DNA from: Oceanobacillus indicireducens
GTDB taxonomy: Bacteria; Bacillota; Bacilli; Bacillales; Amphibacillaceae
Direction of reading: 5' to 3'
DNA length: 36,118 nucleotides
Assembly: GCF_014647195.1 (NCBI RefSeq)
Contig: NZ_BMOS01000032.1
Location: 1-36,118, forward strand
Shown here: positions 1 to 36,118 of the stretch, piece by piece
How the letters are laid out: the number at the start of each line of letters is the position of its first letter
How positions within the stretch are numbered: position 1 is the stretch's first letter
Translations under genes and position numbers: made by a program
Notes under the pieces: generated by a model
The model's input: only the letters and a program-made list of their open reading frames with translations
What the model was told of the DNA's origin: nothing
The model's database searches: none

Positions 1-17
1 CGATGGCTTTCTATTTA

Positions 18-53
18 TTTAGCTGTTGCATTTCATTTTACAATGAAGCTAAA
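18..53. other. weak hairpin at the window edge
   Basis: A 7-bp inverted repeat (TTTAGCT / AGCTAAA) with a partly complementary interior. It could be the terminator of a gene to the left of the window. There is no clear T-run, so this is only a possibility. Confidence 0.25.
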
Positions 54-75
54 ATAAGTATACATGTAAAAAAGC

Positions 76-104
76 TTGAAAGTCTACTAAAAAAACGTTA
101 TAAT
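76..104 (+). promoter_or_regulatory. sigma-A promoter of tRNA-Arg
   Basis: TTGAAA (76-81), 17-bp spacer, TATAAT (99-104), about 26 bp before the tRNA. Spacing and hexamers fit a housekeeping promoter. Confidence 0.7.
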
Positions 105-130
105 AATCTTTGTGTTCATAAATAGATGAT

Positions 131-206
131 GCGCCCATAGCTCAGCCGGATAGAGCACTGGTTTCCGGTACCAGGTTTGTCGGGGGTTCGAATCCTCCTG
201 GGCGCG
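131..206 (+). tRNA. tRNA-Arg (anticodon CCG)
   Basis: A 76-nt cloverleaf can be folded by eye. The acceptor stem GCGCCCA pairs with TGGGCGC, the D stem is GCTC/GAGC, and the anticodon stem CTGGT/ACCAG holds the loop TTCCGGT with anticodon CCG, reading CGG (Arg). The T arm is GGGGG-TTCGAAT-CCTCC with one G-U pair, and the discriminator base is G. CCA is not encoded. The gene stands alone with its own promoter and terminator. Confidence 0.93.
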
Positions 207-220
207 CTAAAATCTCAATA

Positions 221-260
221 AAGACAAGGGCTTGATTTCAATTCATCCCCTTGTCTTTTT
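221..260 (+). terminator. terminator after tRNA-Arg, possibly bidirectional
   Basis: AAGACAAGGG pairs with CCCCTTGTCTT around a 16-nt loop and is followed by a T-run. The opposite strand reads a similar hairpin, so it may also stop the minus-strand aroK transcript that ends at 280. Confidence 0.8.
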
Positions 261-279
261 CTTCTCTTCAAACTCCTCC

Positions 280-789
280 TTATAATAATTTCAACTTATC
301 ATGAATTGTTTGAACTGCAGCGTCAACATCGAGGTTATCAATTGGCAGGCGGATATGATGTTCGTTGTAGATCGCCTGGCGTTCATCAAAGAGACTTTTA
401 ATCTCTTCTAGACTTTTTCCTTGTAATACAGGTCGCGTTGGAAGCAAGAGACTAATACGCTCTTTCCAATAACCAAATGACATGTCAAGAAATATGACAA
501 TAGCATGCTCCATGCAAGCTTTGCGGATTTCTTCCTGCATGAACGCTCCACCACCAACAGAAATCACTTTACCTTCTAATTGACAGGCGTCGACGATCAT
601 TTCTCTTTCCGTTTTTCTGAATTCCTTTTCTCCGTATACGTTAAAAATATCGACAGCTTCCATGCCGTATTTCGCTTCAATTTCCGCATCTATGTCAAGG
701 AATCCGCATTGTAACTTACGGGCAAGTTCTTTACCGAGTGTTGTTTTCCCAACACCCATGAATCCAATTAAAACAATACTTTTCTTCAC
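280..789 (-). CDS. aroK: shikimate kinase
   Basis: A 169-aa cytosolic enzyme that phosphorylates shikimate with ATP in the chorismate (aromatic amino acid) pathway. The P-loop GFMGVGKT lies at residues 9-16. It is followed by the LDIDAEIE segment with the shikimate-binding Asp, the FRKTE Arg region, the SVGGGAF glycine-rich turn and the TRPVL lid Arg. Length is normal for AroK/AroL. Translation starts at a GTG (787-789) preceded on the minus strand by AGGGTG. No other shikimate-pathway gene is present. It lies 29 bp downstream of the RNase H-like gene on the same strand and may be co-transcribed with it. Confidence 0.93.
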   Translation of the reverse strand: MKKSIVLIGFMGVGKTTLGKELARKLQCGFLDIDAEIEAKYGMEAVDIFNVYGEKEFRKTEREMIVDACQLEGKVISVGGGAFMQEEIRKACMEHAIVIFLDMSFGYWKERISLLLPTRPVLQGKSLEEIKSLFDERQAIYNEHHIRLPIDNLDVDAAVQTIHDKLKLL

Positions 790-818
790 GTTCTATTCAC
801 CCTATGTTCTTTCTATTA

Positions 819-1205
819 TTATTTATGAATACCTTCCTTTGCTAGTCGGTCTGCTCGTTGATTTTGTTTTTCTGGGATCCATTTAATGAAAAATAACGGG
901 AAATGCCCACTTAACTCTTGAATCCTTTCAAGCAAGGGAAGGAAGTTATTATTTTTTGTATAGTTCTTTTCTACTGTATCAACGACAATCTTGGAATCGG
1001 TACGAAAGGAAAGTATTTCTTTTGGATACTGTACCTTACATAGCTCTAATGCCTTGATTACCGCGTGAAATTCTGCTTCATGATTCGAATATGTACCGAT
1101 TGGAAAAGAATATTCGACGTCTGCTTTTCCAGCTTTGATGACGATCCCGATTCCACTTTTACCGGGATTTCCTTTAGAAGCAGCATCTGTATAGACTTCG
1201 ATCAA
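819..1205 (-). CDS. RNase HI-like protein (YpeP/RnhA family)
   Basis: A 128-aa protein with an RNase H fold. Candidate active-site carboxylates are the Asp in YTDAA near the N terminus, the Glu in NHEAEFHAV, the Asp in RTDSK and the Asp in NQRADRLAKEG, the expected DEDD series. The family hydrolyses RNA in RNA-DNA hybrids. Several short Bacillus paralogues (YpeP, YpdQ type) are known, and this resembles them more than full-length E. coli RnhA. Activity of such short forms is not certain. The best start is a TTG (1203-1205), with AAGGAG about 12 bp upstream. Confidence 0.85.
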   Translation of the reverse strand: MIEVYTDAASKGNPGKSGIGIVIKAGKADVEYSFPIGTYSNHEAEFHAVIKALELCKVQYPKEILSFRTDSKIVVDTVEKNYTKNNNFLPLLERIQELSGHFPLFFIKWIPEKQNQRADRLAKEGIHK

Positions 1206-1270
1206 TCCTGTTCACGCTCCTTTGTAAAGTAGTATAAACTATTTTTTCTAAACTGTAAAAAATTATTCTC

Positions 1271-1299
1271 TTGATATTTTAATTAATTTTCTGTATATT
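1271..1299 (+). promoter_or_regulatory. sigma-A promoter of the app operon
   Basis: TTGATA (1271-1276), 17-bp spacer, TATATT (1294-1299), 42 bp ahead of the first gene, which has the ribosome binding site GAAGGAGG. No operator was recognised. Confidence 0.65.
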
Positions 1300-1341
1300 A
1301 ATGAGGAGACTAACCCTATTTTAAAGTGAAGGAGGTAGAAA

Positions 1342-2352
1342 ATGGCAGAAGCAATCCTGGAGCTAAAAGAATTGAGCACCCATTTCTTTACAGATAGCGG
1401 AGAAATTCCAGCAGTGGATCAGGTAAGTTTTACCGTACATAAAGGAGAAGTGGTAGGAGTAGTGGGGGAATCAGGTAGCGGGAAAAGTGTTACTTCCTTA
1501 TCCATTTTACAATTAATACCAAAACCTCCTGGAAAGATTGTAAACGGTTCCATTTTTTACAAGGATGAAAACTTGGCAAAAGCAAGTGAGAAGCGCATGA
1601 AAAAGATTCGTGGCAATGAGATCTCGATGATCTTCCAAGAGCCCATGACTTCACTGAATCCCGTATTTACAATCGGTAATCAGATGCGAGAAGCAATCCG
1701 TATTCATCAGAAGGTAAGTAAACAGACGGCAACGGAAAAAGCGATTCACATGTTGAAGGTTGTAGGGATACCGCGTGCGGAAGATATTGTAAATGAATAC
1801 CCCCATCAATTATCGGGTGGAATGCGCCAGCGCGTCATGATAGCGATGGCGATGTCGAGTGAACCGAGCTTACTTATAGCTGACGAGCCGACAACCGCAC
1901 TGGACGTGACGATTCAAGCGCAGATTCTTGATTTAATGAAAAAAATCAATAAAGAAGAACAGACGAGTATTTTACTTATTACGCATGATTTAGGTGTTGT
2001 AGCCGATATTTGCGACCGGGTTGTCGTCATGTATTCCGGACAAGTCGTTGAACAAGGAACGACAAGGGAAATCTTGAAGGATCCGAAACATCCTTATACT
2101 CAAGGGTTAATTCGTTCCTTGCCAAAGCTCCATGGGAAGGAGAAGAAGCTTTATTCTATTCCCGGTACGGTAGCTAGGCCGAGGAAAGATCATATTGGCT
2201 GCCGTTTTGCTCCCCGTTGTGAATTCGCCTTTGAACGTTGCTTCAAGGAGAACCCGCAAATTTACAACTTAGGCGAAGGCCGTGAAAGTCGTTGCTTCTT
2301 ACATTCGAAGCAGGAAGGAGAGCGATTAAAGGATGTCACAACCAATACTTGA
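1342..2352 (+). CDS. appD: oligopeptide ABC transporter ATP-binding subunit, AppD/OppD type
   Basis: A 336-aa ATPase that with AppF powers peptide import. Walker A GESGSGKS is at about residues 42-49, with Q-loop IFQEPM, signature LSGGMRQR, Walker [13 protein letters not shown] and H-loop THD in order. The C-terminal oligopeptide-transporter extension has paired cysteines ([15 protein letters not shown]), typical of OppD/DppD. First gene of five. The order D-F-A-B-C is that of B. subtilis appDFABC, which is the reason for the symbol. The substrate (oligopeptide, dipeptide or glutathione) cannot be fixed from sequence. Confidence 0.9.
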
Positions 2353-3307
2353 AGTGAAAGGGTTAAAAAAATATTTCCCGATCCAAGGCGGTGTGTTTGG
2401 AAAAACCGTTGGTGAAGTGAAAGCGGTTGATGACGTTTCTTTTCACGTGCGGGAAGGAGAAATCTTAGGAATTGTCGGGGAATCAGGCTGCGGGAAATCA
2501 ACGACGGGAAAATCGATTCTGCGATTGATCGAACCGACGGAAGGTGAAGTGAAGTTCGAAGGGAAAGATATAACAAAATTTAGTTCAGAGGATATGCGGA
2601 AATTAAGAAGGGATATGCAAATTATATTCCAGGACCCATACGCATCCCTAAATCCGCGGCATACCGTGGAGAAAATTGTCGGTGAACCTTTACTCGTTCA
2701 TGGAATGAAGTCAAAGAGTGAACGAAAGAAACGTGTAAGGCAGCTGTTAGAAATTGTCGGCTTAAGCAGCTATCACGCCTCAAGATACCCACATCAGTTC
2801 AGTGGAGGTCAAAGACAGCGGATTGGGATTGCTAGGGCCCTCGCAAATCATCCGAAATTAATTATTTGTGATGAGCCTGTATCTGCTCTTGATGTATCGG
2901 TACAATCACAAATATTAAATTTAATGGAAGAACTCCGTGACGAGTTTCAATTAACTTATATTTTTATTGCACATGATTTAAGTGTTGTTAAACATATTAG
3001 CGATCGGGTCGGGGTTATGTATTTAGGCCGGATGGTTGAACTAGCTGAGAAGGATGCCCTATACGAGGAACCGAAGCATCCATATACCAAAGCACTATTA
3101 TCTGCCGTGCCGGAACCAGATCCGGATATTGTGAAAGAGCGAGTTATTCTTGAGGGGGATGTGCCAAGTCCCGCGAATCCACCAACCGGGTGCGCTTTCC
3201 ATACGAGATGCCCGTTTGCGATGGATATTTGTTCGCAAGTAAGGCCGGAATTCGGTCCGGTCGATGATCAGCATTTTGTTGCCTGTCATTTATATAATGA
3301 CAAGTAA
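2333..3307 (+). CDS. appF: oligopeptide ABC transporter ATP-binding subunit, AppF/OppF type
   Basis: A 324-aa partner ATPase of AppD. Walker A GESGCGKS is at about residues 49-56, with Q-loop [12 protein letters not shown], signature FSGGQRQR, Walker [13 protein letters not shown] and HD in IAHDLSV. The C-terminal domain has [17 protein letters not shown], as in OppF. The ATG overlaps the end of appD by 20 bp, so the two are translationally coupled. A GGAAGGAG ribosome binding site lies inside appD. Confidence 0.9.
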
Positions 3308-3346
3308 TAAAATATATTTTTAGTAAGAAAAAAGGGGGATAAAGAA

Positions 3347-5032
3347 ATGAAGTTACGCATGACTTTACTTGCTACATTGCTGATTTTTTTATTAGCACTC
3401 GTAGCGTGTAGTGGTGATGGTGGTGCCAATACGAGTGACACACCGGATGACGATGCGACAGAGACGGATGCAGGGGAAAATGAGGATACTGAAGCGGAAG
3501 AGGCGACTGCAGCCGGAGATCAAGTGTTAGTATTTGCTAGAGGCGGAGATTCTGAGAGTCTAGATCCAGGAAGCACGACGGATGGGGAATCTTCACGAGT
3601 TACCCATCAAGTGTTGGAAGGACTATTGACCTTTGAAAAAGATTCCTTTGAATTACTGCCGGGACTTGCCCATGATTGGGAAGTTTCTGATGATGGTCTT
3701 TCCTATACGTTCTACTTGGAAGAGGGAGTAACCTTTCATGATGGGACGGACTTTAATGCAGAAGCCGTAAAAACGAATTTTGAAAGATGGGCAGATCCAG
3801 ACCATGAATATGCATTCTCTGATGACGGTTATGTCTATTCCATGTATGGAACAATGTTTGGCGGGTATAAAGGGGAAGAAGGACATGTCATTGAAGAGAT
3901 TAATGTCGTAAATGACCATGAAATTGAATTTATCTTAAATCAGCCGCTTGGATTCTTCCTGCAAAATCTTGGGATGAGCTATTTTGCCATAACATCCCCA
4001 GCTGCACTGGAAGAGTATGGACCAGAAATTAATGAAAATCCTGTAGGTACAGGCCCGTTTAAATTTGTGAGCTGGACAAAGGATGACTCCATAGTCCTCG
4101 AGAAGTTTGAAGACTATCGAGTAGATGGTTTACCGAAGCTAGATCGAGTTATTTTTGAAGTGATTCCTGATAATGCTGCTCGGTTAATTGCACTCCGTTC
4201 CGGTGAAGTTGATATTATGGATGGACTGAATCCAGATGATGCTGAAGGGGTAGAGGCGGAGGAAGGTTTAGAGCTATTGACAAGATCAGAAAACAACGTT
4301 GGCTACCTTGGCTTTAATACACAGAGTGAGCCGCTTGATAACGTGGAAGTACGTCACGCAATCAATTATGCCATTGATAAAGAGGCAATTGCAGATGCTT
4401 TGTATGCTGGTTATGCTACAACAGCAAAAAACCCGCTGCCACCGGGATATTTAGGTTATAACGATGATGTCGAGGCTTATGAGTATGACCCGGATAAAGC
4501 GATTGAACTACTAGCTGAAGCAGGATTTGAGGATGGGCTTGAAATTGAATTGTGGACAATGCCGGTCGCGCGTCCGTATATGCCTGATCCGGAGACGGTT
4601 GCACAAATCGTTCAGAACAACTTAGAAGACGTTGGTGTGACAGCTAATATCGTACGTGAAGAGTGGGCGCCGTACTTGGAAAAGACATCCCAAGGTGAGC
4701 ATCAGTTGTATATGCTTGGCTGGTCTGGAACAAATGGAGACCCGGATTATTTCTTAAGCAGTCTGCTCCATGGCTCTAACATTGGAAGCAGTAACCGTGA
4801 ATTTTATCAAAATGATGAGGTCGATGAACTGCTGGATGCAGCAAAACGGGCTATTGACCAGGATGAGCGGGCTGACCTTTATGCACAAGCTCAAGAACTC
4901 ATATCGGAAGACTCGCCAATGGTTACACTTGTACACTCTACACCAGTAATGGCGACTACAAGTAATGTGCAAAACTATGTCCCGCATCCATCTACAAGTG
5001 AATCTCTGGCAGAAGTAGAACTGACCGAGTAA
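3347..5032 (+). CDS. appA: peptide-binding lipoprotein (SBP family 5), AppA type
   Basis: A 561-aa extracellular solute-binding lipoprotein. The N-terminal signal peptide ends in lipobox LVAC with Cys21 as the lipidated residue. It is followed by an acidic Ser/Asp/Glu-rich linker (about residues 22-58), then the family 5 fold, including LPGLAHDWEVSDDGLSYTF, NPVGTGPFKF and a long C-terminal lobe (YMLGWSGTNGDPDYF). It delivers peptides to the AppB/AppC channel. Start ATG with AAAGGGGGAT upstream. A stem-loop follows the gene and separates it from the permease genes. Confidence 0.9.
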   Translation: MKLRMTLLATLLIFLLALVACSGDGGANTSDTPDDDATETDAGENEDTEAEEATAAGDQVLVFARGGDSESLDPGSTTDGESSRVTHQVLEGLLTFEKDSFELLPGLAHDWEVSDDGLSYTFYLEEGVTFHDGTDFNAEAVKTNFERWADPDHEYAFSDDGYVYSMYGTMFGGYKGEEGHVIEEINVVNDHEIEFILNQPLGFFLQNLGMSYFAITSPAALEEYGPEINENPVGTGPFKFVSWTKDDSIVLEKFEDYRVDGLPKLDRVIFEVIPDNAARLIALRSGEVDIMDGLNPDDAEGVEAEEGLELLTRSENNVGYLGFNTQSEPLDNVEVRHAINYAIDKEAIADALYAGYATTAKNPLPPGYLGYNDDVEAYEYDPDKAIELLAEAGFEDGLEIELWTMPVARPYMPDPETVAQIVQNNLEDVGVTANIVREEWAPYLEKTSQGEHQLYMLGWSGTNGDPDYFLSSLLHGSNIGSSNREFYQNDEVDELLDAAKRAIDQDERADLYAQAQELISEDSPMVTLVHSTPVMATTSNVQNYVPHPSTSESLAEVELTE

Positions 5033-5063
5033 TTCACAGGCAAGGGGAAAGTGGTAAAACAGA

Positions 5064-5092
5064 AGGGATAGTAGACTGGTGCTGCTATCCCT
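5064..5092 (+). terminator. intercistronic stem-loop between appA and appB
   Basis: An 11-bp stem (AGGGATAGTAG / CTGCTATCCCT, one G-U) with a 7-nt loop followed by ATCTTTG. The T-tract is weak, so it is more likely an attenuator or 3' stabiliser that leaves the binding protein in excess over the permeases than a full terminator (inference). Confidence 0.55.
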
Positions 5093-5139
5093 ATCTTTGT
5101 TGACGGATCGAAAAGTTTTTACAGAATGAGGGGGAAAAA

Positions 5140-6141
5140 ATGGTAACGTATATACTTCGCCGCCTGTTAATGCTCATTCCAGTATTAATTGGGATGACGC
5201 TCATAACCTTTTCAATTGTCCATCTTATTCCGGGGAACCCTGCACAGGTTATTCTAGGTGAAACGGCAACAGCGGATGCAATTGCTAATTTGGAAAAGAC
5301 AATGGGATTAAATGAACCTTATTTTGTTCAATATTGGAATTATATTTTAGATATTTTGCAAGGTGATTTGGGCACCTCGCTTCGTTCCAAGGCAGAAATT
5401 TCTAGTGAAATTCTCCCTTACATAGCTGCTACTTTTGAGCTGACACTATTTGCTATGATCTTTGCGATTGTCGTAGGAGTCAATGCTGGAATCATTAGTG
5501 CTTGGAAGCAGAATTCTTGGTTTGATTTAGCGGCAATGCTCATTGCTTTAATAGGCGTCTCCATGCCGGTGTTCTGGCTGGCATTAATGGAACAATGGAT
5601 ATTTGCTCAAGAGCTCGGCTGGTTACCAGCTTATGGCAGACAAGACAGTAAGGATCCAATTGCTGCAATTACGCATCTCTATGTACTTGACTCACTGATT
5701 CATCTTGACTTTGCCAGGGCGGGAACGATATTGAAGCATTTGATATTACCGAGTATTGCCCTTGGAACAATCCCGATGGCAATCATTGCACGGATGACTA
5801 GATCCAGCATGCTAGAAGTCATGAAGTCGGATTACATTCGTACAGTGCGGGCGAAAGGGTCCGGCCAATTTCTTGTTATCTATAAGCACGCGTTAAAAAA
5901 CGCGATGATACCAGTAATCACTGTAATCGGATTGCAAACGGGTGTGCTCTTAGGCGGTGCTATTTTAACGGAAACAATTTTCAGTTGGCCAGGGGTAGGC
6001 AGATATGTATATGAAGCGATTAATTACCGGGATTATCCGGTTATCCAGTCAGGAATATTAGTCATCGCCTTCATCTTTGTCATGATTAACTTGGTCGTTG
6101 ACATTTTGTATAAAAAACTTGATCCGCGGATTAAGTATTAG
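5140..6141 (+). CDS. appB: peptide ABC transporter permease, AppB/DppB type
   Basis: A 333-aa membrane subunit. The first transmembrane helix is at residues 5-27 (RRLLMLIPVLIGMTLITFSI), followed by HLIPGNPA and TMGLNEPYFVQYW, both typical of DppB/OppB. The cytoplasmic EAA-type loop reads DYIRTVRAKGSGQFLVIYKHALKN (residues split by the family consensus G) and contacts the ATPases. The C-terminal motif is LDPRIKY. Start ATG with GAGGGGG upstream. It is followed closely by appC. Confidence 0.92.
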   Translation: MVTYILRRLLMLIPVLIGMTLITFSIVHLIPGNPAQVILGETATADAIANLEKTMGLNEPYFVQYWNYILDILQGDLGTSLRSKAEISSEILPYIAATFELTLFAMIFAIVVGVNAGIISAWKQNSWFDLAAMLIALIGVSMPVFWLALMEQWIFAQELGWLPAYGRQDSKDPIAAITHLYVLDSLIHLDFARAGTILKHLILPSIALGTIPMAIIARMTRSSMLEVMKSDYIRTVRAKGSGQFLVIYKHALKNAMIPVITVIGLQTGVLLGGAILTETIFSWPGVGRYVYEAINYRDYPVIQSGILVIAFIFVMINLVVDILYKKLDPRIKY

Positions 6142-6153
6142 GAGGTGGTGCAC

Positions 6154-7080
6154 ATGAAGCTAAGTGAAAAAAATACAGAGCAGCCTGTACCAAATCCTGC
6201 AGCAGAGGGTCACTTGATGGACCATGAAGAGATGGAAGTTACTTCGCCATGGAAAGATACATTTCGCGAGCTGCGGAAGAATAGATTGGCGATCATTGGA
6301 TTTTCCGTCATCATATTCTTTGTCCTGATAGCGATATTTGCCCCATTGTTCACATCGTACACGTATTATGAACAAAATCTTGCAAACCGGCTGCAACCGC
6401 CATCTGGAGAATATTGGCTCGGCACAGATCACTTAGGAAGAGATATTTTCACAAGGCTTGTCTACGGGGCAAGGGTATCGTTGATGGTTGGGTTTATTGC
6501 TGTTTCGGGTGCACTAGTGTTCGGAACCTTTCTAGGTATTATAGCCGGTTATTTTGGCCGTTGGGTCGATATGATTATTTCCCGTATCTTTGATATTCTA
6601 CTTGCTTTCCCAAGTATTCTACTAGCAATTGCGATTGTGGCGATTCTAGGACCATCTTTGCAAAATGCATTACTAGCAATTGCGATTATTAATATACCGA
6701 TATTTGGAAGACTTGTTAGATCACGGGTAATAAGTCTACGGGAAGAGGAGTATATAATGGCGGCGAAAGCTCAGGGAATGAAGCATGGAAGGATTATTTT
6801 TCAACATATTTTGCCGAATAGTGTGGCACCGATCATTGTCCAATCAACGCTCGGGTTTGGTACGGCAATATTAGAAGCTGCAGCCCTAGGGTTCTTAGGA
6901 CTAGGCGCCCAGCCGCCAACGCCTGAGTGGGGACAGATGCTTGCGGACTCGAGAGACTTCATCCAACTTGCACCATGGACCGTCATCGTCCCGGGAATCG
7001 CTATTGTCCTCGTCGTCCTAGGCTTCAACCTAATCGGCGACGGCCTCCGCGACGCCCTCGACCCGAAAATGAAGAACTAA
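6154..7080 (+). CDS. appC: peptide ABC transporter permease, AppC/DppC type
   Basis: A 308-aa second channel subunit. It has an N-terminal cytoplasmic segment, OppC_N-type helix (LAIIGFSVIIFFVLIAIFAP), the LGTDHLGRDIF motif, and the EAA loop EYIMAAKAQGMKHGRIIFQHILPN. I chose ATG 6154 because GGAGGTG (6141-6147) lies 6 bp ahead. In-frame GTG codons at 6145 and 6148 fall inside that site. The last 40 or so codons (from about 6950) end mostly in C, unlike the rest of the gene, next to a GC-rich repeat. Confidence 0.92.
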   Translation: MKLSEKNTEQPVPNPAAEGHLMDHEEMEVTSPWKDTFRELRKNRLAIIGFSVIIFFVLIAIFAPLFTSYTYYEQNLANRLQPPSGEYWLGTDHLGRDIFTRLVYGARVSLMVGFIAVSGALVFGTFLGIIAGYFGRWVDMIISRIFDILLAFPSILLAIAIVAILGPSLQNALLAIAIINIPIFGRLVRSRVISLREEEYIMAAKAQGMKHGRIIFQHILPNSVAPIIVQSTLGFGTAILEAAALGFLGLGAQPPTPEWGQMLADSRDFIQLAPWTVIVPGIAIVLVVLGFNLIGDGLRDALDPKMKN

Positions 7081-7094
7081 AAAAGCTAATTACC

Positions 7095-7113
7095 TTCATA
7101 CAGCGTAAGTGTC
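7095..7113. repeat. outer inverted repeat, left arm
   Basis: TTCATACAGCGTAAGTGTC matches the reverse complement of 7518-7536 at 18 of 19 positions. The pair encloses both GC-rich palindromes. Confidence 0.75.
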
Positions 7114-7135
7114 TGTAATTCTCTTCTGGAGGTCC

Positions 7136-7251
7136 GCAGTCCAGACACCTCTCGCTTTCCGCGGGCGGCTGGTGAGCCTCCTCGGGCTAGCGCCCTGCGG
7201 GGTCTCACCTATGCCTATCCTCCTGCAGGAGTCTCGAGGTGTCTGGACTGC
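7136..7251. repeat. GC-rich palindromic repeat, member A
   Basis: Perfect 16-bp arms (GCAGTCCAGACACCTC at 7136-7151 and its reverse complement at 7236-7251) flank a core of about 80 bp containing CTTTCCGCGGGC, AGCCTCCTCGG, CTGCGGGGTCT and CAGGAGTC. The core recurs in reverse orientation in member B, though the arms differ. I recognise similar dispersed repeats from Bacillaceae genomes. As RNA it would form a strong hairpin and could end the app transcript. Confidence 0.8.
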
Positions 7252-7348
7252 TCCGAGGGAAAGCCTGATTTGGAACACTATTTTTTATTTTTAAAAATTA
7301 GATCGTTTATCATAGTGGTGGGTTAGTTTCCATTAATAATAACGCTCT

Positions 7349-7489
7349 TTACCAGTTCAGTTGCCCGGCGGACGGTGACTCCTACGGGAAAAGCACGAGT
7401 CCGAAGACCCCGCAGGAAGCGAGTTTCTTCCGAGGAGGCTGAGGCCGTGCCCGTGGAAAGCATCCGTCCGCCGGGCAACTGAACGGTAA
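7349..7489. repeat. GC-rich palindromic repeat, member B (inverted relative to A)
   Basis: Perfect 21-bp arms at 7355-7375 and 7464-7484 (inner bases GCCCGGCGGACGG), extended by TTACC/GGTAA beyond one unpaired A. Read on the minus strand, the core matches member A: CTTTCCACGGGC, AGCCTCCTCGG, CTGCGGGGTCT and TAGGAGTC in the same order. Confidence 0.8.
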
Positions 7490-7517
7490 TTAGAACGCCA
7501 AAAAACTAAAAGAGCAG

Positions 7518-7536
7518 GACACATACGCTGTATGAA
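7518..7536. repeat. outer inverted repeat, right arm
   Basis: GACACATACGCTGTATGAA, the inverted partner of 7095-7113 with one mismatch. Confidence 0.75.
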
Positions 7537-7596
7537 AGCAATCAATCTTTGAATAAATTGATTTATCATTATATAGTAGAAACAGGGATATTTTAT

Positions 7597-7748
7597 CACG
7601 CATTAACGGTCGTAATAGCCCCTCCTCTAAACGTGAGGTAAGACCAACATATGAAGGTGGGGTATACAGTCCGTAAATAACTGATTCTGTTCAACTAACA
7701 TTCAGTGGGGAGGTAAGGAAACCCCCACTGAATGAAGTTTCACTTTAT
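7597..7748 (+). repeat. two-hairpin repeat element, copy 1
   Basis: Begins CACGCATTAACGG after TTTAT and ends CACTTTAT. Hairpin 1 pairs the left ACGGTCGTA..CCCCTCCT arm with AGGTGGGG..TACAGTCCGT. Hairpin 2 is a 12-bp stem (CATTCAGTGGGG 7699-7710 / CCCCACTGAATG 7723-7734). The spacer between them contains CTGATTCTGTTCAACTAA. Other copies are at 17452 and 29111. No transposase is present. The layout recalls ends or omega-RNA-like parts of IS200/IS605 elements (inference). Confidence 0.8.
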
Positions 7749-7767
7749 GGGGAAGGAGTTGTCCGTT

Positions 7768-9048
7768 GTGAAACAGCACTTGGTCCAACAGCAAACAATC
7801 CAGCGCAAATTGAACCAGTCACTCATCCAATCCATACAAATGCTTCAGTTCACTTCCGTTGAATTGTACGAATACATCAATGAGATAGCAGAGGAAAATC
7901 CATTAATTGAAGAAGTCGTCTATGATGCAGGCGAACATCAACAGACCTATCAAGCGTCCGATACATACTCCATCGACGCAATGAATTCCAGTGAGAAAAC
8001 ATTATACGAACGGTTGAAAGAGCAATTGCTGACCATAGATATCCCGGAAGAACTTCTTCCGACTGTCGAATTTGGAATTGACTCCTTGAATGAAAATGGG
8101 TATTTGGAAATATCTTTGGAAGAATGGGCAAGTGCGTGTAACACGACATATCCCATTACGGAAAAAGCGCTACATATTATTCAGCAACTTGAGCCCCGTG
8201 GCATTGGGGCAAGACATCTCGGAGAATGTATCTATCTGCAACTCCGCGAGATGGATGGTTATCGCCCTTTTATAGAGGATTTACTTCTTCATCATCTCGA
8301 TTGGATTGCTGATTATGATTGGACTGCTATACAGGAATCATATGGAATCACGCAGGAGGAATTGGATGATCTAATCAAGCTTATTCAATCCTGTGATCCC
8401 AAGCCAGGTAAATTGCTCGATACGACTGAAGTGGAATATATAGTCCCGGAAGCGAAAATCTGGAAGGATCAAGATAAGTGGAAAATTACATTTTATCATT
8501 GGTCGGCTCCGAAACTAGTAATTGATTCATCGTATAATCAATTGGTGGACAAAGAAGCAGAGAGGTTTCTGAAGTCCAAGCGTGACCAATTGCGATGGCT
8601 GGAAGGAGCGCTTAAATATCGAACGGCTACTATCGAACTTGTTATTCGTGAGATTGTAGAGAGGCAAGTCGACTTCTTTGAATTTGGTTTACTTCATTTA
8701 AAGTCGATGACATTAAGTGATATTGCGGATAAACTTGAGTTGCATACATCCACAATCAGCCGGGCGGTTAACAATAAGTATGTCGAGACACCACATGGAA
8801 TTTATCCGCTCAAATTCTTTTTCCAATCTGGTGTTTCACAAGACGACGACGGTAAAAAAACAACAATCGTCCTAAAACACATGATCCACCGGTTGATTGA
8901 AGAGGAAGACAAAGCTCGACCATTATCCGACGAGAGGATAAGAAGTCGTTTACAGGAGAAATATTCCGTGAACATTGCGAGAAGAACAGTGATGAAGTAC
9001 AGACAAGAATTAAATATTCCCGCTTCCTATAAACGAAGAAAGGAGTAA
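7768..9048 (+). CDS. sigL: RNA polymerase sigma-54 factor
   Basis: A 426-aa sigma-54 (RpoN/SigL) that directs transcription at -24/-12 promoters with enhancer-binding activators. Region I is the glutamine-rich N terminus (LVQQQTIQRKLNQ, SIQMLQFTSVELYEYI). The core-binding domain spans roughly residues 60-250, followed by the HTH (LSDIADKLELHTSTISRAV), and the RpoN box ARRTVMKYRQEL is near the C terminus. I chose GTG 7768, 9 bp after AAGGAG (7753-7758). The upstream in-frame ATGs at 7732 and 7747 fall in or at the end of the repeat copy and are probably artefacts. An enhancer-binding partner is not in the window. Confidence 0.92.
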   Translation: MKQHLVQQQTIQRKLNQSLIQSIQMLQFTSVELYEYINEIAEENPLIEEVVYDAGEHQQTYQASDTYSIDAMNSSEKTLYERLKEQLLTIDIPEELLPTVEFGIDSLNENGYLEISLEEWASACNTTYPITEKALHIIQQLEPRGIGARHLGECIYLQLREMDGYRPFIEDLLLHHLDWIADYDWTAIQESYGITQEELDDLIKLIQSCDPKPGKLLDTTEVEYIVPEAKIWKDQDKWKITFYHWSAPKLVIDSSYNQLVDKEAERFLKSKRDQLRWLEGALKYRTATIELVIREIVERQVDFFEFGLLHLKSMTLSDIADKLELHTSTISRAVNNKYVETPHGIYPLKFFFQSGVSQDDDGKKTTIVLKHMIHRLIEEEDKARPLSDERIRSRLQEKYSVNIARRTVMKYRQELNIPASYKRRKE

Positions 9049-9055
9049 TTATCTG

Positions 9056-9304
9056 GTGCATATTATATTTTATACGAAGGAAATCTGTCCCTTATGTGAC
9101 GATGCTGAGGCATTACTATCCTCTTTTGAAGTGGACTATCCACATACATTAGAAAAACGGGATATTCACTCAAGGGAAGAGTGGCTTGCGGAGTATCAAC
9201 TTCAAACTCCGGTAATAGAAATTAATGGTGAACAAATGAATTGTGAAGAAATCAGCTTCAATACAATAGAAGCTTTTCTGAAAAAACATTCAGAGAGAAA
9301 TTAG
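9056..9304 (+). CDS. small glutaredoxin/thioredoxin-fold protein (CPLC)
   Basis: An 82-aa protein with a beta strand (HIIFYT) followed by CPLC (Cys11/Cys14), then a TPVIEING strand with the cis-Pro expected in a thioredoxin fold. It resembles the DUF836/glutaredoxin-like family. Its redox partner is unknown. The GTG start is 10 bp after AGGAG and 7 bp beyond the sigL stop, so it is probably read from the sigL transcript. A strong terminator begins at its last codons and isolates it from cggR. Confidence 0.85.
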   Translation: MHIIFYTKEICPLCDDAEALLSSFEVDYPHTLEKRDIHSREEWLAEYQLQTPVIEINGEQMNCEEISFNTIEAFLKKHSERN

Positions 9305-9328
9305 GATGAGCTAATTTCTCTCTTTTTA
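9292..9328 (+). terminator. terminator after the glutaredoxin-like gene
   Basis: A 12-bp stem (AGAGAGAAATTA / TAATTTCTCTCT) with an 8-nt loop and a T-run. The stem includes the stop codon of the gene. Confidence 0.88.
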
Positions 9329-9339
9329 ATTCCTTTTAG

Positions 9340-9367
9340 TTGTAAAAATAAATCTCTATGATATAAT
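9340..9367 (+). promoter_or_regulatory. promoter of the cggR-gapA-pgk-tpiA-gpmI-eno operon
   Basis: TTGTAA (9340-9345), 16-bp spacer, TATAAT (9362-9367) with an extended -10 TG at 9359. It is followed immediately by the CggR operator, the same arrangement as in B. subtilis. Confidence 0.8.
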
Positions 9368-9378
9368 CGATATTGTAG

Positions 9379-9414
9379 AGGGACGTAATTTGACTAGCGT
9401 GGACATAAAGTGTC
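9379..9414 (+). promoter_or_regulatory. CggR operator
   Basis: Two directly repeated half-operators, AGGGAC-N6-TGAC (9379-9394) and GTGGAC-N6-TGTC (9399-9414), separated by 4 bp. This fits the published B. subtilis pattern CGGGAC-N6-TGTC-N4-CGGGAC-N6-TGTC with a few changes. It lies between the -10 and the cggR start, where bound CggR would block transcription until fructose-1,6-bisphosphate accumulates. Confidence 0.82.
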
Positions 9415-9433
9415 CAGAAGAAGGAGTAGCGAT

Positions 9434-10453
9434 ATGAAAGCAATCGTTAATCTGCAGAAACAACTTGTACCAGACCTGCTTCAAGTCTTAGAAGTACGTT
9501 TCGCAATTCTGCAGAGTGTCAGTCTCTTTCATCCCATCGGAAGACGTGCGCTCAGTGAAAACGTAGGATTGACTGAACGTCAGGTTCGTAGTGAGGTTGA
9601 CTTTCTTCAAGAACAAGGCCTGCTCGAAATTACGAGTAAGGGGATGTATGTTACGAAGGAAGGGAAACGGCTACTGGAAGAACTGACAGATTTTATGGGT
9701 GAATTAAAAGGGATTCATGTTTTAAGGGAACGTTTAAAGGAAAAACTATCACTAGACAAGGTAATTATTGTACCAGGGAATAGTGATGGGCAGGAATGGG
9801 TAAAACAGGAAATGGGTAAAGCCTGTATCGCCTATTTGAAATCTATTATTACGGCGAATAATACGATTGCTGTTACAGGTGGCAGTACAATTGCTGCGGT
9901 TGCCGATGTCATGACACCTCTTAATAAAGAGGAAGATTATCTTTTCGTACCGGCCCGAGGTGCGCTTGGTGAAAAAGTTGAGAACCAGGCGACAAGAATA
10001 GCCGAGGAGATGGCAAAGAAGTCCCGCGGTAATTACAGCTTACTCTATGTCCCGGATCCATTAAGTGAAGCAGCGTATAAAAGTTTAATGGAAGAGCCGT
10101 CTATACAAGCAATCGTGTCCAAGATTAAACAGGCAGACATTGTATTGCATGGTGTTGGGGACGCACTCAAAATGGCGAATCGCCGGAAGACACCACAACA
10201 CATTCTCGATAAATTAAAAGAGAATGAAGCAATAAGTGAGGCTTTTGGATATTATTTTGACCAAGATGGTAATACTGTTTACAGGGTACGCACTGTTGGA
10301 CTTCATTTGCATGACCTAAATGAAATTGGGCATGTAGTGACGATTGCAGGTGGTCAGTCAAAGGCGAAAGCGATCGCGTCCTATTTCGAAGCAGGAAAAA
10401 GTGATCTTTTAATCACAGACGAGGCCTGCGCAAGAGAGATTTTAGAAGGCTAA
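9434..10453 (+). CDS. cggR: central glycolytic genes repressor CggR
   Basis: A 339-aa SorC/DeoR-family repressor. The N-terminal winged HTH (about residues 1-90, IGRRALSENVGLTERQVRSEV) is followed by a sugar-phosphate-binding domain with VTGGSTIAAVADVM and VPARGALGEKVENQA. In B. subtilis it represses the gapA operon and is released by fructose-1,6-bisphosphate. I chose ATG 9434, 7 bp after AAGGAG (9421-9426). A longer GTG frame from 9410 would put the ribosome binding site and operator end inside the gene. First gene of a six-gene operon. Confidence 0.93.
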   Translation: MKAIVNLQKQLVPDLLQVLEVRFAILQSVSLFHPIGRRALSENVGLTERQVRSEVDFLQEQGLLEITSKGMYVTKEGKRLLEELTDFMGELKGIHVLRERLKEKLSLDKVIIVPGNSDGQEWVKQEMGKACIAYLKSIITANNTIAVTGGSTIAAVADVMTPLNKEEDYLFVPARGALGEKVENQATRIAEEMAKKSRGNYSLLYVPDPLSEAAYKSLMEEPSIQAIVSKIKQADIVLHGVGDALKMANRRKTPQHILDKLKENEAISEAFGYYFDQDGNTVYRVRTVGLHLHDLNEIGHVVTIAGGQSKAKAIASYFEAGKSDLLITDEACAREILEG

Positions 10454-10501
10454 ATGCCTTTTAAAAATAAATTTATCAGCAATATATTTTTTATAAATTT
10501 A
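10446..10501 (+). other. cggR-gapA intercistronic stem-loops (candidate mRNA processing site)
   Basis: A small hairpin at the end of cggR (AAGGC / GCCTT, loop carrying the stop codon) and an A/T stem (TAAATTTAT 10468-10476 / ATAAATTTA 10493-10501) just before the gapA ribosome binding site. In B. subtilis the cggR-gapA message is cleaved at this junction and a stem-loop protects the gapA 5' end. The same role here is inferred. Confidence 0.5.
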
Positions 10502-10514
10502 GGGAGGCAATAAC

Positions 10515-11525
10515 ATGACAGTAAAAGTTGGTATTAACGGATTTGGAAGAATTGGTCGTATTGCATTACGTCATGCATTAGAACATGGCGAGAACATGGA
10601 AGTTGTAGCAGTAAATGACTTGACAGATGCAGATATGCTTGCACATCTTTTGAAATATGACTCTGTACATGGATCTCTAAAAGAAGAAGTGAAAGCGGAA
10701 GGTTCAAGCCTCTTCATTGGTACGAAAGAGATTAAAGTATTATCTGAAAGAGATCCAGCAGACCTTCCTTGGGGTGAGCTTGGTGTAGATGTTGTTATTG
10801 AATCTACAGGTCGTTTCACTCAACGTGATCAAGCACAAAAACATATCGATGCTGGCGCGAAAAAAGTAATCATCTCTGCACCTGCACAAGATGATGATTT
10901 AACAATTGTAATGGGTGTTAACGACGATCAATATGACCCAGCAAACCACCACGTTGTATCAAATGCTTCATGTACAACAAACTGTCTAGCACCATTTGCA
11001 AAAGTGTTAAACGATACATTTGGTTTGAAGCGTGGAATGATGACAACAATCCACTCTTACACGAACGACCAGCATACGCTTGACTCACCGCACAAAGACT
11101 ACCGTCGTGCACGTGCAGCAGCTGCGAATATTATCCCAACAACAACGGGAGCTGCTAAAGCGGTAGGTAAAGTATTACCTGAGCTTAACGGTAAGTTGAA
11201 CGGTATGGCAGTGCGTGTTCCAACTCCAGACGGTTCATTAACAGACTTAGTTGCTGAATTGGAGAAAAATATAACAAAAGAAGATGTGAACAATGCGTTC
11301 AAAGCGGCTGCGGAAGGTCCAATGAAAGGTGTGCTTCAGTACACTGAGGATCCAATCGTTTCTTCTGACATTGTTGGTAATGCTCACTCTTCTATCGTTG
11401 ATGGTCTATCCACAATGGTTATGGAAGACAACATGGTAAAAGTTGTTTCTTGGTATGATAACGAATATGCATATGCAGCTCGTTGTATTGACCTTGTAGA
11501 ATTGCTTAACAGCAAAGGATTATAA
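10515..11525 (+). CDS. gapA: glyceraldehyde-3-phosphate dehydrogenase (glycolytic)
   Basis: A 336-aa GAPDH that oxidises glyceraldehyde-3-phosphate to 1,3-bisphosphoglycerate with NAD. The Rossmann motif [10 protein letters not shown] opens the protein, and the NAD-selective Asp is in VNDLTD. The catalytic motif ASCTTNC carries Cys153, and the C-terminal [10 protein letters not shown] is intact. Ribosome binding site AGGGAGG. Position after cggR identifies it as the glycolytic GapA and not the gluconeogenic GapB. A terminator-like hairpin follows, so gapA may also be expressed as a shorter transcript. Confidence 0.97.
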
Positions 11526-11555
11526 TTATAAACCGTAATTGTTTATGTACAAAGG

Positions 11556-11590
11556 GCGGAGGAGGAAAAGTCATCCTCCTTCGCTTTTTC
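11556..11590 (+). terminator. terminator or attenuator after gapA
   Basis: An 11-bp stem (GCGGAGGAGGA / TCCTCCTTCGC, one G-U) with a 7-nt loop, then TTTTTC. In B. subtilis much gapA mRNA ends at this place with partial read-through into pgk. Confidence 0.85.
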
Positions 11591-11692
11591 TTTTGAGAAA
11601 CAGGTGAAATCCTATGTACATATTAAATAAATAAAAAATCCAATTATTCAACAAAACTCAACGAATCACAAGCGTTTCATTTCCACCTGGTA

Positions 11693-11698
11693 TATAAT
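11693..11698 (+). promoter_or_regulatory. possible -10 element of a separate pgk promoter
   Basis: TATAAT lies 69 bp ahead of the pgk start. No good -35 was found at 16-18 bp. B. subtilis has an extra promoter upstream of pgk, so one here is reasonable but weakly supported. Confidence 0.4.
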
Positions 11699-11766
11699 GA
11701 TGGATGGAAAGCAAAATATGGAACAATACAATAAAACGTTGCAAAACCATTTGGGAGGTTGATGAT

Positions 11767-12948
11767 TTGAATAAAAAGACGATGAAAGACTTTGATGTAA
11801 AAGGGAAGAGGGTATTATGCCGTGTCGACTTGAACGTTCCAATGCAGGACGGGAAGGTAACGGATGATACAAGAATCAAAGCAGTTATCCCAACAATTGA
11901 ATATTTGACAGAACATGGTGCCAAAGTAATTTTAGTAAGTCATTTAGGCCGACCAAAAGGGGAAGTAGTAGAAGATTTAAGATTAGACCCTGTTGCTGAA
12001 CATTTAAGCAACCTGCTGGGTAAAGAAGTATTAAAAGCAGACAAAGTATTTGGAAAAGAAGTAGAAGATGCAGTTTCCCAAATGCCAGAAGGGGGTATTC
12101 TTCTGCTTGAGAATGTTCGCTTTGAAGCGGGTGAAGAGAAAAACGATCCAGCATTAGTAGAAGAATTCACTAAGTTCGCGGATATCTTTGTTAATGATGC
12201 TTTTGGAACATCTCACCGAGCACATGCTTCAACGGTAGGAGTTGCAGAGAAGTTGCCGGCAGCTGCAGGGTTCTTAATGGAAAAAGAAATTGAAGTACTC
12301 GGTAATGCACTGGAAAATCCAAAACGTCCATTCACAGCAATTATTGGTGGAGCGAAAGTCAAAGATAAGATTAATGTAATCGATAATCTGCTTGACAAAG
12401 TCGACAACCTAATTATCGGTGGTGGACTAGCCTATACATTCATTAAAGCACAAGGTAACGAAATTGGAAATTCACTTCTTGAAGAAGATAAAATTGATCT
12501 AGCCAATGAATTCATGAGCAAAGCGAAAGAGAAGAATGTCAATTTCTTAATGCCTGTTGATATCGTAGTCGCTAATGACTTCTCTGATACAGCAGATACA
12601 AAAATTGTACCTGTAAATGAAATACCGGCAGATTGGGAAGGGCTTGATATTGGTCCAGAGACCCGGGAAATCTATCGTAAAACGATTCAGGAGTCTGCAT
12701 TAATTTTATGGAATGGACCGATGGGTGTATTTGAAATGAATTCTTTTGCAGGCGGTACAAGAGAAGTTGCCGCAGCTCTTGCAGATACAGAAGGATTCTC
12801 GATTATCGGTGGTGGAGACTCTGCTGCAGCTGTTGAACAATTTGGTTTCGCTGAACAGATGGATCATGTCTCAACTGGCGGAGGAGCTTCCTTAGAGTTT
12901 ATGGAAGGTAAAGTTCTTCCAGGTATCGCAGCTTTAGATGAAAAATAA
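11767..12948 (+). CDS. pgk: phosphoglycerate kinase
   Basis: A 393-aa glycolytic kinase that transfers phosphate from 1,3-bisphosphoglycerate to ADP. Recognisable segments are [19 protein letters not shown], the substrate-binding SHLGRPKG, the hinge region, and C-terminal [13 protein letters not shown] with [10 protein letters not shown] chose TTG 11767 because GGGAGG (11753-11758) is 8 bp upstream and the resulting MNKKT..KD start matches the B. subtilis enzyme in sequence and length. An in-frame ATG at 11704 would add 21 residues unlike any PGK. Confidence 0.96.
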
Positions 12949-12965
12949 GTAGGGAGAGTGGAAAC

Positions 12966-13727
12966 ATGCGTAAGAACGTAATTGCAGGAAATTGGAAAAT
13001 GAATAAGACGGCAAGTGAAGCTAGAGAATTTGTCGAGGCAATCCGGGAAAAAATTCCGGCAAATGACAAGGCTGAGGCGATCATTTGTGCACCATTCCCT
13101 TATTTACCAGCTTTAGTGGAAGCGACGGAAGGTACAGAGATTAAAGTTTCAGCTCAAAATATGCATTTTGAAGACAGTGGTGCGTTTACTGGTGAAGTAA
13201 GCCCGGTTATGCTGAAAGATATTGGTGTAACCCACGTCGTTTTAGGCCACTCCGAACGTAGAGAATTATTTGCGGAAACGGATGAAACAGTAAACAAAAA
13301 AACAAGAGCAGCTCATGCGCACGGGTTAACACCAATTGTTTGTGTTGGGGAGAGTCTTGAGCAAAGAGAAGCAAATGAAACAGTTGAGCTTGTCCGGAGC
13401 CAGGTTACAGCAGCATTGAAAGATTTGACAGCTGAAGAAATTGCTAAGACGATCATTGCTTATGAGCCAATCTGGGCGATCGGAACAGGCAAAACTGCGT
13501 CAAGTGAAGATGCGAATGAAGTATGCCGTGAAATTCGTAATGTTATTAAAGAACTTACATCAGAAGAAACTGCGGATAAAGTAATTATCCAGTACGGCGG
13601 TAGTGTGAAGCCGGCAACGATTGATGAATTATTAAGCCAGTCCGATGTAGACGGTGCGTTAGTTGGCGGTGCGAGCCTAGAAGCGGATTCTTTCTTATCC
13701 CTTGTGGAGGCAGGTATTAATGAATAG
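12966..13727 (+). CDS. tpiA: triosephosphate isomerase
   Basis: A 253-aa TIM-barrel enzyme that interconverts dihydroxyacetone phosphate and glyceraldehyde-3-phosphate. The substrate Lys is in AGNWKMN (Lys11), the catalytic His in GHSERR (His95), and the catalytic Glu in [11 protein letters not shown]. The loop-6 region and the phosphate-binding YGGSVKP and GGASL are intact. Ribosome binding site AGGGAGAG. The end overlaps gpmI by 8 bp. Confidence 0.97.
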
Positions 13728-15258
13728 AGAAAATTTAGCAGCACTAATCATCCTCGACGGCTTTGCCTTACGAGATGAAGTGAAAGGAAATGCGGTAAAA
13801 TTAGCAAACACACCAAACTTTGATCGGTATTGGAATGAATTCCCTCATAATCAATTAACAGCGAGTGGGGAAGCAGTTGGATTACCAGAAGGTCAGATGG
13901 GAAACTCTGAAGTCGGCCACTTGAATATCGGTGCTGGTCGTATCGTTTATCAAAGCCTGACTCGAGTGAATATGGCGATTCAGGGAGGCGACTTCTTCCA
14001 GATGGAAGCTTTCCTTCAGACCATTCATAAAGCCAAGACAGAACAAAAAGCACTCCATTTGTTCGGTTTACTTTCGGATGGTGGAGTTCACAGCCATATC
14101 AGCCATTTATTCGCTTTACTAGAACTGGCAAAAGCGAATGATTTGGAAAATGTCTATGTGCATGCTTTCTTGGACGGACGAGATGTAGGCCCGAAAACAG
14201 CTGCTGAATATATCCGTCAAACGGAAGAGAAAATGCAGGAATTAGGTGTCGGGAAGATTGCAACGGTTTCCGGCCGCTATTATTCCATGGACCGGGATCA
14301 TCGCTGGGATCGTGTGAAGAAAACGTACGACGCAATGGTACATGGGAAAGGTCCATCTTATCAGCATCCGCTCGATGTCGTCTATGATTCCTATGAGCAC
14401 GGAATCTTTGATGAATTCGTTGAGCCTTCCGTCATCATTGATGAAAATGAAGAGCCAGTCGGCCTGATTGAAGATAATGATTCGATCATCTTCTTCAACT
14501 TCCGTCCAGACCGGGCAATTCAAATTACGAAAACATTTACGGATGTAGATTTCCGTGACTTCGAACGTGGTGAAAATGTGCCACAGGACATTGATTTCGT
14601 CACATTTACGAATTACAGTAATGATATTAATAGTGCAGTTGCGTTTGGTCCAACCGATTTGAAGAATACGGTCGGAGAAGTTCTATCTGAAAACGGATTG
14701 AATCAATTGCGAATTGCCGAAACGGAAAAATATCCACACGTCACTTACTTTATGAGTGGTGGACGTCACGAGGAATTTCCTGGTGAAAAACGAATTTTGA
14801 TCGATTCACCAAAAGTAGCTACTTACGATTTAAAACCGGAAATGAGTGCCTATGAAGTAACGGACGCGTTACTGAAGGAACTTGAAGAAGGTAACCAGCA
14901 AGCAATCATCTTAAATTTCGCGAACCCGGATATGGTCGGTCATTCCGGAATGCTAGAGCCGACCATTAAAGCAGTTGAAGCAGTGGACGAATGTTTAGGC
15001 AAGATCGTCGATAAAATTCTGGAACTCGGTGGTAAAGCAATTATTACTGCTGACCATGGTAACTCCGATGAAGTCATGACACTTGAAGGGGATCCGATGA
15101 CAACACACACGACAAACCCGGTTCCGGTAATCGTTACCGAGAAGGGTGCGGAATTACGGGACGGTGGAATTCTAGCAGATTTAGCTCCAACCTTGCTTGA
15201 TTTATTGGACGTAAATAAGCCTGAAGAAATGACCGGTAATTCTTTATTAAAAAAGTAA
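13720..15258 (+). CDS. gpmI: 2,3-bisphosphoglycerate-independent phosphoglycerate mutase
   Basis: A 512-aa, Mn-dependent iPGM of the alkaline phosphatase superfamily that converts 3- to 2-phosphoglycerate. The nucleophile Ser63 is in [10 protein letters not shown], a metal-binding Asp13 is near the N terminus, SDGGVHSH and [10 protein letters not shown] are present, and the second metal site includes TADHGNSDE and TTHT. The ATG at 13720 overlaps the tpiA stop, with GGAGG 9 bp upstream, so translation is probably coupled. The usual DGFG/DGWG segment reads DGFA here, a conservative Gly-to-Ala change beside Asp13. Confidence 0.96.
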
Positions 15259-15292
15259 ATTAAAAACAATAGATAAAAGGAGAGAATTATAA

Positions 15293-16579
<1,287 letters not shown>

Positions 16580-16676
16580 GAAACAAAGGCGGTGATGGGC
16601 GCAGAGTGGATGTGGCTATCTCCGGAAAGTTATCCATAGCATATGATTTTAAGATTCCTATGAATTAACAAAAGGG

Positions 16677-16717
16677 AAAAATATCCTAGACTTGTTCTGA
16701 GTCTAGGATATTTTTGT
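16677..16717 (+). terminator. terminator of the glycolytic operon
   Basis: A 15-bp perfect stem (AAAAATATCCTAGAC at 16677-16691 and its reverse complement at 16701-16715) with a 9-nt loop and T-rich end. It is symmetrical enough to work on both strands. Confidence 0.9.
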
Positions 16718-16743
16718 CTTCTGCTTGGCTGAAGCGCTATAAT
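16714..16743 (+). promoter_or_regulatory. promoter of the nitroreductase gene
   Basis: TTGTCT (16714-16719), 18-bp spacer, TATAAT (16738-16743). The -35 overlaps the T-run of the terminator. The gene starts 25 bp downstream. Confidence 0.5.
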
Positions 16744-16768
16744 AAGTAATAACAGGAGGGGAATCGGA

Positions 16769-17344
16769 ATGAATCTATTGCATACAATTAAAGAACGACG
16801 CTCCACGCTAAGTTTTAAGAGTGAGAAAATAGAGCTGTCTACGTTAAAAGAAATTTTTACATACGGTTCCTATGCACCAACACATTATATGACAGAGGCA
16901 TGGAGGATAAAATTATATCAAGGAGACGGGAAAGAACAGCTCATACGAGCAATTATTGAAAGCTATCAACGCTCAGGCATGCTACCAAGTGGTAATTCCG
17001 AGAAGGCAATGCGTTCGAGGGCATCGATTGCTGATTTTCTATTCACCATCCCTCATCACGCTTTGATTTATTATGAAATCCCCAATGACCCAATTCGAAA
17101 CGAAGAAGAGTATTCATCGGTCGCAGCCTTTATTCAGAACTCCCAGCTTGCTGCTTGGGAATACGGTGTTGGCATGCTCTGGACGATTACACCTTATATG
17201 CACGACGAGCAGTTTATCGAGAGAATTGGATTGGATCATGAGAAGCATAAGATCGCCGCTGTCTTACAAATTGGCTACCCCGATAAGACAACAAGGGATA
17301 AAGGAAGAACGCCAGTGGATCAGTGGATAGAGGTGATTGAGTAG
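16769..17344 (+). CDS. nitroreductase-family flavoprotein
   Basis: A 191-aa protein of the FMN-dependent nitroreductase superfamily. The N-terminal IKERRSTLSF carries the basic FMN-phosphate contact, SYAPTHYMTEAWRIK replaces the usual APS..N..PW motif, and a central AAFIQNSQLAAWEYGVGMLWT helix precedes a C-terminal IAAVLQIGYPDKTTRDKGRTPVDQWI tail (family position of GxP..P). The substrate is unknown. Ribosome binding site AGGAGGGG. Monocistronic with its own promoter. Confidence 0.88.
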   Translation: MNLLHTIKERRSTLSFKSEKIELSTLKEIFTYGSYAPTHYMTEAWRIKLYQGDGKEQLIRAIIESYQRSGMLPSGNSEKAMRSRASIADFLFTIPHHALIYYEIPNDPIRNEEEYSSVAAFIQNSQLAAWEYGVGMLWTITPYMHDEQFIERIGLDHEKHKIAAVLQIGYPDKTTRDKGRTPVDQWIEVIE

Positions 17345-17393
17345 GAAGATAGCGGTATAGTAAGAATGCTGAAGTCCACAAGCAAATAAGCAA

Positions 17394-17430
17394 GAAGTGG
17401 ACCGTTCCCGGTTTCGCATTGGTCCACTTC
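17394..17430. terminator. hairpin between convergent genes
   Basis: A 10-bp perfect stem (GAAGTGGACC / GGTCCACTTC) with a 17-nt loop, followed by GCTTCTCT. The T-tract is poor. It is probably the end of the nitroreductase transcript. Confidence 0.5.
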
Positions 17431-17451
17431 GCTTCTCTAGTTCACCTTTAT

Positions 17452-17610
17452 CACGCATTAACGGTCTGTACTATCCCCACACCTAAACATGAGGGAGCCC
17501 GCCCAAGATGTGAAGGTGGGGGATATACAGTCCGTAAATCCCTGATTCTGTTCAACTAACATTCAGTGGGGGAGGGAAGGAAACCCCCACTGAATGAAGC
17601 TTCACTTTAT
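17452..17610 (+). repeat. two-hairpin repeat element, copy 2
   Basis: Best-preserved copy. Begins CACGCATTAACGG after CTTTAT and ends TTCACTTTAT. Hairpin 1 arms: ACGGTCTGTA and CCCCACACCT on the left, AGGTGGGGGATA and TACAGTCCGT on the right. Hairpin 2 is a 13-bp perfect stem (CATTCAGTGGGGG 17560-17572 / CCCCCACTGAATG 17584-17596). The right end forms the stop codon of the minus-strand hydrolase gene. Confidence 0.85.
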
Positions 17611-18518
17611 AATTGTTTCCTAATCCATTGCTCCAAAAAGTCGAACACTTCCTCTTTATTTGTTTCCTGGTGTAATTCGTGCCTAGCATCTGGATAGAGG
17701 GAGACAATCACATCGCTTAGACCGGCTTCTATGTAGCTTTCTGCAGCTTGAAAGACACCTTTACTGTAATTACCGACCGGATCGGCATCTCCGCTTATGA
17801 AAAGCATTGGTAAATCCTTTCTGATCCGCTTGTTGCGCTCCGGGTCCTGCATCTGTAAAATACCAATCAGCAAATCAACGAAAAAACCGGCAGTTGGTAC
17901 GTAACCGGAAAGTGGATCCGCGATATAATCATCTACAACTTGGCCGTCCCTTGTGAGCCAATCAAAACTAGTCAGCTTTTGGACGATTTTACTATTATAA
18001 TTACCGAATACAAGATTGTTCATGAAAGTCGATTCTTTCCTCGGATTTTGAAAAGAGGCAATTTCCAAACCAACTTTACTGCTTCGCTCGGGGAAAAAAC
18101 CAGAACCAGCTAATAGTACTCCGGCAACTTCCTCGGAATAATTCTGAATGTAATTTCTTGTTATAAAGGATCCCATACTATGACCGTAAATAAAAATCGG
18201 TAATCCTGTATGCTGTTTTTTCACATATTGTATAAGAAGGTGTAGGTCTTCCACCAATAATTCAAAGCCATTTGCTTCCGCGATGAAACCGAGTTGACCT
18301 TGTTTCTCTCCCGTTCTACCATGTCCCCGGTGATCATCCCCATAGACGATGAACCCTTTGCCATTAAAAAAGGCGGCAAGTTGCTTGTACCTTGCGATGT
18401 GTTCTGTCATTCCATGGGATATGAGAATAACTGCTTTTGCATCCTTGATATCACTACCCCAGCTTCGGATATATAATTCACAATCATCTTCTGCGGTTAG
18501 CCAAAATTCTTCATTCAT
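17607..18518 (-). CDS. alpha/beta hydrolase, monoacylglycerol lipase/lysophospholipase type
   Basis: A 303-aa serine hydrolase of the Hydrolase_4/PldB family, expected to act on monoacylglycerols or lysophospholipids. The HG oxyanion strand is ILISHGMTEH, GDDHRGHGRT is family-typical, the nucleophile Ser114 is in GHSMGS, the Asp is in ISGDADPVG, and the His in PDARHELHQE. No signal peptide. Start ATG with AGGAGGATGAGGAG upstream on the minus strand. The TAA stop lies in the last bases of repeat copy 2, so the C terminus may have been set by that insertion. Confidence 0.9.
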   Translation of the reverse strand: MNEEFWLTAEDDCELYIRSWGSDIKDAKAVILISHGMTEHIARYKQLAAFFNGKGFIVYGDDHRGHGRTGEKQGQLGFIAEANGFELLVEDLHLLIQYVKKQHTGLPIFIYGHSMGSFITRNYIQNYSEEVAGVLLAGSGFFPERSSKVGLEIASFQNPRKESTFMNNLVFGNYNSKIVQKLTSFDWLTRDGQVVDDYIADPLSGYVPTAGFFVDLLIGILQMQDPERNKRIRKDLPMLFISGDADPVGNYSKGVFQAAESYIEAGLSDVIVSLYPDARHELHQETNKEEVFDFLEQWIRKQL

Positions 18519-18624
18519 ATTCTCCTCATCCTCCTAAAGCCCATTATAACGCCTAGATTAGAAAAGAAAAAATAATAAAACTAAAGTATTATCTTGCTAT
18601 ATAAAATACACTTGTGATAAAGTA

Positions 18625-18630
18625 TATAAT
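18625..18630 (+). promoter_or_regulatory. possible -10 element for secG
   Basis: TATAAT 33 bp ahead of the secG start. No convincing -35 at the right distance. Confidence 0.4.
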
Positions 18631-18663
18631 AGTAATTGTCGTCACGGGAGGTGTCATTGTAAC

Positions 18664-18894
18664 ATGCAAATGGCAGTAAATATTTTATTGGTAATCGATG
18701 CACTTATTATGATTGTCTTTGTTCTTCTGCAATCAGGGAAAAGTGCCGGGCTATCGGGAGCAATATCCGGTGGAGCTGAACAATTATTTGGGAAACAAAA
18801 AGCAAAAGGACTCGATTTATTCCTGCATCGTGGTACGGTAGTAACAGGAATCCTATTCTTCCTTTTAGCTTTCTTAAGTGCATATGTTATATAA
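18664..18894 (+). CDS. secG: preprotein translocase subunit SecG
   Basis: A 76-aa membrane protein with two transmembrane helices (about residues 3-21 and 55-75) joined by a polar loop containing the family motif [23 protein letters not shown]. It stimulates SecYEG-dependent export. Start ATG with GGGAGGTG (18646-18653) 10 bp upstream. It heads the common Bacillus block secG-est-rnr-smpB-ssrA but is cut off here by its own terminator and a repeat. Confidence 0.95.
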
Positions 18895-18901
18895 TAATAA
18901 T

Positions 18902-18932
18902 TACCCTTATCACGTTTGTGGTAGGGGTTTTT
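18902..18932 (+). terminator. terminator after secG
   Basis: ACCCTTATCAC pairs with GTGGTAGGGGT around a GTTT loop, followed by a T-run. Confidence 0.8.
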
Positions 18933-18935
18933 TAG

Positions 18936-19205
18936 AGAGGTTGTTCAAAATGGTAAATAGTGACACTTCGAAAGAGGAGGTTCTACTAAAACCGTCCACG
19001 TCTTGTGGAGGGCGTAGAACTCACCACACACGAGAAGCTCGTTAGCTTGCTTTCTCGTTTCTCATGTACCTACTAACGTACATTTCGACCTGGAAGCTCT
19101 AGCCACCTCGAAATCGACACACAGGATGAGCTAGTGTCGGCGTTAGAAAGACGATTGTGTTTTTAGCCGATCGCGGTCCTTTTTATCTTCTTTTTTGAAC
19201 ATCGT
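18936..19205. repeat. dispersed repeat with GTTGTTCAAAA ends
   Basis: A gene-free 270-bp block between secG and est. It is bounded by GGTTGTTCAAAA on the left and TTTTTTGAACATC on the right (imperfect inverted ends). Inside are short palindromes such as CGTCCACGTCTTGTGGAGGGCG-like arms and GAGAAGCTCGTTAGCTTG. I recognise similar sequences as dispersed in Bacillaceae genomes. No transposase frame. Confidence 0.55.
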
Positions 19206-19236
19206 TTTAGAGTATTGATTGAAAGGGTAGATAGAT

Positions 19237-19983
19237 ATGAAGATTAAACAGCCACAAGCCTTTACATTTGAAGCGGGACCAAGAGCTGTTCTATTACTAC
19301 ATGGATTCACAGGGCATACAGCGGACGTCAGAATGCTTGGCCGCTTTTTGGAGAAAAAAGGTTACACATCTCATGCACCGATTTATCGGGGACACGGAGT
19401 TCCGCCGGAAGAGCTGATTAAGTCAAATCCAGATCAGTGGTGGGAAGATGTGAATTTAGCATTAAATCACTTGAAGGAACTAGGTTATGATGAAATTGCT
19501 GTTGCCGGACTTTCACTTGGAGGCGTGCTTGGATTAAAGCTTGCTTATTCAACCCAGGTGAAAGGTATAATTTCAATGTGTGCACCAATGTTTTTTGATA
19601 ATGAGACTCAACTAACACAAGGCTTTGAACTCTTTGCCAAAGAATATAAACAACTCGAACGAAAAGACGCAAAAACTATTGAACGCGAAGTAGCAACTGT
19701 CATGGAAGAATCTACTGAACTGTTCTCTTTATTGAAAGAGACGATTGAAGAAGTAAAGGATAATGTAGACACGATTTACACTCCGACATTTGTCGTCCAG
19801 GCTAGAAACGACATGATGATCAATACAGAAAGTGCGAATTATATTTATGATCATGTCGAGGCCGATTTGAAGGATATTAAATGGTATGAGGAATCCGGCC
19901 ATGTTATCACGTTGGACAAGCAGAAAGATGAATTGCATGAGGATATTTATCAATTCCTTGAGAAGCTTGACTGGAATGTATGA
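19237..19983 (+). CDS. est: carboxylesterase (Est30 / YvaK type)
   Basis: A 248-aa cytosolic alpha/beta hydrolase close in length and motifs to Geobacillus stearothermophilus Est30. The oxyanion motif is LLLHGFTGHTADVR, the nucleophile Ser93 is in GLSLGG, the Asp in VQARNDMMI, and the His in ESGHVITLD. It hydrolyses short- to medium-chain carboxyl esters; the physiological substrate is unknown. Conserved neighbour of secG and rnr in Bacillus. Confidence 0.92.
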   Translation: MKIKQPQAFTFEAGPRAVLLLHGFTGHTADVRMLGRFLEKKGYTSHAPIYRGHGVPPEELIKSNPDQWWEDVNLALNHLKELGYDEIAVAGLSLGGVLGLKLAYSTQVKGIISMCAPMFFDNETQLTQGFELFAKEYKQLERKDAKTIEREVATVMEESTELFSLLKETIEEVKDNVDTIYTPTFVVQARNDMMINTESANYIYDHVEADLKDIKWYEESGHVITLDKQKDELHEDIYQFLEKLDWNV

Positions 19984-20032
19984 TTAAAAAAGTCATGAGC
20001 GGTAATAAATATAATGAAAGTAGGTGAGACGA

Positions 20033-22264
20033 ATGAAAGAAAAATTGCTTACATTTTTCAATGAAACGGAGACCCGGCCGTTAAGCGTCGATGAAATTGA
20101 AGAGAAGTTGGGCATTCAAGATGCAGAAGAATTTAAAGAACTAATTAAAACATTGAATAGTCTTGAGGATTCGGGTGAACTCGTCCGCACGAGAAAGAAC
20201 CGTTACGGCCTCCCGGAGAAAATGAATCTCATTTTAGGTCGGATTCAAATGCATAATAAAGGATTCGCCTTCCTACTCCCCGAAGAAGAGGGGGTAGAGG
20301 ATATTTACATTAATCCATCTGATTTGAACTCCGCGATGAATGGCGATAAGGTGCTTGTAAGGCGGGAGAAGCAATCCTTTGCAGGCGACCGTGCGGAAGG
20401 TGTCGTGCTCCGGATATTGGAGCGGGCGATTACTCAAGTCGTCGGAACGTACGATGATAACAAGAACTTTGGTTTCGTCATCCCTGATGATAAGCGGATT
20501 CCCCATGATATCTTTATCCCGAAAGGAAAAGCGAACGGGGCAATTGACGGCCATAAGGTCATTGCACAGATTACGAAGTATCCTGAAGCGTGGAGCAGTG
20601 CAGAAGCTGAAATCACCGAGATTCTCGGTCATAAAAATGACCCCGGCATTGATATTATATCCATTATTTATAAACATGGGATAACGATTGATTTTCCTGA
20701 TGATGTTTTACAACAGGCATTAGAAATACCTGATGAGATTTCGCCCGAGGAGCTCGAAGATAGAATCGATCGTCGGAATGAACAAATTGTAACGATTGAC
20801 GGGGCAGATGCAAAGGACCTTGATGATGCGATTTCGGTTAAAAAGCTGGACAATGGGAATTACCAACTAGGTGTTTATATTGCCGACGTCAGTTATTATA
20901 TTGACAAAGGCTCTCCGATGGATGAGGAAGCATATGAAAGAGGGACAAGTGTCTATCTTGTCGACCGGGTTATTCCAATGATTCCACATCGGCTCTCCAA
21001 TGGGATCTGTTCATTGAACCCACAAGTCGACCGGTTGACAATTGGGTGTGAGATGGAAATTACGACGAGCGGAGAAGTTGTGGAGCATGAATTTTTCCCC
21101 GCTGTTATTAATTCAACGGAACGGATGACTTATACCGACGTGAATAAAATTCTCGTCGATCAGGATAAAGAGTTACGAGAGAAATATGCCGAACTTGTTC
21201 CAATGTTCGAGCAGATGGAAAAGCTTGCAGCAATCCTCCGTGGAAAGCGAAAGGGCCGAGGGGCGATTGACTTCGATTTCAAGGAAGCGCAAGTGCTTGT
21301 TGACGACGAAGGAAAAGCGAAGGATGTCGTGCTTCGTGAGCGTTCAGTCGGTGAACGGTTGATTGAGGAATTTATGCTCGCTGCAAACGAAACGGTGGCA
21401 GAACACTTCCATTGGCTGGATGTACCGTTCATTCACCGCATCCATGAAGATCCGGATGAAGGAAAATTGGAGAGTTTCTTTGAATTCCTTGCTGGTCTTG
21501 GTATTTCGGTAAAAGGAACAGCAAATGAAATCCATCCGCAAGCCTTACAAAAAGTTCTTGACAAGATAAAAGATAAACCAGAAGAAATGATTGTTTCAAA
21601 GCTGATGCTTCGATCCATGAAACAGGCGAAGTATGCCCCAGAAAGTGTCGGGCACTTTGGACTTGCGACAGACTTTTATACCCATTTCACGTCACCGATT
21701 CGCCGCTACCCGGATTTAATTGTCCACCGGCTCATCCGCACGTATCTATTTGAGAAGAAGATGGATAGAAAGACGATTGCGGATTGGCGGGAAGCTCTTC
21801 CGGAAATCGCAAAGCATACATCCGAAATGGAAAGAAGAGCGGTCGACACGGAACGGGAAACGGATGACTTAAAGAAAGCGGAGTATATGGAAGATAAGAT
21901 TGGCGAGGAGTTTACAGGAGTAATTAGCTCGGTAACGAACTTCGGATTGTTTGTAGAACTGGAAAATACGGTGGAAGGGCTTGTTCATGTCAGCTACCTG
22001 ACGGATGATTATTATCATTATGATGATCGTACACATGCATTAATTGGAGAGCATACTGCCAAAATATATCGTGTTGGAGACGAAGTGAAAGTAAAAGTGG
22101 CTCAAGTAAACTTAGATGAACGGGCTGTAGACTTCGAACTCTTGGAAACAAAGGCGAAAAAAAGACGCCGCGAAGGAAACAAACAAGAAATCCCGGCAAG
22201 AAGAAAGAACAAATCTAAAGGTAAACCGAAAGTAAAAAAAAATAAAGGTAAGAAGAAAAAATAA
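20033..22264 (+). CDS. rnr: ribonuclease R
   Basis: A 743-aa 3'-5' exoribonuclease of the RNB family. In order: an N-terminal HTH (about 1-65), cold-shock/OB domains, and the catalytic RNB domain with [16 protein letters not shown] supplying Mg-binding Asp residues. Then come [15 protein letters not shown], a C-terminal S1 domain ([20 protein letters not shown]) and a Lys/Arg-rich tail. It degrades structured RNA and, with SmpB-tmRNA, faulty mRNA. ATG 20033 was preferred to a GTG at 20024, because AGGTGA is its ribosome binding site. A terminator follows, so smpB needs a separate promoter. Confidence 0.95.
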
Positions 22265-22293
22265 AAAACAGTGGGGAGGCTCCACTGTTTTTT
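22263..22293 (+). terminator. terminator after rnr
   Basis: A 12-bp perfect stem (AAAAAACAGTGG / CCACTGTTTTTT) with a 7-nt loop and T-run, overlapping the rnr stop codon. Confidence 0.9.
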
Positions 22294-22350
22294 ATAGCAT
22301 GGAAAACTATAAAATATAAATGCTTTGGATAACTTGGATATCAGGGAAAG

Positions 22351-22530
22351 CCACGTCCGGCTCCAGCGCCCAGCAACTAGCAAACTTCACACTCCTCCAA
22401 TCGATAAGTCAACATCAACTCAAAGAGAAAAGGAAGGCCGACTAAGAACGGGCCAAGGCCCAACATCGGCATACCCCTAAAGGGGCATGTTTCCTTTATC
22501 TCATTCCGGAGTGCTCCAGTTTGTACGTTG
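22351..22530. repeat. decayed dispersed repeat between rnr and the ZIP gene
   Basis: Single copy here. It has blocks that I associate with a common Bacillaceae intergenic repeat: CGTCCGGCTCCAGCGCC, ATCGATAAGTCAACATC, CCCCTAAAGGGG and TTTGTACGTTGC. Low certainty because no second copy is in the window. Otherwise the 330 bp between the rnr terminator and the next gene hold nothing coding. Confidence 0.45.
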
Positions 22531-22585
22531 CTTTCCGCCTTTGTTACTATTAAGCTTTTCATGGAACTTTTATGACGCGATTAGG

Positions 22586-22591
22586 TATAAT
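22586..22591 (+). promoter_or_regulatory. possible -10 element for the ZIP transporter gene
   Basis: TATAAT 30 bp ahead of the start codon; no clear -35. Confidence 0.35.
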
Positions 22592-22621
22592 AAAATATGA
22601 ATATTGGCTGGAGGTGTTGTG

Positions 22622-23428
22622 ATGGATAATGTAACCCTTGCTTTAATTTTTACTCTTTTTGCAGGGCTTGCTACCGGTGTAGGGAGCTTGCTTGCATTTT
22701 TTGCAAAAACAACAAATACAAAATTTCTTTCATTTGCACTTGGCTTATCAGCCGGTGTGATGATTTATGTTTCGATGATAGAAATCTTTTTTAAGGCGAA
22801 AGAATCCCTCGTATCCTCATTAGGTTATACAGAAGGGTATTGGGTGACGGTCCTTGCATTTTTTAGCGGAATGTTATTGATCGGTGTGATTGATAAGCTG
22901 ATCCCAACTTATTCCAACCCCCACGAAATTAAAAAGGTAGAAGATATGGAGAAACCGGGAAAGGCAATCCAAGACCCGGAACTGATGAAAATGGGCATAT
23001 TTACAGCGATAGCAATTGGGATCCATAACTTTCCGGAAGGCATTGCAACATTCATTTCAACTCTGCAGGATCCTTCTGTCGGCTTCGCAATCGCGGTCGC
23101 CGTAGCTATTCATAATATCCCGGAAGGAATTGCCGTATCGGTGCCAATCTACTATGCGACAGGCAGTAGGAAAAAGGCGTTCAAGCTTTCTTTCCTTTCC
23201 GGTTTAGCGGAGCCGGTTGGAGCGATCCTAGCATTTCTTATCCTAATGCCGTTTTTAAATGAATTCGTCTTGGGAATCACATTTGCAATGGTTGCCGGAA
23301 TTATGGTATTTATTTCGCTTGATGAACTATTACCTGCTGCGAAGCGATATGATGAGGCGCATTTATCGATATACGGCGTTATTGCTGGCATGGCGATTAT
23401 GGCGATTAGTCTGATTTATTTGCAATAA
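22622..23428 (+). CDS. ZIP-family metal transporter (ZupT/GufA-like)
   Basis: A 268-aa membrane protein with about eight transmembrane segments. The two metal-binding helices carry HNFPEGIATF and HNIPEGIAVSVP, the hallmark of ZIP zinc/divalent metal importers. A short variable loop after helix 3 is charged and not His-rich. ATG 22622 follows GGAGGTG by 5 bp. It is placed between rnr and smpB, which are normally adjacent in Bacillus, and is set off by a terminator and a repeat on its left, suggesting later insertion. Confidence 0.92.
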   Translation: MDNVTLALIFTLFAGLATGVGSLLAFFAKTTNTKFLSFALGLSAGVMIYVSMIEIFFKAKESLVSSLGYTEGYWVTVLAFFSGMLLIGVIDKLIPTYSNPHEIKKVEDMEKPGKAIQDPELMKMGIFTAIAIGIHNFPEGIATFISTLQDPSVGFAIAVAVAIHNIPEGIAVSVPIYYATGSRKKAFKLSFLSGLAEPVGAILAFLILMPFLNEFVLGITFAMVAGIMVFISLDELLPAAKRYDEAHLSIYGVIAGMAIMAISLIYLQ

Positions 23429-23439
23429 ATAAATTCTCA

Positions 23440-23468
23440 TTGGAAAAAACATGATAATCTGATAAAAT
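23440..23468 (+). promoter_or_regulatory. promoter of smpB
   Basis: TTGGAA (23440-23445), 17-bp spacer, TAAAAT (23463-23468), 33 bp before the start. Confidence 0.6.
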
Positions 23469-23501
23469 AAAGGTCTATGCAAGTGATTGGGAGGTGTTTC
23501 A

Positions 23502-23966
23502 ATGCCAAAGGGAACTGGAAAAACAATTGCAGTAAACAGGAAAGCACGCCATGATTATTTTATCGAAGAAACGTATGAAGCAGGCATTGTCCTTCAAGGT
23601 ACAGAAATTAAATCACTCCGGCTTGGGCGGGTAAGTATTAAAGATGCCCACGCGAGAATTATCAACGGTGAAGTTTTTCTAGTTAATCTGCATATCGCAG
23701 AGTATGAACAGGGAAATCGCTATAACCATGATCCAACCCGTTCTCGTAAACTTCTCTTGCACCGTAATCAGATTGATAAATTAATCGGGCTTACGCAACA
23801 GGAAGGGTATACACTTGTCCCGCTTAAAATTTATATTAAAAATGGCTATGCCAAAGTGTTAATCGGTCTTGGTAGAGGGAAGAAAAAGTTCGATAAGCGG
23901 GAAGATATGAAACGGAAACAAATGAAACGGGATGCGGACCGGGCGTTAAAGGAATACAATCAGTAG
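23502..23966 (+). CDS. smpB: SsrA-binding protein SmpB
   Basis: A 154-aa RNA-binding partner of tmRNA in trans-translation. Family motifs are [34 protein letters not shown]-like [13 protein letters not shown], and a C-terminal basic tail ([21 protein letters not shown]) that enters the ribosomal mRNA channel. ATG 23502 has GGGAGGTG upstream. Its partner RNA gene ssrA follows within 90 bp. Confidence 0.97.
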
Positions 23967-23982
23967 GCTTAAATTGGTCCCT

Positions 23983-24010
23983 TTGCATTATTACAAGTCT
24001 GTGTTATAAT
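23983..24010 (+). promoter_or_regulatory. promoter of ssrA
   Basis: TTGCAT (23983-23988), 16-bp spacer, TATAAT (24005-24010), 43 bp before the mature tmRNA 5' end. Confidence 0.75.
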
Positions 24011-24052
24011 AAGTATAGAGCTTGGGACTCCCCCGAGTGTTCTCATTTATAT

Positions 24053-24412
24053 GGGGACGTTACGGATTCGACAGGGGTAGGTTGAGCTCAGGTTGCGCGT
24101 CGAGGTTACGGCTCGTAAAACGTAAACGCCTATAACTGGCAAAAACGAAAACTACTCTTTAGCTGCTGCTTAAGCAGTTCTAAAGGATCCTTCCTACAAT
24201 CGCCTGTGTTGTAGATAGAAGGGTCTCAAACTCAAACAGGCTGGACTGACTTCCACCGTCTGAGGATCGTCAGTCGAGATGAATCAGACTAGCTATCACA
24301 AAGCCTGTTGATAGGCTGAGTGAATAGTGAAATACGAATATATCAACTACACGTGTAGAAGCCTGAGTGGCAATATCTCTGGACGAGGGTTCGACTCCCT
24401 CCGTCTCCACCA
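24053..24412 (+). ncRNA. ssrA: transfer-messenger RNA (tmRNA)
   Basis: A 360-nt RNA with the tRNA-like acceptor stem GGGGACG / CGTCTCC, conserved 5' GGGGACGTTACGGATTCGAC, T-arm GGGTTCGACTCCC and an encoded CCA end. The tag reading frame starts at GGC 24138 and ends at TAA 24171-24173, giving GKNENYSLAAA after the charged Ala. It rescues stalled ribosomes with SmpB. Confidence 0.96.
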
Positions 24413-24435
24413 ATACATAAGTTGGTGGTTTTTTT
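24407..24435 (+). terminator. terminator of ssrA
   Basis: CCACCAA (overlapping the tmRNA 3' end) pairs with TTGGTGG across an 8-nt loop and is followed by seven T. Confidence 0.85.
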
Positions 24436-24522
24436 ATGTTTAAAATAAGACTTCAAGCTTGATTCGTGCACTACAGAAAAAATAAAATGCTAAACTTATG
24501 ATTCGTCCAATATAAAGTATGA

Positions 24523-24562
24523 AAATGAAACCATCATTCCTTACGAAATGATGGTTTCATTT
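24523..24562. terminator. 16-bp hairpin, probably a bidirectional terminator
   Basis: AAATGAAACCATCATT (24523-24538) pairs perfectly with 24547-24562 around an 8-nt loop, with A/T-rich flanks on both sides. Confidence 0.65.
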
Positions 24563-24808
24563 ATACCTTGCTTATTTTAAAATAGTTTTAAGATTAAAAA
24601 TGTGTAAGCGCAATCAAAGAAGGGTGGCGGAAATCATGGATTATTAGCAAAGATAAACACATCTATAACTACTATTTATCCGTTACATTGATGCTAATCT
24701 TCTGGGTCTGAAACAGAAGGAAAGACTGTTGATTCGCATGTAAGGAATGTAAGGGGAAAAATCTACTGGGGGAGGGTTTTCCAATCGATGACTATTTTAT
24801 AACCGTTT

Positions 24809-24943
24809 GGGGTATTGGCTAATTGGCTATAAGTGGTACATTAATTTTACAGGGGGTATTGGTTATATAAAACAAAAATGCGCAAAGTCTGCACAATTTT
24901 GTGATACTTATTTTGTTTAATGAATACTAAAGGGGGGTATTGT
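24809..24943 (+). promoter_or_regulatory. triple GGGGTATTG motif upstream of copB
   Basis: GGGGTATTGG at 24809-24818, GGGGTATTGG at 24853-24862 and GGGGTATTGT at 24934-24943, all on the plus strand. The last belongs to an ATAC..GTAT inverted pair (24924-24940) that sits between TTGTTT (24913-24918) and TATTGT (24938-24943), a possible long-spacer promoter. CsoR-family copper repressors bind G-tract sites ending in GTAT; the assignment is inferred. Confidence 0.45.
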
Positions 24944-25019
24944 ATGTTATGATTGAGATAAGGAAAATGGAATAAGTTGCATAGAGTCTTCAAATACTAC
25001 GAGACGGGGAGTGAAAATA

Positions 25020-27098
25020 GTGGAAAAGCGAGGTAATGGGAAAAACAAACACCATCATGAACACAGTTTGCATGAAGAACATGAGAACCACGGCCACACC
25101 GCCCACGATGATCACGGTCAGCATGGCCACAGTCACGGTGGACACGGTCATGCGGATCACCATGAACATATGATTGAGGATTTTAAGAAAAGGTTCTGGG
25201 TGTCCCTAGTTTTAGCAATACCGATAACCTATCTATCACCGATGATTCAAATGCTATTCAACTACGAAGTAACCTTTACAGGAAACATGGTATTATTATT
25301 TCTCCTTTCAACATTCGTCTTCTTCTATGGAGGTAAACCGTTTTTAGTTGGAGCGTGGGATGAAATAAGAACAAAAACACCTGGAATGATGCTGTTAATC
25401 TCTTTAGCGATTGTAACTGCCTACGTTTATAGTACGTTAACAGCATTCTTTATCGCAGGAAGTGACTTTTACTTCGAGGTTGCTACACTAATCGTTATTA
25501 TGCTGTTAGGTCACTGGGTTGAAATGAGATCGGTCATGGGTGCTTCCAAGGCACTGGAAGAATTGATTAAACTGATGCCAAAAGAAGCACATAAGATTGA
25601 TGCTTCCGGAAACATTGTCGATGTATCTGTTGAAGAGTTACACCCTGGAGATGAGATTCTTGTGAAATCTGGAGAAAAAATACCGCTTGATGGAGAAATC
25701 TTTGAAGGAGAATCTACTGTCGACGAGTCCATGTTAACAGGTGAGTCTGTTCCAGTTGAAAAAGGACCGGGAATGGATGCAATTGGTGGATCGGTTAATG
25801 GGGATGGCGTAATAAAAATCAGAGTAAATAAAACGGGAAACGATACGTATTTAGCTCAAGTCATCCAACTAGTAAGTGATGCAGAAAGTACGAAGTCAAG
25901 AGCACAAGGATTTGCAGATACTGCGGCAAAATGGTTGTTCTATGTAGCTGTAGTGTCGGGAATCATCACGCTTCTATATTGGGCTGTTACAAGTGACTTT
26001 GAATTTGCATTAGAACGAATGGTTACCGTTCTGATCATTGCTTGTCCGCACGCACTTGGCCTTGCAATGCCATTAGTTACTTCACGATCAACATCGATTG
26101 CTGCGCAGAAAGGTTTGTTAATTAGGAACCGTATTCCATTTGAAAGTGCTTGGAAATTGGATCGTGTCGTTTTCGATAAGACAGGTACACTTACGGAAGG
26201 AAACTTCGGTGTTACGGATATTCACCCAAGCAACAATGTTAGTGAAGAAGAATTATTGAAATTGGCCTATTCCGTTGAGACACAGTCCGACCATCCAATT
26301 GCTAAAGGGATTGTGAGGGAAGGGAAAGAGCGCAATTTAGAGCTATACGACGTTACAAATTATAAAAACTTAACCGGTAAAGGATTGACTGCTGACGTGA
26401 ATGGTTCGGAAATTGCAGCGATCAGCCCGGGAGCAATGCGGGAGAATCAAGTTGACTTTGATGAAGAAACATTCGATAAGTTAGCGCAACAAGGCAAAAC
26501 AGTAATTTTTATATTAAAGGATAATGAATTACAAGGCATGATTGCATTAGCCGATATCATTCGGGAATCCTCTTATGACGTCATCAATGAACTGAATAAT
26601 AGCGGCATTGAAACGGTGATGATGACTGGGGATAATAGCCGTGTTGCAAACTATGTCGGTGAACAACTTGGCATGTCAACGGTTATTGCAGAAGTACTTC
26701 CACATGAGAAGGCCAGTAATGTGAAACAATTAAAAGAGGACAATAATAAAGTTGCGATGATTGGTGATGGAATCAATGATGCACCCGCCTTGGCTGAAGC
26801 AGATTTGGGTATTGCAATAGGAGCGGGTACAGACGTTGCTATCGAAACGGCAGATGTTGTTTTAGTAAACAGTAGCCCGGTTGATATCCTGAATATTGTA
26901 AAGCTCTCCAAAGCAAGCTATAGAAAAATGATCCAGAACCTGGGATGGGCATCGGGGTATAACATAGTAGCAATTCCACTAGCAGCAGGTGTATTAATCA
27001 ATTTTGGTATTCTTGTGACGCCGGCCATTGGAGCTGCCGTCATGTCATTAAGTACGATAATTGTTGCAATTAATGCTCAATTATTTAAGATTGATTAA
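25020..27098 (+). CDS. copB: copper-type P1B ATPase with CPH motif (CopB)
   Basis: A 692-aa heavy-metal exporting ATPase. The N terminus (about residues 10-52) is a His-rich tail with some 18 histidines, typical of CopB. The transmembrane metal motif is CPH in LIIACPHALGLAMP, marking subgroup P1B-3 (Cu+/Cu2+ or silver) and not the CPC of CopA. The actuator TGES, phosphorylation DKTGT, N-domain HP (SDHPIAKG) and hinge MIGDGINDAPAL are intact. GTG 25020 was chosen because GGGGAGTGA (25006-25014) is then the ribosome binding site; a GTG at 25011 overlaps it. Monocistronic. Confidence 0.93.
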   Translation: MEKRGNGKNKHHHEHSLHEEHENHGHTAHDDHGQHGHSHGGHGHADHHEHMIEDFKKRFWVSLVLAIPITYLSPMIQMLFNYEVTFTGNMVLLFLLSTFVFFYGGKPFLVGAWDEIRTKTPGMMLLISLAIVTAYVYSTLTAFFIAGSDFYFEVATLIVIMLLGHWVEMRSVMGASKALEELIKLMPKEAHKIDASGNIVDVSVEELHPGDEILVKSGEKIPLDGEIFEGESTVDESMLTGESVPVEKGPGMDAIGGSVNGDGVIKIRVNKTGNDTYLAQVIQLVSDAESTKSRAQGFADTAAKWLFYVAVVSGIITLLYWAVTSDFEFALERMVTVLIIACPHALGLAMPLVTSRSTSIAAQKGLLIRNRIPFESAWKLDRVVFDKTGTLTEGNFGVTDIHPSNNVSEEELLKLAYSVETQSDHPIAKGIVREGKERNLELYDVTNYKNLTGKGLTADVNGSEIAAISPGAMRENQVDFDEETFDKLAQQGKTVIFILKDNELQGMIALADIIRESSYDVINELNNSGIETVMMTGDNSRVANYVGEQLGMSTVIAEVLPHEKASNVKQLKEDNNKVAMIGDGINDAPALAEADLGIAIGAGTDVAIETADVVLVNSSPVDILNIVKLSKASYRKMIQNLGWASGYNIVAIPLAAGVLINFGILVTPAIGAAVMSLSTIIVAINAQLFKID

Positions 27099-27106
27099 TG
27101 AAGGGA

Positions 27107-27136
27107 GGGCAAAGCAGTAAATGTTTTGCCCGATTT
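27107..27136 (+). terminator. weak hairpin after copB
   Basis: GGGCAAA / TTTGCCC (27107-27113 / 27125-27131) followed by GATTTTC; a short terminator. Confidence 0.5.
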
Positions 27137-27237
27137 TCTTATTGTTGAAAAGTACGTTAGGGGATAGATTTTTCCTCCCTGTACTTACCACTTCTCGTGT
27201 TACTGTATCATACTGCAAAGAATCTAATATACCAAAT

Positions 27238-27274
27238 AGAGCCATTCGCAAAATAATGTTTATGGCTCTTTTAT
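27238..27274 (+). terminator. second terminator between copB and the BCCT gene
   Basis: AGAGCCAT (27238-27245) pairs with ATGGCTCT (27262-27269), then TTTATT. The rest of the 27099-27412 gap holds the BCCT promoter and a leader hairpin. Confidence 0.55.
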
Positions 27275-27307
27275 TATGGGCAATATGAACAATAGGCGGG
27301 AAAAACC

Positions 27308-27336
27308 TTGTGAATGATTATATAAATTGTTAATAT
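27308..27336 (+). promoter_or_regulatory. promoter of the BCCT transporter gene
   Basis: TTGTGA (27308-27313), 17-bp spacer, TAATAT (27331-27336), about 77 bp before the start. Confidence 0.5.
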
Positions 27337-27356
27337 ATTGTTATCGTTAATTTAAG

Positions 27357-27391
27357 CTGGGACAAGTGCTCTGACCCCCTGTCCCGGTTTT
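27357..27391 (+). other. leader hairpin upstream of the BCCT gene
   Basis: CTGGGACA (27357-27364) pairs with TGTCCCGG (27380-27387, one G-U) and is followed by TTTT, between promoter and ribosome binding site. It could be an attenuator or a small repeat remnant. Confidence 0.4.
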
Positions 27392-27412
27392 CGAAGAGGA
27401 TGAAACTTTAAT

Positions 27413-28981
27413 ATGGGTGGAAAACAAAAACAATTCTCAAGTGTATTTACTTATGCATCTATCATTGTTGGGATATTAGTGCTTTTGGGCGCTGTATTCC
27501 CTGAGCAATTTGGAAATATTGCTGGTGCTGTTGCTTCATGGATTTCAGACACGTTTGGCTGGTATTATATGACCGTTTTTACGGTAATTTTATTCTTTTG
27601 TATATTTTTAGGTATTAGCCCGATCGGCAAACTAAAACTTGGGAAGCCACATGATGAACCAGAGTTCCATACGGTATCTTGGCTTACCATGTTGTTTAGT
27701 GCAGGGATGGGGATTGGACTTGTCTTTTACGGCGCATCTGAGCCACTCTCCCATTTTCTCGCACCACCTAGTGCTGAACCCGAAACAACGGCTGCTTTGG
27801 CAGAATCAATGAAATCGGTTCTTCTGCATTATGGATTTCATCCGTGGGCGGTTTACGGCATTGTTGCACTTGGATTAGCTTATGCACAGTTTAGAAAAGG
27901 TGAGGTTGGTTTAATATCTAAAACGTTGCGTCCAGTCTTAGGAGATAGGGTAGATGGTCCAATTGGAACGATGGTTGATGTGCTAACCGTATTCGTAACC
28001 ATTATTGGAGTAGCTGTTTCTTTAGGATTAGGGGCGATGCAAATTAATGGTGGGCTGAACTATCTCTTTGGTTTACCATACAATCAGCTGGTTCAAGGTA
28101 TCATCATTGCCGTTGTAACTGTATTATTCATCTATAGTGCATGGAGCGGAATCAGTAAAGGGATTCAATATTTAAGTAATTTAAATATGATCTTAGCTGC
28201 TCTCTTACTTATTGCTTTCTTAATTCTTGGGCCTACGTTATTTATTCTTAATATGATGACCTCTACGACTGGCGCTTATCTTGATTCATTAATATTTAAC
28301 AGTTTGGACGTTGCACCATTAGATCCACAAAAACGAGAATGGATGCATTCATGGACGATCTATTACTGGGGCTGGTGGATGAGTTGGAGTCCATTTGTAG
28401 GTATATTTATTGCAAGGATTTCCCGTGGCAGGTCGATCCGGGAATTTGTATTGGCGGTACTCCTCGTTCCAACGTTGGTAAGTATCCTTTGGTTCAGCGC
28501 GTTTGGTCTGACTGGTATTGATGTAGCGCAATCTGCACCGCAGATATTTGACATGCCACCGGAGACTCAGTTGTTTGGAGTTTTAAATGAACTGCCTTTA
28601 AGCCTCCTTTTATCAATTCTTACGGTTATACTTATAGCATCGTTCTTCATTACTTCTGCAGATTCTGCCATATTCGTTCTAGGTATGCAGACAGCCTTTG
28701 GAACGTTAAGTCCTGCAGGATTTATAAAAGTGATATGGGGACTAGCATTGTCGGCAATCGCTTTTATATTGCTGCTAGCCGGTGGAGAAACGGGATTGAA
28801 TGCATTACAATCTGCAGCAATCATCTCCGCACTGCCATTTAGTGTCGTCGTTATATTAATGACGATATCACTTTATAAAGATGCCAATCAGGAGAGGAAA
28901 TACTTGGGGCTAACCATTACCCCAGATAAAAAACGCTGGAGAGAATATATAAACAAAGCAAAAAACGAACAAGATAAATAA
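27413..28981 (+). CDS. opuD: BCCT-family osmolyte transporter (glycine betaine, OpuD-like)
   Basis: A 522-aa secondary transporter with about 12 transmembrane helices that uses sodium or protons to import betaine, choline or related solutes. The BCCT signature region reads WTIYYWGWWMSWSPFVGIFIARISRGRSIREF-like (quoted in parts: WTIYYWGWWMSW, GIFIARISRGRSIREF), with the substrate-box tryptophans. GMGIGLVFYGASEPL gives the glycine-rich TM3 stretch. The C-terminal cytoplasmic tail is short. The start ATG has AGAGGAT 11 bp upstream. Betaine is the likeliest substrate. Confidence 0.9.
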   Translation: MGGKQKQFSSVFTYASIIVGILVLLGAVFPEQFGNIAGAVASWISDTFGWYYMTVFTVILFFCIFLGISPIGKLKLGKPHDEPEFHTVSWLTMLFSAGMGIGLVFYGASEPLSHFLAPPSAEPETTAALAESMKSVLLHYGFHPWAVYGIVALGLAYAQFRKGEVGLISKTLRPVLGDRVDGPIGTMVDVLTVFVTIIGVAVSLGLGAMQINGGLNYLFGLPYNQLVQGIIIAVVTVLFIYSAWSGISKGIQYLSNLNMILAALLLIAFLILGPTLFILNMMTSTTGAYLDSLIFNSLDVAPLDPQKREWMHSWTIYYWGWWMSWSPFVGIFIARISRGRSIREFVLAVLLVPTLVSILWFSAFGLTGIDVAQSAPQIFDMPPETQLFGVLNELPLSLLLSILTVILIASFFITSADSAIFVLGMQTAFGTLSPAGFIKVIWGLALSAIAFILLLAGGETGLNALQSAAIISALPFSVVVILMTISLYKDANQERKYLGLTITPDKKRWREYINKAKNEQDK

Positions 28982-28987
28982 AAAGTT

Positions 28988-29021
28988 GGGGCATAGGGAT
29001 TGGAAGCAGTCCCTGTGTCCC
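28988..29021 (+). terminator. hairpin after the BCCT gene
   Basis: A 12-bp stem (GGGGCATAGGGA / TCCCTGTGTCCC, two G-U) with a 10-nt loop, followed by TGCTTTG. Probable transcript end. The rest of 28982-29453 holds repeat copy 3 and the mnt promoter region. Confidence 0.55.
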
Positions 29022-29110
29022 TGCTTTGTAAATGAATGCTGGAGAAGCATAGGGTCGGCAGAAGAACATATTATTCAATGGTTTTTGCAAAAGTATGGGC
29101 GCCCTTTTGC

Positions 29111-29266
29111 CACGCATTAACGGTCTGTAATACCCCCTACTTCTAAACATGAGGGAAGCTCGATATGTGAAGGTGGGGATATACAGTCCGTAAATCCCTG
29201 ATTCGGTTCAACTAACATTCAGTCGGGTTGGTAAGGAAACCCCCGCTAAATGAAGTCTCACTTTAT
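29111..29266 (+). repeat. two-hairpin repeat element, copy 3
   Basis: Starts CACGCATTAACGG and ends TCACTTTAT, same orientation as the other two copies. Hairpin 1 arms are well kept (ACGGTCTGTA / TACAGTCCGT). Hairpin 2 has decayed to CATTCAGTCGGG / CCCCGCTAAATG. The left flank lacks the TTTAT seen at copies 1 and 2. Confidence 0.8.
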
Positions 29267-29272
29267 CCAAAG

Positions 29273-29285
29273 TTGCCATAGGCAA
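29273..29285 (+). promoter_or_regulatory. palindromic site, candidate MntR operator
   Basis: TTGCCATAGGCAA is a perfect palindrome around a 3-bp centre, 9 bp upstream of the mnt -35. The reverse strand reads AAATTTGCCTATGGCAAC, similar to MntR boxes of the AATTTGCCTTAAGGAAAC type in B. subtilis. MntR itself is not in the window. Confidence 0.5.
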
Positions 29286-29294
29286 ATTTAGTTG

Positions 29295-29323
29295 TTGACA
29301 TCAAACTGCTAAAGGAATATAAT
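29295..29323 (+). promoter_or_regulatory. consensus promoter of the mnt transporter operon
   Basis: TTGACA (29295-29300), 17-bp spacer, TATAAT (29318-29323): full consensus. The leader to the start is 130 nt and holds the palindrome GGAAACTTTTGTTTCC (29402-29417). Confidence 0.82.
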
Positions 29324-29453
29324 AAAATTAAGTTATTATATCGGATGGTCAAATTATATAAAAAAGCAAGTTTACTTTTTTTTACCCATTTGTTGCACGC
29401 GGGAAACTTTTGTTTCCATGGCTAAGTCGATTGATATATCGGAGGGAAAATGT

Positions 29454-30197
29454 ATGGCTAATAAAATCTCTGTAAAAAATATAAGTGTATCTTATGTAGA
29501 TAAAGAAGTTGTGAAGAATATTAGTTTTACCTTTGATGGAGGAAGCCTAATTGGAATATTGGGACCAAATGGTGCAGGCAAGTCAACACTAGTAAAAGCA
29601 ATGCTTGGATTAGTTCCGACTCAATCTGGCGAGATTGAAATTGATGGACAGCCAATTCATAAACAGAGAAAGAAAATTGCATACGTTCCGCAACGTTCGA
29701 ATATCGATTGGGATTTTCCAATTATTGTAAAAGAAACAGTGCTATTAGGGACGTACCCGAAGTTAGGATTGTTTCACAGACCTAAAAAGACGGATAAAGA
29801 ATGGGCAATGGCTTGTTTGGAAAAAGTCGGAATGCAGGATTATGCCAAAAGTCAGATTGGTGAATTATCTGGCGGTCAGCAACAACGTGTGTTTTTAGCA
29901 CGTGCATTAGCACAGAATGCTGATTTCTTATTTCTGGATGAACCATTTGTCGGGATTGACGTTGCGAGTGAAGAAATCATTATCAATATCCTAAAAGGTT
30001 TAAAAAATGAAGGGAAAACGATATTTGTCGTCCATCATGACTTAGCAAAAGTAAAAGATTATTTTAATGAGATTATTATCATCAACAAAGAGTTGTATGG
30101 TGCAGGATCTGTAACAGCTGTCTTTAAAGAAGAGATAATGAAAAAAGCTTATCAAACGAAATTCCAGATGGCTGGTGGATTGGAGGTTGGAGTGTAA
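29454..30197 (+). CDS. mntB: manganese ABC transporter ATP-binding protein
   Basis: A 247-aa ATPase of the metal-ion (TroB/MntB/ZnuC) family. Walker A GPNGAGKST is at residues 37-45, with Q-loop YVPQRSNIDWDFPI (the SNIDWDFP form is common in Mn/Fe systems), signature LSGGQQQR, Walker B FLFLDEPFVGID and H-loop VHHD. ATG 29454 follows GGAGG (29441-29445); an in-frame ATG at 29418 has no ribosome binding site. mntC starts at the base after its stop codon. Confidence 0.9.
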   Translation: MANKISVKNISVSYVDKEVVKNISFTFDGGSLIGILGPNGAGKSTLVKAMLGLVPTQSGEIEIDGQPIHKQRKKIAYVPQRSNIDWDFPIIVKETVLLGTYPKLGLFHRPKKTDKEWAMACLEKVGMQDYAKSQIGELSGGQQQRVFLARALAQNADFLFLDEPFVGIDVASEEIIINILKGLKNEGKTIFVVHHDLAKVKDYFNEIIIINKELYGAGSVTAVFKEEIMKKAYQTKFQMAGGLEVGV

Positions 30198-31055
30198 GTG
30201 CAGTTCATCCAAGATTTACTAAACTACGAGTTCTTACAAAAAGCATTTGTCACTTCGATTGTAGTAGGAATAATCTGCGGGATTGTAGGAAGTTTCATTA
30301 TCCTCCGCGGCATGGCTTTAATGGGAGATGCTATTTCCCATGCCATTTTACCCGGGGTTGCGATTTCTTATATGCTTGGCATTAATTATTTTTACGGAGC
30401 TGTCGCGATAGGTATATTAGCAGCATTTGGTATAGGATTCATCGATCAACACAGTCGGATTAAAACTGATTCATCGATAGGGATCGTTTTTTCCGCTGCG
30501 TTTGCACTAGGAATTGTATTAATAACTGCAGCTCAAAGTGCAACGGATTTAACACAGATACTATTTGGGAATGTATTATCTGTTCGGAGCACGGATATGT
30601 GGATGACGATAATTGTTGGAATCATCGTTATCGCAGCAGTCTTGCTGTTTTTTAAAGAATTACTCGTTTCCAGTTTTGATGTGACGATGGCACAGGCTTA
30701 TGGATTGAAGACACGGATCATCCATTACGGTATTATGATATTACTAACCCTAGTCACGGTTGCTTCCTTACAAACGGTTGGAGTGATTCTTGTCGTAGCA
30801 ATGTTGATTACTCCGGCATCAACAGCTTATTTACTTACAAATCGATTATCGATCATGGTTATTCTTGCAGCATTTTTTGGAGCATTAGCTTCTGTCATTG
30901 GGTTATATATAAGCTTCCTGCATAATATGCCGTCAGGACCTATTATCGCGTTAGCGGCGACAGGGATATTCATCCTAGCATTTTTATTCGCTCCAAAGCA
31001 AGGCCTTATCTGGCGTATGTTGAAGACAATGAGGAGCAGGACTGCAAAAAGTTAA
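30198..31055 (+). CDS. mntC: manganese ABC transporter permease
   Basis: A 285-aa integral membrane protein of the ABC-3 metal permease family, with about eight or nine helices. Typical segments are SFIILRGMALMGDAISHAILPGVA near the N terminus (in parts ILRGMALMGDAISHAILPGV), FGNVLSV and VVAMLITPASTAYLLT. GTG start directly after the mntB stop, with GGAG 5 bp upstream, so coupled translation. One permease gene is seen, while B. subtilis mnt has two. Confidence 0.92.
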   Translation: MQFIQDLLNYEFLQKAFVTSIVVGIICGIVGSFIILRGMALMGDAISHAILPGVAISYMLGINYFYGAVAIGILAAFGIGFIDQHSRIKTDSSIGIVFSAAFALGIVLITAAQSATDLTQILFGNVLSVRSTDMWMTIIVGIIVIAAVLLFFKELLVSSFDVTMAQAYGLKTRIIHYGIMILLTLVTVASLQTVGVILVVAMLITPASTAYLLTNRLSIMVILAAFFGALASVIGLYISFLHNMPSGPIIALAATGIFILAFLFAPKQGLIWRMLKTMRSRTAKS

Positions 31056-31196
31056 AAACTAATATTGTAAAGTTGCACACTATTCGAGCTAAAAACGGGT
31101 GATCTATTGCAAATCAGAACAGATATTTTCATATTATTTTAGCTGAATTCTAGTGTAATGTACAAATTAACTACCATTTAATTACAATTATACGTT

Positions 31197-31312
31197 TGCG
31201 GCTTGGCATGAAGCCTCTGCGGGCATGGAATGTTGTGAAAGAGGAAACCGGCTAAACCCCGATTTCACAAGGCGTAAAGCCTACCATGCCCGCCTCTCCA
31301 TGTAAAGCCGTA
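31197..31312 (+). other. multi-stem structured element between mntC and mntA
   Basis: Nested complementary segments: outer TGCGGCTT (31197-31204) with AAGCCGTA (31305-31312); GCGGGCATGG (31219-31228) with CCATGCCCGC (31284-31293), 10 bp perfect; TTGTGAAA (31233-31240) with TTTCACAA (31263-31270); and AGGC-GTAAA-GCCT (31270-31282). GGCTT at 31200 can alternatively pair with AAGCC at 31211. It looks like a folded RNA, much more GC-rich than its surroundings. I do not recognise it as a named riboswitch. Confidence 0.6.
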
Positions 31313-31373
31313 TCACGGACTTTTGTTGGCATTTTCCAAACTGGAAACCGTGCCTAATGTGAAGGGAGAATAT

Positions 31374-32348
31374 GTGAAAAAAATGAAACAGACAAGAAAA
31401 AAGGTATTAGGATTAATCCTAACAAGTGTGCTTCTATTTGCATTAGCAGCTTGCGGAGGTGAAGAAGAAGATGCGGCAGGTGATTCGGAAGGAAACCCCG
31501 ATAAACCATTACAGGTTGTTACATCTTTTACGATTATTGAGGATATAGCGAAGGAAATTGGTGGAGATAACGTCGAAGTGCACAACTTGGTCCCAACAGG
31601 AACTGATCCTCATGAGTATGAGCCGCTTCCTGAAGATATTAAGAAGGCGTCAGATGCGGATATCCTATTCTATAATGGAATGAATTTAGAAGGCGGCAGT
31701 AATGGATGGTTTATGAAAATGATTGATTCGGTTAATCAGGATGAAGATAAAGTCTTTAGTTTAACCGATCGAGTTGAACCGATGTATGTCGGTAAAGATC
31801 AAGAAGGTGTGGAAGAAGAAGTCAACCCACATACCTTTATCGATCCCGTTGTAGGCATCTACATGGCTGAAGATATGAGGGATGCATTAATCGAAATCGA
31901 TCCCGACAACACGGAAGAATATAGCGAACGGGCGGAAGCGTATCTCGAAGTGTTGAAAGAAATCGATAAAAAATATGAGGAAAAAATAAATGAAATACCA
32001 GAAGAAAAACGTATTCTTGTGACAAGCGAACAAGCCTTCCAATATATGACAAACCGTTATGGGTTAGAAGAAGCTTATATTTGGGCTGTAGATACGGAGG
32101 AAAACGGGACTCCGCAACAAATCACATCACTTGTAGATTATCTCAAAGAAAATGATGTTCGTACTCTATTTGTCGAGTCGAATGTGGACACGCGGCCAAT
32201 GGAAACCGTATCAAATGAAACGGGAATTCCAATTTATGAAAAGCCTATTTATTCAGATGAAATCGGCGAGAAAGGCAGCGAAGCGGATACGTATGTTAAA
32301 TATTTGGAATATAATATTGAGGTAATCTCGGATGGATTAAGGGAGTAA
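31374..32348 (+). CDS. mntA: manganese-type metal-binding lipoprotein
   Basis: A 324-aa solute-binding protein of cluster 9 (TroA/PsaA/ZnuA). Signal peptide with lipobox LAAC and lipidated Cys27. Expected metal ligands are His in TDPHEYEP, His in NPHTFIDP, Glu in LFVESNVD and Asp in YSDEIG. This His-His-Glu-Asp set, with no His-rich loop, points to manganese or iron and not zinc. GTG 31374 was chosen because AGGGAG is 5 bp upstream; ATG 31383 is the alternative. It follows its ATPase and permease after a 318-bp gap with a structured element, so it may be separately regulated. Confidence 0.9.
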   Translation: MKKMKQTRKKVLGLILTSVLLFALAACGGEEEDAAGDSEGNPDKPLQVVTSFTIIEDIAKEIGGDNVEVHNLVPTGTDPHEYEPLPEDIKKASDADILFYNGMNLEGGSNGWFMKMIDSVNQDEDKVFSLTDRVEPMYVGKDQEGVEEEVNPHTFIDPVVGIYMAEDMRDALIEIDPDNTEEYSERAEAYLEVLKEIDKKYEEKINEIPEEKRILVTSEQAFQYMTNRYGLEEAYIWAVDTEENGTPQQITSLVDYLKENDVRTLFVESNVDTRPMETVSNETGIPIYEKPIYSDEIGEKGSEADTYVKYLEYNIEVISDGLRE

Positions 32349-32364
32349 AGAACAAAAGATGAAT

Positions 32365-32408
32365 AAACCCCAGTTAGTAGAGAAGGAAGCTGCTGACTGG
32401 GGTTTTTG
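32365..32408 (+). terminator. terminator after mntA
   Basis: AAACCCCAGTTAGTAG pairs with CTGCTGACTGGGGTTT (two G-U) around a 9-nt loop, followed by a T-run. Confidence 0.88.
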
Positions 32409-32491
32409 TATATTGACTACGAATCAATCTTGCTAAATCAGTTTGAAGTTGAAGCTTGAAAAATGATTTAAAAAAGTAAAAGCTTAAAGAG

Positions 32492-32520
32492 TTGACTTTT
32501 TACCCGGTGGGGTATATGAT
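32492..32520 (+). promoter_or_regulatory. promoter P1 of the sulfur operon with operator in its spacer
   Basis: TTGACT (32492-32497), 17-bp spacer, TATGAT (32515-32520). The spacer contains TACCCGGTGGGGTA (32501-32514), an inverted TACCC/GGGTA pair that ends exactly at the -10. A repressor there would exclude RNA polymerase. The site type fits CsoR/CstR-family operators (inference). Confidence 0.75.
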
Positions 32521-32533
32521 GAATCATGAATTG

Positions 32534-32563
32534 ATTTTCCGCTAAGCTAAATCAGCGGGAAAT
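32534..32563 (+). other. leader hairpin between P1 and P2
   Basis: ATTTTCCGCT (32534-32543) pairs with AGCGGGAAAT (32554-32563), one G-U, 10-nt loop. No T-run follows. A smaller GTCGT/ACGAC hairpin lies at about 32586-32604. Role unknown. Confidence 0.4.
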
Positions 32564-32611
32564 GAATGAAAGACATCTTCGAAACGTCGTTATAAAAAAA
32601 CGACTATTTTA

Positions 32612-32642
32612 TTACCATTAAATATACCCACGTGGGTATAAT
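32612..32642 (+). promoter_or_regulatory. promoter P2 with perfect 18-bp palindromic operator
   Basis: TATACCCACGTGGGTATA (32623-32640) is a perfect palindrome overlapping a TATAAT -10 (32637-32642). A weak TTACCA (32612-32617) lies 19 bp upstream. The palindrome has the same TACCC/GGGTA halves as the P1 site. Confidence 0.65.
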
Positions 32643-32674
32643 GTGGATGTCTGCATTATTATTTTAAAAAATAA

Positions 32675-32688
32675 TACCAAGGGGGGTA
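32675..32688 (+). promoter_or_regulatory. operator-like site overlapping the yrkF ribosome binding region
   Basis: TACCAAGGGGGGTA (TACC/GGTA inverted pair). Its G-tract takes the place of the Shine-Dalgarno sequence 7 bp before ATG 32694. Confidence 0.5.
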
Positions 32689-32693
32689 AATGT

Positions 32694-33245
32694 ATGATTA
32701 AAGCAGATCATCATTTGGATGCAAAGGGACTTGCTTGTCCGATGCCGGTTGTAAAAACTAAAAAAGCAATAAATGATCTGGAAGAAGGAGTTATTTTGGA
32801 AGTTCAGGCAACAGATAAAGGATCAAAAGCAGATTTGACTGCTTGGGCAAGTTCTGTTGGGCATCAATATTTAGGAACAGTGGAAGAAGGTGATGTACTT
32901 TACCATTACATCCGCAAAGGTTCGGATGAGCCAAAAGTGGAAAAAGCATTCGAACGGATTATTTCCTTTGAGGAATTAGAATCACGTGACGGTTTGATTT
33001 TAGATGTGCGTGAAGGAGCGGAATATGCGTTTGGTCATATAGGGGGTGCTAAGTCCATTCCGCTAGGAGAACTAGAATCCCGCATGAAGGAATTGGATAA
33101 AGATGAAGAGATTTATGTGGTTTGCCGTACCGGTAACCGCTCTGATTTAGCGGCACAGCTTTTAGCTGACAATGGTTTTACAAAAGTGTATAACGTTCTT
33201 CCAGGTATGAATGGATGGAACGGGAAAATAACAAAAGAATTTTAG
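32694..33245 (+). CDS. yrkF: TusA-rhodanese fusion sulfurtransferase (YrkF-like)
   Basis: A 183-aa cytosolic sulfur carrier. Residues 1-75 are a TusA/SirA domain with LDAKGLACPMPVV and the sulfur-accepting Cys15. Residues 85-183 are a rhodanese domain with DVREGAEYAFGHIGGAKSIP-like sequence and the persulfide-forming Cys144 in VVCRTGNRS. It should take sulfane sulfur and pass it to partner proteins. The domain order matches B. subtilis YrkF. ATG 32694 is preferred to an in-frame ATG at 32643, which lies in the promoter region. First gene of the operon. Confidence 0.92.
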   Translation: MIKADHHLDAKGLACPMPVVKTKKAINDLEEGVILEVQATDKGSKADLTAWASSVGHQYLGTVEEGDVLYHYIRKGSDEPKVEKAFERIISFEELESRDGLILDVREGAEYAFGHIGGAKSIPLGELESRMKELDKDEEIYVVCRTGNRSDLAAQLLADNGFTKVYNVLPGMNGWNGKITKEF

Positions 33246-33254
33246 GAGGAATGT

Positions 33255-33653
33255 ATGATGTCAGAAAAGGTAGCGATCATTGCAGCAAACGGTGGATTGT
33301 TTGATGCGTACAAAGTATTTAATATTGCAACAGCGGCAGCAGCTTCAGAAAAAGAGGTCCAAATCTTTTTCACATTTGAAGGGTTAAACTTAATTCATAA
33401 GCAAGGAATGCACCATTTAGAAATGCCAGCTGGGAAAGAACATTTTGCTGAAGGATTCGAAAAAGCAAACACTCCTACAATCCCAGAGCTAGTGGAAATG
33501 GCGCAGGAGCTTGGTGTTAAATTTATTGCTTGCCAAATGACAATGGACGTCATGGGACTTACAAAAGAAGATTTCGTAAATGGAATCGAAGTTGGCGGGG
33601 CTGTAACATTCATTGAATTCGCTAAAAATGCTGCACCGACATTAACGTTCTAA
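33255..33653 (+). CDS. yrkE: DsrE-family sulfur carrier (YrkE-like)
   Basis: A 132-aa protein of the DsrE/DsrE2-like family. [19 protein letters not shown] and [13 protein letters not shown] form the typical first strands, and one Cys (Cys93) in [12 protein letters not shown] is the likely persulfide site. Proposed role: shuttling sulfane sulfur between TusA and rhodanese proteins. AGGAGGA is only 4 bp from ATG 33255 and 7 bp from ATG 33258, so translation may begin at the second Met. A hairpin and an operator-like site separate it from yrkH. Confidence 0.88.
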
Positions 33654-33667
33654 ATTGAAAAATTTCA

Positions 33668-33692
33668 TGCAGTGGAGAATTTCTCCACTGCA
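33668..33692. other. 12-bp perfect palindromic hairpin between yrkE and yrkH
   Basis: TGCAGTGGAGAA (33668-33679) and TTCTCCACTGCA (33681-33692) with one base between them. On the plus strand an A-run follows, so it is not a terminator for the operon. It may protect the yrkE 3' end, or stop antisense transcription. Confidence 0.6.
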
Positions 33693-33709
33693 AAAAAATC
33701 ACAAAATAA

Positions 33710-33723
33710 TACCCAGGGGGGTT
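33710..33723 (+). promoter_or_regulatory. operator-like site ahead of yrkH
   Basis: TACCCAGGGGGGTT, 9 bp before ATG 33733, with the same left half (TACCC) and G-tract as the sites at P1 and yrkF. No clear promoter accompanies it. Confidence 0.5.
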
Positions 33724-33732
33724 ACGAAAGAG

Positions 33733-34860
33733 ATGACAGTACAAAAGTGGACAGCAGCAAAAGTTGCTAGAAAAGTTATTGATAATGAAGAGCTTTTTAT
33801 TTTGGATGTACGTAATGAAGATGCGTTCCAAGATTGGAAAATTGAAGGTCATAAATTCGAATATTTAAATGTTCCATACTTTGAATTGTTAGATGGTGTG
33901 GAAGAGATTCTACCACAACTTCCAACTGACAAAGAAGTTTTAGTTGTTTGTGCGAAAGAAGGGTCTTCAGTGATGGTTGCCGAAATGTTAGCAGAAGAGG
34001 GCCGTGAAGCAGCTTATCTTGAAGGTGGAATGGGATCTTGGAGCAGCTATTTAGAACCTGTAAAAGTAGCAAACTTGGATAATGGCGGTGAGCTGTACCA
34101 GTTTGTCCGACTAGGGAAAGGTTGCCTCTCTTACATGGTAATCTCTGAAGGAGAAGCAGCGATTGTTGACGCAGTGCGCTTCACCGATGATTTTATAAAC
34201 TTTGCAAAAGATAAGGGTGCAAAAATCAAACACGTATTTGATACACATCTACACGCAGACCATATTTCAGGTGGACGGCATATTGCAGCTGAAACAGGCG
34301 CAACTTATTATTTACCACCAAAAGATGCGACGGAAGTAGTGTTTGATTATACAGCTCTTACCGATGGTTTAAATGTTAAAGTTGGTGCATCCAAAATTGA
34401 CGTTAGTGCACTATACACACCTGGTCATACGATTGGTTCAACTTCTTTCATCATTGATGATCAATTTTTATTGACAGGAGATATTTTATTTATCGACTCT
34501 ATTGGACGTCCGGATTTAGCCGGACTAGCGGAAGATTGGGTAGGGGATTTACGTGAAACATTATATTCTCGTTACCGCGAGCTTGCTGAAGAGTTAGTGG
34601 TGTTACCTGCACATTTTATGATCATCGATGAGTTAAATGAAAATGGTACCGTAGCAAGACGCTTAGGAGAGTTATTTAAAGAAAACCATGGCTTAAATAT
34701 CGAAGACGAAGAAGAGTTCCGCCGGACTGTGACAGATAACTTACCACCACAACCAAATTCACATGAGCGAATTCGTCAAGTGAATATGGGTAAAATCATC
34801 CCTGACAATGACGAACAAACCGAAATGGAAATTGGTCCAAATCGTTGTGCGGTTCGGTAA
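33733..34860 (+). CDS. yrkH: rhodanese-metallo-beta-lactamase fusion, persulfide dioxygenase type (YrkH-like)
   Basis: A 375-aa protein. Residues 1-110 form a rhodanese domain with [15 protein letters not shown] and active-site Cys73 in VVCAKEGSS. Residues 120-375 form an ETHE1-like MBL fold with [11 protein letters not shown] (171-181), a TPGHTIGS His and [20 protein letters not shown]1-type enzymes use one Fe(II) to oxidise glutathione or low-molecular-weight persulfides to sulfite. With a rhodanese fused, it may first load or release the persulfide. The domain order is the reverse of S. aureus CstB but matches B. subtilis YrkH as I recall it. ATG 33733 was chosen over an in-frame ATG at 33655, which would run through the hairpin and operator. 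Confidence 0.9.
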
Positions 34861-34916
34861 GAATTTATGAAGATATTGGTTTCAAACTATCTTAAATAAT
34901 AAAGGAGAAATACAAA

Positions 34917-35144
34917 ATGAATATTACGAAAACATTAGATGCGAAAGGTCTTGCTTGTCCAATGCCTGTCGTTCGAACAAAAAAAGCTATAGATACGATT
35001 AACTCTGGTGAAATACTTGAAGTGCTTGCAACAGACAAAGGTGCGTTAAGTGATATTACAGCTTGGGCAAAATCCGGTGGGCACACTTTACTAGAGCAGA
35101 AAACAGAAGATGATATTCTCTATTTCTATATTCAAAAAGCGTAA
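34917..35144 (+). CDS. yrkI: TusA-family sulfur carrier (YrkI-like)
   Basis: A 75-aa single-domain TusA with LDAKGLACPMPVVRTKKAI and sulfur-accepting Cys14. It is clearly related to the N-terminal half of yrkF, so the operon has two TusA modules. Ribosome binding site AAAGGAG. Expected to relay sulfur to or from the rhodanese domains. Confidence 0.92.
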   Translation: MNITKTLDAKGLACPMPVVRTKKAIDTINSGEILEVLATDKGALSDITAWAKSGGHTLLEQKTEDDILYFYIQKA

Positions 35145-35156
35145 TGAAAACCAAAT

Positions 35157-35184
35157 AGCGAGTAGAATCCTTACTCGCTTTTCT
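35157..35184 (+). terminator. intercistronic attenuator between yrkI and yrkJ
   Basis: AGCGAGTA / TACTCGCT stem (8 bp) with a 7-nt loop, then TTTCTAG. Probably lowers expression of the membrane protein downstream. Confidence 0.5.
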
Positions 35185-35207
35185 AGTTTAGGAAAGAAGG
35201 TTGCTCC

Positions 35208-35987
35208 ATGGATTTAACGTTTATCATCGTTGTATTTGCAATCGGATTTATTGGATCATTTTTATCCGGAATGTTAGGGGTCGGCGGTTCTATCATTAAA
35301 TATCCGATGCTTTTGTACATTCCTCCGTTATTTGGTTTAGTTGCCTTCACCGCGCATGAGGTGTCGGGGATAAGTGCCGTACAGGTGCTGTTCGCATCTA
35401 TCGCCGGAGTATGGGCATACCGTAAAGGTGGTTATCTAAATAAGCAGCTCATCATCTATATGGGAGGAGCTATCTTAATCGGTAGTTTAATCGGTAGTTA
35501 TGGTTCCGTCTTTTTATCAGGACAAACAGTAAATATCGTGTACGGTGTTTTAGCAATTATTGCCGCTGTGATGATGTTTATACCGAAGAAGCAAGTAGAC
35601 GATATGCCACTTGATGAGGTGACTTTTAATAAACCATTAGCAGTTATACTGGCTTTAATAGTTGGAATAGCATCCGGTATCGTTGGCGCTGCAGGTGGAT
35701 TCCTGCTAGTACCTATTTTGTTGACAGTGTTGCATATACCGACGCGAATGACAATAGCAACAAGTTTAGCTGTTACTTTTATATCTTCTATCGGAGGCAG
35801 TGTTGGTAAACTTGTTACCGGTCAAGTAGATTATTGGCCAGCATTAATTATGATTGTCGCAAGTCTCTTAGCTGCACCCCTCGGAGCAAAAGCCGGCAAG
35901 AAAATGAATACTCGAATTTTACAAGTTATTTTGGCGGTTATGATCGCAGGTACTGCAATAAAGATTTGGATTGATATTTTAATCTAA
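35208..35987 (+). CDS. yrkJ: TauE/SafE-family membrane exporter (YrkJ-like)
   Basis: A 259-aa protein with about eight hydrophobic helices in two halves, each opening with a glycine-rich segment: GFIGSFLSGMLGVGGSIIKYP at the N terminus (in part SGMLGVGGSIIKYPML) and GIASGIVGAAGGFLLVPIL in the second half. TauE/SafE proteins move sulfite, sulfoacetate or thiosulfate. In this operon, export of sulfite made by the persulfide dioxygenase is the natural guess. Start ATG with AGGAAAGAAGG upstream. Confidence 0.9.
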   Translation: MDLTFIIVVFAIGFIGSFLSGMLGVGGSIIKYPMLLYIPPLFGLVAFTAHEVSGISAVQVLFASIAGVWAYRKGGYLNKQLIIYMGGAILIGSLIGSYGSVFLSGQTVNIVYGVLAIIAAVMMFIPKKQVDDMPLDEVTFNKPLAVILALIVGIASGIVGAAGGFLLVPILLTVLHIPTRMTIATSLAVTFISSIGGSVGKLVTGQVDYWPALIMIVASLLAAPLGAKAGKKMNTRILQVILAVMIAGTAIKIWIDILI

Positions 35988-36037
35988 TAAATACAAAAAT
36001 GACTAAGGCTTTAAATAAAAATACGTTTAAATAGCAG

Positions 36038-36054
36038 TATACCCAAATGGGCAT
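36038..36054 (+). promoter_or_regulatory. operator-like site at the right edge
   Basis: TATACCCAAATGGGCAT has the TACCC/GGG core of the sites ahead of yrkF. It lies 50 bp beyond yrkJ and probably belongs to the next transcription unit, outside the window. The last 60 bp hold TTAGGAGC and a six-codon reading frame only. Confidence 0.45.
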
Positions 36055-36118
36055 GCGACGTTAAATTTTTTAGGAGCATTCCTGTAATGAAGAAATTTGA
36101 GGTTTGAACAAAAAAGAG

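Follow-up and report, generated by a model that had tools for sequence, protein, structure and literature searches.

Based on comparisons with its other copies, with syntenic relatives and with covarying homologs, the insertion between two metal-transport genes of Oceanobacillus indicireducens is best explained as a truncated mini-transposon that carries a transposon-serving single-strand module, with a probability of roughly 0.65. The insertion lies in a window of 36,118 nucleotides, which is the whole stretch of DNA that was analysed (contig NZ_BMOS01000032.1). In the proposed course of events, a mini-transposon with ends of the rve/Mu-C and AAA ATPase type (TGTAAA ends, 7-bp duplications in relatives) may have inserted itself between the permease gene and the lipoprotein gene. 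Its core would be a transposon-serving module that occurs in Firmicutes both in mini-transposons and in insertion sequences of unrelated families, located mostly right past the transposase stop codon, and would act as a minus-sense single strand, either RNA or single-stranded DNA. The folded strand could be a docking site that aids the element, in the form of structured RNA or of a promoter or primer site made of single-stranded DNA. The mobility signature, the empty site, the copy number, the conserved paired structure, the placement and the accessory nature of the core are established by observation, and the docking-site mechanism is put forward with moderate to low confidence.

The gene upstream of the insertion (30198-31055, plus strand), named mntC in an earlier sequence-only reading of this DNA, encodes an ABC-3 metal permease (Pfam PF00950, 1.1e-80), and the downstream gene (31374-32348, plus strand), named mntA there, encodes a ZnuA-type metal-binding lipoprotein (PF01297, 1e-83). 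By eye, the lipoprotein gene starts at GTG 31374 or ATG 31383; the start in the open reading frame list is TTG 31323. When the lipoprotein was searched in 26 genomes of the genus at E 1e-40, seven genomes matched, including its own. The permease-lipoprotein gap measures 33, 21, 21, 34 and 34 nt in five of the relatives (L184-L188) as opposed to 318-327 nt in the window, and represents an empty site; the sixth matching relative (L189) has a different gene order. Elsewhere in the window, ACCC..GGGT palindromes were observed at 32500-32517 (TTACCCGGTGGGGTATAT) and 32624-32639 (ATACCCACGTGGGTAT) before a TusA/rhodanese gene, which resemble CsoR/CstR-type operators.

The inserted segment (31066-31363, plus strand) is MITE-like, as no open reading frame of 80 aa or more occurs within its 298 bp, and it aligns with a second copy on contig 60 of the same genome (89% over 206 nt; 87% over 298 nt). 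The alignment of the two copies begins sharply at TGTAAAGTTGCAC (position 31066), the intact left tip of the window copy, and the window copy ends near 31363, where the right tip of about 24 bp is missing; the sister copy extends to GTGGATATTTACA and is flanked by the 7-bp direct repeat CAAGTGG. Alignment with the copies places the left end with its TGTAAA tip at 31066-31195 and the remaining right end at 31314-31363, both on the plus strand. Terminal inverted repeats of the form TGTAAA...CAC / GTG...TTTACA occur in the sister copy and in relatives, and 7-bp target duplications were observed in relatives (ATCATGA in L061, ATATTAC in L076); the window copy, which is without the right tip, shows no duplication. 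Because the sister copy and the relatives carry a right tip and a duplication, the window copy would be a mini-transposon with a lost right tip, and it is from these other copies that we infer its insertion, its own right tip and target duplication being lost. A third, diverged copy in the same genome (contig 59; L273, 1858-1973) adjoins, by eye, the 3' end of an IS3-type transposase gene. As a separate observation, the L076 copy (about 3986-4287; the same place as L205) is a window-type mini-transposon lying inside a CRISPR-array repeat, so that its duplication is one of repeat sequence.

When the right end of a relative was searched in 299 genomes of the order, 14 genomes gave matches, and the own genome gave none to this query. 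Several of the matching loci contain a two-gene element composed of an rve/Mu-transpos_C transposase and an AAA_22 ATPase, and their right ends resemble the MITE ends. Elements of this type in other genomes of the order, with their similar right ends, thus qualify as autonomous partners, and an IS21 origin of the window element's ends was replaced by this assignment. The core was detected with the covariance model R1, which was built from 77 collected sequences including that of the window, in six of the 26 right-end loci, and an ATPase open reading frame was seen in none of those six. Among 18 core-carrying genomes, the core is absent from both whole rve/AAA loci that share the window element's ends (0/2) and from all 14 ISL3 loci, and it is present in 8 of 30 IS256 loci (IS256 occurs in 12 of the 18 genomes); these locus counts include truncated loci. 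The core is hence an accessory of insertion sequences. The window MITE thus combines ends that belong to a single transposon type with a module that other types use.

A core-derived pattern was found in genome contigs in at least 119 stretches at unrelated places, many of them in short elements with inverted repeats or after transposases; by title, 114 of 119 are from Bacilli and five from Clostridium or Pelotomaculum. With R1, the core was detected in 85 of 159 genomes (36 of 46 genera) of the GTDB family at E 0.001, in 147 of 397 genomes (80 of 135 genera) of the order at E 1e-5 with at most nine candidates scored per genome, and in 23 of 398 genomes (21 of 267 genera) of the phylum. Plasmid records matched as well (eight with one query and two with another), among them an Aeromonas plasmid that carries the core (L022, 3999-4116) with an IS3 transposase outside Firmicutes. 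A phage collection gave no core match, and two IMG/VR contigs match the core pattern. In Paenibacillus popilliae ATCC 14706, five copies of a 248-bp core-bearing element (L025, L063, L071, L123, L141) are 99-100% identical, which indicates recent activity. A core-bearing IS3 element (L058, L086, L122) of Brevibacillus panacihumi W25 recurs at 100% identity over 1.4 kb in a record named Clostridium liquoris, which would reflect either recent transfer or contamination.

Transposase-less copies measure 200-310 bp, and some are 99-100% identical at several sites in one genome. Inverted flanks were found at 45 of 137 distinct loci (drawn from 176 after removal of alike ones) compared with 3.5% of cross pairs, and under a stricter score at 24 of 137 compared with 0.7%; the core itself served as bait for these loci, and its retention in MITEs is therefore in part a matter of ascertainment. 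Among 83 distinct open reading frames whose 3' end lies within 160 nt of a core, at least 33 are of transposase type (15 rve, 11 Transposase_mut, 2 IstB, 2 Transposase_20, and one each of UPF0236, ISL3 and Y1), compared with at least two rve and at least one DDE_Tnp_1 among the 36 distinct frames whose 5' end lies within this distance; the counts are lower bounds taken from the 25 commonest families of each listing. Measured as far as the inner core, and with repeated records of a single place counted, the distance is at most 51 nt for 20 of 28 IS3 matches and at most 61 nt for 18 of 22 IS256 matches, all with the 3' end facing the core; the other IS3 and IS256 matches are 72-1197 nt away or overlap it. 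One ISLre2 match lies at 73 nt, and one IS110 match lies within 32 nt (L159), with the other IS110 matches at 303-404 nt. In a distant set, two istB genes, one ISL3, one Y1 (IS200) and three IS3-type genes face the core with their 3' ends at 7-79 nt. In several unrelated insertion-sequence families, the core therefore lies mostly 0-80 nt past the transposase stop codon.

The orientation of the core relative to the transposase is not constant: it is opposite in the 20 cases near IS3 and the same in the 18 near IS256, and in two distant IS3 elements (L252, L258) the core has the orientation of the transposase. No orientation bias of solo cores relative to neighbouring genes was apparent by eye. 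The other neighbours viewed are ordinary genes beside short elements and a few mobile genes, namely a rolling-circle-type replication gene (PF23343; L261, 617-1501, with the core downstream), an integrase gene (L262) and a group II intron gene (L233). The L233 core lies 43 nt past the intron reverse-transcriptase frame, within what looks like a short element that was inserted at this place. Mobilisation of the REP type by a Y1 transposase was considered as well; one core (L263) adjoins a gene for such an enzyme. At L105, the transposase lies, by inspection, outside the MITE, and a transposase or mobile gene beside a core is thus not always that of the core's own element. An assignment of L073 to IS21 was not supported. 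Insertion of the core independently, as an element of its own, is not favoured, because in the IS256 and IS3 groups its position is constant and its sequence diverges along with that of the element. Core identity is higher than that of either flank in three of the five groups and not in the other two.

The R1 match to the structured core (31196-31313; 92.2 bits over model positions 1-116 of 116, the window sequence itself being among the 77 model sequences) coincides with the GC-rich block placed at 31197-31312 by the sequence-only reading, and all of the helices named there are present. The outer closing stem P1 is formed by 31200-31213 (GGCTTGGCATGAAG) and 31296-31309 (CTCCATGTAAAGCC), the 10-bp perfect stem P2 by 31219-31228 and 31284-31293 (GCGGGCATGG/CCATGCCCGC), and an 8-bp stem by 31233-31240 and 31263-31270 (TTGTGAAA/TTTCACAA). 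Within the latter, repeat A (GTGAAA, 31235-31240), the first arm of P3, pairs with 31263-31268 in competition with a diverged repeat B, and the GTAAA-loop hairpin P4 (GGC-GTAAA-GCC) occupies 31271-31281; these positions are given on the plus strand. Between P1 and P2, the internal-loop strand CCTCT (31214-31218, plus strand; AGAGG on the minus strand) is invariant in alignment A2, with deviations in a few distant relatives. The near-invariant letters of the core are this internal loop, the minus-strand GTCAAG arm, and the TA and T of a TA-NNN-T motif. Folding of 31190-31320 as RNA gave -55.8 kcal/mol for the plus strand (z -4.91) and -54.1 kcal/mol for the minus strand (z -5.06), values that none of 200 shuffles equalled in either case, and the two strands of the window core itself are equal in energy (-51.8 and -52.0). 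No terminator-like site was found near the window core, and a reading as a terminator was rejected for this reason; a reading as an open reading frame was rejected because core length varies from 76 to 102 nt and not by threes.

Rfam 15 gave nothing over the block at gathering score and, up to E 10, a single weak partial match to neisseria_FSE (E 1.7; 15 bits as against a threshold of 50). The absence of any yybP-ykoY match at either level bears out the claim that the block is not this manganese riboswitch. No match over the core was obtained at 13 other core loci either, which leaves the core outside every Rfam family in the 14 sources scanned. In another part of the window (24814-24929, minus strand), a match to STnc540 scored 38.2 against a threshold of 38 with a weak fold (z -1.21) and is probably due to chance; that segment, which precedes a P-type ATPase gene at 25011, contains several GGGGTATTG repeats.

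Covariation over 77 distinct sequences confirmed the four-helix fold as genuine. Paired cells amount to 89.9%, both-sided changes occur in 18 of 33 pairs, and the covariation of 0.213 exceeds that of shuffled alignments (0.097; reached in 0 of 500) and of slid ones (at most 0.084). The number of further pair types, one of five measures used, is 45 as against 40.8 and was reached by 22 of 500 shuffles. In P3, a single 3' arm has two upstream repeats as possible partners, and covariation is seen for each pairing (0.359 as against 0.131 shuffled, and 0.390 as against 0.181 shuffled); a two-state third stem is therefore plausible. This is distinct from the GGCTT/AAGCC switch proposed earlier, which can pair in the window as described and whose equivalent 4-bp pairing is available in only 34 of 77 relatives, in contrast to 67 of 77 for the outer stem.

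The strand that folds can be read from the mismatches. In the helices written as plus strand, A-C combinations greatly outnumber G-T (134 as against 35 in the 77 sequences), and an A-C there is a G-U on the minus strand; the minus strand is for this reason taken as the folding one. Of the 134 A-C cells, 50 come from two column pairs, without which the excess is 84 to 33; by pair, 17 lean one way, eight the other way and eight are equal. The lean recurs by group (16 to 6 in IS3, 14 to 3 in IS256, 2 to 0 in IS110 and 95 to 21 in the rest) and in a held-out set of 71 sequences less than 95% like any model sequence (118 to 35; by sequence 53 to 2, with 16 equal), and at an 85% cut-off it is 86 to 30 in 56 sequences. 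The minus strand is also predicted to be lower in energy in 66 of 77 sequences. Double-stranded DNA in cruciform shape predicts no strand bias, and the working form is thus probably the single-stranded minus strand, as RNA or DNA, opposite to the mnt operon.

On this strand, a loose promoter-like pattern, TT(T/G)Ann followed after 16-18 nt by TAnnnT, was found in 66 of the 71 held-out sequences and in only two on the plus strand; in a larger set of 85, some also in the model set, it was found in 79 on the minus and three on the plus strand (A-C 140, G-T 43). The -10-like part of the window core is TAGGCT (31278-31283, minus strand), placed by its sequence and the family pattern, and the core at L263 has TTTACA-16-TACAAT. 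The pattern resembles a promoter, and it lies on the strand that folds. Because the pairing itself is under selection and is accompanied by this pattern, a promoter that requires a folded single strand would join both simply, and other readings may do so as well; the 17-nt spacing could result from the fold alone.

The simple role of a 3' untranslated region receives no support, because the core occurs in either orientation to the transposase, and two further points weigh against the preferred explanation of a transposon-serving single-strand module: the minus strand would run antisense in elements of the IS256 type, and a promoter does not account for the AGAGG loop. A small structured minus-strand RNA could act on the element in trans or in cis, for instance by way of its AGAGG loop and GUCAAG arm. 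This version is a tentative possibility, less likely than not, consistent with the G-U bias of the minus strand, the covarying alternative P3 pairings and the near-invariant loop bases, but the missing terminator-like site and the flanks that differ between families speak against it. A single-stranded-DNA promoter or priming site, at which folded minus-strand DNA would offer -35 and -10 sequences to RNA polymerase and prime second-strand synthesis of transposition or transfer intermediates, is somewhat unlikely. The minus-strand pattern, the predicted folding of the minus-strand core as DNA (-28.8 kcal/mol, z -4.57), the free orientation relative to the transposase and the core past the rolling-circle-type gene agree with such a site; of the 79 matches, however, 25 have the poor TTTATA as their -35-like part, the -10 is GC-rich and paired at positions 3-5, the spacing is perhaps set by the fold, and AGAGG conservation is left unaccounted for.

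The most specific version, a plug-in module whose strand-specific fold was taken up separately by about seven unrelated insertion-sequence families and by mini-transposons, for the most part immediately past the transposase gene and in either orientation, to serve elements with circular or single-stranded intermediates as an RNA or as a promoter or primer site on a single strand, is unlikely in all its parts together. A double-stranded or cruciform site near the transposon end, serving as a transcription barrier or for protein binding, is improbable: the core is a near-palindrome that folds on both strands close to an end, but it has no terminator-like tail and the strand bias is strong in two sequence sets. 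A leader that regulates the lipoprotein gene in cis, in response to metal (the first option of the sequence-only reading) or otherwise, is very improbable despite the stable fold ahead of that gene, since the same module occurs at the many unrelated genomic locations which that reading had named as contrary to an mnt-specific regulator, is absent from the mnt locus in five of five syntenic relatives, and probably folds on the strand opposite to the operon. A role of the core as a manganese-sensing leader is not supported, and any effect on mntA would be a by-product of the insertion; the suspected origin from a mobile element was correct, in that the block is the centre of a mini-transposon.

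If the preferred module helps transposons generally, insertion sequences of Firmicutes that are not otherwise related would have it in common as an accessory, one that matches nothing in Rfam 15 in the 14 sources scanned. Structured, GC-rich intergenic blocks with the look of riboswitches would find an explanation as well, and the covariance model would let annotators drop such blocks from riboswitch candidates and mark hidden mini-transposons. In the literature search, no description of the core module was found by title or abstract start, and the core sequence string returned only unrelated titles among those listed.

The F plasmid Frpo, the phage M13 ori(-) and sso are single-stranded-DNA promoters. 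The core is similar to them, by description and not by sequence comparison, in its putative folded single strand with -35- and -10-like parts; unlike them, it is carried by insertion sequences, and its promoter role is putative. Omega-RNAs and HEARO RNAs are likewise structured elements close to a transposon end, but the core has no Rfam match, the transposases beside cores are of IS3, IS256, IS21 and other types, and the window block has transport genes, not tnpB or iscB, as neighbours (among the Pfam families near cores, the 25 commonest of 91 were viewed). The suggestion of an omega-RNA-type relic is not borne out by these comparisons, as Rfam gave no match and the ends of the host element are of the rve/Mu-C and AAA-ATPase type and not of the IS200/IS605 type.

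According to two studies (PMC11109978, PMC8632094), structured mobile or repeat candidates are already a known class. The GC-IGR pipeline of the former counted 250 mobile/repeat sequence candidates (MRSC), described there as structured, multi-copy and sometimes transposase-associated motifs, in which the choice between RNA and DNA is left open as it is here. MRSC-65-2, the one described candidate with which the core was compared, consists of one long stem that carries UYCCGG repeats, in contrast to four helices and AGAGG in the core, and the core may be identical with one of the 250 candidates. REP/BIME palindromes and the bcr and Bhal repeats are similarly palindromic or stem-loop, multi-copy and intergenic; Bhal-1, a 74-bp Bacillus halodurans repeat (PMC2267715), might or might not be kin. 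Relative to these repeats, the core is longer, multi-helix and often located beside transposase stop codons. Like MITEs, the element in the window and its relatives are short and ORF-less and occur in several copies, with terminal inverted repeats and target duplications in the sister copy and relatives, and unlike MITEs they possess at their centre a long conserved structured core that is common to MITEs and to insertion sequences of unrelated families.
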